Of a stretch of 56,931 nt of DNA, positions 1-56,931 are shown in pieces. Location: contig JACPBS010000015.1 in the NCBI GenBank assembly GCA_016180195.1, positions 1 to 56,931 of the forward strand, read 5' to 3'. This DNA comes from Candidatus Woesearchaeota archaeon (GTDB lineage: Archaea > Nanobdellota > Nanobdellia > Woesearchaeales > UBA10216). How positions within the stretch are numbered: the stretch's first letter is position 1; every line of letters begins with the position of its first letter. A model generated the notes under the pieces. It worked only from the letters and a program-made list of their open reading frames with translations. It was not told the DNA's origin and did not search any database. Made by a program: the position numbers and the translations under genes.

Positions 1-16
1 GCCGCATAGCAGCCTG

Positions 17-33
17 GCAGGTAAAACACCTGC
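17..33. repeat. Small hairpin at left edge
   Basis: Inverted repeat GCAGGT / ACCTGC with a five-base loop. It lies beyond the 3' end of the metallophosphoesterase gene and could terminate transcription from either side. No T-run follows on the plus strand, so the role is unknown. Confidence 0.35.
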
Positions 34-66
34 AAGTGTTTATTTTAGCTTTTCACAACTTTTTTA

Positions 67-91
67 GGGCTAGTGACATATGTCATAGCCC
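67..91. repeat. Near-perfect palindrome GGGCTA..TGACATATGTCA..TAGCCC
   Basis: Nested dyad: outer arms GGGCTA and TAGCCC enclose the palindrome TGACATATGTCA, with one extra base. It lies just past the stop codon of the minus-strand metallophosphoesterase gene, so it is either a transcript-end hairpin or a binding site belonging to a gene outside the window. Confidence 0.4.
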
Positions 92-101
92 AGCACACTA
101 T

Positions 102-839
102 TTATGTTATCGATACATTTCTTAGATTTTTTACCTTGCCGAAGTCATAAACCCTGTCAGAACCCACAATGTAGATTTCATACCCATATACTGCATTTCT
201 TTGTATGAACGGGCTTAGGAACTGCTCCTTGAGGATATCCTTGCCGACCGTAACCTGGTTGAATGATGGCATCACTATGATTTTTTTCCCTTTCCATTCG
301 CCTTTCAGGAAGCATTTGTACAGCTCTGCCCTTCCACCCTCCTTTAGCGTGACAGCCGGGTGCTCGTCTCCTATTATTATGATTTCCGATTTTTCAAAAT
401 CAAGGTTTTTTGGTATTGTGTGTCCGTGCGAGATGCATATGTTGTTGATGAAGTGGGTTTCATGTATCTCGATGTTTTTTTTCCTTGCTACTGGATAGAG
501 TATTACGTCATGGTTTCCCTTTACTATGATTATTTTCTTGCTGTGAATGAGCAGGAAGTCGATGAATTTGAGTATTTCTCTCCACTCCTGGTCCGAGATT
601 TCCCCGAACTCGTGCTTTAGGTCTCCGTTGATTACCACTGCATCAGGCTCTTTTCCCAGATCATTGAATATCTTTTCAAGCCTCGATAGTGTGTCTTTGA
701 ACTGGAATCGGGGTATAAGAACGCCCATTTTGTTCATTGATTCCTCAAACCCCAGGTGTACATCCCCTATTATGAGTGTTCCGGATTCTTCAAGGTACAG
801 TGCCAGGTCTATTATTCTTATTTTAGGGAGTATTCTCAT
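102..839 (-). CDS. Archaeal metallophosphoesterase (SbcD/Mre11-related, COG1407 type)
   Basis: Calcineurin-like metallophosphoesterase of 245 aa. The metal-binding motifs appear in order: GDVHLGF (about residue 25), NGDLKH (about 71), KGNHD (about 107), HGHT (about 139) and a late GDEHP. This spacing is that of the short archaeal SbcD-related family. The substrate is unknown; relatives are phosphodiesterases or nucleases that need two metal ions. The start at MRILPKIR is the first in-frame ATG and is preceded by AT-rich sequence. It is not next to the rad50 gene at 31.8-34.1 kb, so nothing in the context makes it Mre11. Confidence 0.85.
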   Translation of the reverse strand: MRILPKIRIIDLALYLEESGTLIIGDVHLGFEESMNKMGVLIPRFQFKDTLSRLEKIFNDLGKEPDAVVINGDLKHEFGEISDQEWREILKFIDFLLIHSKKIIIVKGNHDVILYPVARKKNIEIHETHFINNICISHGHTIPKNLDFEKSEIIIIGDEHPAVTLKEGGRAELYKCFLKGEWKGKKIIVMPSFNQVTVGKDILKEQFLSPFIQRNAVYGYEIYIVGSDRVYDFGKVKNLRNVSIT

Positions 840-865
840 TATTCCAGGGTAATCTAAAATCGTTA

Positions 866-1237
866 TTAATGGTTTTGTAGAACTGAGTATTCGAGCGTGC
901 TGGTCATTATTGGCAGAAGTTCTGGGTAAATCATTGCTGAGATGTCGATATAATGCTTTTCTTTACCTCTCCCATTGGTGTAGACTTCGTGTAATATCCT
1001 GCAACTGTCCTGGTATGGCTTATAATGTTTTGTTAAGTGCCTCAATGCATCGGTTGGTTTAACCTTTGAATGTTCCCTTGTTTCCGTAACCCTGTGATAG
1101 TCTTTTGACCTGAAGCAGAGATCTATTTCTGAGCTGGGCAAAATCTCAACAAAGGTAAAAATAGCCTGGTTGTAATCAACTTCCTCTCTTTTAGCCAGCC
1201 TTCTTCCGTGCAATAGGTTTATAACGGTTCTTAGCAT
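866..1237 (-). CDS. Hypothetical protein, 123 aa
   Basis: Unrecognised soluble protein, with no signal peptide, membrane segment or cysteine cluster. It starts one base after the stop codon of the zinc-ribbon gene (TAG-A-ATG), so the two are almost certainly co-transcribed and perhaps translationally coupled. The sequence has several charged and aromatic residues and a run of Lys/His near the middle (RHLTKHYKPY). It may act with the zinc-ribbon protein in nucleic-acid binding, which is inference only. Confidence 0.5.
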   Translation of the reverse strand: MLRTVINLLHGRRLAKREEVDYNQAIFTFVEILPSSEIDLCFRSKDYHRVTETREHSKVKPTDALRHLTKHYKPYQDSCRILHEVYTNGRGKEKHYIDISAMIYPELLPIMTSTLEYSVLQNH

Positions 1238-1238
1238 T

Positions 1239-1478
1239 CTAGAATTCCATTTCCTCTATTTCTATCTCTCCTTTTGCGCATCTCTGGCAGATCATTCCTT
1301 CGGTGTCAAGCCCGGCTACCTTTATCATCTTGGTGACTCGGCCGCATCCCGGGCATGTTATCGTGGTTTCCTCGTATATCCCTGTTGTATTGTCTGTTTT
1401 TTTCATTTTCCCGCCTTTCTTGGGTTGCCTTGTTGTTGTTTTTTTTGCCTTTTTCGGGTTTTGTTTCTTTTTGGGCAT
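1239..1478 (-). CDS. Small zinc-ribbon protein with basic N-terminus
   Basis: Protein of 79 aa. Residues 1-30 are almost entirely Lys, Thr, Gln and Pro, suggesting a nucleic-acid-binding tail. A four-cysteine ribbon follows: CPGC (about 42) and CQRC (about 64), spaced as in archaeal zinc ribbons. It is the first gene of a two-gene operon with the 123-aa protein. The promoter region is shared back to back with the lycopene cyclase remnant. The function is not recognised beyond metal binding. Confidence 0.65.
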   Translation of the reverse strand: MPKKKQNPKKAKKTTTRQPKKGGKMKKTDNTTGIYEETTITCPGCGRVTKMIKVAGLDTEGMICQRCAKGEIEIEEMEF

Positions 1479-1500
1479 TTTCAGGTTTTAAGGCTAGTAT

Positions 1501-1510
1501 CTTTTTAAAT
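1501..1510 (+). promoter_or_regulatory. TATA box for the lycopene cyclase remnant
   Basis: CTTTTTAAAT sits about 25 bases before the ATG at 1531, the spacing expected for a leaderless archaeal transcript. It supports 1531 as the original start even though that frame is now closed by a stop. Confidence 0.5.
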
Positions 1511-1530
1511 GTTTGGTTCACCCTATTTGG

Positions 1531-1887
1531 ATGTCAAGCCTTGCTGTTGAGTTCAAGCTATCAAAAATGGCTTTTTTCTTGGTTTGAATACCTGATGATT
1601 TTGATTTTGCTGTTTAGTGTGGCATTATTCCTTGAAAAGACCCATCATATTCATCTTTATCATAATAGGAGGGAAAGATTGGAAATAACCTTTTTGTTCT
1701 TTTTTGTTGGGGTGATATGGGATACTTTTGCTATTTGGAGAGGTCATTGGGCTTTTCCCGCAGGGAGTAATGTGGGGATTGTTATCGGACTAATGCCACT
1801 CGAAGAATACCTATTCGCATTGGTTGTTCCGTTATTATAACTGTTTACAAGATCATGGATTCTAAATTCAGGGGACGCGCCAAATAA
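1531..1887 (+). pseudogene. Lycopene cyclase domain protein (CrtYc/CarR type), broken by two frameshifts
   Basis: The longest intact frame ends with GVIWDTFAIWRGHWAFP and GLMPLEEYLFALVVPLL. These are the hallmark W-D and PLEE helices of the heterodimeric-type lycopene beta-cyclase domain, a membrane protein of carotenoid synthesis. The domain is closed off at both ends. From the ATG at 1531 the frame stops at 1585 unless one T is removed from the T6 run at 1572-1577, which would give MAFSWFEYLMILI. At the C-terminus a stop at 1838 cuts the protein after VVPLL, but a one-base shift continues as ITVYKIMDSKF, the usual family tail, to a stop at 1885-1887. This is either a pseudogene or two sequencing errors. 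No other carotenoid gene is in the window. Confidence 0.65.
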
Positions 1888-2055
1888 GCTCTTTGAGATT
1901 TTTTTGCTTTGCAAAAACCGCTTGCAGCTATCCCTCGGTCACTTGGTAACGCAACTGGTAGGCGAAACCTTGCTTGTTTCTCCGCCCAAATCGTGCTATG
2001 CACGACATAATCCTGACTTAGTTGCATTTTGCGACAAAAAGGGAAAAATCGGGCT

Positions 2056-3069
2056 TCATTGTCTTTCAACAATTGCAAAAGTTTGTTCATGGTACGTCTC
2101 AGAAGTCGGTCCATAATAATAGGGATCTTCGGCGAAGAATTGTTCTGTATAAGCGGGGGAAAAATCTATTTTAACGCTTCTTCCTTTTGATTTAAGTTCT
2201 TTAATCCTACAAAGCGATTTTTCAACATTTATGGAATCCCAATTTATAGGGTCAGGATTTTGAATTCCAGAGTAAAGATGTCTGACCATTATCATTTCAA
2301 CTAGATCCAGAGCCGCATCAAAATCGAATTCTGTTTCTGCTTTTAGTCCTGCTTGTTCAATTCCTTTTGCAACAAGACTGCCGTTTCCGGATATGGTTGT
2401 ATAATTTCCATCATTAAGCTGGAAATATGTTTTGAGCGCTTCTAACATGCTTTTTGATACTCCGCGGACACAACCACGATAATCGTTTTCTGAACAACGT
2501 TTGGAAGTTAGATAGACCCATTCAAGATGTTCTCCATGTTCTTTCCAAGGTCGACGAATTGCCCATGCTCTCCATGCTTCAGAATCATCTAAGATTTCAT
2601 TTATTCTCTTGGTCAAGCCTTCGTAATGAGTTCGCATTGCAGTGAATGGTTCTTGAATTTTTTTAAGTTCAGATTTAGCCCTTTCTGAAGCTGTATCTAC
2701 TTCATATGATAATGCCTCAAATCGTTTTCTTTCTTCATCTAATGTCCTTTTACTGCTCTTAAAACGATGCCATCTAGATCTGGCTTTCGCTGATAATTCT
2801 AAATACTCGTTCCATTTACTGCCTTCTAAGTATGTTAGAGGACGCCTATTATTAACATCGCTTGAAAGATGAAGATTTTGCCAATGAAGTCTTTCCAATT
2901 CTTCAAACATGTCTCCCCTTTGCCCTAATAAATCCACAAGTTCGTGATGATTATTGGCACTCGCACTATGAACTAACCCTCTATCTTGAAAATATGCCAA
3001 TCCGTGTGATATGTCTCTTTCACACTTTTCTACCAGTACTAAAGTTTCATAAGCATCTTTGATTCTCAT
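2056..3069 (-). CDS. Hypothetical coiled-coil protein, 337 aa
   Basis: Unrecognised. Residues about 60-180 are rich in Glu, Lys, Arg and Ala in heptad-like patterns (SSKRTLDEERKRFEAL; ASERAKSELKKIQ), indicating a coiled coil. The C-terminal half looks globular, with Trp and Tyr clusters. There is no signal peptide or membrane segment. It stands alone, with its own AT-rich upstream region. The wording is richer in A/T-ending codons than in the neighbouring lhr gene, which hints at a different history. The 170 bases downstream (1888-2055) contain no convincing gene. Confidence 0.55.
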   Translation of the reverse strand: MRIKDAYETLVLVEKCERDISHGLAYFQDRGLVHSASANNHHELVDLLGQRGDMFEELERLHWQNLHLSSDVNNRRPLTYLEGSKWNEYLELSAKARSRWHRFKSSKRTLDEERKRFEALSYEVDTASERAKSELKKIQEPFTAMRTHYEGLTKRINEILDDSEAWRAWAIRRPWKEHGEHLEWVYLTSKRCSENDYRGCVRGVSKSMLEALKTYFQLNDGNYTTISGNGSLVAKGIEQAGLKAETEFDFDAALDLVEMIMVRHLYSGIQNPDPINWDSINVEKSLCRIKELKSKGRSVKIDFSPAYTEQFFAEDPYYYGPTSETYHEQTFAIVERQ

Positions 3070-3161
3070 ATCCGTGTGATACGATAATAAACTTAACTTA
3101 TAAACTTTGCGGTTGTAACCACCACATAGTTAATAATTGAATTTGTAAGCCTGATTTTTCC

Positions 3162-5756
3162 TTAATTTCCTTTTTGGCTTATTTTTGCCAGGATTGCCTG
3201 GTGCATTCGCTTCAGGAATTCCATGCGGTCCTCTATCTTGAGCACGTCCGTGTATCCCTGCAGCGCTATTCCGAATGCGAATGGTGATGGTAGCGGTGTG
3301 CTGATGTGCTTTATCTTTGTCTTTCCTTCCTCCATTGATTTGAGGACTTGCTTGGCGCTCTCTATGTCCATCAGGTCTTCCAGCACCTCCCTTCTTGCCT
3401 CTTTCAGTATGGGGAAATCGTTTGATATTCTCTTTACTGCGTTCAGCAGTATCATTGAGGATGTTTGCTGCCTTCCTACCCTTTTTCTGTGTCCCATATA
3501 TTCCCTTAGTATCATGAGTGACCTTCCTGCGCAGTGCCTGAACCTTCTTCTTAGCACCTCTGTCTTGTCTATCGCGCTTCCCAGCACTAGCTCCAGCTTG
3601 TCGGACTTTATCAGGCTGAAGGCTGCAAGCACATTCACGCCTTTTTGGTAGCTTAAGAAGAATCCGTTGTCCGTTACCCCGATTTCCACATCCTTGTGTT
3701 GGGTCCTGCCTATGGCAAATGCCACTGCCCGGCTAAGGCAGTCGTTGACCCTTCTTCCGTAGAGCGTGTGGAATATCGCATAGCTTCTTCCTTGTTCTGT
3801 GTATGTTTCTATTACTATCTTCTTGTCGTGAGGGATTGCGGCGTATAGGAATTGTTCCCTGAAATACTCATATATCGAGTTTGCTGCATTGTCATCTACA
3901 TGAAGGTATTCATTAATGAACTTCAATATTTCATCTTTGGACTTGTTGTGGTTGAATTTCTCTTCCATGAGCCTTCTGAACTTTCCGATCTCCATTGCCA
4001 GATCGAAGCTCAGGGGGAGCATCTCGGAAAACCAGCTGGGTATGGTTGGCTGTCTTTCTACGCTGGACTTTACGAAGGCTACCATGCCCTTGCTGTAGAG
4101 GAACTGGTATTTTTCCCCTCCAAGGACGAAAATATCACCTCTTTTCATCCTTTCAAGGAATCCTTCGTCTATTTTTCCGATTGCGTGGTCGCCTATTTTT
4201 ACCGTAACATAGCTTTCGTCAGGTATTGTTCCTATGTTTGTCATGTAGATGACCCTGCTCATTTTGCCTTTTCTTCCGATCATTCCTGTTTCGGGGTCGT
4301 GCCAAATCTTTGCATATATGTTTCTGTCCTCAAGTGATATGTATTTTCCGCTTAGGTAGTCCAGTACATCCTTGTAGTTTTTGAAGTCAAGGTTCCTGTA
4401 GGGGTACGAGTTTTTGATCATGCGCAGGAGGTCCCTTTCATTTATCTTGCCGCTTATTGCTATGCCGAATATCTGCTGTGCAAGGACATCAAGGCAGTTT
4501 TCTGGTATGTGTATGCGGTCTATTTTCTTTTCGATTGAGGACTTAAGCAGCACTGCGCATTCCACCAGGTCATCCCGGTCGAGGACTATTATCCTTCCTT
4601 TTGATGTTTCTGTGAGTTTGTGGCCGCTTCTCCCTATTCTTTGTATTGCTCTCGCGACTGATTTTGGGCTTCCGAGCAGTATCACCAGCTCAATGTATCC
4701 TATGTCGATTCCGAGTTCAAGTGATGTGCTGCTTACAACTGCCTTTAGTTTTCCATCCCTAAGCTGCTTCTCAAGGCCTTGTCTGAGCTCTTTGGAAAGT
4801 GAGCCATGATGTGCCCCTATTGTCTGTTCTTCAGTCAGGTACTTTTTAGGGTATTTTTCCTTCAGGTGGTGCACTACCCTTTCTGTTGCAGACCTTGTGT
4901 TCGTGAATATCAGGGTTGTTCTGTTTTCTTGTATCATTTCATCTATCATGTTGTACATGGCCCTGTGCATTTTCTCGTGTTCAGAGTCTATAAGGTCGGG
5001 AACAGGGCTGATTACTTTAAGGTCCATTTTTTTCACGAACTGGACGTCTATTATCTTGCAGCTCCTTTCTTTCCCGTTTTCAAGTCCCACCAGGAATTTG
5101 GCGATGTCATCTATTGGTGCTATTGTTGCGCTCAAGCCTATTCTGCACATTTGGCTGCTGAGTTCCTGCAGCCTTTCAAGGCTTATGGCGAGGTGCGTTC
5201 CTCTTTTGTTTTCAGCAAGTGCGTGCACTTCATCCACGATGCACCATTCAACTCCCTTTAGATGGTCGATGAATTTTGATGAGCTGAGCACTATTGCCAG
5301 GCTTTCGGGTGTTGTTATGAGTATGTGTGGCGGGTTTTTTAGCATCTTTGCCTTTTCTGAGGGTGTTGTGTCCCCTGTCCTTACGCCAATTCTGATTCCC
5401 AGCTTGTTTCCCGCTATTTTTTCCATTTCATTTAGCGGATCGAGCAGGTTTACTGCTATATCCTGGTTCAGTGCTTTCAAAGGTGAAATATATATGCAGT
5501 ATATCTTGTTGCTAAGAAGGCCTTTTTGTGCAGAGTCAACAAGCTCGTTTAAAATAGAGAGGAATCCGGTTAGTGTTTTTGTTGCCCCTGTTGGAGCCGT
5601 TACCAGAACGTTGTTCCTGCTGTGTATCTCCATTACCCCGAAAAGCTGGGGAAGGCTGAATGCACTGAACCTTGTGTAGAACCATTTTTTCACAAGCGGG
5701 TTGAGTATGCTGTTAAGTTCTTCCTCGGTGTTGGGATTTTCCTTGAATTCAATCAT
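3162..5756 (-). CDS. lhr: Lhr-type superfamily 2 DNA helicase
   Basis: Large helicase-related protein of about 864 aa, the usual length of archaeal Lhr-core proteins. Lhr is a 3'-5' ATP-dependent helicase acting on forked DNA and RNA:DNA hybrids in repair. Visible motifs: Walker A APTGATKT, motif Ia YISPLKALNQD, DEVH box (CIVDEVHAL), motif III LSATI, motif V TSLELGIDIG, and motif VI QRIGRSGH. The C-terminal half fits the Lhr winged-helix and DUF4145-like core. The start at 5756 (MIEFKENP) is preferred over an upstream in-frame ATG because a TATA box lies 20-29 bases before it and the family begins near there. The Walker A lacks the Gly normally preceding the Lys (Thr instead). Confidence 0.92.
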   Translation of the reverse strand: MIEFKENPNTEEELNSILNPLVKKWFYTRFSAFSLPQLFGVMEIHSRNNVLVTAPTGATKTLTGFLSILNELVDSAQKGLLSNKIYCIYISPLKALNQDIAVNLLDPLNEMEKIAGNKLGIRIGVRTGDTTPSEKAKMLKNPPHILITTPESLAIVLSSSKFIDHLKGVEWCIVDEVHALAENKRGTHLAISLERLQELSSQMCRIGLSATIAPIDDIAKFLVGLENGKERSCKIIDVQFVKKMDLKVISPVPDLIDSEHEKMHRAMYNMIDEMIQENRTTLIFTNTRSATERVVHHLKEKYPKKYLTEEQTIGAHHGSLSKELRQGLEKQLRDGKLKAVVSSTSLELGIDIGYIELVILLGSPKSVARAIQRIGRSGHKLTETSKGRIIVLDRDDLVECAVLLKSSIEKKIDRIHIPENCLDVLAQQIFGIAISGKINERDLLRMIKNSYPYRNLDFKNYKDVLDYLSGKYISLEDRNIYAKIWHDPETGMIGRKGKMSRVIYMTNIGTIPDESYVTVKIGDHAIGKIDEGFLERMKRGDIFVLGGEKYQFLYSKGMVAFVKSSVERQPTIPSWFSEMLPLSFDLAMEIGKFRRLMEEKFNHNKSKDEILKFINEYLHVDDNAANSIYEYFREQFLYAAIPHDKKIVIETYTEQGRSYAIFHTLYGRRVNDCLSRAVAFAIGRTQHKDVEIGVTDNGFFLSYQKGVNVLAAFSLIKSDKLELVLGSAIDKTEVLRRRFRHCAGRSLMILREYMGHRKRVGRQQTSSMILLNAVKRISNDFPILKEARREVLEDLMDIESAKQVLKSMEEGKTKIKHISTPLPSPFAFGIALQGYTDVLKIEDRMEFLKRMHQAILAKISQKGN

Positions 5757-5775
5757 AATTTCAGGAAGAAATAAA

Positions 5776-5785
5776 GTTATAAAAG
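5776..5785 (-). promoter_or_regulatory. TATA box for lhr
   Basis: On the minus strand CTTTTATAAC lies 20-29 bases upstream of the ATG at 5756, consistent with a nearly leaderless transcript. Confidence 0.5.
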
Positions 5786-5840
5786 CTTGTTGGTATTGGC
5801 TACCTTGCCATTTCATCCATCCATCTTTTTTCTTCAGGAT

Positions 5841-7349
5841 TCATTTGAACTGCTTCTCTTTCAGCATGTTCTCCACGAATTTTTTGTGGTCGGGATCGTC
5901 CCTTAGGCTTCTGGCTTGTTCAGGCTTCTCTGCTTCAGTTTCTTCAGCCTCATCGCTTTGGCTTCTGTTTTTCCTGGATGCTAGTTCTTTCCTTCTTTCT
6001 TTTTCCGCTCTGAATAGTATTATTGTCAGGCCCATTATTGCGATGACTGTGAACACTGCAAGGAGTGGCCTCTTGAATATCAGTCCCCTGTCTTCCCCTG
6101 TGCCTATAAGCATTCCAGTGACGCCTTTCATCCCGTCTGTGGTTTTTTTGAGCGCAGGCCTTTCATCGGCTGTTTTTATGTTGCCGAATTCGTTTTGCTT
6201 GCCGTTTGTTACAAAGCTTACCGTGTATGTTCCCGCTGGGACTTCCTTGAACAGGTCTATCTGTATCTCGTTTCCCGGCTTGAGGTTGAGTTTCTTTAAT
6301 ATGGTTATTTCCTTCCCGTTGCTTGTTAGCTTTACCTCGTAGTATTTCTCATAGTCAATGTTTCCGGTGTTCTTAATGTTGATTATCCTTTTCCCGTCAA
6401 AGGTTGCTTCTATCGTTTCTGCCGCGTTGATTGTTATTTTTTTCTCTGATTTTAGTGTGCCGCTGGCCGCCTTTATTGAGTATACGCCTGGGGGCATGTG
6501 CTGGTCAGCTTTGTAGAAAAATGACTGGTCGGAATCCAGGTCTTTCGTAAGCACTTCTTTTTTTTCCTGGCTTGAAATTTTTATGTTTATTTTCCCTGCC
6601 ATCGTGTCGTTTGCCTGGTCAAGAATTGTTGCGCTTATCGTTGTTCCTTCGCCAGGGTTTATTCGCTCTGCATCAGTCCTTATCAGGAGGGTTGTTGCCA
6701 CCTGGGCGATTGTTATTGTAAGTTCTGCCTCTCCCTTGTTTCCATAGGAGTCGTTTATTGCTGCGCTGACTTTATGTTCCCCTGATTTCATTGTTTTTGA
6801 AAGCTCTATGCTGTAGTTGAAGGTGTCTGAGCCTGTTCCGACTGTCAGTGACTGCGTTCCGATCGTGATTATGGCTTTTTTTGCCGGGTTGAAGCTTTGT
6901 TCGATATCCCCTGTTATTTCCAGCCTTTCACCCGGTAGGAAATTTTGGGAGTTGCTTTGGATCTTGATCCCTATTTGGTCGGTTATCTCAAATTCGCCGG
7001 AGTTCGTTTCTTCATTGAACAACCCTTCTGTTGACTGCAGTGCTGCTTTTATGGCGCATTTTCCTGTCATTTGCATGTTTGCAGTTAGGGGAGGTGCAAT
7101 TATGCTCTTGTTGTGCCCTTGCTTGAGGCTGACAGGTATTGTGTAGTATGGCAGTTCAAGCGAGTCGCATTTGAGAGTCAGCCTGAAAAGGCTTTCCATG
7201 TCGCTTTGAGTGCTCAGGTTGTAGGATATGACTATCTTGTCTCCAAGGTTTATCCTTTCCTTGTTTACAGAGTCAATGCTTATTGACGCATTTGCTGAAA
7301 AGGCAGTTAGGATCAGCAGCAAAGAAAGAATGGCTAATGACTTTTTCAT
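5841..7349 (-). CDS. Secreted, C-terminally anchored surface protein with Ig-like repeats
   Basis: Protein of 502 aa. An N-terminal signal peptide (MKKSLAILSLLLILTAFSANA) is followed by about 390 residues of beta-rich sequence with the alternating hydrophobic pattern and turn motifs of CARDB/Ig-like repeats. A single transmembrane helix (about 433-452, PLLAVFTVIAIMGLTIILF) is followed by a highly charged cytoplasmic tail rich in Arg, Lys and Glu. The topology is extracellular domains outside, short tail inside. A role in cell-surface structure or adhesion is plausible. It lies 41 bases from the next gene, a SpoIIM-like membrane protein read in the same direction, so the two may form an envelope operon. 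Confidence 0.7.
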   Translation of the reverse strand: MKKSLAILSLLLILTAFSANASISIDSVNKERINLGDKIVISYNLSTQSDMESLFRLTLKCDSLELPYYTIPVSLKQGHNKSIIAPPLTANMQMTGKCAIKAALQSTEGLFNEETNSGEFEITDQIGIKIQSNSQNFLPGERLEITGDIEQSFNPAKKAIITIGTQSLTVGTGSDTFNYSIELSKTMKSGEHKVSAAINDSYGNKGEAELTITIAQVATTLLIRTDAERINPGEGTTISATILDQANDTMAGKINIKISSQEKKEVLTKDLDSDQSFFYKADQHMPPGVYSIKAASGTLKSEKKITINAAETIEATFDGKRIINIKNTGNIDYEKYYEVKLTSNGKEITILKKLNLKPGNEIQIDLFKEVPAGTYTVSFVTNGKQNEFGNIKTADERPALKKTTDGMKGVTGMLIGTGEDRGLIFKRPLLAVFTVIAIMGLTIILFRAEKERRKELASRKNRSQSDEAEETEAEKPEQARSLRDDPDHKKFVENMLKEKQFK

Positions 7350-7390
7350 ATCACTTTCAACCTGATTGAGTTAGTATAAAAATATTTTGT

Positions 7391-8242
7391 CTAAAACAGT
7401 ATGGGGGTGATGTAGACCTCAACAGCGGCTGCCGCCACCAGCATTATCATGGATATCAGTGCCAGGTTTATTGAGTCGAACAGCACTGTTCTGAATTCGG
7501 GGCTTCTGACGTCGTGCCTTATGATCGCTATGGAGATTATCCCGCCTGCAAGCGCTGCTGTGAAATAGGCAAGTATCTCAAGCCAGCCGTGTGTTAGGTA
7601 TCTCATCAGGCTTAGGGAGTATATGGAAAGGTAGTTTCCTATTGAGGATAACCCGAGGTCTTGTGCAATCAGGCCGAGTCCGGATCTTGCAAAGCTTCCT
7701 ATTGCTGTTCCTACAACTGCCGCATTCCATGCCAATATGAATATTGCGCCAGCACCGTAGAAGAAGGCAAAGAGGAAGCTAAAGAACAGGACTTTGATGT
7801 TGTTGATCAGTATCTTGTTGAAGACATTTGAGCTGTTTGAGAAGTTGCCGCTAACATTTGAGTTAATCGAGTTTATCGTTGATATCTGTAATTCGAATAT
7901 CTTTTGATTAAGTTCAGCTGGGGTGAATATGTACCATAGTGAGAATGCCACTGAAAAGCCAAGGAAAAGGAACATGAAAAGTGAAAGGGCTTTGGTATGC
8001 TCCTTCAGGAGCTTGGTTTCTTTCCTGATCCGCTCATCCTTTTTTTCCTCCAGCCTCATGGTGCCCTGTACGAGATAAGTGCATGATAATGTGGCAAGGA
8101 ACACCATCACCAGGCTTATGTTTTCGCTGAATATCCATACGCTGAGCAAGATCGCAATCGAAGCGTATGCTAGGCCTATAAAGAACATCTCCCAGGGGGT
8201 CCTTTCCGCTTTTTTGGGCTTGATGAGAAGTTCGAGGACCAT
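7391..8242 (-). CDS. SpoIIM/DUF95-like integral membrane protein
   Basis: Protein of 283 aa with about six or seven transmembrane helices. Two come in the first 70 residues, a third follows a charged loop, and the rest are in the C-terminal half. The segment FAFFYGAGAIFILAWNAAVVG with following helices matches the stage II sporulation protein M family (COG1300), common in archaea that do not sporulate. A soluble loop with several Asn-Ser pairs (residues 120-140) probably faces outside. It is upstream of, and co-directional with, the surface protein gene. The biochemical function of archaeal members is unknown; a membrane-remodelling or envelope role is inferred. Confidence 0.75.
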   Translation of the reverse strand: MVLELLIKPKKAERTPWEMFFIGLAYASIAILLSVWIFSENISLVMVFLATLSCTYLVQGTMRLEEKKDERIRKETKLLKEHTKALSLFMFLFLGFSVAFSLWYIFTPAELNQKIFELQISTINSINSNVSGNFSNSSNVFNKILINNIKVLFFSFLFAFFYGAGAIFILAWNAAVVGTAIGSFARSGLGLIAQDLGLSSIGNYLSIYSLSLMRYLTHGWLEILAYFTAALAGGIISIAIIRHDVRSPEFRTVLFDSINLALISMIMLVAAAAVEVYITPILF

Positions 8243-8320
8243 TTCTTCTTTTTCAGTTAGTTGATTTAAATAATTTTCCAGTTAATTATGTTACTACTGA
8301 AAAGTAAACATTTTGGAAAT

Positions 8321-8330
8321 CTTTATATAT
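8321..8330 (+). promoter_or_regulatory. TATA box for the METTL25-like methyltransferase
   Basis: CTTTATATAT lies 23-32 bases before the ATG at 8353. It overlaps the longer ORF's first ATG (8329), which argues that 8329 is not the true start. Confidence 0.55.
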
Positions 8331-8352
8331 GGGCTTGTTTAAGTACCGGGAA

Positions 8353-9411
8353 ATGGATCATAAGGCCAGTTTTGGAGAGGTATTGAGTTTCCTTAGAGAG
8401 TTCTATCCTGACCTTGGCAATTATTCAAGTGAAACTGTTGCTTATTTTTTGTCCCTGCCGGAAGATGTTTACCTTACGGCACAAAGCAGAGGATTGGAAG
8501 CGGTTGTTGTGAATGCCCCTAAAAGGGTTAAAAAAATCCATGAGCTGTCAGACTCTTTTTCATTTCCCAGCAGTTATTCCCCGGCTTCAAGACGGGAAAA
8601 TGCGATTTTTTTTGGAGGGGTTAGCGAAAAGAAAGGGCAGGAAGTCGTTAACTATGCGAGGCTGTTTGAGTCCTATGGGGCAGGAATTGATCTCGTGCTG
8701 GATGTTGCCTGCGGTGTCGGACATTTGGGTGCTTATCTGAAAACAGTTTTTCCAGGTTTGACCTTGTTTGGGATAGATATAAATGCAGGGTACTTAGTTT
8801 CTGCAAGGAGGAAAAACGACAAATTGCGAATCGGCGCTTTGTTTGTTGAAAGGGATGCTTTTCAACCTTTGGAAGATTTGATGATTGGGGGAAAAAATGC
8901 AGTTGTGAGCCTTCACGGTTGTGGCGGGATATCCCAGCGTATTTTGAGGATTCATTCGGCAGACCTTTTGATGACATCACCCTGCTGTTATAACAGGATC
9001 CCTCCTGAAGATTATTTCATGAGCGAGTATGGTAAACAGGCAATAAGTGAAAGCGGAATTAAAGTTGATCATTCGCTTGGCGAAATAGCTATACTTGGGC
9101 ATGGTTTTCTGAACTCGAGGTCAGAAAATGCTATCAAAATGAGATTAGAGGTAGAGGTTGAAAATGGCGTTTCTGAGCTTGATGAAGCGTTGCTCAAAGC
9201 CTCAAATTGCCGGATCTTGGATGCAGAAAGCATTCATTCAGCCAGGAGAAGATATGCTTTATTAAAAAAGATGTTCTTTCCGGTTGTTGAGGCTTTGTTT
9301 TCTTTGGACAAGGCAATATATCTTAATGAGTCTGGGTATGAGAGTCATGTTTTTGAATATGTTCCTCCATCCATCACCCCTAGAAACCACCTGGTTATTG
9401 GAAGAAAATAA
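8353..9411 (+). CDS. SAM-dependent methyltransferase, METTL25/RRNAD1-like (Methyltransf_32 type)
   Basis: Protein of 352 aa with a class I SAM-binding fold. Motif I is LDVACGVGHLG, followed by the acidic strand LFGIDIN. A second conserved block VSLHGCGG and the motif SPCCYNR mark the METTL25/RRNAD1 and GSTCD group of methyltransferases rather than ordinary Ubi-type enzymes. The substrate is unknown; relatives are suspected to act on RNA or translation factors. The start at 8353 was chosen from the TATA spacing. It is transcribed alone, away from the SpoIIM gene, and ends about 30 bases before the HD-domain gene. Confidence 0.75.
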   Translation: MDHKASFGEVLSFLREFYPDLGNYSSETVAYFLSLPEDVYLTAQSRGLEAVVVNAPKRVKKIHELSDSFSFPSSYSPASRRENAIFFGGVSEKKGQEVVNYARLFESYGAGIDLVLDVACGVGHLGAYLKTVFPGLTLFGIDINAGYLVSARRKNDKLRIGALFVERDAFQPLEDLMIGGKNAVVSLHGCGGISQRILRIHSADLLMTSPCCYNRIPPEDYFMSEYGKQAISESGIKVDHSLGEIAILGHGFLNSRSENAIKMRLEVEVENGVSELDEALLKASNCRILDAESIHSARRRYALLKKMFFPVVEALFSLDKAIYLNESGYESHVFEYVPPSITPRNHLVIGRK

Positions 9412-9443
9412 AGTTTATTAACTGTCTGTGTTTGAATTGTTTC

Positions 9444-9926
9444 ATGATACCTTCAAGGAGGCAGTGTTTCGAGCTGCTTTGGCACCATGGCGTGCCTTCA
9501 GAGGTTATAAGGCACTCTGTTTCAGTCTGCCGGTTTGCTTTGGGGATTGCTGCGAAAAGGAAGGATGTCAACATTAAGCTTCTGGAGGCAAGCTGCCTTT
9601 TGCATGACATAGGCAAGATGGATTCAATTGTGAAGGGTGGAAAGCATGAGCTGATTGGCAGCAGGATTCTCATTAAGCATGGGTATGGTGAGGTTGCAAG
9701 GGTCATCAGGAAGCATTCTTTGCATTATATACTGGACAAAAAGAAGGCTCCGAGAGAAATCGAGGAAAAGATTCTTTTCTATGCTGACAAAAGAGTGATG
9801 GGTCATAGGGTTGTTTCGTTGAAAAGGAGATTGGATGACTTAAGGGAAAGGTATCCTCAATATAGGGAAAGCATGGACAAGGCGGAGCCTTTGGTTATTA
9901 GATTGGAGAAGATGTTTTTGGAATGA
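9444..9926 (+). CDS. HD-domain metal-dependent phosphohydrolase
   Basis: Protein of 160 aa from ATG 9444 (a TTG at 9432 is also in frame). The HD signature is seen as RHSVSVCRF, then LLHDIGKMD, then the downstream HELIG and IRKHSLHY histidines, the metal ligand set of the HD superfamily. These enzymes hydrolyse nucleotides or phosphodiesters; small archaeal members are uncharacterised. A T-rich TATA-like element (AGTTTATTAA) lies about 25-33 bases upstream, at the end of the preceding methyltransferase gene, so it may be transcribed separately. Confidence 0.75.
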   Translation: MIPSRRQCFELLWHHGVPSEVIRHSVSVCRFALGIAAKRKDVNIKLLEASCLLHDIGKMDSIVKGGKHELIGSRILIKHGYGEVARVIRKHSLHYILDKKKAPREIEEKILFYADKRVMGHRVVSLKRRLDDLRERYPQYRESMDKAEPLVIRLEKMFLE

Positions 9927-9944
9927 GCATTTTGACATGTTGCC

Positions 9945-10094
9945 CTAAAGAGGGTGTTGAGCATTAAAATTTAATGCTTGATCTAATTCTGCATTCCTTG
10001 AAGGATCAATGGCCAATTCAGAAATTGCTATCGCCTTCTGAAGGCTTAATCCTGTTGCGTATTCTTGACAACCACAATTCCCGGGTATAATAAG
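9945..10094 (-). pseudogene. Possible small coding remnant
   Basis: An open minus-strand stretch of 49 codons ending at a TAG. It has protein-like composition (CGCQEYATGLSLQKAIAI; DPSRNAELDQAL) but no usable start codon after the upstream stop at 10095-10097. It sits between the 3' ends of the HD gene and rps12. It could be the tail of a lost gene. The call is weak because it is short and has no recognised homologue. Confidence 0.25.
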
Positions 10095-10103
10095 CTAGCA
10101 GAA

Positions 10104-10541
10104 CTACTTTCTTGCCTTCTCAATCTTTCCTGAGAGCAGGGCTCTTAATGACTGGTCATTTACTTTTATTACCTGCCATCTTACTCCGGGTATGTCTCCT
10201 TTTGCCCTTCCCTTGTTTCCGCCTATGCATTCTATGACGACTTCATCATGCTCATCCATCATCTTTATTGCTCCGTCTCCTGGAGCGAACGCGGTTACCT
10301 GCCTGCCGTTCTTTATGAGCTGCACCCTTACAGCTTTTCTCATTGCGGAGTTTGGCTGCTTTGCCTCTATCTGGACTTTTTCAAGAACAAGCCCTTTTGC
10401 CTGGGAAGCTCCTTCCAGCGGGTCTGACTTTCTTTTCAGGTCTAGGATTCTTTTGGTGTATTTTTCAGATGACCATTTGAATCTTGCCCTTTTTTCGCTG
10501 AGTTTCTTCCCTGAGTTCAGGCCGTTTGACTTTTTTGACAT
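10104..10541 (-). CDS. rps12: 30S ribosomal protein S12
   Basis: Protein of 145 aa of the archaeal S12/S23e family, part of the decoding centre. Diagnostic core motifs: [19 protein letters not shown] (the PNSA loop) and [14 protein letters not shown]. It is the last gene of the RNA polymerase operon, one base downstream of nusA. In many archaea S7 and EF-1A follow S12; here the operon ends with S12. Confidence 0.97.
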
Positions 10542-10542
10542 T

Positions 10543-10965
10543 TTATATTACCTTTATTTCCTTTACCTCGAAGTACCTGTTGATTATTTCCTTGTAATGG
10601 TTCAGGTTTGACGAGTTTCTCCCGATAAGGATTGCCTTAGTTTTTATGTCCTGCCCGGTTATTGTGATTTTTTCGTCCACAATATCTATCTGTTTTGGAA
10701 TTATTGGGTGAAGCAGATTCTTTATAAATGTTCCCAAATCGGGGCTGAATTCGAGTATCCTGATTTTTTTTTTTAGCAGCCTCTCCATGAGCTTTGCGTT
10801 CTTTCCCTGTTTTCCTATGGCTTTTCCCATGTTTTCAGGTTCCACAACGAAATACAGGGTTTCTCCGGAAGGGAAGCAGTCCTTTAGGTTGGTTTTTGTG
10901 ACTGTTTCGAACAGGGAGATGACCTTCATTAACTGGGCATCATAGCTTATTTTCTGTTTGGTCAT
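10543..10965 (-). CDS. nusA: Archaeal NusA-like KH-domain transcription factor
   Basis: Protein of 140 aa, the short archaeal form that consists of two KH domains without the bacterial S1 and RNAP-binding parts. The GxxG RNA-binding loop is seen as [12 protein letters not shown] (about residues 47-58). A second KH-like half carries [14 protein letters not shown]. It overlaps rpl30e by 4 bases upstream and precedes rps12, the standard archaeal order. The likely role is RNA binding in transcription elongation or termination. Confidence 0.9.
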
Positions 10966-11225
10966 TTAAGTCCCAGCACGGATATTCCATATTGCTTCTT
11001 GCAGACCACGCCCAGTTCATCATTCGGGATGTTTAAGAACTCAACTTCGCACTTTGTGGTTTGGGTGTAGTGTTCTATGTCCTGTTTGATTTTTTCCGGG
11101 CAATTGGACGTTACAAATATCTTTTGTAGTTTGCCGAGCTTGAGCCCCTCTAGTGTCTTCTTTGTCCCTATTACTGCCTTTTTCTCTTTTATGCCTTTTT
11201 TTATTTCTGTTATTGAATCTGTCAT
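10962..11225 (-). CDS. rpl30e: 50S ribosomal protein L30e
   Basis: Protein of 87 aa of the L7Ae/L30e RNA-binding fold. GTKKTLEGLKLGKLQKIFVTSNCP and the C-terminal half (NDELGVVCKKQYGISVL) follow the family pattern. It is located between rpoA2 and nusA, as in many archaea. It ends with a 4-base overlap into nusA. Confidence 0.93.
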   Translation of the reverse strand: MTDSITEIKKGIKEKKAVIGTKKTLEGLKLGKLQKIFVTSNCPEKIKQDIEHYTQTTKCEVEFLNIPNDELGVVCKKQYGISVLGLK

Positions 11226-11231
11226 TTTTGT

Positions 11232-12374
11232 TTATTTCTTCCCCGCGTCTTTTACGGTAACAAGTTTTGGCAATCCTGTGCCCACGGGAACAGGCTGGTT
11301 TAGCATTACGTTTTCTACAACGGAGTTAAGCGGGTCTAGCTCCCCTGTGATGCTTGCGCTTATTAGGTGTTTGATTGGGGTTTCGAATGAGGCTCTTGCA
11401 AGCACGCTTGCCTTTTCCTTGACTACGCCATACCTTGTTATGCCTTTTAGCTTTCCGTTGAAGCACATGGTGTCCGCCACGAGCATGAGGTGCCTTATGT
11501 CCACGTTTAGGCCCTGTGTGTCAATGACCTTGTATACCTCATTTATCAGTGCCTGCCTTGATGCCTCTATCCCGAGCGCGTCCTCTATCTCGAATATGTC
11601 ATTTGTTGTTGTCCTTGTTTCATCCACAAATGGCAGGCTCAGGATTTTTTTCAAATTGCTTCCCGCTGTTATTATCATGAATTCCCCTTCCTTTTTCACT
11701 GGAAGTATCTGTTTTATTCCCCTTATCCCTCTTATGTAGCTTTCCTTTATCTTGTCCTTGGACTTGTATATCTGGTTTGCGTTCTCATCCTTGCTTTTTG
11801 CCTTGAATATGTATGTCCCTTTTTTTATGTCAACCGAGAGTGTTTTGTTGGATATTTTCAGGGCCTGGATAAGTTTTGCTTCTGTTATCCCGAGCTCTTT
11901 TGCCTTTTCTTCGTTTATTGATACCTCTATCCTTGATTCGGCTATGTTGAGTGTGATTTCGGAGGCTATGTCCGAGAGCTTGGTTTCCTTGATGTACATT
12001 GCGATCTTCTTTATGTCCTTTCCCTGGCTGTAGGGCTTTTTGAGGTATATCTCCATCATCGGGGTGGTTATCTGTTTCCTGCCATCGAGGATTTCTATTA
12101 TCCTTGGCAGGCCGGTTGTGATGTTCATCTCTGCCACGCCTGCAAAGTGGAATGTGTTGAGCGTCATCTGGGTTCCTGGCTCGCCTATTGATTCTGCTGA
12201 AACGATTCCGACGCTTTCTCCTGGCTCGGCTTTCATGTTTTCATATTCACTTTCGATTCTTTCAAGTATCTCCCTTGCCTTGGCCTCTGATATTTTCTTT
12301 GGCATATTTTCCCTTATCTCGTCTATTATGGCTGACGGGAGCTTTTCCTCGTATTTCTTTAGAAGGTCTTCCAT
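11232..12374 (-). CDS. rpoA2: DNA-directed RNA polymerase subunit A''
   Basis: Protein of 380 aa, the C-terminal part of the largest RNA polymerase subunit, split off as in other archaea. [28 protein letters not shown] covers the bridge-helix/trigger-loop region (key part [16 protein letters not shown]). The closing domain ends with [10 protein letters not shown], the usual clamp-proximal motif. It starts 3 bases after the rpoA1 stop, so the two halves should be made in equal amounts. Confidence 0.97.
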
Positions 12375-12377
12375 TTT

Positions 12378-15080
12378 TTATTCCCCTGAAACCTCTTTGA
12401 TTATCCTCTTGACATTTAACTTTCCTGCTTCTGATTTTGACACGTCGATGCCGTCTTCGCCGTAGACAAATTGGACTATGCGCTTTGACGCATCCCTTAC
12501 TGTGTAGTCATATTCGATCTTCAGGTCCTGCATTGCATTTGCAAGCCTTCTGTACAGGTATCCTGACTTCGGCGTCCTTAGAGCAGTATCCATTAATGAG
12601 TCTCTTCCTACCATTGCTTGAAAGAAGAACTCTGAGGGTGAAAGCCCTTTCTTGAAGCAGTTTTTGATGAAGCCGTGGGCTTCAGGTCCCATGTCGTTCT
12701 TTTCAAAGCAGCTTAATGTCCTTAGGCTGTATCCTTTGTCAATTCTTTTTCCCCTTAATGCCTGCTGGCCTACTGTGGCTGATATTTGCGCGAGGTTGAT
12801 TGTTGTTCCTCTTGCCCCTGAAAGGGCCATGAGCATTGTGTGGCTGTTCCTGTCGGCATTTTTTAATACCATCAATCCTGCCTCATTCCTGGCCCGGTTC
12901 AGCACTTCCATTATTTTAAGCTCAAGAGTTTCCCTGAGTGTTCTTCCTGGGAACGAATCTAATGTTCCTTCCTTGTAGGATCTTATGAGGTCGTTGACTT
13001 CCTGCCTTGATACGTCGAGAAGGTGCTTTATGTCCCCGTCAACTTTTTCAGGGAGGTCTGTGTCGGATACGGTTGTTGTAAAGCCTCTTTTCATGAGGAC
13101 TGCGATGCCGAGCCTGAATACCTTCCCTATGAAGTCAACTGCGTATTTCTCGCCATATTTCTTGTGTATGTTCCTTAGCAGAAGCCCTGAGCCCTCTCCC
13201 AGGTTGTTTTTGTCCATTACTCCTGATATCAGTTTTCCGTTCTCAATCAGAAGTTCGGGTTCTTCGGTGGATTTTGACCTGCCTGAATAGTTGAAGTCTT
13301 CGGGCAGTATCATGCTGAATATCTCTTTTCCTGTTACAAGTTCCTTTTTCGGCAGCTTTGACATGTCAGATATGCCTACTTGCATAAGGATGTCGAGTGC
13401 TTCTTCGCGCTTGATCTGGAATTTTTTCTGTGTGAGGATGTAGTTGCCTGATATGGAGTCCTGAATGCATCCTATTACTGCGAGCCCGTATCTTGGGCTT
13501 ATCAGCTGCGTTTGCACCAGCATGAGTATTTCTGCTTCTGCCATTGCCTCCTCGGTTTGTGGAATGTGGAGGTTCATTTCATCCCCGTCAAAATCTGCAT
13601 TGTATGGAAAGCATACGGCAGGGTTGAGCCTTAGGGTCTTGTATGGCAGCACCCTAACCTTGTGGGCCATCATGCTCATTCTGTGCAGTGATGGCTGCCT
13701 GTTGAAGATTGCCAGGTCGCCGTCCATAAGGTGTCTTTCAACTAAGTAGCCTGGCTGCAGCTCTTCCAGTGCCTGCTCTATTGTTTCCTCTGTGAGTTTT
13801 TTCTTTTTTCCATCAGGCCTTACTATGTAGTTCGCTCCCGGGTATTTTTTCGGCCCTTTTTCAACGAATTTTTTGATGTGCTCCAGGTTCCATGATGTTA
13901 CCTTTTCAGGCACTGTAAGTTTCAGGGCCATTATCTCAGGGACCCCAACCTCGTTAATCATCAGCATTGGGTCCGGGCTTATTACAGTTCTCGCTGAAAA
14001 GTTTGTCCTCTTTCCGACCAGGTTGTGCCTTATCCTTCCTTCTTTGCTCTTGATTCTTTCGGTGAGCGTTTTTAGTGGCTGGCCTGACCTGTGCCTGGCA
14101 GGCGGGAGCTGTGCAACTTCGTTGTCAAAGAAAGTTGTGATGTGGTATTGCAGGAGGTCCCATAGGTCCTCGACTATTATCTCCGGTGCCCCTGCGTTTA
14201 TGTTTTCAAAAAGCCTCTGGTTGATCCTTACTATGTCTCCAAGCTTGTGTGTGAGGTCATCCTCGCTTCTTTCCCCTGTTTCCAGTGTGATCGAGGGTCT
14301 CATGGTGACTGGCGGTATGGGCAGCACGGTTAGGACCATCCATTCGGGTCGTGTTGATTTTGAATTTATTCCGAACAGCTCAACATCATCATCTGTGATC
14401 TTCTCCAGCCTTGTTCTTATCTCGATTGGCGAGATCCTTTTTTCATCTTCGAAGAATGTTGTTGGCTTGTCCATTGCTATTTTGTGTTGTTTTGCCTTGC
14501 AGTGCGGGCATTTTCCGCCGGTTTTTCCGGTAGTGCTGGCTATTATGTCCTTCACTTTTTTCCTCATTATCTCCTCGCCTTTTTCCTTTCCGAACTGCCT
14601 CAGCTTCTCTCCGAACTTATCTATCTTCTCTTGTTCTATCAGGATTCTGCCGCATTCCCTGCATGAGCATCTTAGCAATGTGAGGATGACAGAAGTGAAA
14701 TTGAGGTGTATGATCGGCCTTGCGAGGGATATGTATCCGAAATGCCCGACGCATTCCTTTAGCTTGCTTCCGCATGTTTTGCACTTCAGGCCAGGGTCTA
14801 TAACGCCAAGCCTTATGTCCATCAGCCCGCCGTCAACAGGGTAGCCTTCCTTGTCGTACAATTCGGGGGTCACTATCTTGGCTGAGGCCATTTTCTTTAT
14901 CATCTTTGGGCTTAGGACACCGAACTGGACGTCCTTTACCTTTTTGTAGATAGGTATTTCTGCCTCTATGGTTTCTTTCTTTTCTTCTGGAGCCTTCACT
15001 TCCTCAAGCTCTGCTTCTTCTGCCACGGCTTCCGCAGGTTCCTGTTCTTCTATAACTTCGAGCTTTTCCTCTTCTTCCAT
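12378..15080 (-). CDS. rpoA1: DNA-directed RNA polymerase subunit A'
   Basis: Protein of 900 aa. It carries the catalytic NADFDGDEMN loop with the three metal-binding aspartates, a zinc-binding clamp (CKTCGSKLKECVGHFG), a second CxxC pair (CPHCKAKQH) and the RQPSLHRMSM motif. The first 45-50 residues are an acidic Glu/Ala-rich extension (EEEEKLEVIEEQEPAEA) ahead of the usual beginning near FGVLSPKMIKKM; ordinary archaeal A' subunits start close to that point. The ATG at 15080 is in the operon context and no other start is needed, but initiation further in cannot be excluded. Confidence 0.97.
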   Translation of the reverse strand: MEEEEKLEVIEEQEPAEAVAEEAELEEVKAPEEKKETIEAEIPIYKKVKDVQFGVLSPKMIKKMASAKIVTPELYDKEGYPVDGGLMDIRLGVIDPGLKCKTCGSKLKECVGHFGYISLARPIIHLNFTSVILTLLRCSCRECGRILIEQEKIDKFGEKLRQFGKEKGEEIMRKKVKDIIASTTGKTGGKCPHCKAKQHKIAMDKPTTFFEDEKRISPIEIRTRLEKITDDDVELFGINSKSTRPEWMVLTVLPIPPVTMRPSITLETGERSEDDLTHKLGDIVRINQRLFENINAGAPEIIVEDLWDLLQYHITTFFDNEVAQLPPARHRSGQPLKTLTERIKSKEGRIRHNLVGKRTNFSARTVISPDPMLMINEVGVPEIMALKLTVPEKVTSWNLEHIKKFVEKGPKKYPGANYIVRPDGKKKKLTEETIEQALEELQPGYLVERHLMDGDLAIFNRQPSLHRMSMMAHKVRVLPYKTLRLNPAVCFPYNADFDGDEMNLHIPQTEEAMAEAEILMLVQTQLISPRYGLAVIGCIQDSISGNYILTQKKFQIKREEALDILMQVGISDMSKLPKKELVTGKEIFSMILPEDFNYSGRSKSTEEPELLIENGKLISGVMDKNNLGEGSGLLLRNIHKKYGEKYAVDFIGKVFRLGIAVLMKRGFTTTVSDTDLPEKVDGDIKHLLDVSRQEVNDLIRSYKEGTLDSFPGRTLRETLELKIMEVLNRARNEAGLMVLKNADRNSHTMLMALSGARGTTINLAQISATVGQQALRGKRIDKGYSLRTLSCFEKNDMGPEAHGFIKNCFKKGLSPSEFFFQAMVGRDSLMDTALRTPKSGYLYRRLANAMQDLKIEYDYTVRDASKRIVQFVYGEDGIDVSKSEAGKLNVKRIIKEVSGE

Positions 15081-15129
15081 TTTTTATATCCCCCGATTGG
15101 CAGGTTTGTTCAGCCACCGTTTTATTTAA

Positions 15130-16932
15130 TCAGTATTTGCTCTTCAACTGCATTTTCGGGTATATACCCATGCTTTTGAACTCATCAAGCATTAGCTTGA
15201 ATGCATAGCTTATCTCGATGAAGCTGATCTCCACGGATTCCCCGCATATTGGGCAGTAATTCTTTTTTTTGAACTCGTCATGTATTGCGATGATGCCGCA
15301 GTTTTCGCATAGCGGCACTACGGTCCTGTCTGAGTCAAATCTTTCCTTCAGCAGCAGCGATGCGCCATGCGCGACAAAAGTGTCCTTTTCCATCTCTCCA
15401 AGCCTCAGGCCGCCTTCCTTTGCTCTTCCTTCTGTGGGCTGTCTTGTGAGCAGCTGTATCGGGCCTCTTGCCCTTGAGTGTATCTTGTTGGCAACCATGT
15501 GCTTAAGTCTGAGGTAGTACATGTTGCCGACAAATATCCTGACCGTGAATTTTTCTCCTGTTTCACCGTTGTACATTGTTTCCAGCCCATTGTCCCTGAA
15601 GCCGAGGCCCAGAAGCTCTTTCCTAAGCGCTTCCTCTGGCTCTGAATCAAAGATTGTTCCATTGATGTACCTTCCTGATAGCCCTCCTGTCTTTCCTGCC
15701 AGGAGCTCGATAAGGTGTGCCATGGTCATCCTGCTTGGGATTCCGTGTGGGCTGAAAAGCAGGTCCGGCACTATTCCTGAGATGGTAAATGGCATGTCTG
15801 TATGTGGCACTATCAGGCCTATGACTCCTTTTTGCCCATGCCTTGAAGTAAGCTTGTCGCCTATTTCAGGTATTCTCTCGTCTCTGATCTTTACCTGCAC
15901 CAGCTTGTTGCCTTCACCGTTTTCTGTGATCAGTATCAGGTCAACGATTCCCTCTTCGCCGTGCTTCATTATCAGTGAGCTTTCCCTTCTTGTGTCGCTT
16001 GCGAGCCTGTATTGGTCCATTCCGCTGAGGAATCTTGGAGGTGATGTTTTGCCTATCACGACATCGCCTTCTTTTACCTTGGCTTCAGGGTATATTATTC
16101 CGTCTTCCTCAAGATACCTGTAATCTTTTTCGCTCTTGTAGCCCTTTACGTCCTTGTCGGGTATGGATATCTCGTCCACGAGGCCCCCGCTGTATCTGAG
16201 TTCTTCAGCGACCATTGGCCTGAAGTAAGTTCCTCTTCCAAGTCCTCGCTCGATTGACGCCTTGTTTATTATTATGGCATCTTCCATGTTGTACCCCTTG
16301 TAGCTCATGACCGCAACCACCACATTCTGTCCTGAGGGGTGCTGGTCATATTCGCTTATGTCGTGCATAACAGATTTTACAACTGGTTTCTGGGGGTAAT
16401 GCAGCACGTTGACATCCATGTCCATTCTTATGTGGTAGTTGGATGCGTAAAAGCCAAGTGCCTGTTTCTGGTTTTTCGACCCGGTGTTTACTTTCTGTGC
16501 CGAGTTAAAGTTTGCATATGGCACCAGCGCTGTCACGAGGCCAAATATTGCGAGCGGCGTGATTTCTAGGTGCGTGTGCTTGGGTGTCAGTTCGCTTTCG
16601 AAGAATGCAATGAGTGTGTTATCTTCCTCGGATGCATCGAGGTATTCGATTATTCCCTGCTTTACAAGGTCAGACCATCTGGCCTCCTTCTTCTCAAGCT
16701 GCTTTATGTGTTGATCTGTGAGGGTTGGCTTTCCATCCTTGACAACGATAAGCGGCCTCCTTAGCCTTCCCCTTGCAGCTTCTATGAAGACCTCGTTTGA
16801 TTCATGATTGTGATTTATGTTTACATTATCAGGGATTATGCCTTTTCTTCTTTCTTCGCGTACCCTTGAAATGAATTCTGATGGACTGTCTGTTGTTCCG
16901 ATGTATTTTCCGCTTAAATATACGTCCGCCAT
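15130..16932 (-). CDS. rpoB1: DNA-directed RNA polymerase subunit B'
   Basis: Protein of 600 aa, the C-terminal part of the second largest subunit. MSYKGYNMEDAIIIN and GDKLTSRHGQKGVIG are the catalytic and hybrid-binding motifs. CENCGIIA ... CPICGES forms the C-terminal zinc site. The B subunit is split into B'' and B', as in many Euryarchaeota and unlike most Crenarchaeota. It starts 2 bases after rpoB2. Confidence 0.97.
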   Translation of the reverse strand: MADVYLSGKYIGTTDSPSEFISRVREERRKGIIPDNVNINHNHESNEVFIEAARGRLRRPLIVVKDGKPTLTDQHIKQLEKKEARWSDLVKQGIIEYLDASEEDNTLIAFFESELTPKHTHLEITPLAIFGLVTALVPYANFNSAQKVNTGSKNQKQALGFYASNYHIRMDMDVNVLHYPQKPVVKSVMHDISEYDQHPSGQNVVVAVMSYKGYNMEDAIIINKASIERGLGRGTYFRPMVAEELRYSGGLVDEISIPDKDVKGYKSEKDYRYLEEDGIIYPEAKVKEGDVVIGKTSPPRFLSGMDQYRLASDTRRESSLIMKHGEEGIVDLILITENGEGNKLVQVKIRDERIPEIGDKLTSRHGQKGVIGLIVPHTDMPFTISGIVPDLLFSPHGIPSRMTMAHLIELLAGKTGGLSGRYINGTIFDSEPEEALRKELLGLGFRDNGLETMYNGETGEKFTVRIFVGNMYYLRLKHMVANKIHSRARGPIQLLTRQPTEGRAKEGGLRLGEMEKDTFVAHGASLLLKERFDSDRTVVPLCENCGIIAIHDEFKKKNYCPICGESVEISFIEISYAFKLMLDEFKSMGIYPKMQLKSKY

Positions 16933-16934
16933 TT

Positions 16935-18419
16935 TTACCTCACCGGTTTTAGCCCATAGGCCCTGAGTGTTTTGATAAGATCCTCTTCTGATGTGTCCTG
17001 GGATACGGTTGCAAGGAGGGCCAAGTTCTTCTTCAGGCCTATGTTCGTGCCTTCAGGTGTTTCTATGGGGCATAGCCTACCTAGATGTGTGCAGTGTAGC
17101 TCCCTTGCTTCGAAATTCTCCTGTGTGGCTGACAGTGGGCTTACCACCCTTTGGAGATGGGACATGGTTTCAAGGTAGTTCAGCCTCTGGATTCTTTGGC
17201 TGATTCCTTTCCTGCCCCCGCTCCAGGAGCCTGTTGCCATTGAACTGTATATTCTTGATGTCAGCAGCTTTTCCCTGATTATGACTTTTATTGTCGGGAA
17301 TTTTCCCCTTTTCACTATCCTTTGGAAATTGTAAAGGAGGTCTCCGATGAGTACCTTCATGTTGACCCTTATGAGGTCCGCAAGAAGGTCTCCGCTCAGC
17401 TTCAGCCTTTTGTTCGAGTAGTTGTCTTTGTCGTCAAGCTCGATCTCTCCTTTAATGGTCATTATCAGTTTCTTTAGGCACTTGCAAAGGTTGTATGCCT
17501 TCACTATCCTGTCCTTTGGAGATGTTCCAAGGTGCGGAAGAAGGTACTTGTCCAGGATTTCCTTCATTCTCTCTACACGGACTTCTTTGGATTGTGTTAT
17601 GCCTGCCCTCTTGGCAATATAATCAATTGCATCCTCCTCATTCTTTATTTCAGCTGCTTCGAGGAGGTTTACTACTATTTCGTCAAAGTCCCTGTCTGCG
17701 GAAATGAAGCGCATGATATCCTCGTCTTTTGTGAGGCCGAGCGCTTTTATTGCGACTATCACGGGTATCCGCTTCACTCTTGTAAACGTTATGTAGAAAA
17801 TCCCATCTCTCAGCCTTTCAAGCGAATGGGGTATCTTGTACGATCCATATTCAGAGAAAATCTTGCCAACGTACTTGCTTGGGCCGGTTACATCGACATC
17901 TGTTATGAATTTGTTTGGGGCAAGGTCCTCGACCTTTACAAGCACTTTCTCAGTGCCGTTGATTATGAAATATCCTCCAGGGTCTTCCGGGTCCTCGCCC
18001 TGCTGCACGAGCTCTTCCTTTGTCAGCTTGTGCAAATGGCATTGCTTGGACTTGAGCATGATAGGCAGGTTTCCTATCTGGGTTTCAAAGGATTCCCTTT
18101 GGGCGCCATTGATGAATGCACTTACGGTTATGTATATTGGGGCAGAATAGGTGATCTTTCTCAGCCGTGCCTCTATCGGGTATATCTTCCTCCTGCTTCC
18201 GTCAGCTTCGGTAAGCTCAGGTTTTGTAACCCTTATTTTGTCAAACTTTATCTTGAACTCCTCCACGTTAGGGGGTATTATTGTAGGCTCTATGTCGCTG
18301 TTCTCGGCGATTATTTTTGGAAGCTCCTGGTCAATGAAGCTGTTGAAGGACTCAATGTCCGACTTGTTGAAGGATTGCTCGTCAAAGTATTTTCTTATCA
18401 GCATTTCATAGTTAACCAT
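16935..18419 (-). CDS. rpoB2: DNA-directed RNA polymerase subunit B''
   Basis: Protein of 494 aa, the N-terminal half of the B subunit with protrusion, lobe and fork domains. The fork region is seen near the end as REARELHCTHLGRLCPIETPEG-like sequence (ARELHCTHLGRLCPIETPEG). It overlaps rpoH by 8 bases at its start and is followed directly by rpoB1. Together H, B'' and B' assemble with A' and A'' encoded downstream. Confidence 0.97.
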   Translation of the reverse strand: MVNYEMLIRKYFDEQSFNKSDIESFNSFIDQELPKIIAENSDIEPTIIPPNVEEFKIKFDKIRVTKPELTEADGSRRKIYPIEARLRKITYSAPIYITVSAFINGAQRESFETQIGNLPIMLKSKQCHLHKLTKEELVQQGEDPEDPGGYFIINGTEKVLVKVEDLAPNKFITDVDVTGPSKYVGKIFSEYGSYKIPHSLERLRDGIFYITFTRVKRIPVIVAIKALGLTKDEDIMRFISADRDFDEIVVNLLEAAEIKNEEDAIDYIAKRAGITQSKEVRVERMKEILDKYLLPHLGTSPKDRIVKAYNLCKCLKKLIMTIKGEIELDDKDNYSNKRLKLSGDLLADLIRVNMKVLIGDLLYNFQRIVKRGKFPTIKVIIREKLLTSRIYSSMATGSWSGGRKGISQRIQRLNYLETMSHLQRVVSPLSATQENFEARELHCTHLGRLCPIETPEGTNIGLKKNLALLATVSQDTSEEDLIKTLRAYGLKPVR

Positions 18420-18654
18420 TCACAACCACCCTGTAGAACACGGATTTTCCTGAAGTGGGGCTGTTTCTTATTATCTTTATAACATCCCCTGTCTTTGCCG
18501 CTGCGCTTAGTGCCATCGGGTCGCTTTTGAGTATCTTTGGCAATTCCGAAGTTGTAATATTATACTTCCGCAGCAGATCTTCTTTTTCTTTTTCGCTTAG
18601 CTTTTGGTGTTTTGGAACGAATATGTGCTTCTTTATGTCTATCTTCTTATTCAT
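18412..18654 (-). CDS. rpoH: DNA-directed RNA polymerase subunit H (Rpb5-like)
   Basis: Protein of 80 aa from ATG 18654; a GTG at 18666 would add four residues. It matches the C-terminal assembly domain of eukaryotic Rpb5, which is the whole of archaeal H: HIFVPKHQKLSEKE, KYNITTSELPKI, DPMALSAAAKTGDVI and the end PTSGKSVFYRVV. It is the first protein gene of the operon and begins only 20 bases after the 3' end of tRNA-Lys, so tRNA and mRNA may share a primary transcript. Confidence 0.95.
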   Translation of the reverse strand: MNKKIDIKKHIFVPKHQKLSEKEKEDLLRKYNITTSELPKILKSDPMALSAAAKTGDVIKIIRNSPTSGKSVFYRVVVNG

Positions 18655-18673
18655 GAAATCCCTCACTTTATAA

Positions 18674-18823
18674 TGGGCCGGACGGGAGTTTCGCCCAAGA
18701 AGCTAAACAATTTCAGCTTCTATTTTCGAACCCGTGACCGTCTGCTTAAAAGGCAGACGCGCTATTGCCCCTTTATTGCAGGCAGCTTTTGCTTGCATTG
18801 TTTCCAGGCTGCGCTACCGGCCC
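18674..18823 (-). tRNA. tRNA-Lys (UUU) with introns in the D loop and T loop
   Basis: The minus strand folds into a complete 74-nt tRNA once two introns are removed. Acceptor GGGCCGG / CCGGCCC, discriminator A, anticodon loop CTTTTAA. Exons: 18823-18804, 18764-18725 and 18687-18674. Intron 1 (39 nt, 18803-18765) interrupts the D loop after AGCCTGG. Intron 2 (37 nt, 18724-18688) interrupts the T loop between positions 59 and 60. Both junctions fit bulge-helix-bulge geometry: central helices GCCT/GGGC and TTCG/CGAA, each flanked by 3-nt bulges. Splicing restores D loop AGCCTGGTA and T loop TTCGAAT exactly. The anticodon loop itself has no intron. Confidence 0.93.
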
Positions 18824-18834
18824 ATGAGCATAAG

Positions 18835-18953
18835 CGCCCTGGCCGGGACTTTCAGCAGCCCGTGAATGGGCTTTTTTGAACCCGGGTCGCAGCCGTTCTG
18901 CCTACCTATTCGCTGACAGGGCTGCATGATAGGCCGGACTACACTACCAGGGC
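18835..18953 (-). tRNA. tRNA-Asp (GUC) with introns in the anticodon loop and T loop
   Basis: A 75-nt tRNA after removal of two introns. Acceptor GCCCTGG / CCAGGGC, discriminator G. Exons: 18953-18914, 18895-18875 and 18848-18835. Intron 1 (18 nt, 18913-18896) is at the usual 37/38 position after CTGTCA; its central helix is CTGT/GCAG with bulges CAG and AAC. Intron 2 (26 nt, 18874-18849) is at 59/60; its central helix is TTCA/TGAA with bulges AAA and AGT. Spliced loops are CTGTCAC and TTCAAAT. It lies 11 bases upstream of tRNA-Lys in the same direction. Confidence 0.93.
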
Positions 18954-19142
18954 ATGAATTTGAACATAGCTTTAGCAACTTTCCGTCTTTGATCCCTAGA
19001 AAGATTGCAGAGCCATATAAGATTTGGGATGCGGGGCCCATATTTAAAGCTTTCGGGTTGTTTTTTTTTATATTTTTTATAATTTATAAGCCGAATAATT
19101 AAATTCTTGTTTTTTAATTTTTTCTGAAAACGAGGTGGTTGC

Positions 19143-19259
19143 ATGAAAAAGAAGGTAAGCAGGGCAATCAGTCGCGTGAAGAATGTCAATAAGGCGATGA
19201 GAAAGCTGGAGAGGCGGAGGCGAGGCAAGTTCTTCGGGTTGTTCAGGCTTTTTTCCTGA
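19143..19259 (+). CDS. Possible small basic protein, 38 aa
   Basis: A short ORF with extreme positive charge (KAMRKLERRRRGKFF) preceded by a T/A-rich promoter-like stretch (TATAATTTATAA at about 19077-19089). It could be a nucleic-acid-binding micro-protein. No family is recognised and chance cannot be excluded, but the start lies at a plausible distance from the promoter and the stop falls before the next gene's promoter. Confidence 0.35.
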   Translation: MKKKVSRAISRVKNVNKAMRKLERRRRGKFFGLFRLFS

Positions 19260-19298
19260 ACAGTTAAATTTTTATTTAAGGGGCATTCGCAGATCCAA

Positions 19299-19577
19299 AT
19301 GCAAAAGGTTCATGCATTGCATATCCTTGTCAAATCGGAGCAGGAGGCAAACTCTGTTTTGTTTGATCTTCGCAACGGGAAGAGCTTTGAGGAGGCTGCC
19401 AGGTCCAAGTCATTATGTCCCTCGGGAAAAAAAGGAGGGGATCTTGGATGGTTTGGGCGTGGCCAGATGGTGCGGGAGTTTGAAACCGCGGCATTCTCGC
19501 TCGCTAAAGGAGATCTATCCAAACCTGTGAAGACCCAGTTTGGCTGGCACATCATCAAGCTTGTTGATGTGGAGTAA
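19299..19577 (+). CDS. Parvulin-type peptidyl-prolyl cis-trans isomerase
   Basis: Protein of 92 aa, a complete stand-alone PpiC/parvulin domain. Family landmarks: HALHILVKSEQEA at the N-terminus, FEEAARSKSLCPSGKKGGDLGWFGRG in the middle (key part GGDLGWFGRGQM) and the C-terminal VKTQFGWHIIKL. It has no signal peptide, so it acts in the cytoplasm as a folding catalyst for Xaa-Pro bonds. A TATA-like AAATTTTTATTTAA lies about 20 bases upstream, and the gene is monocistronic. Confidence 0.95.
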   Translation: MQKVHALHILVKSEQEANSVLFDLRNGKSFEEAARSKSLCPSGKKGGDLGWFGRGQMVREFETAAFSLAKGDLSKPVKTQFGWHIIKLVDVE

Positions 19578-19731
19578 TTCTTTTTTTTATAAATTTTAAA
19601 AAAATGTTTAAATATATCTCCCGCTTTGCAACAATGAGCTTTTTTGAGGTTTTTATAATGAAGCAAATGTTCCTACAATGCATGCTCTTTTAGCGTATAT
19701 GGACATGGAAAGGATTTGAGAAATTTTGCGG

Positions 19732-20055
19732 TCAAATAACAACACCTTCCTTCACAGCTGTCCGGACTATGCCAATTTCCTTTGACTTTTTCTTGAACTC
19801 TTCCGGGGTGTAGCATAATGGCTCTATTTCCAGGGGCCAGAAATCCCAGTATGTGTAAAGTGCTGCTATTCGCGCGGAGAAGAATGTCCCGTTGAAGTCA
19901 GGTGATACCAGTATGATGTCAAAGTCGCTGTTCTTCATGAAGTCTCCCCTTGCTCTGCTTCCAAAAAAAATTGCTTTTTCAATACTGTAATCTTTACGGA
20001 CTTTCTTTAGGAAAGCGCTAATCCTTGAGTCTATTTTAACTTTGTTTTCACCCAT
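19732..20055 (-). CDS. MNT-type nucleotidyltransferase (antitoxin-like)
   Basis: Protein of 107 aa with the minimal nucleotidyltransferase motif FFGSRARGDFMKNSDFDII: the GS and two acidic residues of the polymerase-beta fold. It overlaps by 25 bases the 3' end of an upstream HEPN gene on the same strand, the classic MNT/HEPN arrangement. In characterised pairs the MNT protein modifies and neutralises the HEPN RNase. Whether this pair is a toxin-antitoxin or a housekeeping pair is not visible. Confidence 0.85.
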   Translation of the reverse strand: MGENKVKIDSRISAFLKKVRKDYSIEKAIFFGSRARGDFMKNSDFDIILVSPDFNGTFFSARIAALYTYWDFWPLEIEPLCYTPEEFKKKSKEIGIVRTAVKEGVVI

Positions 20056-20420
20056 TCCAATGCACCTTTGGCTGAATCATAATGCTTTGACGCTATCTGT
20101 TCATCGTAAATCTCTGCAGGGACTCCTTGGGCCATGTCAGGGTATCTTGTTATCAGGTATTCAGGATTAAGATCCCTGACTCCGGACATTTTATCATTGG
20201 GATAATTTATTCCCTTTGCGAAAAAGATTAGAGAATGGCCGGGTGGAATTTCGCTTTTGATAACAATCCACATTGCTTTAAAAGCCTTTTCGCATGCCTG
20301 ATGACTGTAGAAAACCGAGCCATCATATTCCTTGTTATCCAGGAGTATTTTTGCTTTCCTAAGGTCTGCCTCTGCTTGTTTCAGCCATTCACCGCTTCTT
20401 GATGCTTTATTATCAGGCAT
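20031..20420 (-). CDS. HEPN-domain protein
   Basis: Protein of 129 aa, all-helical, matching the PF05168-type HEPN family. WLKQAEADLRKAKILL and YSHQACEKAFKAMW are the typical first helices, GHSL follows, and YLITRYPD is the conserved late motif. Members are RNases or nucleotide-binding proteins that pair with MNT nucleotidyltransferases. It is transcribed ahead of its MNT partner with overlapping ends, supporting coupled translation. Confidence 0.85.
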   Translation of the reverse strand: MPDNKASRSGEWLKQAEADLRKAKILLDNKEYDGSVFYSHQACEKAFKAMWIVIKSEIPPGHSLIFFAKGINYPNDKMSGVRDLNPEYLITRYPDMAQGVPAEIYDEQIASKHYDSAKGALEWVKTKLK

Positions 20421-20806
20421 GATAACATTCGATGATTAGGACTTTAAATATTTTCACTATCTTGGCTATCTTGGATAAATTATCCATTTTGCTTTTCCAG
20501 GCAGCTTCCCCTAGTAACCTGATTTGGCAGGATTTATTGATGGAAAATTTATCCGGGGATTCATCCAGCCTTTTTCAGTTTTAACAAGGAAATGAAACCG
20601 AAGCATATTTTTTTTGACTCTATGAAAACAATTGCTCCGACTCCTGTTCTATGATCCCTGTACCGTGAATATGAAAACCTTTTTTCCCTTCTGCTTAGAG
20701 CTTTGCAAGTTTCTTTGCAGCTAAAACCCCAATGATATGTTGATATTTCTTTAACTGCTGTGGTTTATGTCAGGTAAGAAAATGGCAAGTTGAGTCAAGA
20801 TATGGA
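20421..20806. other. Intergenic stretch with no supported feature
   Basis: About 390 bases between the HEPN gene start and the 3' end of tRNA-Tyr. It contains AT-rich sequence and a few short ORFs of fewer than 20 codons. No gene, repeat or convincing RNA fold was found by eye. A small RNA cannot be excluded. Confidence 0.4.
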
Positions 20807-20934
20807 TCCCCGCGGCCGGATTTGAACCGGCAACCTCCCGGGAACGGCTGGCTAATGCTTCATGAACAGCCGGCAAGGCTTATTTCCGCTTAGCAAATCT
20901 ACAGCCGAGCGCTCTGCCGTTGAGCTACGCGGGG
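20807..20934 (-). tRNA. tRNA-Tyr (GUA) with a long anticodon-loop intron
   Basis: Acceptor CCCCGCG / CGCGGGG with discriminator A; the C1-G72 pair is the archaeal tRNA-Tyr identity element. D arm GCTC..GAGC, T arm GCCGG-TTCAAAT-CCGGC. Anticodon stem 5' strand CTCGG is followed by CTGTAG (anticodon GTA). The pairing 3' strand is CCGGG (one G-U pair), placing an intron of about 56 nt between positions 37 and 38. Intron ends are not certain: the expected central helix CTGT with GCCG has one mismatch. The intron's 3' part can form CGGCTG / CAGCCG, which competes with the exon sequence CGGCTG. Confidence 0.85.
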
Positions 20935-20979
20935 ATATTGCTGAGAACTAAAAAGTCGTTTATAAATGTTGCTGAATAA

Positions 20980-22363
20980 TTATGCATTTACTGCAACGAT
21001 GTTTGACCTTGTCTTCCTCTCCTTGTTCGAGTAATAGAACTTTGCGCTTGCTGGAGGCATGTGCATCTTGCCCAGGATAGACAGCTTTGACTTTATCGTG
21101 TAAGAGAAGACTCTTTCCTCGTGCTTTTCAAGCCCTTCAAATTCCCACTTGATTATGACCCCGTCCTTGGTTTGTACTGTTTTGGTGGGGGTTAATGAGC
21201 CTACTTCTGATGCCTTGACTATTCTTGCAATGGAGGGTACTTTATCGGCGATTATAACCTTGTCAAAATTCCTTGATGTCCTGTTCTTTACATGAAGTAT
21301 TACCTTTAGATCGGATATTCCGCCTTCTTCGAAGCCTATGACAGCAACTTCCTTTCTTAGTTTTATCGGGCTCCTTAGTATGTAGTAAAGGACGATTCCT
21401 ATTACTATTGCAATAAAAATGATGAATGGGACCCTGTAGCTCCTCGTTATCGTTATGCTTGCCTGTGCTTGGGGCTCTATGGGAATATCCCATGAGCTGA
21501 ACTCTCCCCCTTCGCTGCTGATTATGGTGGCCTTTGGCTCTGTTTTGGCAAGCATTCTTGTCAGGAAGTTTGATTTAAGCTCGAAATGCTTGGTGTCCCT
21601 TGTGTTTCCATTGTTGAAGAAGGTTATTGTTTCTGTGGTTTTTAGGAACTCGTTTTTTACTGATTGATCATCGCTTCTTATGTCAGAATATGCAAGGATT
21701 TCCAGGGTTTGCCTGATTTCTGGATCTATGTTCTTGTTCTCGGTCTCAAATGTCCAGGTTATGGTATCCTTTTGCGGTATTGTAACTGGATTGATGCTGA
21801 TGTTCAGTTCTATTGTTTTTTGTGCAAGTGGTTCGAGCTTAGTTATGATATCTTTCTGGAAAGAATTTCCTATGGCGCTTATTTTTAGTTCTGTAATATT
21901 TTTTGGATTCCTGTTTTGGAGTTTTATCCTTACAGGGATATTGTTCCTGGGATCTATCTTGGAGGGCATCTCAACGGTTTTTCCCACGCTTGCCATGTAT
22001 TCCCTTTGAGGGGTATTTTCTGAGGGCTTTATTTCAACTATTAGGAACTCTTTTGTGCTGACCCCTGTGTTTATGGAGTCAATGTCTATCTCAACCTTGT
22101 ATTGTCCTGAAGGTATGTATTGTATTGGGTTGATGAGCAGGGTTACAGTCTCTGATGATTTGGCTTTTATGTCCACCCCTCCATAATAGTGGTACAGGGG
22201 CTTTGACTGCACGCTTGTTGATTATTATCTCGTAGGTTGCCTGCTCACTCCACTGTATTGAGTGCTTGACAGGCTTTTGCTCAACGCTGAATGATGCATA
22301 TGTAATGCTGGCAGTTAGAACCAGTAGTAATGCAGATATTAAAACCCCTCTTTTAAAACCCAA
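20980..22363 (-). pseudogene. Membrane-anchored surface protein interrupted by one frameshift
   Basis: Two overlapping frames make one protein. The N-terminal frame (from 22363) has a signal peptide (MGFKRGVLISALLLVLTASI) and begins a beta-rich domain. At about 22205-22215, after IIINK, the reading continues one base out of phase as VQSKPLYHYYGG and runs 400 residues to the stop at 20980. The mature part has Ig/CARDB-like repeats. A transmembrane helix (VPFIIFIAIVIGIVLYYIL) follows, and then about 115 residues of conserved-looking cytoplasmic beta-rich domain. The type resembles archaeal surface proteins with a DUF11-like tail. A sequencing error or a recent mutation would explain the break equally well. 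Confidence 0.75.
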
Positions 22364-22432
22364 GATCTCACCAACTGTTTGAATTCAATATTGTTATTTA
22401 TATACTTTTCTTTTCTTTGCGCGCGGTTTTTG

Positions 22433-23704
22433 TTATCTTGATGAATTTATGGGAAGGAACTCGCGTCCGTTCCAAGGGACGTTCATCATGAAAGTAATGA
22501 ATTCCTCGAATTGATTAGTTGGGATCTGACAAGTGTTTGCCAGGGCAAGGGTTATTGCTGCCTTCTGTTTCGCAACTACAGAAGTAAGATTAAGTGCCGG
22601 AATATCCTTTCCTGGAACGGCATAAAAATGTTGTTGCTGCCCGAATTCGTTTTTCACAGGGACCCTGCCCCCGTGAAGCGGTACCCTCGCAACAAATGCC
22701 CTTCTTTTCCTTGCGAATTCAAGCAAGCCATAGTCTGTCTGCCTTACGTTCCCTGCGCCCTTTGAGACGTAAAGTATTATTCGTGGCAGGTGCAGGTATT
22801 GAGAAACTTCAGAGTATCCTTTCTCTATAGCATCCTCCATTGCCTTTACAGTTGCTAGGTGGCTTCCCTCGTTAACCACGGAAACCAGGTTCTCGAATTT
22901 TCCGGCATCAGTTACAAATAGGGCATCATTCGTATTTCCGGATGGGGTCAGCCTTTCTTTGTCAAGCTTGACAAGTCCGAATCCTGTTAGCATTGCTTCG
23001 GGGTCGGTTAGGGTATCTCTTTTATAGGGTGAAAATTCGCTGTCTGACTGTTTTTCGCACCAGAATCCGTTTTCTACGATAAAAAAATTAGTAAGATAAT
23101 GCGCTCCGCCTAACTCTCTTGAAGCTGCCGCAATAATGCCCAACTCCAGATTCATGACTCCATCGCTTCCAAGATTGATCGGCCTATGCTTGTCAGGAAT
23201 CGGGAACTGGGATGATGCTGTTAAGTATGGATTGGTAATGTTCCTGTACTGGACGAGTTCTTCCCGCGTCGGTGTTTTTTCCATGTATTTTCTTGCGTTC
23301 CATAATTTGATGGGATTGGAATATGGAGCTGCAAGGCCAAGATAGGATGATGTGTCTGCACCGCTGTCTGTTCCATGAAGCACAATTCCTCCGTCTTCCT
23401 TCATGTGGCGCTTTGAAATTGCATTGACGATCGTATCGCGGTGGATGAAGTCCATCTGGCTGCTGTCCATGGGGCCTACATTGATAAAATCCAATTCAAT
23501 CAGGCCTGCATCCGCAAGTTTTCCGTAATACATGTCTTCCATTACTATTTCCTCGATTGTTTTTGTCTTTTTTATTGGAGTTAATTCGCCCTTTGGATCG
23601 GGCACGCAGAATATAGTGCCTCCTTTGTAGTATATCCCCATTTTTAGGGGCCTTCCTTCCCTTTCCTTGAATCGTTCCAGATAATAGACCAGGCTGGCTG
23701 CCAT
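22433..23704 (-). CDS. L-asparaginase/GatD-like amidohydrolase
   Basis: Protein of 423 aa from ATG 23704 (a TTG two codons earlier is possible). YYKGGTIFC carries the first catalytic Thr of the asparaginase fold and VLHGTDSGADT the Thr-Asp second half of the site. YVSKGAGNVR and VARVPLHGGRVP match the C-terminal substrate-closing region. It is longer than bacterial asparaginases (about 330 aa) and close to GatD in length, but no GatE gene is in the window, so an amidase on a free amino acid or small amide is more likely. It lies 13 bases downstream of a YbaK-like gene and is probably co-transcribed. Confidence 0.7.
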   Translation of the reverse strand: MAASLVYYLERFKEREGRPLKMGIYYKGGTIFCVPDPKGELTPIKKTKTIEEIVMEDMYYGKLADAGLIELDFINVGPMDSSQMDFIHRDTIVNAISKRHMKEDGGIVLHGTDSGADTSSYLGLAAPYSNPIKLWNARKYMEKTPTREELVQYRNITNPYLTASSQFPIPDKHRPINLGSDGVMNLELGIIAAASRELGGAHYLTNFFIVENGFWCEKQSDSEFSPYKRDTLTDPEAMLTGFGLVKLDKERLTPSGNTNDALFVTDAGKFENLVSVVNEGSHLATVKAMEDAIEKGYSEVSQYLHLPRIILYVSKGAGNVRQTDYGLLEFARKRRAFVARVPLHGGRVPVKNEFGQQQHFYAVPGKDIPALNLTSVVAKQKAAITLALANTCQIPTNQFEEFITFMMNVPWNGREFLPINSSR

Positions 23705-23717
23705 TTTCAATGCTCAA

Positions 23718-24245
23718 TTAAAGTGTAAACCATTCGATATCGGGGTAGTAGTTACGGAGCGTATTTACAACCCTTCCAGCTAGGCATACTACAGATATAT
23801 CCTTAGCTAAAGGCATGTCGTAAAGCGCTTTTTGGTCCAGACTGCTTGAGAAAAAAACATTATCAAGTTTAGAGTAATCGACTGTGAATGGGGAAATGCA
23901 GCCTGCACCTTCTGTGCACAAGTCATCAATTTCTTGGCGAAGCCCGAACCGCTCTCTAAAGGCTGTTCTAAGATAATAAAGATCTGCCCTGCATTCTCCA
24001 TCCAAAAAGCATGCAACCAGTTTTGTCGGCTTGTGCGGAAAGTTGCTTGATAAGGACTTATTGGGCCTGTTGGTTAGAATTAGCCCTTTCATTATCCGGA
24101 CATTCATCGCCGAATAAAAAGGATGTTTTCGATACAATTCTTTTTTTTCCTGGACTGTTACTGTTTCTGAAGGATGCATCACAATTGCATACGGCTTTAG
24201 TGCGCCCATCGCCGCCCTTCCTATCATACTTGAAAGATCTTGCAT
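23718..24245 (-). CDS. YbaK-like aminoacyl-tRNA deacylase domain protein
   Basis: Protein of 175 aa. The C-terminal two thirds resembles the YbaK/ProX editing fold: KLVACFLDGECRADL, then LCTEGAGCISPF, equivalent to the family's E-x-G-x-x-P-F block, then KLDNVFFSSSL and a closing beta segment. Such domains hydrolyse mischarged aminoacyl-tRNAs. It is the first gene of an operon with the asparaginase-like enzyme and faces a divergent Lrp regulator across an AT-rich promoter region. The assignment rests on motif spacing and is moderately sure. Confidence 0.55.
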   Translation of the reverse strand: MQDLSSMIGRAAMGALKPYAIVMHPSETVTVQEKKELYRKHPFYSAMNVRIMKGLILTNRPNKSLSSNFPHKPTKLVACFLDGECRADLYYLRTAFRERFGLRQEIDDLCTEGAGCISPFTVDYSKLDNVFFSSSLDQKALYDMPLAKDISVVCLAGRVVNTLRNYYPDIEWFTL

Positions 24246-24329
24246 TTTATCACTAAGAAATGAAAATTTAACTCAATTAAATATTTATCTCAAAATACCG
24301 GAAAAAAATGAAAAAATTTAAATAAAAAA

Positions 24330-24345
24330 TTGAATAAATATTCAA
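24330..24345. promoter_or_regulatory. Dyad operator between the Lrp gene and the deacylase operon
   Basis: TTGAAT-AAAT-ATTCAA, a perfect 6-bp dyad, 15 bases upstream of the Lrp/AsnC start. A related AT-rich half (CTCAATTAAATATTTATC) lies about 50 bases further on, toward the divergent YbaK-like gene. This fits an autoregulatory Lrp site that could control both directions. Confidence 0.5.
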
Positions 24346-24359
24346 AAAATAAGGGAAAA

Positions 24360-24806
24360 ATGAAAAACCTCGACGATAAGGACCATGCCATAATGAAGGC
24401 GTTGAAAGAGAATGCCAAGCTATCGACACAACAGCTATCGAAGAAGACAAAAATACCTATAGCTACCGTACACAACAGGATAAAAAAGCTGGAGTCGAGC
24501 GGCATAATAAGGGGCTATACAACTCTGCTTAACGAGGAGCTCACTGGAACGATCATTTCTTTCGTGTTCATCTCGGTGATGTATCATCTGCCTGATGGAA
24601 AAGTGATAGACCAGGAGGGGCTGGCGTCAAAGGTCAAAAAGAGCGAGCTGGTGGAGGAAAGCTATGTCGTAACCGGATCCAGGGACCTTATAGTTAAGGT
24701 GCGGACAAAGAACATTGGGCAGCTTAATGATTTCATAATCAAATACCTCAGGACCATTCCTGGGATAGAGAGGACTGAGACAGCAGTCGTTTTGAAGTGC
24801 GTTTGA
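24360..24806 (+). CDS. Lrp/AsnC-family transcription regulator
   Basis: Protein of 148 aa from ATG 24360; an upstream in-frame ATG at 24330 lies inside the operator and is rejected. The N-terminal winged helix is seen as LSTQQLSKKTKIPIATVHNRIKKLESSGII; the C-terminal RAM ligand domain includes ESYVVTGSRDLIVKV and LRTIPGIERTETAVVL. Such proteins sense amino acids and bind dyads like the one directly upstream. It is divergent from the YbaK-like/asparaginase-like operon and beside the aaRS-like gene, which suggests local control by an amino acid. Confidence 0.9.
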   Translation: MKNLDDKDHAIMKALKENAKLSTQQLSKKTKIPIATVHNRIKKLESSGIIRGYTTLLNEELTGTIISFVFISVMYHLPDGKVIDQEGLASKVKKSELVEESYVVTGSRDLIVKVRTKNIGQLNDFIIKYLRTIPGIERTETAVVLKCV

Positions 24807-24886
24807 CCTGTTTTATTAGGGATGGCTTGTTTGTCAAAGAAAGGTTTTACAAGGATTCTACAGGCACATTATGGGCCGGATTTTCT

Positions 24887-24911
24887 AAGGATTTATTTAT
24901 CCTTTTTTTTT
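24887..24911 (+). terminator. Hairpin plus T-run after the Lrp gene
   Basis: Stem AAGGAT / ATCCTT with a six-base loop runs directly into a run of T residues. It lies 80 bases past the Lrp stop codon on the same strand and is a likely terminator. Confidence 0.55.
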
Positions 24912-24982
24912 GTGATTGCCTGGTTTGTCTGCATACCGAGCTTTAGCACCAGGCTTCACAACGAATAGGTTTCAATTGGGCC

Positions 24983-25957
24983 TTATATGTATTCGCATCC
25001 TCTCACATCTATTGTTTGCCTTCCGAGATTGCTGCTTAAGAGATGGTCGAGCCTTTCAATCCAGTACCCATGGTACAGTCCGCGCAATGAGGTGATTGTC
25101 ATTCCGTTGTCTTCAGATTTGGATAATTTTTCCCCATATACAGTTATTGTTGGCCCTACAAAGTAACTCATCCTGTGCCCGGTAGTTTCAACAACTCTGC
25201 TTATCCTGTCAACTTTGGAAGCGTGGCTTTGCCCATAACACATTAGATAGTCACCTCCGAATACATGCAAATCTGCTTTTAGTCCGTTGGCATCTGAAAT
25301 GGCATCCCGTATAGGGTCAAGCATGTAATGGAAATTCAGTTTTGCATCGTCCCCTGCCCTAACAGTGTATTTTACGGTGCTGCAGCCGTCAAACATGCAC
25401 ATTCCAGATACAGTCTGCTTTTCTGCATCCACTTTTGGCAGGCAGGTATTTGACCTTTTGCATTCGCATACAGGTGAAAACAATGAATCCTGGCTTTGCC
25501 TACTTCCCGGGAGAAGCGGCTTTAGCTTTTGTTCTTTGTAAAGCAACATCACTGTATCAATAAAGCTCTGGGTGACGGAGGACTCCGAAAAGTATGTTAC
25601 TTTAGCCTCAAGCTTCCCTCCTAAAAATGCAGATACGTCATCGAGCATTTGCTCTAATTCGCTCTTTACATGTTCCCTCATCGAGCCGTGGCATTTTCCA
25701 GGGTCTTCGTAATACCTGTATGGCAGGAAGAAGTTTCCCCTCTGGTAGTCAAAGTCAAGGTCCATAATCTGAATATCCAGCCTCGCCCCCGACCTTGAGG
25801 CTGCAAGTGATGCGATGTACACAGTCGCAGCGGTTCCTAAATGAAGGTTTCCTGATGGTTTTAACCCCATTGATATCTTCCCATATCCGGGGCCCAGTTT
25901 CGAGTGATCGAATAGGATAATGTGGTTCAGGTTTGTGTTGGTAGCAGCAGGTTTCAT
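24983..25957 (-). CDS. Stand-alone class I aminoacyl-tRNA synthetase-like catalytic core
   Basis: Protein of 324 aa. GLKPSGNLHLGTAA carries the class I HIGH motif and GEKLSKSEDNG the KMSKS loop. Between them is a Cys-rich insertion (CECKRSNTC and CMFDGC, four or more Cys) that could bind zinc, and the block LDPIRDAISDANG. The overall pattern is closest to class I lysyl-tRNA synthetase, which is about 500 residues or more. The anticodon-binding C-terminal domain is missing and the protein stops about 50 residues after KMSKS. It probably activates an amino acid without reading an anticodon, for a small molecule or special acceptor. It is next to Lrp, deacylase and amidase genes. Confidence 0.65.
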   Translation of the reverse strand: MKPAATNTNLNHIILFDHSKLGPGYGKISMGLKPSGNLHLGTAATVYIASLAASRSGARLDIQIMDLDFDYQRGNFFLPYRYYEDPGKCHGSMREHVKSELEQMLDDVSAFLGGKLEAKVTYFSESSVTQSFIDTVMLLYKEQKLKPLLPGSRQSQDSLFSPVCECKRSNTCLPKVDAEKQTVSGMCMFDGCSTVKYTVRAGDDAKLNFHYMLDPIRDAISDANGLKADLHVFGGDYLMCYGQSHASKVDRISRVVETTGHRMSYFVGPTITVYGEKLSKSEDNGMTITSLRGLYHGYWIERLDHLLSSNLGRQTIDVRGCEYI

Positions 25958-26122
25958 CTTCTAAGGCCCCCGAAAAGTTTTTCCAAGAGCCTCAGAAGCT
26001 CATAGGCGCACCTGACCTGAATGTAGAAATATTGTTATTTTGGTCAGATGACATGTTATGGGCGAATGGCTATATACTTATAAAATTTTATATATATTGA
26101 TATATATTATATTAGAACCTCG

Positions 26123-26305
26123 ATAGTTTGTGGTTTGTCGTGGGTGGTTTGTAGTTTGTTGCGGTTCGGTTTCGAGTTCAGCTATTCGCTTCTTTTTTGT
26201 TTTCATTTTTAATTAGGTATCTGATGCCACATAGAACCAGTAGTTTCGTTACCACTAACCACAAACCCTGAACCACAAACAAAAAAAGCGGGATTGCCCG
26301 GATTT
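26123..26305. repeat. Module-boundary repeat copy A (left and right elements fused)
   Basis: Left element at 26123-26172: GATAGTTTGTGGTTTGTCGT and related GTTTG units ending GCGGTTCGGTTTC. A T-rich stretch and GTATCTGATG follow. Right element at 26248-26287: a near-inverse of the left (CCACTAACCACAAACC...ACCACAAAC) plus seven A residues. It ends with GCGGGATTGCCCGGAT (26288-26303), which matches the 3' end of tRNA-Pro in 13 of 16 bases. No gene lies between the two elements here, so this looks like an emptied module. Confidence 0.7.
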
Positions 26306-26315
26306 TACCAAAAGG

Positions 26316-26325
26316 CTTAAATATT
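26316..26325 (+). promoter_or_regulatory. TATA box of the module 1 nucleotidyltransferase
   Basis: CTTAAATATT lies about 23-32 bases before ATG 26348, supporting that start over the ATG at 26327, and begins 13 bases after the tRNA-like tract. Confidence 0.45.
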
Positions 26326-26347
26326 TATGTCTATACCAAGTATATAC

Positions 26348-27196
26348 ATGAAAATGCAGAACGTTAGAGAACAGATTGTTAAAAAAGTAGTGAAGTCAGG
26401 AAACGGCGGAGCGGTATGGGTTCCAAAAAGCTGGCTGGGCGAGGAGGTTATCGTTATACTGCCCGAAAGGCCGAAGCTTAGCGAACGAATAGTGCATTTG
26501 CTAGAGCCTTATCTGAAAGACATAGTATTTGCAGGTATTTACGGGTCTTATGCGCGAAATGAACAGGAAAGTGAATCTGATATAGATATATTGGTATTGA
26601 CAAAAGACAAGAAAATTAGGGTGGGCAAAAAAGGGAAAATGGACGTATCTGCTTATCCAGTTGATAAGTTCAAAATAGCAATGGAAAAGCGTCCTGTTGA
26701 ATACTTTCAGATTGTAAGGGAAATGCAACCATTGATAAATGCGAGTATACTTGATGATCTGAAGAATATCAAAATAAAGGAAGTGAATTTCAAGGGCTAT
26801 TTAGTTGAGACGAGAGAACATCTTACAAGCAGTAGCAAGCTGCTTGGGTTGGATAAGGAAGAAGGGAATTATGTCAAGTCAATGTCTGTAATTTATTCAT
26901 CATTCTTGAGGCTTAGGGGATTGTTTATTATGAAATGTCTTTTAGGCAGTGAGGTTTTTTCAGGCCAAAGATTTAAGGAATGGCTCATTCAAGAAGGATT
27001 AAGCCCTGGGCAGTTTGAAGCATTCCAAAGAATTTACAGAACAATCAGGGATGAGGGTCGTGCAAAAGGCTTTTCGTTGGAAATCGCTGATGGAGAAAAG
27101 CTATTGATTGTGCTTAAGAGGGAATTGGAAAAATTGGAGGCGCATATTTTTGGCAAACAGGAAAAAGAGGTTAAAAAAAGGAATAGAGTCCATTGA
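26348..27196 (+). CDS. Nucleotidyltransferase with N-terminal DUF2080-like segment
   Basis: Protein of 282 aa. Residues about 10-30 (VKSGNGGAVWVPKSWLGEEV) resemble the DUF2080 segment known from archaeal transposon-associated proteins. A minimal nucleotidyltransferase domain follows with GIYGSYARNEQESESDIDIL (GS and DxD catalytic set), then a helical C-terminal half. The gene product probably transfers a nucleotide to a protein or RNA partner. Its 3' end overlaps a small downstream ORF. It occupies the first module of the tRNA-Pro array; ATG 26348 is chosen from TATA spacing. Confidence 0.75.
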   Translation: MKMQNVREQIVKKVVKSGNGGAVWVPKSWLGEEVIVILPERPKLSERIVHLLEPYLKDIVFAGIYGSYARNEQESESDIDILVLTKDKKIRVGKKGKMDVSAYPVDKFKIAMEKRPVEYFQIVREMQPLINASILDDLKNIKIKEVNFKGYLVETREHLTSSSKLLGLDKEEGNYVKSMSVIYSSFLRLRGLFIMKCLLGSEVFSGQRFKEWLIQEGLSPGQFEAFQRIYRTIRDEGRAKGFSLEIADGEKLLIVLKRELEKLEAHIFGKQEKEVKKRNRVH

Positions 27197-27341
27197 AAGG
27201 CAAATATTGCTTCACGAGGAAAAGCTGGAGTTGGCAAAGGCTAATGATGATATTGGCCTGACCGAATACTATCAGAAGGAGATTGAAGCTAAGAAAAGAG
27301 ATAAGGATGAGAAGAAAAGGCTGCTTGATAAGGGTGGTTAA
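27150..27341 (+). CDS. Small charged coiled-coil protein linked to the nucleotidyltransferase
   Basis: About 63 aa if it starts at TTG 27150, overlapping the end of the nucleotidyltransferase gene by 47 bases. Nearly the whole protein is a Glu/Lys-rich helix (ESIERQILLHEEKLELAKAN; YYQKEIEAKKRDKDEKKRL). The tight overlap suggests translational coupling and a partner role, for example as a small antitoxin or adaptor. The start is uncertain because no ATG is in frame at the right place. Confidence 0.5.
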   Translation: MANRKKRLKKGIESIERQILLHEEKLELAKANDDIGLTEYYQKEIEAKKRDKDEKKRLLDKGG

Positions 27342-27412
27342 TGTAGTCTGATACACTGGAATTTAATGCTTATAGCAAGAGTGACTAGCTTAATAGTTTG
27401 CCGGACATCTGA

Positions 27413-27844
27413 TCAAAACTTGTAGCAAAAGCCATACTCTTCAAATCCCGCTGCCTTGTACAGCAAATGAGCAGCTTTTCGTTCCTTTGATGAGGATATA
27501 AATATGTATTGGGCCTTTTTTTTGTTTGCAAATTTCTGGACATTCTCTACAAGTTTCCTTCCTATCCCCTTTCTCCTGTGGACTTGCTTTACATAGAATT
27601 CCTCGATTTCAAGGATAGGCTTCGGGTATCTGACAACATGCCTTATGGAATAGGCAATAAAGCCTGCAATCTCATTATTTATGGTTGCGAGATCTATGTA
27701 TGCATTTGGTTCGGCCAATACTTTCAGGAAAGAGTCGTTCTTTGCATTCAGATATTTTTTAGGCTTTGTTGACAGGCCTTCATACAGCTTCAATAACTCC
27801 TCGCGGTCTTTTTTTGTGGCTTGCCTGATTTTTATGATGGTCAT
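27413..27844 (-). CDS. GNAT-family N-acetyltransferase
   Basis: Protein of 143 aa with a complete GNAT fold. IKIRQATKKDREELLKL is the first strand and helix, YVKQVHRRKGIGRKLVENV is the acetyl-CoA pyrophosphate loop (R-x-x-G-I-G pattern), and LLYKAAGFEEYGF is the closing motif. The substrate is unknown. It is read toward the nucleotidyltransferase pair, inside the same module of the tRNA-Pro array. GNAT proteins occur as toxins in some pairs, but no antitoxin is adjacent in the right orientation. Confidence 0.88.
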   Translation of the reverse strand: MTIIKIRQATKKDREELLKLYEGLSTKPKKYLNAKNDSFLKVLAEPNAYIDLATINNEIAGFIAYSIRHVVRYPKPILEIEEFYVKQVHRRKGIGRKLVENVQKFANKKKAQYIFISSSKERKAAHLLYKAAGFEEYGFCYKF

Positions 27845-27886
27845 TTGAGTTTTACAATAATCGCTTGTTTTAAATCTTTATGATGG

Positions 27887-27948
27887 AAAAGTGGGACTGC
27901 CCGTATCTGCCCTGACAGTTTGTGGTTTGTAGTTTACTGCGGTTCGGT
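27887..27948. repeat. Module-boundary repeat copy B
   Basis: AAAA then GTGGGACTGCCCGTAT (27891-27906, matching the tRNA-Pro 3' end in 14 of 16 bases), then CTGACAGTTTGTGGTTTGTA and GCGGTTCGGT. The right-type element (ACCACAAAC) seen at the other boundaries is absent on the GNAT side, so this junction has lost part of the pattern. Confidence 0.65.
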
Positions 27949-28025
27949 CAGTTGTTGCCTTCTTTCTTTCTGCCTTTTCCATTCTTCCCACTTTCCATTT
28001 TGTTTATGAGGTCAGTATTATTGAG

Positions 28026-28448
28026 CTAGTTGGATTTCTCTTTGAGAAACTTATCTTTTATCTCTCTTATTAGCTCTACTGAATCTTTTTTGGCAGCCAT
28101 TGCCTCGTCAATGCTGACATTTTCACCGTAATAGTTTACTGCATTCCTAAGCTTTCTCATGTTGTCAAACTTCATTGCAATAATATTCTCTCCCTTCTCC
28201 TTTAAAAAGTACGTGAATGCTTCATGTGAGTAAACCTTGTACCCTTCCTTTAGGCAAATGGCTTCCACAACCTCCCTTAAAGCTTCATAATAAGTAACGA
28301 GGATTGTTGCTGCGCTTATACTGTTAATTTTCTGGTCTTTTAGAAACAGCAGATGATTGTTTGATGTTTCAACCAATGACTTGACTCTGGCAATGTCCGG
28401 ATTTCCTTTCCTGACCTTCCCCTGCTCAATGAAATCGGAAAAGTTCAT
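28026..28448 (-). CDS. HEPN-like protein, partner of the adjacent MNT
   Basis: Protein of 140 aa, helical. Early helices ATILVTYYEALREVVEAICL and the late motif RKLRNAVNYYG match the archaeal HEPN group in which the catalytic R-x(4-6)-H is replaced by RN...YY-G. The start codon directly follows the stop of the MNT gene. The pair occupies the middle module of the tRNA-Pro array. It could be a toxin or an RNA-binding partner of the nucleotidyltransferase. Confidence 0.75.
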   Translation of the reverse strand: MNFSDFIEQGKVRKGNPDIARVKSLVETSNNHLLFLKDQKINSISAATILVTYYEALREVVEAICLKEGYKVYSHEAFTYFLKEKGENIIAMKFDNMRKLRNAVNYYGENVSIDEAMAAKKDSVELIREIKDKFLKEKSN

Positions 28449-28994
28449 TCAAAAAACCTCTATGAAGCCTTTAAGTATGATTCCGTTTAAGATGCTATTG
28501 GCAAGGTTTTTATTTTCCTCTTGCATCTTTTCAAATTCATCCTTGTTCTTCAAAAAAAGCTGGATTTCTGCTCCGAGCAGTTTGTTGAACTTCCCAAGGT
28601 CAACCTGTTTTTTGACATTGCTTAGAACAAAAATATCAATATCGCTGTTTTTATCATTTTCTCCTTTGGAAAAGGAGCCGAACAGTATAATTGCATTAGG
28701 AAAATGCAGTTCCTTATCAAGGTGTTCGATCAGCCCAGATATCTTAATCGCTTTTATGTTATGGAAAACTTTGGCATCTTTGTAGATGCTGCTTTCGGTA
28801 TCAGCCCTGAACAAGAGATGGCCTCTTTCAAGCTTTTTAATAATAAAACCTTCCCTGCTAAGTTGATTCAAGTATTTAGAAGCTGTGGTGGCATTGACTT
28901 TGGAACGCCTCGCCATTTCCCTGACATGAAACCATTTAGCTGGCTCTTGGAAAAAATACTCCAAAAACGATTCTATTCTGATTATCTTAGACAT
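28449..28994 (-). CDS. Winged-helix MNT nucleotidyltransferase
   Basis: Protein of 181 aa. Residues 1-65 form a winged helix (REMARRSKVNATTASKYLNQ) that should bind DNA. The rest is a minimal nucleotidyltransferase with ILFGSFSKGENDKNSDIDIF. The fusion suggests that the protein both represses its own promoter and acts on the HEPN partner encoded next. A perfect dyad between its TATA box and start codon is a good candidate for its own binding site. Confidence 0.85.
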   Translation of the reverse strand: MSKIIRIESFLEYFFQEPAKWFHVREMARRSKVNATTASKYLNQLSREGFIIKKLERGHLLFRADTESSIYKDAKVFHNIKAIKISGLIEHLDKELHFPNAIILFGSFSKGENDKNSDIDIFVLSNVKKQVDLGKFNKLLGAEIQLFLKNKDEFEKMQEENKNLANSILNGIILKGFIEVF

Positions 28995-28996
28995 AT

Positions 28997-29012
28997 GTCT
29001 ATTAAAATAGAC
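28997..29012. promoter_or_regulatory. Operator dyad of the wHTH-MNT/HEPN operon
   Basis: GTCTATT-AA-AATAGAC, perfect 7-bp arms, 2 bases upstream of the start codon at 28994 and downstream of a TATA-like ATATATAAAC on the minus strand. The position suits repression by the winged-helix protein encoded immediately after it. Confidence 0.6.
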
Positions 29013-29111
29013 GGTTGTTTATATATTTTTTGATGAAATGCCCTGATATCGAATATCACATAACCTCTGTCTTTCTTAATTGAAGAATATCACAAAGCTA
29101 AAATCTGAATA

Positions 29112-29439
<328 letters not shown>

Positions 29440-29485
29440 AAAACAATAGAGCGCCCGACAAAATAGTTAGTAGTTTATAGTTCGT

Positions 29486-29682
29486 AGTTACCACTACCAC
29501 AAATCCCGAACCACATACAAAAAAGTGGGACTGCCCGGATCTGCACTGATAGTTTGTGGTTTGTCGTGGGTGGTTTATAGTTTGCTGCGGTTTGGTTTCT
29601 GGGGCGTTGGTCTTGGGGGGGTGGGGTTCAGATCTGCTTTTTCTTTCTTGCTTTCATCTTTTTATTAAGTATCTGATGAATT
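29486..29682. repeat. Module-boundary repeat copy C
   Basis: Right element (GTTACCACTACCACAAATCC, CGAACCACATACAAAAAA), then GTGGGACTGCCCGGAT (29525-29540, 15 of 16 bases like the tRNA-Pro 3' end), then left element GATAGTTTGTGGTTTGTCGT with GTGGGTGGTTTATAGTTTGC and GCGGTTTGGTTTC. A T-rich tail ends in GTATCTGATG, as in copy A. This is the most complete boundary. Confidence 0.75.
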
Positions 29683-30893
29683 TATTCCATCAACCATTCC
29701 CAGACAGGCTTGACAATTATTTTTTTGCCATCAATTATGAAATGATCTTTTTGCTTATATGTCAATATAATCCCTTCTTTCAAATTAAATTTTGTAAGGG
29801 CATCCATCAAGCCACTTATTTCCCTGTCTTTGGTTTCCTCATTAAAATCAAAACATACTTGGATTGCAGAGATTATTTTATCCCTTTGCTTAATTACAAA
29901 ATCACATTCATTTGTTTCCTTAAAATAAAAAATCTCTTTAAATGTCCGCCTCAAATTCAAAAATACAAGATTTTCCAGCATTTTCCCCATATCCTTGGAG
30001 AATGTAGCGGAGTTATTATGAGAAAAGCCATTGTCTATAGAATAAACTTTTTTCGGATTAACTTGCTGCTGTTTATAAGAATAGCTGAAGCGTGGCACTG
30101 TAAATATAAGATAAGCATTTTCAAAATAGGAGACGTAGTCAATTACGCTCTGGACTGATTTCACAAAGAATGTTTTTTTAATGGAATTATAGGAGAATTC
30201 TTTCCCTACATTGCTAATTAAATACACAAGCATCTTTTTTAGAGTGCTTATGTTTTTAATTCCAAATCTCACAGCAATATCCTTTGCAACAATATCGTAA
30301 AACAACTCATGAAGGATTTCTGGATCCCCTTTTTTGATATATTCGGGAAAACCGCCCATATGTAGGTGGGCTTGAAAGGAATTTATGGATGGATTTTGTT
30401 CAGTTATTGAAAGAAATTCTCTGAATGAGAAAGGAAACATTTCTATTTGTAGATGTCTCCCTGTCAGTTTTGTGCCGAGTTCGATGCTTAATAACGCGGC
30501 ATTCGAACCAGTTAGCAGCACCCTTTCTTTTTTATCAATCAAATATCTTATGAATTTCTCCCATTTAGGTGCATTTTGGATCTCATCAAAAAAAAATATT
30601 CCGCCCTCACCGTATATTTCTTTCATTATTTCTTCAATCTTATTAAAGTCCGCTAATTCAAAGCCCTCTAAACGGGGATCCTCAAGGTTCAAGTAATAGC
30701 CCTTTTCTTGTTTTCTAAGTATTTGATTAAGCAATGTGCTCTTTCCGCATCTCCTTATTCCTGTTATTATTAAGGCAAAGGATTCCTCTATCCTGATATC
30801 TTTACCTTTTTCCCTTGGTGTGCCAAGATTGAGGCTATCCAACGTTTTTCTTTGCGAAACTATTACTTCTCTAAGGGTTTCTTTTGTTATCAT
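29682..30893 (-). CDS. AAA_14/DUF4143-type ATPase
   Basis: Protein of 403 aa from ATG 30893 (an ATG at 30914 lies in the TATA region). Walker A is GIRRCGKSTLLNQIL, Walker B is IFFFDEIQNAPKWE, sensor LLTGSNAALLS follows, and then GRHLQIEMFPFSFREFLSI, the signature of this archaeal/bacterial ATPase family. The C-terminal DUF4143 part ends with a PD-(D/E)XK-like block (NECDFVIKQRDKIISAIQV), suggesting a nuclease-like domain. These proteins are common in accessory regions and their function is unknown. It fills the third module of the tRNA-Pro array. Confidence 0.88.
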   Translation of the reverse strand: MITKETLREVIVSQRKTLDSLNLGTPREKGKDIRIEESFALIITGIRRCGKSTLLNQILRKQEKGYYLNLEDPRLEGFELADFNKIEEIMKEIYGEGGIFFFDEIQNAPKWEKFIRYLIDKKERVLLTGSNAALLSIELGTKLTGRHLQIEMFPFSFREFLSITEQNPSINSFQAHLHMGGFPEYIKKGDPEILHELFYDIVAKDIAVRFGIKNISTLKKMLVYLISNVGKEFSYNSIKKTFFVKSVQSVIDYVSYFENAYLIFTVPRFSYSYKQQQVNPKKVYSIDNGFSHNNSATFSKDMGKMLENLVFLNLRRTFKEIFYFKETNECDFVIKQRDKIISAIQVCFDFNEETKDREISGLMDALTKFNLKEGIILTYKQKDHFIIDGKKIIVKPVWEWLME

Positions 30894-30930
30894 GATATGC
30901 GGTTTCCTTAACATGTATTTAAATCTTTAT

Positions 30931-30967
30931 ACTGTCAATAGAAACTAATTTCTACTGTCAATAGAAA
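30931..30967. repeat. Direct repeat ACTGTCAATAGAAA x2 upstream of the ATPase
   Basis: Two perfect 14-base copies at 30931-30944 and 30954-30967, 23 bases apart (about two helical turns), immediately upstream of the ATPase TATA-like region. The spacing suggests cooperative binding of a regulator or recombinase. Confidence 0.5.
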
Positions 30968-30986
30968 GATTAGCAAGTGTTATTCT

Positions 30987-31020
30987 AGTTACCACAAACT
31001 ACAAACTTATCACTACATAC
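30987..31020. repeat. Module-boundary right element at the intact tRNA-Pro
   Basis: GTTACCACAAACTACAAAC, then CACTACATAC and an A-run directly abutting the tRNA-Pro 3' end. It is the same arrangement as copies A and C, here next to a whole tRNA gene. Confidence 0.65.
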
Positions 31021-31029
31021 AAAAAAAGG

Positions 31030-31124
31030 TGGGACCGCCCGGATTTGAACCGGGGTTGCTACCACCCCAAGGTAGAGTGATAGTTTGCTCCCTCTTGGTG
31101 AGGTCCAAGCTACACTACGGCCCC
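31030..31124 (-). tRNA. tRNA-Pro (GGG) with a D-loop intron
   Basis: A 73-nt tRNA after one 22-nt intron is removed. Acceptor GGGGCCG / CGGTCCC (one G-U), discriminator A, anticodon arm CTACC-TTGGGGT-GGTAG, T arm CCCGG-TTCAAAT-CCGGG. Exons 31124-31105 and 31082-31030; intron 31104-31083 in the D loop after AGCTTGG. The junction fits a central helix GCTT/GAGC with an inner helix CCTC/GAGG. Splicing gives D loop AGCTTGGTA. The T-run after the 3' end is part of the repeat boundary. Confidence 0.88.
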
Positions 31125-31173
31125 GAAGGTCGGAGTGTCCATAAACAGCAGTTTATGATACACTACGGCCCCC
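31125..31173 (-). repeat. Duplicated 5' part of tRNA-Pro with hairpin
   Basis: Directly upstream of tRNA-Pro the 14-base tRNA start GGGGCCGTAGTGTA is repeated. It is followed by a perfect hairpin CATAAAC-TGCT-GTTTATG and GGACAC, so a D-arm-like GTGT..ACAC stem encloses the hairpin. No anticodon or T arm follows before the real tRNA begins. It is a partial tRNA copy, or possibly a separate 5' half. Confidence 0.6.
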
Positions 31174-31213
31174 TTGTGTTGTTTTTTCAGAAATCGTCTT
31201 TATTTTAAAATAT

Positions 31214-31849
31214 TCACTTTTTTTCAAGTACACTGATGAAGGTTGGCATGGGGGTTAGGACGAGTTCGCTTTTTTTCAGGATAAGGCCTGTTCCTCGGAT
31301 GAGCTCCTTTAGTTTCTTTGGGTTAAGCTTGTGTATGTGCATTTTCCTTGCCATGCTTAGGTCCTTGTGGACGAAAACGGCTGTTGGGAGGGCCCATATT
31401 CCCCTTATGGGTTCGTATGGGTATGCCAATATTGCTTTTCCTCCGCTTTTAAGGACCCGGTGCATCTCTGAGAATGCTTTTGGCAGGTCCGGGATGTGCT
31501 CTATCGTGTGCATTGATACGATCTTGCTGAATTCTTCTTCTTCAAACCGTAGGTTTGTTGCATCCATGCAGTATGCTTCGCAGTGGCTGCAGTTCTCTAT
31601 AGCTTCGCAGTTCAGGTCAATGCCAGCAGTTCTTTTGCATGTTGCCCCTGCCTTCGTCAGGAAGGCTCCCTGGTTGCATCCTATTTCGAGTAAGGTATCG
31701 GAAGGTGAGAGATGGAGGATATTGAGGATTCTTTCATGGAGCATGTTGTTCATGAATCTGCTTGTCACTTGTATGTAGTTGGTGTAGCTCTTGTTATAGA
31801 TTGTTTGCATGATCTGTTTCTCTTCGGGTATTATTATAAATCTTTCCAA
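31214..31849 (-). CDS. Class I SAM-dependent methyltransferase
   Basis: Protein of 211 aa (an internal ATG at residue 14 is an alternative start). Motif I is LLEIGCNQGAFL, the acidic strand is GIDLNCEA, motif II is FSKIVSMHTIEHIPDLPKAF, and a Methyltransf_11-like GGKAILAYPY follows. The substrate is unknown; context gives no clue beyond co-transcription. It overlaps rad50 by 16 bases and ends the operon of phosphosugar isomerase, rad50 and methyltransferase. Confidence 0.85.
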   Translation of the reverse strand: MERFIIIPEEKQIMQTIYNKSYTNYIQVTSRFMNNMLHERILNILHLSPSDTLLEIGCNQGAFLTKAGATCKRTAGIDLNCEAIENCSHCEAYCMDATNLRFEEEEFSKIVSMHTIEHIPDLPKAFSEMHRVLKSGGKAILAYPYEPIRGIWALPTAVFVHKDLSMARKMHIHKLNPKKLKELIRGTGLILKKSELVLTPMPTFISVLEKK

Positions 31850-34062
31850 TTTGCGCTGCTTGAGTCGTCTTCCTTGGATATCCTTATTACTTTGTCTGCA
31901 TAGCTTTCTATCTTTGTTTCGTGGCTTACGATTATCATTTGGCTTATCTTTAGCCTGTTTATAACATCCCTTACCCTTTCGAGCTGCTCGCTGCTGAATC
32001 CGTCTGTTGGCTCGTCAAGTATTATCAGTTCTTTAGTCCTTATGTTTGTTATGAGGTCGTTTATTACCTTATTCAGGGCAAGCCTGTATGCAAGTGCGCA
32101 GCTTGTTCTTTCGCCTCCTGACATGTTTTCGAAAGAAAGCTCATACCCGTTCTGCTCTATTACGGGGGTGAATTGTTCGTCCAGGCGTATGCTCATTGAC
32201 GGCTCTTCCATCAGCACCTGGAACCATTCTGCGAAGAATGTGCTGAATTCCTGGTGTATCCGAAGCATGGTGTGCTTTTCTATTGTTTCTGTGAGTCCGA
32301 TGAAGTGGTCCTCCAGCCAGTGGATGTTTGCTTTTAATGATTCGGACTGTTTTTTCGCGGCTTTTTTCTTCTCAAGCTCCGCCATTATGAGTTCCCTGGA
32401 TTTTTCAATGCTTCGTTTGTGGGTTTCGAGTGCGGCCTTTTGCATTAAGGCTGCTTTTTCTTGGCTTAATGCTTCGTCAAGGTCTTTTTTTGTAATTGCT
32501 ATTCTTGTTTCGATGCCTTCAAGTGATCTGGCTTTTTGGTTTTCAAGCTCGATCGTTTTTTCTAGAAGCGCTATTTCCTTTTCTGTTGCTCTGATCCTGT
32601 CAGCAAGTGAGTTCAATAGCCTTTCATTGTCAAGTATCCTTTCCTTTGTCTGTTTCCCTTCCCGTATTATCCTGCTTATTTTCCTTATTTCTGCCATGTC
32701 AAGTGGGCAGGTTATTGCTTCTGCTGGAAAGTATTCTGGTTCCCATGATTCGATTTCTGATGTCAGGATGGCTGCATGTTTTTCCTTTTCGTGTATTTCT
32801 TCAAGCTTTTCCCTTAGCTTAGTTATCTTCTGTTCAATCGTTTCTTTTGCTTTTGAAGCCTCTGTTATTTTTTTGTTTGCTTCCTCTGCTTTATCTTCTT
32901 CGATTTTGGTTATGTGTTCCTTGTGATCCGGGCTTACGGGCTGCATGCAGGTTGGGCATGTTTGGATCGCGTGTATATTCCCTGTGATTTTTTTTGAGAG
33001 TTCTATTATGAATTGCTGCCTACGTATCTCCGCCTTTATCTTTTCCAGTTCCTCTTCCTGGATTCTCGTTTCCTGTTTTATCGTGGCCTTGTTGGAGATT
33101 TCCTGCATCGCTTTTTCTTTTTCGGCCTTGGCGGTTGCCAGCATCCCGATCAGTTTTGATAGGTGATGTTTCGCCTCCTCTTCCACCCTCTTCAGGTGTG
33201 CAGCATCATTTGTTAGCCTGATCATTTCGTTTTTTGATTCCCTTATTGATATCGACTTTTCGTGGATCATTGAGTTTGCAAGCTCGATGTTTTTCCTGCA
33301 TTCGGAAATCATTTTCCCTTCTTTTTCGAGGTTTCCCATCTTCCCTTTTATTTCGATTAGCCTTGCTTCCATCTTCTCAAGCTCTGGTTTTGCGGCCGAT
33401 AATTTTGCTTGCGCCTCTTCCAGCTCCTTTTCCATCGTGCTTTTCATGCGCTCCTTTTCTAGGATATCCTCTGTCTTTGCATCCAGTTCCCTTGTTCTTT
33501 CCCTGATGGTCTTGATCAGGGTTTGGGCGTTTTCCTTTATCCTCCTATATTTGTCTATCTGGAATATTTTCCTTAGGGTGTCTATCCTTGTCTGGTTGTC
33601 TTCCTGGAGTATTATCTTCATTTCTTCTTGAGGTGTGTAAACCGTGTACCTGTATATGAGTGATTTTGATTTTGTTAGAAGCTCTTTTGGGTACCCTAGC
33701 ATCTGCAGCACCCTAGCTCTTATCTCGATTGGTGTGCCTTCGTTTTTTACCCCGTTATCTATTACATATCCCGAATCCTGCCTGACTGAATCCCTTGTCC
33801 TTTTCAGGCATCTTTTAATTATGGTTTCCTTCTGGTCTATGGTCAGTTTTAGTTCCACTTCGCCTGTTGATTTCCCGTTTCTCAGGAGAGTGCTTCCATC
33901 TATCTCGTTTGTGAGCCCGAAAAGTGCGAATTCTATCGCAAGGAGAACTGTTGACTTCCCGCTTCCGATGTCTCCGCTTAGCAGAACGCATCCGTTTGGG
34001 AAGTTTATAGTTGCATTGGAATAGCTGCGTATGTTCGTCAGCTTTACAGAATTGATTATCAT
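31834..34062 (-). CDS. rad50: Rad50-like SMC-family ATPase
   Basis: Protein of 742 aa. N-terminal Walker A GDIGSGKSTVLLAIEFALFG; two long coiled-coil arms (about residues 190-640) joined by a zinc hook CPTCMQPV (about 377); C-terminal signature MSGGERTSCALAYRLAL and Walker B LIILDEP. It pairs with Mre11 in double-strand-break processing, but no Mre11 gene is adjacent. Its ATG overlaps the stop of the isomerase gene by 4 bases and its own end overlaps the methyltransferase. Confidence 0.93.
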   Translation of the reverse strand: MIINSVKLTNIRSYSNATINFPNGCVLLSGDIGSGKSTVLLAIEFALFGLTNEIDGSTLLRNGKSTGEVELKLTIDQKETIIKRCLKRTRDSVRQDSGYVIDNGVKNEGTPIEIRARVLQMLGYPKELLTKSKSLIYRYTVYTPQEEMKIILQEDNQTRIDTLRKIFQIDKYRRIKENAQTLIKTIRERTRELDAKTEDILEKERMKSTMEKELEEAQAKLSAAKPELEKMEARLIEIKGKMGNLEKEGKMISECRKNIELANSMIHEKSISIRESKNEMIRLTNDAAHLKRVEEEAKHHLSKLIGMLATAKAEKEKAMQEISNKATIKQETRIQEEELEKIKAEIRRQQFIIELSKKITGNIHAIQTCPTCMQPVSPDHKEHITKIEEDKAEEANKKITEASKAKETIEQKITKLREKLEEIHEKEKHAAILTSEIESWEPEYFPAEAITCPLDMAEIRKISRIIREGKQTKERILDNERLLNSLADRIRATEKEIALLEKTIELENQKARSLEGIETRIAITKKDLDEALSQEKAALMQKAALETHKRSIEKSRELIMAELEKKKAAKKQSESLKANIHWLEDHFIGLTETIEKHTMLRIHQEFSTFFAEWFQVLMEEPSMSIRLDEQFTPVIEQNGYELSFENMSGGERTSCALAYRLALNKVINDLITNIRTKELIILDEPTDGFSSEQLERVRDVINRLKISQMIIVSHETKIESYADKVIRISKEDDSSSANWKDL

Positions 34063-35066
34063 CTTGGGCTGTTCTTTTTTAGTCTTGTTTTCAGGTCCTC
34101 TATGACTGGGACAGGGCTTGGGTCTGTTTTGTATATTATGGAAAGATAATATGCAACGTACATTCCTGTGTGTATTGCAGTGAACATCTTTGCGAGGAAT
34201 GAGCTGCCCTTGAGGATTATCTGGGTGCTCTCCACTTCTGATTTTGACATTACGTCCATAGTTATTGAGATTCTCAGCTTTATCCTGCTGTTGTCTTGTT
34301 CATCCTGTAGGAATATCCCGTAGAATTTTGCATTCATGTTCCTGAAGGCGTTTATCTCGTTGTGGTTCATTTCGGGTATTATGTTGCTGAAAGCATGTGT
34401 TTTCGCGCATTCATTTATCAGTATCTTCCAGATGTATGCGGCTATGCCTAGCTTTGATGACGAGTATATTAGGGGTATTTTCCCTGAAAGCTTTGTTGCG
34501 ATCTCCTTTCCTTGTGCCTTCTGAAGTCCGGATTTTAAGCCTTTCAGGCTCATAGTGAGCTCTGTTTCGTTTATTTTTATTAGGCCGCTGTTTGAAAGGA
34601 TCTTGAGCATGGGGAAAAACATGTATCCGACTGCAAACCTTGGCTGTATTCCTTGTGGGAGTAGGACGAGCGGTATGCTGTTCTCCTCTGCGATCGACCT
34701 GAGCTTCCCTCCGGAGGTTATTATGATTGTTTTTGTCCCCTTTGACATGGCGTTTTTCAGGCAGCTTATAGTCTCCTCTGTGTTTCCCGAATATGATATC
34801 GCGAATACGAGGCTTTTGCTTGTGGAAAATTCCGGAAGATTGTAATCCCTTATTACGGACACGGGTATTTTCAGGTTTATGTTGTCTGCGTATGCTTTAA
34901 GGATGTCCCCTGGATGTCCTGAGCCTCCCATTCCTGCTATTATTATGTTTTCGATTTGGCCAGGTATCCTGGTTGTTCCTGCCAGGTTTATGGCTTCTTC
35001 AATCTGCTTTGGGAAGCTGTCTATCAGTTCCAGCAGGTTTTGGCTGTCAATAGGTTCAGGAGTCAT
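34059..35066 (-). CDS. Bifunctional phosphoglucose/phosphomannose isomerase
   Basis: Protein of 335 aa of the archaeal PGI/PMI family, interconverting glucose-6-phosphate or mannose-6-phosphate with fructose-6-phosphate. Two SIS domains: GMGGSGHPGDI and SYSGNTEETISCL in the first, and the C-terminal part with the conserved NIIPEMNHNEI motif. A TATA-like element lies between it and the upstream EamA gene, so it probably heads its own operon with rad50 and the methyltransferase. Confidence 0.9.
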   Translation of the reverse strand: MTPEPIDSQNLLELIDSFPKQIEEAINLAGTTRIPGQIENIIIAGMGGSGHPGDILKAYADNINLKIPVSVIRDYNLPEFSTSKSLVFAISYSGNTEETISCLKNAMSKGTKTIIITSGGKLRSIAEENSIPLVLLPQGIQPRFAVGYMFFPMLKILSNSGLIKINETELTMSLKGLKSGLQKAQGKEIATKLSGKIPLIYSSSKLGIAAYIWKILINECAKTHAFSNIIPEMNHNEINAFRNMNAKFYGIFLQDEQDNSRIKLRISITMDVMSKSEVESTQIILKGSSFLAKMFTAIHTGMYVAYYLSIIYKTDPSPVPVIEDLKTRLKKNSPR

Positions 35067-35101
35067 GGTGTTTACCGTTTTTCCTTTTTATTTATATTTT
35101 T

Positions 35102-35962
35102 TTATTGTGACATGGCTATTATCACTGCACCTGCAGACATGATTATTGCAGCAGCGATGCGTTCTTTTATCATCCTTTCCTTGAAGATGAAATATCCGCC
35201 TATTACGCTTATTATTATGCTGGTTCTCTTTATTGAGATCACATATGATACAAGGGACATGCTGATTGCGATCATCTGGAAGAGCATTGAGAATGAAGAC
35301 AAGGCCCCTATTGGCAGAAGGGTTTTGTATTCCTTTGCAGTTTGAGCAATCTTTTTGGTTTTAACAAGGTAGATGGTTAGGTAGCCTGCGATTACTGAGT
35401 TGACAGTTAATGCCCAGAATGCAGGCGATGAGTTTTGGACTCCTATTTTGTCTATGTTTGAGGTTATGCTCCAGATTAAGGCAACTATTAGCATGAGTCT
35501 TGGCCCTTTTTCAGTGAAAAGGGCTTTTATGGGGGCTAGGAAGCTTTTCCTCCTTTCGCTAAGATTGATGAAATATGAGCCTAAAACTATGAGGAAGATT
35601 CCTGCCATTCCGAGTATTGTTGGAGCTTCGTTTAGGATGAGAGGGGATGTGACTAGGAGGAATATGGGCGTGAATGCGAGCATGGGGACAGTTGCGGATA
35701 TGTCCGATGCCTTTAATGCCTTGATGTAGAGGATTGACGTCAGGATATTCAGGCCGCCTCCTATCAGGATGGCTGCCCAGAATCTTTCGCCTATTTCGGG
35801 CATACCTGTCAAAATGAGGAATGCTGCAAGTATCGGGAGCGAGAATGCCCTTAAGGACCAGGCTATCGTATATTCGTCTGTGGCCTTCAGCTCTTTTTTG
35901 GAAAGTATGTCTTTTGCAGATTCAAAGGCTGCTGTTAGGAAGCTGAATATTAGCCAAAGCAT
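35102..35962 (-). CDS. EamA-family transporter (DMT superfamily)
   Basis: Protein of 286 aa with ten predicted transmembrane helices in two five-helix repeats (second repeat from about residue 150). The pattern includes LIGGGLNILTSILYIKALK and the repeat-ending VIGGYFIFKERM with its E near the last helices, typical of EamA/DMT carriers of small organic solutes. The substrate is unknown. It is read in the same direction as the isomerase operon, 35 bases upstream of it. Confidence 0.85.
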   Translation of the reverse strand: MLWLIFSFLTAAFESAKDILSKKELKATDEYTIAWSLRAFSLPILAAFLILTGMPEIGERFWAAILIGGGLNILTSILYIKALKASDISATVPMLAFTPIFLLVTSPLILNEAPTILGMAGIFLIVLGSYFINLSERRKSFLAPIKALFTEKGPRLMLIVALIWSITSNIDKIGVQNSSPAFWALTVNSVIAGYLTIYLVKTKKIAQTAKEYKTLLPIGALSSFSMLFQMIAISMSLVSYVISIKRTSIIISVIGGYFIFKERMIKERIAAAIIMSAGAVIIAMSQ

Positions 35963-36047
35963 GATCGCCTCTTTCCTTGTGTTATTTTAAATTTATGCAT
36001 AATTTATAGAGTAATAAATATAAAATTCTGTGTGTTTAAGGGGTTTT

Positions 36048-36359
36048 ATGGCGAGGAAATTTAAGAAGGGTCAGGTGGGCTTGTTTTCTGTTTTCAAGGA
36101 CGAGCTTAAGGAGGGCTTTCGTGCTTTGGCTGGCACGGTTAATTTCATGGCTCATGAGGCTTTCCACAAGGGTGAACGTGTGTTTTTGAGGTTATTGTTT
36201 TCTTATTTCTCTCTGCTTTCGGGAATAATATTTGTCAGTATAGCGGTTGTGCTGTTGGTCTCGGAGTATTTTGATATGGGCAGGGGATGGGGTTTTCTGG
36301 TTATTGGGCTGTTTTTTGTTGTCTTTGGCTTGTTGCTTAGGTTGCGCCTTTTGGGTTAG
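36048..36359 (+). CDS. Small two-helix membrane protein, 103 aa
   Basis: Start ATG 36048 (an upstream ATG adds six residues). Residues 1-45 are polar with several Lys/Arg. Two hydrophobic helices follow (about 49-71 LFSYFSLLSGIIFVSIAVVLL and 79-98). No family is recognised. It is converging on the coiled-coil gene, overlapping its end by 4 bases. A tail-anchored or small envelope protein is likely. Confidence 0.6.
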   Translation: MARKFKKGQVGLFSVFKDELKEGFRALAGTVNFMAHEAFHKGERVFLRLLFSYFSLLSGIIFVSIAVVLLVSEYFDMGRGWGFLVIGLFFVVFGLLLRLRLLG

Positions 36360-37204
36360 GTCGCCTGGAAGAACAGGAGGTCTTTTGTAGTGAGCTTTTT
36401 CCCTTTCATTATCTTGTCTTTGAGCTCTGCTTCCTTTGCTTCAAGCATCCTTTCGGTTTTTTCCTGGGACTCTTTCCTTTCGTGCTTGTCCTGGGTGTCC
36501 ATCCTTGATTTGATATCTGAAAGCTCCAGCAGCTTTTCATTGAGTCTCTTGCTGGTTTCTGAGAACATTTTCTTTGCTTCAGTGCCCTTCTCAGTGAATT
36601 CCCTTTTTTTTCCTTTAAGTTCAGAAAGGGCTTTTATGGAAGCCATCATTTGTTCATGGTGTGCCTGGCTTTCCTCTGCTTCCCTGATTATTTCTCCCTT
36701 GAGGCTCCTTGTAAGGTCCCTTGATTCCTTGATCTTGCCGTTTGTCAGGCTGATTTCGTTGTTTGTGTTTATTAGGGTGTTTATTGACTCAAGCTGCCTT
36801 TTTTTTTGTTTGAGCAGCTTCATGACTTTTTGTTCCTCGGCAAATGATATGGCTTCGGTCTCTATGCGGTTTTCCATCCGCTCAATCTCTGTTTTGAGCT
36901 GTGATGGTGAGCTTTTTAGCTTTAGCTTGCTGCCTTTTATGAGGGAGTTTCTCTTTTCAATCAGTTCTTTCAGGGCTTCGGTTTCCTGGTTCAGCGCTAT
37001 TTTCTTTGCCTTAACTGAGCTTGTGAGGGAATCGCGGTCTGATCTGCTTTTCCGGATTTTCTCTATGGCAGAAGCTATCTCTTTCTTGAGAAGGTTTGCC
37101 TTTTCGAACAATTCTTCCTTTTCGCTGACCAGCTTATTCATTTCTGTTTTAAGCTGGCTTGTTTCGTTGCGGCATTTCCTTAGGTCTGAAATCAAATCAG
37201 CCAT
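36356..37204 (-). CDS. Archaeal coiled-coil protein (COG1340-like)
   Basis: Protein of 282 aa, almost entirely coiled coil (Glu, Lys, Arg, Ser in heptads). The C-terminal tail includes a short conserved helix KGKKLTTKDLLFFQAT. The length and composition fit the conserved archaeal coiled-coil family often seen near ribosomal genes; the function is unknown. It follows rpl12 with a 9-base gap and is probably the last gene of the L1-L10-L12 operon. Confidence 0.7.
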   Translation of the reverse strand: MADLISDLRKCRNETSQLKTEMNKLVSEKEELFEKANLLKKEIASAIEKIRKSRSDRDSLTSSVKAKKIALNQETEALKELIEKRNSLIKGSKLKLKSSPSQLKTEIERMENRIETEAISFAEEQKVMKLLKQKKRQLESINTLINTNNEISLTNGKIKESRDLTRSLKGEIIREAEESQAHHEQMMASIKALSELKGKKREFTEKGTEAKKMFSETSKRLNEKLLELSDIKSRMDTQDKHERKESQEKTERMLEAKEAELKDKIMKGKKLTTKDLLFFQAT

Positions 37205-37213
37205 AATCGCGAT

Positions 37214-37519
37214 TTATCCGAACAATGCTCCCAGTCCCGCTGCTGCCTGTTCAGCGCTCTTTTTCTCTTCTTCAGCGCCTTTCTTTTCTTCCTTCTTCCC
37301 CTGTTGCGGTGAAGCTGGCGGGGCGGCTGGAGCAGCTTGAACTATGGTTGCTTCCTTGATCGCGGCTTCAATGTCCACGCCTTCAAGGGCTGAGACAAGT
37401 GCCTTGACCCTTGCCGGGTTTGGACTGGCTCCTGCGGCCTGTAGCACCTTGTTCAGGGATTCCTCGTCTATTTTTTTTCCTGCTTTATGCAAAAGCATTG
37501 CAGCATACACGTACTCCAT
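37214..37519 (-). CDS. rpl12: 50S ribosomal protein L12 (P1-type)
   Basis: Protein of 101 aa. N-terminal dimerisation domain ([20 protein letters not shown]), Ala/Pro-rich hinge, acidic Lys/Glu tail and the end GLGALFG. Forms the stalk that recruits translation factors. It follows rpl10 by 20 bases. Confidence 0.95.
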
Positions 37520-37539
37520 CTTTTATCCCTCCGTTAATA

Positions 37540-38400
37540 TCATTCTTGTTTTGGCAGGAGCTTGTATATTGCTTCTGCCTGCCTTTCTGCATCAACTGCC
37601 TGCTTGTGGACTACAAGGTCTGAGACAAGCTCTTTTGCGAATGCAAGGCTTTTCGCATCATTGTGGGCTTTTCCGATGATTGCATTGATTGAATCTTTAG
37701 TCGGGAATGCGATGTAAACTGAAAGGTTTCTTGCCTGGCTGAAGGTGAGCTTGATGTCGTTTATGTATTGCTGCTCGTCCACTGCCAGTACATCTTTTGT
37801 GTAGATTGTTCCGTTTTCATAAATGGCGACTAGGTCCAGGCCGATTTCCATGGGATGGATGGCGAGTTTTGCCATTACATCCGCGACCTTTTGGTTTATC
37901 TTTTCTCCTTCCCTGACTAGGATTTGTTCCTGCCTTATTGATACCTTTCCACCTTCCACTCCTGTTTTCAGGCCGACTGCTGAAAGCTCGCTTATTATTG
38001 GGCCTGGTGCGAATTGGGTTGGTCCGGCTGGGATCACTATGTCTCTCGGTGATACTTGGCCTGCCTTGGCAGGAGCTGACGTCTTGCTTTTCTTCAGTAT
38101 GGATGCGAGTTTGAAAGGGTTTTCCTTCGTGAAGAGCAGCGCAGGCATGCCTGTTATGAATTTCTTGAGTTCTGATATCCCTTTCTTGTCTTTTTCTGAC
38201 GCGTCTATGGACAGGTTGATAAGCCTTTTTTTTGACATTGAAATAAGTAGCTTGTCCTTGAGTTGTGATCTCATTCTTTGGAGCTGCGGGGCAGGGATGT
38301 TTTCCATGTTGACTATCCCGACAAAAGGGTACGGTCTTATGAGTCCTGCAAGCTCATCAACCCTTTCGATCTTGTATTTCGCAACTTTTGCTTTGTTCAT
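37540..38400 (-). CDS. rpl10: 50S ribosomal protein L10 (P0)
   Basis: Protein of 286 aa from ATG 38400 (an ATG at 38409 is an alternative). N-terminal L10 rRNA-binding domain (YPFVGIVNMENIPAPQLQRM) and the archaeal insertion GPTQFAPGPI, followed by the C-terminal helical spine that carries L12 dimers. It lacks the acidic GLF tail that many archaeal P0 proteins share with L12, ending instead in QAEAIYKLLPKQE. It starts 5 bases after the rpl1 stop, the usual L1-L10-L12 order. Confidence 0.95.
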   Translation of the reverse strand: MNKAKVAKYKIERVDELAGLIRPYPFVGIVNMENIPAPQLQRMRSQLKDKLLISMSKKRLINLSIDASEKDKKGISELKKFITGMPALLFTKENPFKLASILKKSKTSAPAKAGQVSPRDIVIPAGPTQFAPGPIISELSAVGLKTGVEGGKVSIRQEQILVREGEKINQKVADVMAKLAIHPMEIGLDLVAIYENGTIYTKDVLAVDEQQYINDIKLTFSQARNLSVYIAFPTKDSINAIIGKAHNDAKSLAFAKELVSDLVVHKQAVDAERQAEAIYKLLPKQE

Positions 38401-38405
38401 GGTGA

Positions 38406-39056
38406 TCACTTTATTTTTAATGGAGGGCTCATTGTGAGCTTAAGAAAAGCATTCTTCACGTTCGCCTCCTCGTTTGGAAGGTGGTGTATTATCTGCTCAT
38501 ACATGTTGATGACGTTTTCAGCTACTTTTTCTGTATCCATGTTTTCAGTGCCTACAATGCATTGTATTACGGGGGCGGTCCTTGCAGACACCCTTATTGT
38601 CTTTTCTAGGTTTTCCCTAAGGGTCTTGAGATTTGCCTTTGGCATGACTATGCAGCCTGATTTCGGGTTTGGCATTTTTCCTTTCGGCCCGAGTGCCCTT
38701 CCGAAGAAGGTGGCTACTTGTGCCATCATATTTGCCTGGGCTATGAAGAAGTCATATTTCCTTGCCAGATTCTTTGCGAGCTTCTTTTCTTTTCCGAATT
38801 TCTGGAAGTCTTCCTGAAGAATGACCTCTTCGCATGTTTCCTTTGCATCAGGAAGCATGATCTGGTCAACGAATGCGCATACCTTTATAGGTCTTCCTGT
38901 TCCATTTGGCAGTCGTGCAAAGAAGTCAACCTGGTTCTCGTTTTTTTTCAGGTCTAAATCTTTTATGTTTACAATGAGTTCATAACTTTGTGAGAAGTTT
39001 CGCTTTTTCAGTTGCCTGAGTTTTTCAAGGGTTTCAGCAATGCTTTTCTTTTCCAT
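38406..39056 (-). CDS. rpl1: 50S ribosomal protein L1
   Basis: Protein of 216 aa from ATG 39056. Central conserved motif RALGPKGKMPNPKSG and the C-terminal PVIQCIVGTENMDTEKVAEN. Binds the L1 stalk of 23S rRNA. In many archaea L1 represses its own operon through an mRNA mimic of its rRNA site; no such stem was checked here. First gene of the L1-L10-L12 operon, with a TATA box at 39111-39120. Confidence 0.96.
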   Translation of the reverse strand: MEKKSIAETLEKLRQLKKRNFSQSYELIVNIKDLDLKKNENQVDFFARLPNGTGRPIKVCAFVDQIMLPDAKETCEEVILQEDFQKFGKEKKLAKNLARKYDFFIAQANMMAQVATFFGRALGPKGKMPNPKSGCIVMPKANLKTLRENLEKTIRVSARTAPVIQCIVGTENMDTEKVAENVINMYEQIIHHLPNEEANVKNAFLKLTMSPPLKIK

Positions 39057-39110
39057 GACAAGCCCTCCTACCGAAGTAGTGATGCGGGTTGGATTTTGGA
39101 AAAGCTGCTG

Positions 39111-39120
39111 ATTTATAAAT
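39111..39120 (-). promoter_or_regulatory. TATA box of the L1-L10-L12 operon
   Basis: On the minus strand ATTTATAAAT lies 55-64 bases before the L1 ATG. The longer leader, compared with neighbouring leaderless genes, would leave room for L1 autoregulation. Confidence 0.45.
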
Positions 39121-39131
39121 TTAATCAATAA

Positions 39132-39141
39132 CTTTTATAAA
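39132..39141 (+). promoter_or_regulatory. TATA box of rpl15e
   Basis: CTTTTATAAA lies 24-33 bases before ATG 39165. It is back to back with the rpl1 promoter. Confidence 0.5.
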
Positions 39142-39164
39142 GAGGCTCTTTTTCTCGAGACATT

Positions 39165-39692
39165 ATGACGGGTCTAGCAGATAAACGTATGGTTGAGTGG
39201 AGAAGTGAGCCTTCAACGATCAGGATTCCTAAGCCTACGAAGCTTGACAGGGCTCGGACCCTGGGTTATAGGGCAAAGCCCGGCATAATTGTTGTCAGGC
39301 AGAGGCTGATCAGGGGGGGGAGGCAGAGGCCTGATATCAAGGCAGGAAGGCGCTCTAAGCATTCTGGCCAGAGGAAGGTTCTTGGAATGAATTACAGGCA
39401 TGTTGCTGAACAGAGGGCTTCCAAGAGGTTCCCAAACATGGAGGTTATCAATTCATATTTCCTTGCCAAGGACGGAAGGCATTACTGGTTTGAGGTCATA
39501 ATGGCTGATCGTGATCACCCGGTTATCGGGTCTGACCCTGGTTTGTTCTGGGTGGCTTCAGGCAAGAATAAGGGGAGGGCATTGAGAGGGCTTACATCTG
39601 CAGGGAAGAAGAGCAGGGGTCTTTTCAACAAGGGTTTTGGTGCAGAGAAGATGAGGCCCAGTTCAGGTGCACACGGCAGGAAGGTTAAGTGA
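39165..39692 (+). CDS. rpl15e: 50S ribosomal protein L15e
   Basis: Protein of 175 aa, basic throughout. Typical blocks: RIPKPTKLDRARTLGYRAK, VVRQRLIRGGRQRP, NYRHVAEQRASKRFPNMEVI, and the C-terminal RPSSGAHGRKVK. It is transcribed singly from its own promoter. Immediately downstream, after a T-rich stretch, is a small zinc-ribbon gene with its own TATA box. Confidence 0.96.
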   Translation: MTGLADKRMVEWRSEPSTIRIPKPTKLDRARTLGYRAKPGIIVVRQRLIRGGRQRPDIKAGRRSKHSGQRKVLGMNYRHVAEQRASKRFPNMEVINSYFLAKDGRHYWFEVIMADRDHPVIGSDPGLFWVASGKNKGRALRGLTSAGKKSRGLFNKGFGAEKMRPSSGAHGRKVK

Positions 39693-39756
39693 TTTTTTTA
39701 AGACTTCATCTTTTTTTAATAAAATTTATATAGCTATTTTCAACAGATTGAAATCC

Positions 39757-39927
39757 ATGAAGGTTCATTGCACCAACTGCAATTATCAGTATTCGCCGAG
39801 GTCAGGAAAGATGCCTTCGAAGTGCCCCTATTGCGATAAGCAGGGCAGTATTGAGAAGATCAAGGAGATGCAGCAGTGGATTGATGAGATTGCTGATGAG
39901 GAAGTCGAGAAGTCTTCTCGCTGCTAG
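39757..39927 (+). CDS. Small rubredoxin-like zinc-ribbon protein, 56 aa
   Basis: Start ATG 39757, with AATTTATATAG about 30 bases upstream. Two CxxC knuckles (CTNCNYQY about residue 5, CPYCDKQG about residue 23) followed by a helical acidic tail (EMQQWIDEIADEE). It is a single zinc ribbon of unknown role. Its end overlaps the convergent DUF1385 gene by 68 bases. Confidence 0.65.
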   Translation: MKVHCTNCNYQYSPRSGKMPSKCPYCDKQGSIEKIKEMQQWIDEIADEEVEKSSRC

Positions 39928-40768
39928 ATTCTGCTTCGAGAACATCCTTTAGGGATTTAAGGGCGACCTCCAGCTGGCTGTCATTTGGGACTTTGGTTGT
40001 TAGCTTCTGGAGCATGAGGCCTGGGAGTACGATTGCCCCTAGGAGCGGGTTTTCTTTGTGCCTTGCGCTGATCTTCAGCAATTCATATGATATTCCTGCT
40101 ATTGCGGGGAGCAGCAGCACCCTTGAGCCCAGCTTTATGACCCAGTTTTCGCTAGTTATTATGGAGAACACGAGTATGCTTACAAGCAGCACGAATAGCA
40201 GGAAGCTTGTTCCGCATCTTGGATGCATTGTGGGGAATTTCCTGGCTTCCTCCACTTTCAGTTTCTTGCCTGCCTCATATGCATGTATCGACATGTGTTC
40301 TGCCCCGTGGTACTGGAACATGACCCTGACTTCAGGTATCCATGATATCACCAGGAGATATGATATGAATATCACTGTTCTTATTATGCCGTCTATTATG
40401 TTGAACATAATTGAGTGGTTCTTTGATACTATGGTGGTAAGGTAGAATGGTATGGCTACGAAAAGAAGGAGCGCGAATACCACTGAGAATGCGATCGTTG
40501 CAATTGTCTCGTTTTTCCCTAATTTTTCTTTTTCTCCGGTGGATTCGTTTGCTGAATACATTATCGCATCGAAACCGATCACGAGGGTTTCGTAGAGGGA
40601 TGTTACCCCCCTTATGAAGACCATCTTTGAAAGGCTCCTCGTTTTTATCCTCTGCCTCTTCACAGATATGGTGTTGTCAGGCTTCCTTACCGCGACTGAG
40701 TAGTAGTTTGGGCTTCTCATCATTACGCCCTCAATTACTACCTGGCCTCCTACGTTTAGCTTTTCCAT
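39860..40768 (-). CDS. DUF1385 (YqhQ-like) membrane protein
   Basis: Protein of 302 aa. N-terminal GGQVVIEGVMMRSP and the middle block FQYHGAEHMSIHAYEAG with HPRCGTSFLL are the family signatures. About four transmembrane helices lie between and after them. The function is unknown; the conserved His/Glu/Cys residues suggest metal or enzyme activity at the membrane. A polar Ser/Gln-rich tail ends it. Confidence 0.88.
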   Translation of the reverse strand: MEKLNVGGQVVIEGVMMRSPNYYSVAVRKPDNTISVKRQRIKTRSLSKMVFIRGVTSLYETLVIGFDAIMYSANESTGEKEKLGKNETIATIAFSVVFALLLFVAIPFYLTTIVSKNHSIMFNIIDGIIRTVIFISYLLVISWIPEVRVMFQYHGAEHMSIHAYEAGKKLKVEEARKFPTMHPRCGTSFLLFVLLVSILVFSIITSENWVIKLGSRVLLLPAIAGISYELLKISARHKENPLLGAIVLPGLMLQKLTTKVPNDSQLEVALKSLKDVLEAESSSEKTSRLPHQQSHQSTAASP

Positions 40769-40811
40769 TTTTAAAACTGGTCCTTTTTTTTAAAAACTTA
40801 GGTGTTTCATT

Positions 40812-41663
40812 TTAAAAACATTCTCGTTCGCATTCCTCCGGCGCTTTGTCAGGCCTCAGCCGGACAAACACAGGGGATCTTAATTTTCCTGCTTTCGTGA
40901 ATTCTGAGTATTTCACTTCGCATACAAGCTCAGGTTCAACGGTTGTGATTCCTTCCTTTTCCCCTGTTTTTTTTAGCATTCCGCGTAGCTGCCTGAAGAA
41001 ATCCTCGGTGAATCCAGTTCCCACCTTTCCAATGAATTTCATCTTTCCTTTTTCATAGAGTCCGAGGGCTAGTGCGCTGATTTCCCTTTTTTTGCTGGTA
41101 TATCCTGTTACTATGCAGTCTATTGTCTTGTGCAGTTTTATTTTTAGCCAGCGATCTGTTCGTATCCCGGGGTAATACGTGCTCTCCTTTCCTTTTGCCA
41201 TTATGCCTTCCACTTTCATTTTTTTTGCGAGTTTCCATAGTTTTTCCCCGTTTTTCGTGTATGGAACTTTTTGCATGCCTTCGCCTTCATTTACAGTGCT
41301 TTCTAGGATCAGCTTCCTTTCTGACAAGGGCAATCCTGTCAGGTTTTTCCCGTTTTTTTCAAGTATGTCGAATGCGGCATAGTGGGCTTTTGCTCCTTCT
41401 TGCAGAATCTGGAAGCTGGGTATTCCATTCTCATCATAGGATACTATTTCCCCGTCCAGGATGCAGCTTTTTGCGCTTATGTTTGCCCTAAACCTGAATT
41501 CGGGGAATCTTGCCGTGATGTCTTTTTCATTCCTGCTTGTTATCGTGATGCCTTTTTGATCTGCTTTGCACAGCGCCCTAATTCCGTCTAGCTTGGGTTC
41601 GTAGAGAAATCCTCCTTTTTTTAGGTCTGTTACGCTGCCTGTTTTTGAGAGCATGGGCTTCAT
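40812..41663 (-). CDS. ATP-dependent DNA ligase, LigD-type core (NHEJ)
   Basis: Protein of 283 aa, adenylation plus OB domain without polymerase or nuclease parts. The adenylated lysine is in EPKLDGIRA. ILDGEIVSYDENGIPSFQIL, MKVEGIMAKGKESTYYPGIR and RTDRWLKIKL follow in order, as in bacterial LigD ligase domains. The C-terminal FVRLRPDKAPEEC is typical. It begins immediately after the Ku stop codon and is almost certainly its partner in joining DNA ends. Confidence 0.92.
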   Translation of the reverse strand: MKPMLSKTGSVTDLKKGGFLYEPKLDGIRALCKADQKGITITSRNEKDITARFPEFRFRANISAKSCILDGEIVSYDENGIPSFQILQEGAKAHYAAFDILEKNGKNLTGLPLSERKLILESTVNEGEGMQKVPYTKNGEKLWKLAKKMKVEGIMAKGKESTYYPGIRTDRWLKIKLHKTIDCIVTGYTSKKREISALALGLYEKGKMKFIGKVGTGFTEDFFRQLRGMLKKTGEKEGITTVEPELVCEVKYSEFTKAGKLRSPVFVRLRPDKAPEECERECF

Positions 41664-42428
41664 CTATTTTTCCCTTATGCTTGCCCTTAGTGCCTCTATA
41701 AGGGTTTTCCTTTCCTTTTTCCCCTCTTTCTTCACCTCTATCTTTTCCCCCTTTTCCATCCTGCGGACTATTTCTCTTAGCTTTTCCGAAAAAGTGTCCC
41801 TGAATGAGGATATGTCAAATGAGTCTTCGTATAGTCTCTCCATGAGTTCATGGGCAAGCTGCATCTCCTTCTTTTCGAGTTTCGGGTCTTTTTCAAGCTC
41901 TTTTATCTGGTTTATGTCCCTTACCTCGTGGCTGTAATTCAGTGTTGTCAGGAGCATTCCATTCCGATGTGCGCTGATAGCGCATATATGCTCCTTGTCC
42001 TTTATCACGAACCTGCCAAGTGCAACCTTTGCAGCGGATCTCAGAACTTCACGGAATAGGAAATATGCCTTTTCAGTCGCTTTGTCTGGAGCAAGGTAAT
42101 AGTGGCTGTCCAGGTGAGGCTGGCTTATCTGGTGTGAGCCTATGAAGGCGATGATGTCTATTGTTTCTGTTTTCTCTGGTCTCAGCTTTTCGATCTGGTC
42201 TTTGCTGATCATGAAGAACTTGTTCTTTCTGATCTCTATTCCTTTGGTGGTTTTTTGCCATGATGCCTCCTTGTTGCAGTTTGTACACCATCTTCTGTAT
42301 TTAAGAGGGGTTCCGCATTCCTGGTGTAGAAGCCTGAATCCGGTTTTCTGGCGCTCTATTGCGGAGTAAAGCCTGACTGGTATGTTAACCAGCCCGAATG
42401 AGAGTGAGCCTTTCCATATGACTTTCAT
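41664..42428 (-). CDS. ku: Ku-type DNA end-binding protein
   Basis: Protein of 254 aa from ATG 42428, the length of bacterial homodimeric Ku. WKGSLSFGLVNIPVRLYSA at the N-terminus, QECGTPLKYRRWC with the paired cysteines, and the C-terminal Lys/Glu-rich extension KGEKIEVKKEGKKER. The protein encircles DNA ends and recruits the ligase encoded next. A 3-base overlap with an upstream DUF1328 gene makes a three-gene operon. Ku/LigD systems are scattered in archaea. Confidence 0.93.
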   Translation of the reverse strand: MKVIWKGSLSFGLVNIPVRLYSAIERQKTGFRLLHQECGTPLKYRRWCTNCNKEASWQKTTKGIEIRKNKFFMISKDQIEKLRPEKTETIDIIAFIGSHQISQPHLDSHYYLAPDKATEKAYFLFREVLRSAAKVALGRFVIKDKEHICAISAHRNGMLLTTLNYSHEVRDINQIKELEKDPKLEKKEMQLAHELMERLYEDSFDISSFRDTFSEKLREIVRRMEKGEKIEVKKEGKKERKTLIEALRASIREK

Positions 42429-42583
42429 TTCACGTATGTTTTTATCAGGGAAAGCAGGAACAGGGTTGCGAATATCGCGAAGAGTATCCTTGCGGTTTCT
42501 GTCGCTATCCCTGATATACCTCCAAACGCGAGAATTGCCGAGATAGCTGAAACGAAGAGGAACATGATCATCCATTCAATCAT
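42425..42583 (-). CDS. DUF1328-type small membrane protein
   Basis: Protein of 52 aa with two hydrophobic helices: IEWMIMFLFVSAISAILAFGG and GIATETARILFAIFATLFLL. The GFGG-I-A-x-x-A-A-x-I-A pattern is that of the bacterial YtjA/DUF1328 family. Its stop overlaps the Ku start codon (ATGA), so it opens the NHEJ operon. In bacteria DUF1328 proteins accompany Ku or stress genes in some genomes. The role is unknown. Confidence 0.75.
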   Translation of the reverse strand: MIEWMIMFLFVSAISAILAFGGISGIATETARILFAIFATLFLLSLIKTYVK

Positions 42584-42725
42584 GGGTTTTCAGGCGTTTT
42601 TTTTGATATTTAACATTAGCTTTATAATTTATATATGATGTCAGGCATGAGTAACCTATAAATTGTTTTTGTCGCTTTACTAATAATGGAAAAAAAATAT
42701 AAAGTCTTGGCTTGAGCTTTCGGGT

Positions 42726-43439
42726 ATGACAGAGCAACTGTATCTCTCTGACTGCTATCTCAAGGAATTTGATGCGAGCGTTGTGGGTGTTGATGGCAGG
42801 CAGGTTGAACTTGACAGGACCGCATTTTATCCTGATTCAGGAGGGCAGCCTGATGACACTGGAATCTTTACCTGCGGAACAGGTGATTTCATTGTCAGCT
42901 GTGTTTCAAAGGATAAGGGGAGGATTGTGCACGTTGTTGACAGGGAGGGGATCAGAATCGGCTCCGGAGTTCACGGCCAGATTGACTGGGTGAGAAGGTA
43001 CGTGCATATGAGGTATCATACAGCCGCCCATCTTTTGGCAGGCATCATTCACAATGAGACTGGCGCAGTGATTACTGGAAACCGGATTGGCTCTGACGGG
43101 ACCAGGATTGATTTTAACCTTGGGGATTTTGACAGGGACCTGCTTAAGGGATTTGAGAAAAAAGCTAACGAGGCTATAGCCTCTGATTTCCCGGTGCTGA
43201 TCAGCTTTCTTTCCAGGGAGGATGCTTTGAAGATCCCTGATATTACCAAGCTTGCTATGGGGCTTCCCGAGTCAATAAAGAATGTCAGGCTTGTGACGAT
43301 CAAGGGTTTTGGCCGGGAAGCATGCGGGGGTACTCATCTTTCCAGTACAGGAGAGGCGGGCAGGCTTGAGATTTATGATTTTGAGAACAAGGGGAAAAAC
43401 AACAGGAGGATTTATTTTAAACTCAAGTGCGATGATTAG
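42726..43439 (+). CDS. alaX: AlaX-type alanyl-tRNA editing protein
   Basis: Protein of 237 aa, a free-standing editing domain that removes mischarged Ser or Gly from tRNA-Ala. DRTAFYPDSGGQPDDTG is the N-terminal beta barrel. HMRYHTAAHLLAG (HxxxH) and the later REACGGTHLS give the four zinc ligands. The size is that of AlaX-M/L. It overlaps the next gene by 8 bases, so the two are coupled. Confidence 0.93.
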   Translation: MTEQLYLSDCYLKEFDASVVGVDGRQVELDRTAFYPDSGGQPDDTGIFTCGTGDFIVSCVSKDKGRIVHVVDREGIRIGSGVHGQIDWVRRYVHMRYHTAAHLLAGIIHNETGAVITGNRIGSDGTRIDFNLGDFDRDLLKGFEKKANEAIASDFPVLISFLSREDALKIPDITKLAMGLPESIKNVRLVTIKGFGREACGGTHLSSTGEAGRLEIYDFENKGKNNRRIYFKLKCDD

Positions 43440-43977
43440 CGATTTTTTAATTCCTGCAATGGCCGTCGGGATTTCTGAGTTCGGGGATAAGACCCAGCTT
43501 GCTGTTTTTTCCTTGTCGTCAAGGTGCAGGAGCAGAATTTCACTTTTTTTTGCAGTTATGGTCGCTTTCTTGATTGTTGATGGCTTCGCTGTGTTGTTTG
43601 GAAGCATGGCAGGGCAAGTAGTGGATATGGGTATCATTAAATTGTTTGCATCTGCTGTTTTTATTGCATATGGATGTTACACGTTGCTGGGTAATAATGA
43701 TGGTGCTGGATCATTTGGGAAAACTGCCTTTTTTTCTGTTGTCGGGATGATTTTCCTTCTTGAGCTCGGTGACAAAACCCAGGTAGCAGCAATTCTTTTT
43801 GCTTCGCAGTTTAATCCGTTATTAGTCTTTCTCGGCATTGAGTTTGCGCTTGCATTTGTCACTCTTATTGCGATATTTGTTTTTTCCAGGTTTGTCTGGT
43901 TTGTTGACAAGGGCGTTATGAAATTTATATCCGGATTGCTTTTCATTGTATTGGGGTTTGTTTCTTTGTTTTTTTAG
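43432..43977 (+). CDS. GDT1/TMEM165-family (UPF0016) cation transporter
   Basis: Protein of 181 aa from ATG 43432. Two repeats each carry the family motif: VGISEFGDKTQLAVFSL and IFLLELGDKTQVAAILF. Six hydrophobic helices make the standard two-by-three topology. Members move Mn2+ or Ca2+, usually against protons. It overlaps alaX by 8 bases. Confidence 0.92.
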   Translation: MISDFLIPAMAVGISEFGDKTQLAVFSLSSRCRSRISLFFAVMVAFLIVDGFAVLFGSMAGQVVDMGIIKLFASAVFIAYGCYTLLGNNDGAGSFGKTAFFSVVGMIFLLELGDKTQVAAILFASQFNPLLVFLGIEFALAFVTLIAIFVFSRFVWFVDKGVMKFISGLLFIVLGFVSLFF

Positions 43978-44038
43978 TCACACTGGACACTGGACATGCG
44001 CGGACAAACCTTTTATTTGATGGCCTGATCGTTTTTCC

Positions 44039-44788
44039 ATGATTCGTAACAGTTTCGTCTTTCTTGACAGGATTGGCTTGGCCCGGGAAAGGGCCATATG
44101 GCAGTCAAATGTGAATGACTGGGACTGTTTTTTGGGGGCTTCACGTGTAAAGGGGATAGGGAAGTGTAAGCCTTTTTATGACCGGCAGATTCTTAGGGCC
44201 AAGAGGCATCTTAATGAGGATGATTCCTTCTTTTTTTCGGGCATATTCCCTGTTTCTGAGCATTGGAGACTTTACGAGCGGTTCCGCGATGATGTTGTTT
44301 TCATTGACATCGAGACATCAGGGCTTTCAGTCAACGATACCGTGACTGTTGTGGGGCTATATGATGGTTCTGACACGAAGACTATGGTTAGGGGAATTAA
44401 TCTTGACTTCAAAAGACTCGGGGAGGAGCTTTCCAGGTATAGGATGATCGTGACTTTTAACGGCAGCAGCTTTGATATTCCTTTCATCAGGAGGTTTACC
44501 GGGGTTCCTGGAGTTCCGCACTTCGACCTTAGGTTCGGGTGCAGACGGATAGGTTTGTCCGGCGGGCTGAAAGCGATCGAAAGGGAGGTTGGCATTAAGA
44601 GGAAAAATGAGTTTGTCGCAGGGATGAATGGCGGTGATGCTGCCGAGCTATGGCGGCTGTACAAGGCAACAGGCGACAGGTATTACCTGGACTTGCTTGT
44701 TGAGTACAACGAGGAGGATGTAATCAACCTCAGGCAGCTTGCCGATTTTGCTTATTCTAAGCTTAAGGAACGGGCATTAAATTTTTAA
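44039..44788 (+). CDS. RNase H-fold exonuclease (YprB/RNase_H_2 type)
   Basis: Protein of 249 aa. The DEDD-type catalytic residues are visible as FIDIETSGL, FNGSSFDIPF, and the late LLVEYNEEDVINL with the third aspartate. Resembles the ribonuclease H-like domain of the YprB family; substrate (DNA or RNA) unknown. The N-terminal 80 residues are a helical region seen in archaeal members. Transcribed alone from its own promoter. Confidence 0.85.
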   Translation: MIRNSFVFLDRIGLARERAIWQSNVNDWDCFLGASRVKGIGKCKPFYDRQILRAKRHLNEDDSFFFSGIFPVSEHWRLYERFRDDVVFIDIETSGLSVNDTVTVVGLYDGSDTKTMVRGINLDFKRLGEELSRYRMIVTFNGSSFDIPFIRRFTGVPGVPHFDLRFGCRRIGLSGGLKAIEREVGIKRKNEFVAGMNGGDAAELWRLYKATGDRYYLDLLVEYNEEDVINLRQLADFAYSKLKERALNF

Positions 44789-44821
44789 AATACGATATGT
44801 ATCGTATGTTATTGTCCGTTA

Positions 44822-45235
44822 CTATGAATTTTTCTTTTTGATTATTGAGCTTTTGTAGATTTCAGGCTGGTGAGATCCTATCCTGATTATTTCCGTATTT
44901 AATCCCTTCTCCAGTAGCCTTTCCTTTAGCCCTTCTGTGAATGACTGCTGGTCATACCCGAGACATATCGCATCAGGCTTCTCTTCAAGTATGGTCTTTA
45001 GCCTGTCCCCTTTGCTGCTGCCAATCACTATTTTGTCAGCGATTTTCAGCTGTTCCAAATGTCTTTTGCGCTCCTGAGAGGTGTACATGGGCTTCCTTTT
45101 CTTCACTTCTTCGACAGTTTCATCAGCAGCAACAACAACTACAAGGTAATCGCCGTGCTTCTTGGCTTCCTTCAGGTAGTATTCGTGCCCTTTATGGATA
45201 ACGTCAAAAGTCCCGAATGCCATTGTTTTTTTCAT
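44822..45235 (-). CDS. ribL: Cytidylyltransferase-fold FAD synthase (RibL-like)
   Basis: Protein of 137 aa. AFGTFDVIHKGHEYYLKEA holds the HxGH nucleotide-binding motif and the C-terminal YTSQERKRHLEQLKIADK the second substrate block. The length and motif spacing match archaeal RibL FAD synthases, which adenylate FMN, and related phospho-alcohol cytidylyltransferases; which of the two cannot be told by eye. Divergent from rpl10e. Confidence 0.8.
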   Translation of the reverse strand: MKKTMAFGTFDVIHKGHEYYLKEAKKHGDYLVVVVAADETVEEVKKRKPMYTSQERKRHLEQLKIADKIVIGSSKGDRLKTILEEKPDAICLGYDQQSFTEGLKERLLEKGLNTEIIRIGSHQPEIYKSSIIKKKNS

Positions 45236-45276
45236 CTTGGTAAAAACAACTTAGTGCGCAAGGTGATTTAGTTAAG

Positions 45277-45286
45277 TTTTTAAATA
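45277..45286 (+). promoter_or_regulatory. TATA box of rpl10e
   Basis: TTTTTAAATA, 21-30 bases before ATG 45307, fitting a leaderless mRNA. Confidence 0.5.
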
Positions 45287-45306
45287 CTTTATTCATTCCC
45301 GTTCTT

Positions 45307-45846
45307 ATGGCAAAGCTTAGGAAGGGTGTCAGTTACCGTACAATAGAGAGGCCTAACACCAGGATATCCAAATTCAAGGCAAAATCCTTTGTGAGGATGA
45401 CCCCTAACATAAAAATAATCAGGTTTGACATGGGTGAGCCTGGGAAGCCTTATGACTATGTTCTTTCGCTTATCCCTAAGTCAAGCATTCAGATCAGGCA
45501 GGAAGCCCTTGAATCTGCAAGGATGACTGGGTTGAGGATTTTGGAGGGTGCGCTTGGAAAGTCAGGATACCATTTCAAGATAAAGACCTTTCCTTATCAT
45601 ATTTTAAGGGAGAATCCGCTTGCTTCCGGTGCAGGTGCAGACCGAATGAGTACAGGAATGCAGAAGTCTTTTGGGAAGCCCATAGGTGTTGCCGCACAGG
45701 TTCGCGAGGGCAAGCCCCTGTTTCAGATTAGCGTTAACAGGGAGAATGTCCAGATTGCCAAGAAGGCTCTTCACAGGTCACTGACAAAGCTGCCTTGTTC
45801 TTTCACTATAGATATTTTGGCAAAGGAAACTATAACCGAAGCGTAA
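45307..45846 (+). CDS. rpl10e: 50S ribosomal protein L10e (L16 family)
   Basis: Protein of 179 aa. RKGVSYRTIERPNTRISKFK at the start, HFKIKTFPYHILRENPLAS in the middle, and GMQKSFGKPIGVAAQVREGK near the end are L10e signatures. It lies between helices H38 and H89 of 23S rRNA. Monocistronic. Confidence 0.95.
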   Translation: MAKLRKGVSYRTIERPNTRISKFKAKSFVRMTPNIKIIRFDMGEPGKPYDYVLSLIPKSSIQIRQEALESARMTGLRILEGALGKSGYHFKIKTFPYHILRENPLASGAGADRMSTGMQKSFGKPIGVAAQVREGKPLFQISVNRENVQIAKKALHRSLTKLPCSFTIDILAKETITEA

Positions 45847-45914
45847 GCATAATGCTTTTTTGCTCTCCGTTATGCAAAGTGCATTGATAATGGAACTTTC
45901 GATATGCTTTGTTA

Positions 45915-47513
45915 TTAGATGTACGCTGAAAAAGCAATTCGAGTCAGGGCTTCTGCACTATTCCATATGCTTGGGTCGTGAGGAATTGATTTGAGCAACT
46001 CGGGAATCCTATTAAAATGATGCTCGGTCGACCCTCCTCCATATACGGGTATGCGCCTTCCTATAGTCGTGAAAAAATCATAAATAAGGAATTCCGCAAG
46101 CTTCTTTTCGTCTTCGTTCCCGCTCCTGAGGATCTGGATCGGGTATGCCAAGTTGCCTATGATGTGAATGCCGCTCAATGCAAGTGCAGTGTAAGGCTTC
46201 TCTTTTTTTTTAACTGCATTTTCTGCCAGCCTTGCAGATGTATATAGCAATCTTGCTATTGATCCTCCTGATAAAATAAAAATTCCTGCTTGTTCATCTA
46301 TGAGGTGCATGAAGTAGAGGGCAGGTGCAATGTATGTTGCTTTCGATGCTGCAAATATAAAGCCGTGGACTCCGAAATCAGGAAGATACCCCAAAACTCT
46401 TTCGTGTTCAAGCGGCCTTCTTAACGAATCCGCTTCCTCTGATGAGATTTGTCCTTTTGTCTCCCAGCTTTTTATTCTCCTTTCAACATATTCTCTGGCT
46501 TTTTCTGTCCGGTAGTCAAGGGATGAAACATATTTCCATGCTGTTTTTGCAGCTTTCCTATAATCCACTGAGCCTGCCCAGCGTAAAACTGATTTAGGGA
46601 CATCTGAAAATAAGGTTTGCGCCCCTTTTCTTGCAAGGCCTGCTGCAATAGTCATTGCCCATATGTTTGTGTGCGCCCTATAGTATTCTGCTTGCTCTCC
46701 TGTAATCTTTCCTTTTTTTAATGCGAATTCTATCCCGCACTCTGCCTTGCTCATTGATTTCCACCTTTCCTGATGAAATGCAAGGGCTGAAATATCCTGT
46801 TCAAGATTTGAGACTTCTACGGAATCCAGTACCTGTTCGAGGCCGCCTATGTTTTCATTAACATATTCAGTAAGCCGCTTTACGTCAACATCGTCGTATA
46901 GTGGTCTCTTGAAATGCAAGGTCATTGGCAGGTAATATCTGAAAAATTTTACTGGATTGATAAGTATCTGCCAGGGGAATTGCGCCCCTCCGGATTCCAT
47001 GTCGATTAGAACTGTGCCCATTTTAGTTAATTTTAGGTTGTTGATTGCCCTTAAATTGTCTGTTTGCCATTTCTTCCCGTAAAAACCTGATTGAACAAGG
47101 TGTTCCCTTATTGTTTCCAAAGATTCGCATACAGCTTCAAATTCCTGGTTTCTGGAGAAAGGCGTTTGGAGGCAGGGGGACGAACCTTCAATAAATTCCG
47201 TATCAAGGTAATATGCTTTCCTTTTTTCATCCCACCCTATGCCGACTGCATTTGAAATGGTGATGTTCGGTTCCCAAAAGCGAAGTAAAGGTGAGAGAAT
47301 TCTCCTTCCATAGTATGCGCAAGAAATTGCATCTTCATTCCAGCCGTAATGGTTTGGAGCTCCTGTTGACAGCATCGTAAAAAAGTCTGCGAATGGGTCT
47401 CCAACGAAGGTCTTCCGTGCGATAACTTCTCGATCTACATTCACCTTTGTTACGACGCCTGATTTTCCTCTTCCAATCTCCGGCTCTATTTCAGCTTCAA
47501 GCGAGGAAACCAT
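45915..47513 (-). CDS. Kinase-like membrane-associated protein, 532 aa
   Basis: Unrecognised as a whole. Residues 10-30 read like a kinase G-loop and lysine strand (IGRGKSGVVTKVNVDREVIARKTF: glycine-rich IGRGKSG, then ARK). A stretch NLRAINNLKLTKMGTVLIDMESGG resembles a degenerate catalytic-loop/DFG region. The C-terminal half has hydrophobic helices (GFIFAASKATYIAPALYFMHL) and Tyr/Arg-rich segments. It overlaps the NOG1-type GTPase gene by 17 bases and is transcribed after it. It may be an atypical kinase or pseudokinase at the membrane. Confidence 0.5.
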   Translation of the reverse strand: MVSSLEAEIEPEIGRGKSGVVTKVNVDREVIARKTFVGDPFADFFTMLSTGAPNHYGWNEDAISCAYYGRRILSPLLRFWEPNITISNAVGIGWDEKRKAYYLDTEFIEGSSPCLQTPFSRNQEFEAVCESLETIREHLVQSGFYGKKWQTDNLRAINNLKLTKMGTVLIDMESGGAQFPWQILINPVKFFRYYLPMTLHFKRPLYDDVDVKRLTEYVNENIGGLEQVLDSVEVSNLEQDISALAFHQERWKSMSKAECGIEFALKKGKITGEQAEYYRAHTNIWAMTIAAGLARKGAQTLFSDVPKSVLRWAGSVDYRKAAKTAWKYVSSLDYRTEKAREYVERRIKSWETKGQISSEEADSLRRPLEHERVLGYLPDFGVHGFIFAASKATYIAPALYFMHLIDEQAGIFILSGGSIARLLYTSARLAENAVKKKEKPYTALALSGIHIIGNLAYPIQILRSGNEDEKKLAEFLIYDFFTTIGRRIPVYGGGSTEHHFNRIPELLKSIPHDPSIWNSAEALTRIAFSAYI

Positions 47514-48501
47514 TTTGGCCGATTTTTTCCAGCAGTTCCTTTAAGCCTATTCCTTTTTCCGCTGAAATCTCTGTTATCTCATGCTTTTCGGTTTTTTCCT
47601 TTATGTACGTTATTTGCTGCTTTTCCGATATATCATGCTTGTTTATCGCTATTGTTACTTTTATCTTGAAGTTCTTTCTTACATCCTCAAGAAGCTGCAG
47701 CTGTTCGTCAACGTCATACCCGCATGTTTCTGTAGGGTCTATTACGAAGATTATTGCGTCTGCAAGGTATTTTAGGGCTAGCATTGACTGGAGCTCTATC
47801 CTGTTTCTTTTTTCAAGGGGCCGGTCAAGAAGCCCGGGGGTGTCTATGAATTGAACTTTTTTCCCGTTAATGTTTGCATAGCCTATCATTAGGCCTTGGG
47901 TAGTGAATGGATATGGGGCTATTTCGGGCTCTGATCCTGTTATTGACCTGAGCAGTGTGGTCTTTCCCACGTTGGGAAACCCCGCTATTACTATTGTTGT
48001 GAGCCCGGTCTTTATCGAGGGGAATCTCTTTAGGATTTTTCTCGCGGATTCCAGGAATTCGAGCTCATCCTTTATTTGGTTCACTGTCGAGCTTACCCTG
48101 CCATAGTAGCTGTTCTTGTGTGTGTATACTGCCTTGACGTCCTTTGAGGCCCTTATCTTTCCGTAATATATCCTGCCCAGCCTTTCAGATTGCTGGTCTG
48201 CCCAGTTTACTGCGCCGAATGACTTTTTCAGCTTGTTGTAGTCTATGGTGCATTTTACCAGTTCCTTGTAGAAGTCGTCGAGCTCGTCAACTTTCGGAAA
48301 GTTCCTGACGATAGAGCTTAGTTCTCCATGAAGTACTCTGCCAACTGCCTTTATGCGTTCGGATTCTATTATTACTGTTTTCTTTAGCCTGTCTCCTTTT
48401 ATGCTTTCCCTGATCTTTTGCGCTTCCTTTTTCCCCTTTCTTATTGCAACATCAAGGTAGAACTGCGATTTCTCTACCTTTTGTAGCGTCTGAAAATTCA
48501 T
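47497..48501 (-). CDS. NOG1-type ribosome-assembly GTPase
   Basis: Protein of 334 aa. N-terminal helical domain (about 150 residues), then the G domain: GFPNVGKTTLLRSIT (G1), PYPFTTQG (G2 region), DTPGLLD (G3), NKHD (G4), EISAEKG (G5). Pattern and length fit the archaeal/eukaryotic NOG1 family needed for large-subunit assembly. It is the first gene of a pair with the kinase-like protein. Confidence 0.92.
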   Translation of the reverse strand: MNFQTLQKVEKSQFYLDVAIRKGKKEAQKIRESIKGDRLKKTVIIESERIKAVGRVLHGELSSIVRNFPKVDELDDFYKELVKCTIDYNKLKKSFGAVNWADQQSERLGRIYYGKIRASKDVKAVYTHKNSYYGRVSSTVNQIKDELEFLESARKILKRFPSIKTGLTTIVIAGFPNVGKTTLLRSITGSEPEIAPYPFTTQGLMIGYANINGKKVQFIDTPGLLDRPLEKRNRIELQSMLALKYLADAIIFVIDPTETCGYDVDEQLQLLEDVRKNFKIKVTIAINKHDISEKQQITYIKEKTEKHEITEISAEKGIGLKELLEKIGQNGFLA

Positions 48502-48550
48502 TGAGTGGTAGAAAAGAAAGCATTATAAAAATGTATGCGTTATGTTGATT

Positions 48551-49105
48551 ATGGCTGTTGATTTCGTCAAGAGGTGGGCATTGGCTGTTTCAATAGCCAT
48601 AGTTTTCAACCTTTTTGTAAATTATGGTTTGGCCACTTTCTATAAGGAACCGATGTATGAGGCTTATTGCAACTCAACCTTTTATGGCCCTAAGCCTGTA
48701 CGAATAGTGCCTCCAGACAAGGCGCAATGCCCCGATGCCCTGTTCAATGAAAGCCTGGAAAATGAATGTGCCGGGAGAAGGGGCTATATTCAGTACAACT
48801 ACAATGCATCAGGGTGCCCTGTTTCAGCCTTTTGTGAGACCTGCAATATTGCCTATGAGGAAGCAGGCAACAGGTATCATGGGAATGTTTTCATCTTCCT
48901 GGTTGTGGTTGGCGTGGCTGCTATCATAGCAGGCTTGATTATCGGGTTGCCTTCTGTTGGCATAGGTTTTCTTCTCGCAGGCATCATCAGCATCATTGTC
49001 GGGACGTTCAGGAACTGGGGGAACCTGACTGATGTTGTGCGTTTCATTGTTTTGGGAATCGTTCTTGCGGTTCTTATATTTGCAGGGGTAAAGAAGGTTA
49101 AGTGA
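48551..49105 (+). CDS. Four-helix membrane protein with Cys-rich external loop
   Basis: Protein of 184 aa from ATG 48551 (a TATA box about 20-29 bases upstream favours it over 48542). One helix at the N-terminus (WALAVSIAIVFNLFVNYGLA), then an about 80-residue loop with six cysteines (YCNSTF, QCPDAL, ECAGRR, GCPVSAFCETC) likely disulfide-bonded outside, and three more helices. Unknown function; similar genes are seen in small-genome archaea. Confidence 0.65.
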   Translation: MAVDFVKRWALAVSIAIVFNLFVNYGLATFYKEPMYEAYCNSTFYGPKPVRIVPPDKAQCPDALFNESLENECAGRRGYIQYNYNASGCPVSAFCETCNIAYEEAGNRYHGNVFIFLVVVGVAAIIAGLIIGLPSVGIGFLLAGIISIIVGTFRNWGNLTDVVRFIVLGIVLAVLIFAGVKKVK

Positions 49106-49263
49106 ACAAAACTTCAATTATTTCTAATGATGGCTTGATTTTATTACAGGTTTGTTTAATTTTTCCCTTTTTTTTTAATGTTTCGTTTAGTTACGATGCT
49201 GTTAAATTTAAATAATGCCTGCTTCAGCCAGAATATCGAGGAAAATTTTTGGAGGTTGGTGAA

Positions 49264-49587
49264 ATGGATTATAACGGAAAAGATGTTGGTTATTATGTGC
49301 CGTATTCTGGGGGCCAGGTGGCAGGTTTTGTTCTTTTGGCAAAAAGCCCTGAAGATGCGATTTACAAGGTCATGTCGAGTAAAGGCTCGAGACATGTTGA
49401 GCTTCAGGGTGGAGGGCGATGCTGCACATATGTTAGAGTGGACAAAGAAAATCTGTTTGGAACTCCTGTGCCGTTTGGTGCAGTTGCGGATTCGTTGCCA
49501 CGTGAAAGCTTGGTGGGTATTATAAGGACAACGAAATTGGGTCACAGGTTAGCGCCCGTTGCTGATATCGGAAGGTTCCTCCAATAA
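49264..49587 (+). CDS. Hypothetical protein A of a tandem paralogue pair, 107 aa
   Basis: Preceded by a clear ribosome-binding site GGAGGT 8 bases before the ATG. It is paralogous to the next gene: YYVPYSGGQVAGFVLLA matches YMAYDGSMELAGFVVRA, and NLFGTPVPFGAVADSLPRES matches GDLSAPVPWEDALASLDES. Unknown function, no signal peptide. It stands before its sister with a 16-base gap and the two are likely co-transcribed. Confidence 0.65.
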   Translation: MDYNGKDVGYYVPYSGGQVAGFVLLAKSPEDAIYKVMSSKGSRHVELQGGGRCCTYVRVDKENLFGTPVPFGAVADSLPRESLVGIIRTTKLGHRLAPVADIGRFLQ

Positions 49588-49603
49588 CCAACCGGAGGCG
49601 GTC

Positions 49604-49936
49604 ATGATGAATGAAAAAAGCGCATTTGCGTACATGGCTTATGACGGCAGCATGGAACTTGCAGGATTTGTTGTTAGGGCAGGAGGAAATCCGATTGATG
49701 ATTTGATGGCTGTGTGCCATGGCGCAATAGAGTTCTATAAGAGAGGGGAGGGAATCATTTATGTCAATCCATCGAAAGGAGATTTGAGCGCTCCTGTCCC
49801 TTGGGAGGATGCCTTGGCTTCTTTGGATGAGAGTTGCCTGTTGGGTTTGGTTAATCCGAGGATTGACCATCTGATCATGGGGCCTTCCCAGGTTGACGAA
49901 TACGTTTTGGACTCAGGTTTTCCCAGACCTCGTTGA
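49604..49936 (+). CDS. Hypothetical protein B of the tandem paralogue pair, about 110 aa
   Basis: Starts at ATG 49604 or 49607, preceded by GGAGG. Sister of the preceding gene (see its entry), with conserved glycines and the APVPW block. Its last 62 bases overlap convergently with the end of the epimerase pseudogene. Confidence 0.65.
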   Translation: MMNEKSAFAYMAYDGSMELAGFVVRAGGNPIDDLMAVCHGAIEFYKRGEGIIYVNPSKGDLSAPVPWEDALASLDESCLLGLVNPRIDHLIMGPSQVDEYVLDSGFPRPR

Positions 49937-50730
49937 GCCCTGATACCAGCGGTCTGTAGTCGGTTTTCAGATCTTTCCTGCTTTTTGACACGGCACAATA
50001 GAACTCCCAATCCTCATATGGGAAATCATGGGTTGTTGAAAATTTTACGTTTGGTTGTTTTCCCACTTCCCTGCCAATGTCCTTTACCAATTCGCCATAG
50101 CTTACGATTTCGTCAGAACAGATGTTATACGTATTTCCCATTGCTTTTTTGTTTCCGAGGCATGCTGCAAATGCTACTGCAGCATCCTGAACATGGACGA
50201 ACTGGACTTTTGGGTTGGATTTTGGTAGCCTGATTATTTGCTCATCGTATACTTTTTTGAATAGCCTGTCCATCCTTTGAGTGTAGTCTTTTGGCCCGTA
50301 AATGTACGTTGGCCTCAATATTGTGAAAGGTATTCCTGAGTTTCTGATTATCTCCTCGCATTTCACCTTTTCAATTCCGTACTTGCCGAAAGGATTTTTC
50401 CCCTCGGCTTTTGAATCCTCTTTTAGCGGCATTGGCTGATCCTTATTGTAAACCGCTATCGAGCTCGTAAAGATATAGTGCCCTATTTTTCCATTGACAA
50501 TTTCTATAGCCTTCTTTACCTGTTCAGGCTGGTATCCTGAGAAGTCGTATACGGAGTTGAAATGTCAGAAATTGCTCTCGACGCAATCTGTGGCACTTTA
50601 GTGCGCAGTAAGGACGAGCAATTTCTGAGCATGCTCAAGAACACGCCCTGGGCTTTAGCCTTTCTTTAAGCAGTTCAAGCATGGTGTAGTATCCAAGAAA
50701 CCTGTTTCCGCCGAGCACCAGGATTTTCAT
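49875..50730 (-). pseudogene. NAD-dependent epimerase/dehydratase broken by a palindromic insertion and deletion
   Basis: N-terminus from ATG 50730 has the Rossmann motif LVLGGNRFLG, then KPRACS and a stop. Downstream of a 64-base imperfect palindrome the frame resumes as FNSVYDFSGYQPEQVKKAIE, FTSSIAVYN (the S of the active-site region), and the Y-x-x-x-K motif KYGIEKVK, running to 49875. About 40 residues expected between the halves are missing. The ATGA overlap with the DUF411 gene confirms the original start. No intact protein can be made. Confidence 0.75.
50565..50628. repeat. 64-bp imperfect palindrome inside the epimerase
   Basis: Perfect 12-base arms TCAGAAATTGCT and AGCAATTTCTGA enclose a centre with GCACT-TT-AGTGC. 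It replaces coding sequence of the epimerase and could be a small hairpin insertion element, or an inverted junction formed during deletion repair or assembly. No second copy was noticed in the window. Confidence 0.65.
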
Positions 50731-51182
50731 ATTCTCATAAATTCTGAAATTTTTCCGTCCTTTCCGATTGAGTGTATCAGGAATTGTTCTTTTTTGTTTC
50801 CTGTCATTCCCGGGCTTCCTGATGGCATCCCAGGCAGTGCTATTCCGGCTATGTCTGGCTTTTCGGAAAGAAGCTTGTTTATCGCTTCTACAGGCACATG
50901 TCCTTCGACAAAATACCCTTCAATCACGCTTGTATGGCAGCTTTGCATGTTCCTTGGGACTTTGTGCTGCATCTTTATTGCGTCCATGCTGCTGACTGTT
51001 CTTGTGTCAACATCAAATCCTTTTTCCTTTGCATAGTCTGAATACAGTGTGCAGCATCCGCACCCCGCATCCTTGAAGATAACCAGCCTGCTCCTGTCTG
51101 AATCGCTGATTTCTGTATTTGCATTTGAGCATCCTGCTATGGTGATTAGGAGAAATGCAAGAATGCATAATTTGTTTTTCAT
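50727..51182 (-). CDS. DUF411 metal-binding lipoprotein-like protein
   Basis: Protein of 151 aa. Signal with lipobox: LAFLLITIAGCSNANTE. Conserved DUF411 blocks: FKDAGCGCCTLYSDYAKEKG, MQSCHTSVIEGYFVEGHVP and the Gly/Pro-rich GIALPGMPSGSPGM. Likely exported and binds copper or another soft metal through the cysteines, His and Met. It overlaps the epimerase remnant by 4 bases and follows malic enzyme. Confidence 0.85.
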   Translation of the reverse strand: MKNKLCILAFLLITIAGCSNANTEISDSDRSRLVIFKDAGCGCCTLYSDYAKEKGFDVDTRTVSSMDAIKMQHKVPRNMQSCHTSVIEGYFVEGHVPVEAINKLLSEKPDIAGIALPGMPSGSPGMTGNKKEQFLIHSIGKDGKISEFMRI

Positions 51183-51206
51183 GCTTTTAGGAATATCTTG
51201 TTATTT

Positions 51207-52370
51207 TTATTGATTGCGATTATTTTGGCCAAAAGATGCCTTGTATACCGCCTTGGAAACAGCCGGGACCACTTTCTTGTCCAGGTTTCCAACAATGATC
51301 CTTTCCCTTGTTGGCTTTATGAGGGATGCTATTGCTTCTGCTGCAGCTATCTTCATTTCATCGGTTATTTTTTTGGCCCTTGAGTCAAGCGTTCCCCTGA
51401 ATATCCCCGGGAAACATAGCGAGTTGTTGATCTGGTTCGGGTAATCTGATCTTCCAGTTGCTATTACCAACGCACCTCCTTTTTTCGCATCCTCAGGCAT
51501 TATTTCCGGGATCGGGTTTGCTAACGCGAATATGATTGGCTTGTTCATTGTTCTGACCATGGCAGTACTCAGCACCTTAGGGGCTGAAAGGCCTATAAAA
51601 ACATCCTTGCCTTTTATGATTTCGGCAAGGCTGCCTTTTTCCATGCATGTGTTTGTTTTTTTTGATATTTCTTCCTTGTAGCTGTTCATTCCTTCTTTTC
51701 TTCCCTTGTAGATGGCCCCTGAGCTGTCGATGATCGTTATGTTTCTTATCCCGTATTTAAGTAGGAGATTTGCAGTTGCTATTCCCGCCGCACCTGCCCC
51801 GTTGATTACGACTTTTGTTTCCTCTATCCTCTTTTTAGTGACTTTTAGCGCATTTATCAGGCCGGCAAGGACTGCTGTTGCGGTCCCGTGCTGGTCGTCA
51901 TGGACAACAGGTATGTCAAGTTCCTTTTTGAGCCTCTCCTCGATGTAGAAGCATTTCGGGGCCTCGATGTCCTCGAGGTTTATCCCTCCAAACACGGGGG
52001 ATATGTTTTTTACGGTCTCTATGATTGCCTCAGGGTCTTGCGTCCCTATGCATATCGGGAATGCGTCTATGTTCGCGAGTTGCTTGAACAGAAGGCATTT
52101 GCCTTCCATGACAGGCAGCGCAGCCTCTGCCCCTATGTTCCCGAGGCCCAACACCCTGCTTCCGTCTGTAACAACTGCGATGGAATTGCCTTTCATGGTG
52201 TATTTGTATGCTAGGTTCCTGTCCCTTGCGATTTCCCGGCAAGGCTCTGCAACTCCGGGTGTGTACGCTATGGCCAAGTCCAGGCTGTTTTTTACCGGGA
52301 ACTTGACATTTATCCCTATCTTTCCTTTCAGGCGTTCGTGTTCCAGGAGCGCTTTTTTATTAATGTCCAT
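51207..52370 (-). CDS. NAD(P)-dependent malic enzyme
   Basis: Protein of 387 aa, the compact bacterial/archaeal form. Oxidative decarboxylation of malate to pyruvate. AYTPGVAEPCREIA and TDGSRVLGLGNIG (N-domain), VHDDQHGTATAVLAG, Rossmann motif INGAGAAGIATANLL, and NPIPEIMPEDA with TGRSDYPNQINNSLCFPG. All key catalytic Lys/Asp residues lie in these blocks. Its start is 10 bases after the NYN gene. Confidence 0.95.
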   Translation of the reverse strand: MDINKKALLEHERLKGKIGINVKFPVKNSLDLAIAYTPGVAEPCREIARDRNLAYKYTMKGNSIAVVTDGSRVLGLGNIGAEAALPVMEGKCLLFKQLANIDAFPICIGTQDPEAIIETVKNISPVFGGINLEDIEAPKCFYIEERLKKELDIPVVHDDQHGTATAVLAGLINALKVTKKRIEETKVVINGAGAAGIATANLLLKYGIRNITIIDSSGAIYKGRKEGMNSYKEEISKKTNTCMEKGSLAEIIKGKDVFIGLSAPKVLSTAMVRTMNKPIIFALANPIPEIMPEDAKKGGALVIATGRSDYPNQINNSLCFPGIFRGTLDSRAKKITDEMKIAAAEAIASLIKPTRERIIVGNLDKKVVPAVSKAVYKASFGQNNRNQ

Positions 52371-52380
52371 CTTAGAATTC

Positions 52381-52881
52381 CTACATCAGGAACTTCTTGT
52401 TGCCGTCCATGTCTGTAAACCTGTCTGCTTCCTCGATCAGTTTCTTTGAGGCTGTCTTGCCGAATGCCATCACTTCAACCCTGCAGCCGAGAGCTCTTCT
52501 AAGGTGCTGTAGTAGCGGCAGGAAATCTCCGTCTCCGGAGATAAGGACTATGGTATCAAGCCTGGGTGCGAGTTCTATTGCGTCCATCGCTATGCCGATG
52601 TCCCAGTCCCCTTTTTTTGCTCCGCCTATGAATATCTGGAGGTCTTTTGCCCTGACCTCATATCCTATGTTCTCAAGTGCATCGAAAAAGTTTGATTCGT
52701 CCTTCACGTCTGCCTTTATGACATAGGCTATTGCACGTATCAGCTTCCTTCCGCCGACTGCTGTTTTCAGTATTTCCCTGAAGTTTACTTTTGTGTTGTA
52801 CAGGTTCTTGGCCGAGTAATACAGGTTTTGCACATCAACGAAAATGCCCACTCTTTGTTCCTTATGTATGTTTGCTACCAT
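52381..52881 (-). CDS. NYN-domain protein (LabA/DUF88 family)
   Basis: Protein of 166 aa. GIFVDVQNLYYSAKNL holds the first catalytic Asp, GDWDIGIAMDAIELA the second acidic cluster, and LISGDGDFLPLL the third (SGDGDF). These are the acidic residues of PIN-like NYN ribonucleases. Probably cleaves or binds RNA. First gene of an operon with malic enzyme and DUF411. Confidence 0.9.
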   Translation of the reverse strand: MVANIHKEQRVGIFVDVQNLYYSAKNLYNTKVNFREILKTAVGGRKLIRAIAYVIKADVKDESNFFDALENIGYEVRAKDLQIFIGGAKKGDWDIGIAMDAIELAPRLDTIVLISGDGDFLPLLQHLRRALGCRVEVMAFGKTASKKLIEEADRFTDMDGNKKFLM

Positions 52882-53053
52882 GATTTCACCTTTTTCTAAA
52901 ATAATTTGTATAATGATATTCCCTGATCAAACAGTGTTCCAGACCTCATCGAATTTGTTTTCCATACTGTTTTGCGATTTTTTAGGAAGTTTCATCATTT
53001 CATGAATAAAAATATTCTTACTTATATGCTTTTCTGAACAAAAGCTGTAGAAA

Positions 53054-54043
53054 TCACTTCCTTGCATTGCCAGAGCCTTCGAAATGCGCGACCTTGCTGC
53101 CGTATAGGGCTGCATTAACCCTGGTTCCGTAGTCTGCAGCTGGCGAAACTGGCTTGTTCAGCTCTGTTCTTGCGAATGCGCTCACTATTTCTTCTATTCT
53201 TCTCGGTGTTGCCTCATTTACCACGTCAAGCCCGCAACTATTTGCGGCTAATTCGGAGACAGCCCCCTGTCCTGCAATTCCCTTTGCCATTCCCTTTTCA
53301 TTGCTGATGTACAGGCTGCTATTGCCATAACCCTCAAGGAAAACCTGTAGATCCCTTGTTTGGGGGTCGATATAAACGACCAGATGTCCGAGTATGGATC
53401 CTCTTCCTGAGTTCCTGGGTATCGAATTAAGCCTGTCAAGGTATTGGTTTGCCTTTTCCTGATAGCGGCCTGAATACAATAAAGCTGCCAGGTTATTTCT
53501 TTCCCTGACGTCATCAAAAACTCCCGATGATGCAACATTTTCTATATGCCCCCAAAGTTCCTGCTGGGTTTGTGATCTAACCCTTGCCGATGGAAACGCG
53601 TATAATTGCCTGCCAAAATCAAGCGGTGTGCTGTTAGTTCCACCTCCTTGGTATAGGCAGCTTAGGTTTTGAGTTTGGATAGTAGTCCTAGCCGGGATAA
53701 TTGAGGTTTGAATTGTCATCCTTGGCTGTTCCCCTTCTTTTTGCGGGATCAGGACAACTCCTGCTGGCACCAGAACAGGGTATCTGCCTGTATTTGTTAT
53801 GGAAGCGTCGGATATTCCTCCTGTTGCTTCGATTTCAATACTTCTATGCCTGACAGCCTGTTCCCATGTTACCAGAACAAGATCGTATCCTTTTGCTACG
53901 TAAAGTGGAATTACTGCAGCACCGGGACCAACCCTGACAGGGTCTCCGGTTTCGTGCGCTTCCAGAAATTTCTCAAGAGTTCTAGGATTAGTTTCCAGTT
54001 CTTGTGATGGGGTTTTTTTGTTAAACGGCCATTTAAACAACAT
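53054..54043 (-). CDS. ARPP-1-like (DUF6569-like) protein
   Basis: Protein of 329 aa, mainly beta. Residues 85-140 (SITNTGRYPVLVPAGVVLI then QTSIIPARTTIQTQNLSCL) follow the pattern of ARPP-1 domains: a strand with asparagine, the loop before a variable basic segment, and a cysteine-containing strand. Function unknown. It is separated from the NYN operon by 170 bases with a short AT-rich gap and nothing clear in it. Confidence 0.5.
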   Translation of the reverse strand: MLFKWPFNKKTPSQELETNPRTLEKFLEAHETGDPVRVGPGAAVIPLYVAKGYDLVLVTWEQAVRHRSIEIEATGGISDASITNTGRYPVLVPAGVVLIPQKEGEQPRMTIQTSIIPARTTIQTQNLSCLYQGGGTNSTPLDFGRQLYAFPSARVRSQTQQELWGHIENVASSGVFDDVRERNNLAALLYSGRYQEKANQYLDRLNSIPRNSGRGSILGHLVVYIDPQTRDLQVFLEGYGNSSLYISNEKGMAKGIAGQGAVSELAANSCGLDVVNEATPRRIEEIVSAFARTELNKPVSPAADYGTRVNAALYGSKVAHFEGSGNARK

Positions 54044-54084
54044 TTTAGGCAGTTACTACTTTTTAGTATAAATTTCTTTTGCTT

Positions 54085-54405
54085 TTAGTCTCTGCCATGG
54101 CCGTTGTAGCTTAGCTCATTGGCAGTTGCCCTGTCAGTCATGGAAGTCTCCTGTCCTGAAATATGCAAAAGGTCAAGAACTGCAGGATCAACTTTGTAGG
54201 CGTGGGCTGATGGCGTGATATGAATAAGCCGAGCCTTTCAGATTTCCTTCTTTGCGCCATGTTTGAGAATCCTTTCGAATTTATCAGGCCATGTACTGCA
54301 GCGCGATACGCAACAAAAATATGCTTGATAATTTGAACCGTTGATAACCGGCAATTCTCCATTGCCCTTGATGTACTTTATTATTTCCTCCAATGGCTCA
54401 GTCAT
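54085..54405 (-). pseudogene. Frameshifted paralogue of the adjacent small gene
   Basis: Three frames together give a copy of the 102-aa neighbour: EPLEEIIKYIKGNGELPVIN and GSNYQAYF, then (shift in the T run near 54315) VAYRAAVHGLINSKG and RRKSERLGLFIS, then (shift near 54230) ITPSAHAYKVDPAVLDLLH and SMTDRATANELSYNGHG. The first frame stops in AKKEI. Two single-base indels break it. Tandem duplication with decay, or sequencing errors. Confidence 0.65.
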
Positions 54406-54436
54406 GTTTTTTAGAATTTTAAATATTCGGTCATGA

Positions 54437-54745
54437 TTAGTGCCCTTGATATGGCAGCTCGACTGCATTTCCCCTGTCAGGGGTTCCTCTTGCGCCGGAG
54501 TTGTAGAATAATTCGGCCACTCTTTTGTCAACAGTTCTTTCCGGAGGCTCATAATTTGAGATGTAAAGGCCCAAAAAATGGGACCTTTCCCGTTGGTCAT
54601 CCCTTTTAAAAGAGCCTGATCTGATCATTGATTGGACCGCTTGTCGATAGGCAGTTTTGTATTCTTCATAATTTGGACGGCTGACTTCAGGCATTTTCCC
54701 GCCATCTTTTATGTAGTGGATAATCTCGTCTATTGTGTTCGCCAT
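54437..54745 (-). CDS. Hypothetical protein, intact member of a tandem pair, 102 aa
   Basis: Small soluble protein: TIDEIIHYIKDGGKMPEVSR, YKTAYRQAVQSMIRSG, SHFLGLYISNYEP and the Gly-rich end NAVELPYQGH. No family recognised. It has a decayed paralogue 32 bases downstream (see that entry). It is divergent from the DNA polymerase gene. Confidence 0.6.
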   Translation of the reverse strand: MANTIDEIIHYIKDGGKMPEVSRPNYEEYKTAYRQAVQSMIRSGSFKRDDQRERSHFLGLYISNYEPPERTVDKRVAELFYNSGARGTPDRGNAVELPYQGH

Positions 54746-54787
54746 GTTTTTCAGAATAAGTGTTTTCCTTTATAAATTTGACTGAAA

Positions 54788-54797
54788 CTTTATATAA
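54788..54797 (+). promoter_or_regulatory. TATA box of the DNA polymerase gene
   Basis: CTTTATATAA, 22-31 bases before the ATG at 54819, fitting a leaderless mRNA. Confidence 0.55.
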
Positions 54798-54818
54798 ACT
54801 GCTTTCCTTACGTCGGTC

Positions 54819-56931
54819 ATGCAGCTGAAATTTTATCCTATCGATGTTTCTTACAGGGTTATAAGGGATATTGCGGTCTTGCACCTTTTTGGGCGTGCTT
54901 TTGACGGGAGCCAGGTGTGCGTCATTGATGAGTCATTTGAGCCTTATTTCTGGATGACTGGTGCTGATCGAGAGGAAATAGAGGCTCTTTCCGTCAAGCG
55001 CATTGATGCGGAGATCAGAGTGAAGAGGGTGGAGGTTCACAGGAAAAAATTCATTGGGAAGGAGGTTAATGCGCTTAAGGTTTTTGCGTCACTTCCTTCA
55101 GATATTCCTATTCTTAGGGAGTCGGCAAGGAGGTTTGGGAATGTTTTTGAGGCTGATTTCCTTTTTCCAAGGAGGTACATGGTGGACAGGAACATAACCC
55201 CTTTGTCGCTTTACGAGGCCGAAGGCGAGTTTGTCCCGGGCTTTAACTATAAGGTCCCGGTTTTCAGGGCTTCAAGCATATCAAGATCAGGCGAGGATAT
55301 GCTTCCTTCATTCAGGGTGCTTTCGCTCGATATAGAGACCCACAGCGCGTTTGGCAAGGGCATAGTGCCTGAGGAGCAGCCTATCATAATGCTTGCTTTG
55401 GCGGGCGATAATTTCAGGAAGGTTATCACCTGGAAAAGGTTCAAGACTGATCTTGATTATGTTGAATTCGTCGGTAGCGAGCTTGAGCTTATTGAGAGCT
55501 TCAAGAGGTTCATCGCTGATTACAGGCCTGACATCGTTGCGGGGTATTATTCTGACGGTTTTGACTTTCCCTACCTGGCCAGCAGGGCTGAGAAGTATAA
55601 GATCCAGCTTGACCTGGGCCTTGATAATTCGCCTTTGAGGATCATGAGGAGGCAAAACCCTTCTGCTGAGATAACCGGGATGATTCATTTCGATGTTTTC
55701 ATGTTTGTCAGGAAGATATTCGGGAGGTCGATGGAAACAGGCATCTATGACCTGAATTCCGTTGCTTCCGAGATACTTGATGAGGGTAAGGAGAAGGTTG
55801 ACTTGGCGGATCTGTATGATGCATGGAATAACAATGACGGGCTGGAGAGGTTTTGTTCCTATAACCTTCAGGACGCGGTTCTTACGCTCAAGCTCGCAGG
55901 GAAGCTCCTTCCGAATCTCATTGAGCTGGTCAAGGTTGTCGGCCTTTCTGTTTTTGATGTGAGCAGGATGAGCTTCTCGCAGCTTGTTGAATGGCATCTT
56001 ATTGGCGAGGCCAGGAATTTCAATGAGATGGTGCCGAACAAGCCTGAATTTTCGGAGTCAAGGCAGAGGATTGAACGTACTTATGAGGGTGCATTTGTTT
56101 TCAAGCCTACCCCGGGACTTTACAGGGATGTGGCTGTTTTTGATTTCCGGAGCCTGTACCCCACCATCATTTCAGCGCACAACATAAGCCCGGAGACAAT
56201 GAATTGTGAATGCTGTACTGGCCAGGACATTGTTCCTGGGGAAAAGATGTGGTTTTGCAGGAAAAGGAAGGGTTTCATTTCTACTGTTATTGAAAGCCTC
56301 ATAATCAGGAGGATGCGGATAAAGGAGATAATGAAGTCCTCTGAGAAAAGCAAGATGCTTAAGGCAAGGGAGGGGGCATTGAAGACAATTGCGAATTCGA
56401 TGTATGGGTATATGGGCTTTTTTGCGGCAAGGTGGTACTGCTTGGATTGCGCAAGGAGCATCACTGCATTTGGAAGGCATTATATCACGGAAGTGATTGG
56501 AAAGGCGGAAAAGAATGGCTTCAAGGTGATTTACTCTGATACAGACTCCATTTTTATAGCTTTGTCGGGGAAGAGCAGGTATGATGCCGAACATTTTGTT
56601 GATGAGATAAACAGGTCTTTGCCTGGGCTAATGGAGATGGAGTCGCAGGGCTTTTATCCATGCGGCCTTTTTGTCGGCACAAAGGACAAGGGCCTTGGCG
56701 CGAAGAAAAAATATGCTTTGCTCGGAGAGGACGGCAGCGTAAGGATACGTGGCTTTGAGACTGTCAGGAGAAACCTTTCGCTTGTTTCGAAGGAGGTGCA
56801 GGAAACAGTTTTGGGGATAATCCTGCGGGAAAATGATGTTGAGAAGGCATTAGGCTATGCTAAGGAAACGATAGAGGCGATAAGGAGGAGGGAGGTTCCT
56901 TTGGAAAAGATGATAATAAGGACGCAGCTTC
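54819..56931 (+). CDS. polB: Family-B DNA polymerase (truncated by window end)
   Basis: The frame is open for 704 codons to the right edge. Exonuclease motifs: LSLDIETHS (Exo I), YYSDGFDFPYL (Exo II, with the expected Asp), and YNLQDAVL (Exo III). Polymerase motifs in order: FDFRSLYPTII (A), KTIANSMYGYMG (B) and IYSDTDSIF (C). This is a proofreading replicative polymerase of the archaeal PolB type. The thumb continues beyond the window. Start chosen at ATG 54819 from TATA spacing. Confidence 0.95.
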   Translation, partial: MQLKFYPIDVSYRVIRDIAVLHLFGRAFDGSQVCVIDESFEPYFWMTGADREEIEALSVKRIDAEIRVKRVEVHRKKFIGKEVNALKVFASLPSDIPILRESARRFGNVFEADFLFPRRYMVDRNITPLSLYEAEGEFVPGFNYKVPVFRASSISRSGEDMLPSFRVLSLDIETHSAFGKGIVPEEQPIIMLALAGDNFRKVITWKRFKTDLDYVEFVGSELELIESFKRFIADYRPDIVAGYYSDGFDFPYLASRAEKYKIQLDLGLDNSPLRIMRRQNPSAEITGMIHFDVFMFVRKIFGRSMETGIYDLNSVASEILDEGKEKVDLADLYDAWNNNDGLERFCSYNLQDAVLTLKLAGKLLPNLIELVKVVGLSVFDVSRMSFSQLVEWHLIGEARNFNEMVPNKPEFSESRQRIERTYEGAFVFKPTPGLYRDVAVFDFRSLYPTIISAHNISPETMNCECCTGQDIVPGEKMWFCRKRKGFISTVIESLIIRRMRIKEIMKSSEKSKMLKAREGALKTIANSMYGYMGFFAARWYCLDCARSITAFGRHYITEVIGKAEKNGFKVIYSDTDSIFIALSGKSRYDAEHFVDEINRSLPGLMEMESQGFYPCGLFVGTKDKGLGAKKKYALLGEDGSVRIRGFETVRRNLSLVSKEVQETVLGIILRENDVEKALGYAKETIEAIRRREVPLEKMIIRTQL

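Follow-up and report, generated by a model that had tools for sequence, protein, structure and literature searches.

Two doubly interrupted tRNA genes precede rpoH

The window, by which we mean the whole 56,931-nucleotide stretch of DNA that was analyzed, carries on its minus strand a tRNA-Asp(GTC) gene (18835..18953, 119 nt), then a tRNA-Lys(TTT) gene (18674..18823, 150 nt) and, a few nucleotides further on, the gene for RNA polymerase subunit H (rpoH, 18412..18666, minus strand), which serves below as a synteny anchor. Our reading of the surrounding sequence places the two parts of a split RNA polymerase B subunit on the same strand, B'' at 16935..18419 and B' at 15130..16932. Only about 7 nt separate the end of the tRNA-Lys gene from a possible GTG start codon of rpoH (18666-18674), and trimming of the tRNA-Lys 3' end from a common transcript would be expected to yield a nearly leaderless rpoH polymerase mRNA.

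Neither tRNA gene is reported by ARAGORN when run without introns or by Rfam, and in each case a standard cloverleaf whose anticodon matches the tRNA identity is restored only by removing two introns. For tRNA-Asp, the first of these (18896..18913, minus strand, 18 nt) lies at position 37/38 and has the central helix CUGU:GCAG with the bulges CA/G and AA/C. The second (18849..18874, minus strand, 26 nt) interrupts the T-loop at 59/60, and here the T-stem is combined with a central helix UUCA:UGAA and a 3' bulge AG/U. When the 26-nt intron is taken out, a tRNA with the 18-nt intron at 37/38 is obtained, in which the anticodon GTC was read by hand. The spliced product, 75 nt in length, is GCCCTGGTAGTGTAGTCCGGCCTATCATGCAGCCCTGTCA/CGGCTGCGACCCGGGTTCAAA/TCCCGGCCAGGGCG, where the slashes mark the 37/38 and 59/60 introns. 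For tRNA-Lys, an exhaustive splice search guided by the bulge-helix-bulge (BHB) motif and scored with ARAGORN gave its top score, 129.8, to introns of 39 and 37 nt, with the runner-up at 118.0. The 39-nt intron (18765..18803, minus strand) resides in the D-loop at 19/20, with the central helix GCCU:GGGC, the bulges GG/A and AA/U, and an exon-side helix that is interrupted by A14/A21. The 37-nt intron (18688..18724, minus strand) is again at 59/60 in the T-loop, with the T-stem, a central helix UUCG:CGAA and a 3' bulge AC/U. The 74-nt spliced product is GGGCCGGTAGCGCAGCCTGG/TAGCGCGTCTGCCTTTTAAGCAGACGGTCACGGGTTCGAA/TCCCGTCCGGCCCA, the slashes marking the 19/20 and 59/60 introns. All exons are collinear within 119 nt (Asp) and 150 nt (Lys), which rules out permuted or split tRNA genes.

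These solutions bear out much of an earlier note on this DNA, which had proposed two introns per gene and T-loop introns of a common design whose removal restores TTCGAAT or TTCAAAT; the first tRNA-Lys intron it had described is likewise real, but its position is corrected here to 19/20. A second, intact copy of Lys-TTT or Asp-GTC, which the same note had named as evidence to the contrary, was not found in this 97.5%-complete genome. The proposed 3-nt bulges hold in part. In minimum-energy folds of both T-loop introns, the T-stem and the central helix form and the 3' splice site lies in a clean 3-nt bulge. At the 5' splice site, however, the bulge merges into an internal loop (4 nt versus 2 for Asp, and 5 nt versus 4 for Lys), and the motifs must therefore be classed as relaxed.

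T-loop introns are conserved across Woesearchaeales

With rpoH as the anchor we assembled 26 loci, comprising the window's own, 15 more that share its family and 10 from outside that family but within the order, and one more locus (L141) was added through the intron model described below, for a total of 27. Syntenic genes were recognized by matching their T-stem and acceptor exons, with no helix required. An insert at 59/60 is present in 22 of the 24 tRNA-Asp genes and in 21 of the 23 tRNA-Lys genes. These 43 inserts fall exactly at 59/60 and range from 13 to 94 nt, and their sequences and lengths are mostly dissimilar. The gene order Asp-Lys-rpoH is kept across families, so the adjacency to the split-B polymerase operon that the earlier note had called notable reflects lineage and synteny. 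The T-loop introns of tRNA-Asp and tRNA-Lys are probably ancestral in Woesearchaeales, or else the site has been reused again and again.

The predicted central helix, in which T54-R57 pairs with YGAA near the 3' end of the intron, is complete in 37 of the 43 introns at the expected register and in 0-2 of the 43 at any other. R57 and its partner covary (A-T in 24 introns, G-C in 12, G-T in two and unpaired in five), and this association gives a Fisher p value of 3e-8 if relatedness is ignored. Among 30 distinct 24-nt junctions, 95.8% of the cells are paired and 10 cells carry changes in both partners, and slid registers exhibit no double changes. The covariation score exceeds that of all 500 of 500 shuffles, although relatedness inflates such statistics. 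Both-sided variation is confined to one of the four central pairs, and the R57-Y pair is absent in five of the 43 introns. The TTCR/YGAA helix put forward from the window alone is thus upheld by compensatory changes at R57-Y and by the specificity of the register.

A strict check of the full motif (hBHBh') gave a more mixed result. The 3' bulge is regular, both window genes are relaxed, and only seven of the 43 syntenic introns form an intron-side helix with at least three pairs in the strict register. The shortest introns, at 13 nt, offer little or no space for such a helix.

Taken alone, the pattern GTTCRAAN{8,38}YGAANNYC is no commoner in the genome than in a reversed control (28 matches in each). 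By itself it thus proves nothing, and it is useful only in combination with T-stem and acceptor filters. What speaks against chance is the agreement of T-stem and acceptor together with the recurrence of the introns in other genomes, and the comparative part of this evidence is the strong one. Several bare-pattern matches proved to belong to a dispersed repeat and not to tRNA. This element of about 100 nt (TTACAAATAAATTTCGCCTTGGGTTCAAAGCCCCGCCCTTTAGGGCGAAA...) contains nested palindromes, mimics the T-loop intron pattern, and is located on contigs C3, C5, C12 (three copies), C16, C21 (two copies) and C25, for example at L105, L118 and L127. None was found within the window.

Interrupted tRNA genes elsewhere in the genome and group

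An inventory of tRNA genes was compiled from searches with Rfam, with the pattern and with a covariance model (R1) derived from ten T-arms, and from selected stretches; it is incomplete, with Phe, Trp, Asn and others among the tRNAs not located. The T-loop is interrupted at 59/60 in at least 13 tRNA genes, namely Lys-TTT, Asp, Ala-CGC, Arg-CCT, Arg-GCG, Leu-TAG, Ile-GAT, Ser (on C5), Ser-GCT, Pro-TGG, Val-CAC, Met and His. In Lys-CTT an intron of 34 nt occupies position 53/54, D-loop introns are present in Val-TAC, Pro-GGG, Leu-TAA and Met, and anticodon-loop introns in Gln, Tyr, Thr-CGT, Ser-CGA, Arg-GCG, Pro-TGG, Ser-GCT and His. The Ser gene on C5 and two Leu genes have further introns with approximate limits. 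Overall, about 23 of the approximately 32 tRNA genes located are interrupted and nine are intact, which is near the level of 0.84 introns per tRNA gene given for Thermoproteales (PMC8450103).

Two more of these genes lie in the window. tRNA-Pro(GGG) (31030..31124, minus strand) has a 20-nt D-loop intron at 19/20, the same place as in tRNA-Lys, and in tRNA-Tyr(GTA) (20807..20934, minus strand) some 56 nt interrupt the anticodon loop as an intron. In several relatives a tRNA-Tyr near rpoH contains an intron of similar size.

The T-loop introns of Ala and Ser have sequence in common beyond the junction, and this likeness suggests that introns may have been copied between tRNAs, as Fujishima 2010 proposed for Thermoproteales according to its citation in PMC4090602.

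Beyond this genome, the R1 model detects T-loop introns in at least 68 of the 145 genomes sampled from the order, in at least 63 of 157 genomes in the phylum, and in at least four genomes of the same class outside the order. These counts are lower bounds, since genomes such as G034, G001, G002, G009 and G011 scored zero and yet have the introns at the rpoH locus.

A single α-type EndA gene

The genome contains an RtcB gene and one gene for the splicing endonuclease EndA (PF01974), which encodes 177 aa. A PF01974 search carried to E <= 10 gave one additional weak match, on contig C25, which is spurious and lies inside a transketolase-like ORF. EndA matches are present in 135 of the 145 genomes of the order, nearly all with exactly one; five genomes have two, and in two of these five the matches are contig-end fragments. 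A gene for a second, structural subunit was not found with PF01974 in this genome or in most of the matching genomes of the order. The closest relative of the host's EndA, at 86% identity, is from Candidatus Woesearchaeota.

Several features mark this protein as a probable α4-type enzyme. It is the product of a single gene of about 180 codons, has both N- and C-terminal domains, and carries the catalytic Tyr, His and Lys residues, with Y113, H123 and K154 invariant in 32 relatives. An AlphaFold2 model (mean pLDDT 89.3) has as its nearest solved structure the α4 enzyme of M. jannaschii (1a79, TM 0.89/0.92), and the best PDB match by sequence is the catalytic subunit NEQ205 (3iey_A). The crenarchaeal specificity loop (CSL), an insert of about 10 residues in 3p1z_B and 2cv8_A (A. 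pernix and S. tokodaii), is absent from EndA and its aligned relatives, and the N. equitans chain likewise lacks this region. An ε2-type enzyme, with three fused units totaling about 390 aa and an ASL loop, is ruled out by the 177-aa ORF. The broad-specificity splicing endonuclease that the earlier note had predicted would still be required for function, yet the gene architecture does not support it and shows none of the known signs of such an enzyme: there is one α-type gene of about 177 aa, with no second subunit found and no CSL or ASL loop.

A C-terminal motif RW(L/V/I)RP in L016 and in the EndA relatives has Trp where M. jannaschii has Tyr. Trp is also found at this place in the catalytic chains of A. 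pernix, S. tokodaii and N. equitans. It might take part in stacking of the bulge bases, perhaps as the Trp of the published Arg/Trp pair.

How the introns might be removed

The subunit type of EndA and the diversity of tRNA introns are held to co-evolve, such that α4 and α2 enzymes accompany canonical introns and loop-bearing (αβ)2 and ε2 enzymes accompany scattered ones. Woesearchaeales look like an order-wide exception to this rule, because their introns look like members of the relaxed class and their enzyme looks like the narrow type. Cleavage by α4 and α2 enzymes is reported for canonical BHBs only (PMC4033280), and efficient removal of relaxed motifs only for (αβ)2 and ε2 enzymes, although the α'2 enzyme of A. 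fulgidus, when given a full-length pre-tRNA, is able to cleave at a BHL intron in position 37/38 (PMC6379350).

We consider it likely that the interrupted genes are functional archaeal tRNA genes with introns of the EndA-processed, bulge-helix-bulge family, and that their RNA would be spliced following cleavage by the single EndA. At 59/60, the outer helix would be supplied by the T-stem of the tRNA itself, and the central 4-bp helix by pairing between T54-R57 and YGAA. Cuts after nucleotide 59 and before nucleotide 60, followed by ligation by RtcB, would then restore the T-loop. All cuts, including those in relaxed motifs, would be made by one EndA, which is probably a homotetramer.

The mismatch between enzyme and substrates may be read in three ways: the α4 enzyme is intrinsically broad, a partner has escaped detection, or the published rule allows more than its wording suggests. 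Among these we favor, with moderate confidence, an intrinsically broad α4 enzyme. In its full form, which we advance tentatively, a whole DPANN order would process relaxed, non-canonical T-loop introns by means of a homotetrameric α4 EndA without CSL or ASL, thereby gaining broad specificity without either a split of subunits or a loop insertion, the routes that the co-evolution rule demands. The rarity of the strict intron-side helix counts against removal by the single EndA, given that published rules lead one to expect poor handling of such introns by a plain α4 enzyme (PMC6379350, PMC4033280).

The next best explanation, though an unlikely one, is that EndA is an ordinary narrow α4 enzyme and that the introns, once the pre-tRNA has folded, amount to canonical BHBs, so that only their position is unusual and the specificity rule stands. 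Consistent with this are the regularity of the T-stem, of the 4-bp helix and of the 3' bulge of 3 nt, the His, near-strict Ala, Ser, Ile and Pro introns, which fold as BHBs with 3-nt bulges, and the closeness of the fold to that of M. jannaschii. Introns of 13-16 nt (for example acgagtgtgaaag), with little or no space for an intron-side helix, and the internal loops of the window's Asp and Lys introns argue against it.

More doubtful still is a missed partner, whereby EndA would really be (αβ)2 and a strongly diverged, unrecognized structural subunit would confer broad specificity, as in Nanoarchaeum equitans (NEQ205 and NEQ261). The sequence of the woesearchaeal EndA is near that of NEQ205, many motifs are relaxed, and short β subunits exist, that of Pyrobaculum having 96 aa (PMC6379350). 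Against this, the permissive PF01974 search yielded one true gene, most genomes of the order have a single copy, and plain phmmer from the woesearchaeal EndA finds NEQ261 at 2e-14, so an NEQ261-like β subunit would have been seen. Finally, that the interrupted genes are decaying or unspliced pseudogenes is highly improbable even though standard tRNA finders miss both, because no other Lys-TTT or Asp-GTC gene was found and the exons are conserved over many families while the inserts vary freely and the helix changes in a compensatory manner.

Relation to known introns

Both the site 59/60 (PMC4090602) and tRNAs with multiple introns, known from several lineages (PMC4033280), have precedents, and we found no specific report of tRNA introns in Woesearchaeota in the open-licence literature. 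The introns thus belong to a known kind; the novelty lies in finding T-loop introns conserved throughout an order that has an α-type EndA.

The comparison with Thermoproteales drawn by the earlier note holds as a likeness and fails as a lineage, the host being a member of Candidatus Woesearchaeota (DPANN). According to Sugahara 2008 and Fujishima 2010, as they are cited in PMC4090602 and PMC8450103, the non-canonical BHB introns of Thermoproteales also occur several to a tRNA, at sites that include 53/54 and 59/60, and sequence is probably shared between tRNAs, as for Ala and Ser here. Thermoproteales differ in having an (αβ)2 EndA with the crenarchaeal loop, and in the present case the one site 59/60 dominates, conserved in two tRNAs across an order.

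The permuted tRNAs of Thermofilum pendens and Cyanidioschyzon merolae (PMC3218864) are also joined at 59/60 through a BHB made with the T-stem. In those genes, however, the 3' half lies upstream of the 5' half, whereas the exons here are collinear and separated by an ordinary intron. N. equitans, whose NEQ205 our EndA resembles, and the nanoarchaeon Nst1 (PMC3655853) belong to the same broad DPANN group as the host. Nst1 has a tRNA-Tyr intron and no identified β subunit, both as here; just two intron-containing tRNAs are reported for Nst1, and so a conflict with enzyme type did not arise. ARMAN-2 is likewise an ultrasmall archaeon with non-canonical introns, but its EndA is an ε2 protein of about 390 aa with three units and the ASL loop (PMC12397907), neither of which is seen here.

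For tests of the co-evolution rule, Woesearchaeales offer many natural substrates, with introns as short as 13 nt, and a small enzyme encoded by a single gene. Moreover, because ARAGORN and Rfam miss these essential tRNAs, tRNA counts and tRNA-based completeness estimates for a large group of uncultured archaea may be too low.

Repeated 5' ends of tRNA genes

For six tRNA genes (Pro-GGG, Cys, Ser-TGA, Glu-CTC, Ser-CGA and Arg-GCG), and perhaps for Ser on C5, the first 12-24 nt of the gene recur in one or two copies located 48-137 nt upstream. One example lies in the window (31172-31030, minus strand), and others are at L007, L010, L011, L173 and L197. For Arg-GCG, the repeat comprises 19 nt plus 41 nt of leader. 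Hairpin-rich sequence separates the tRNA genes from these upstream copies, an arrangement that looks as if insertions or duplications had occurred repeatedly where tRNA genes begin.
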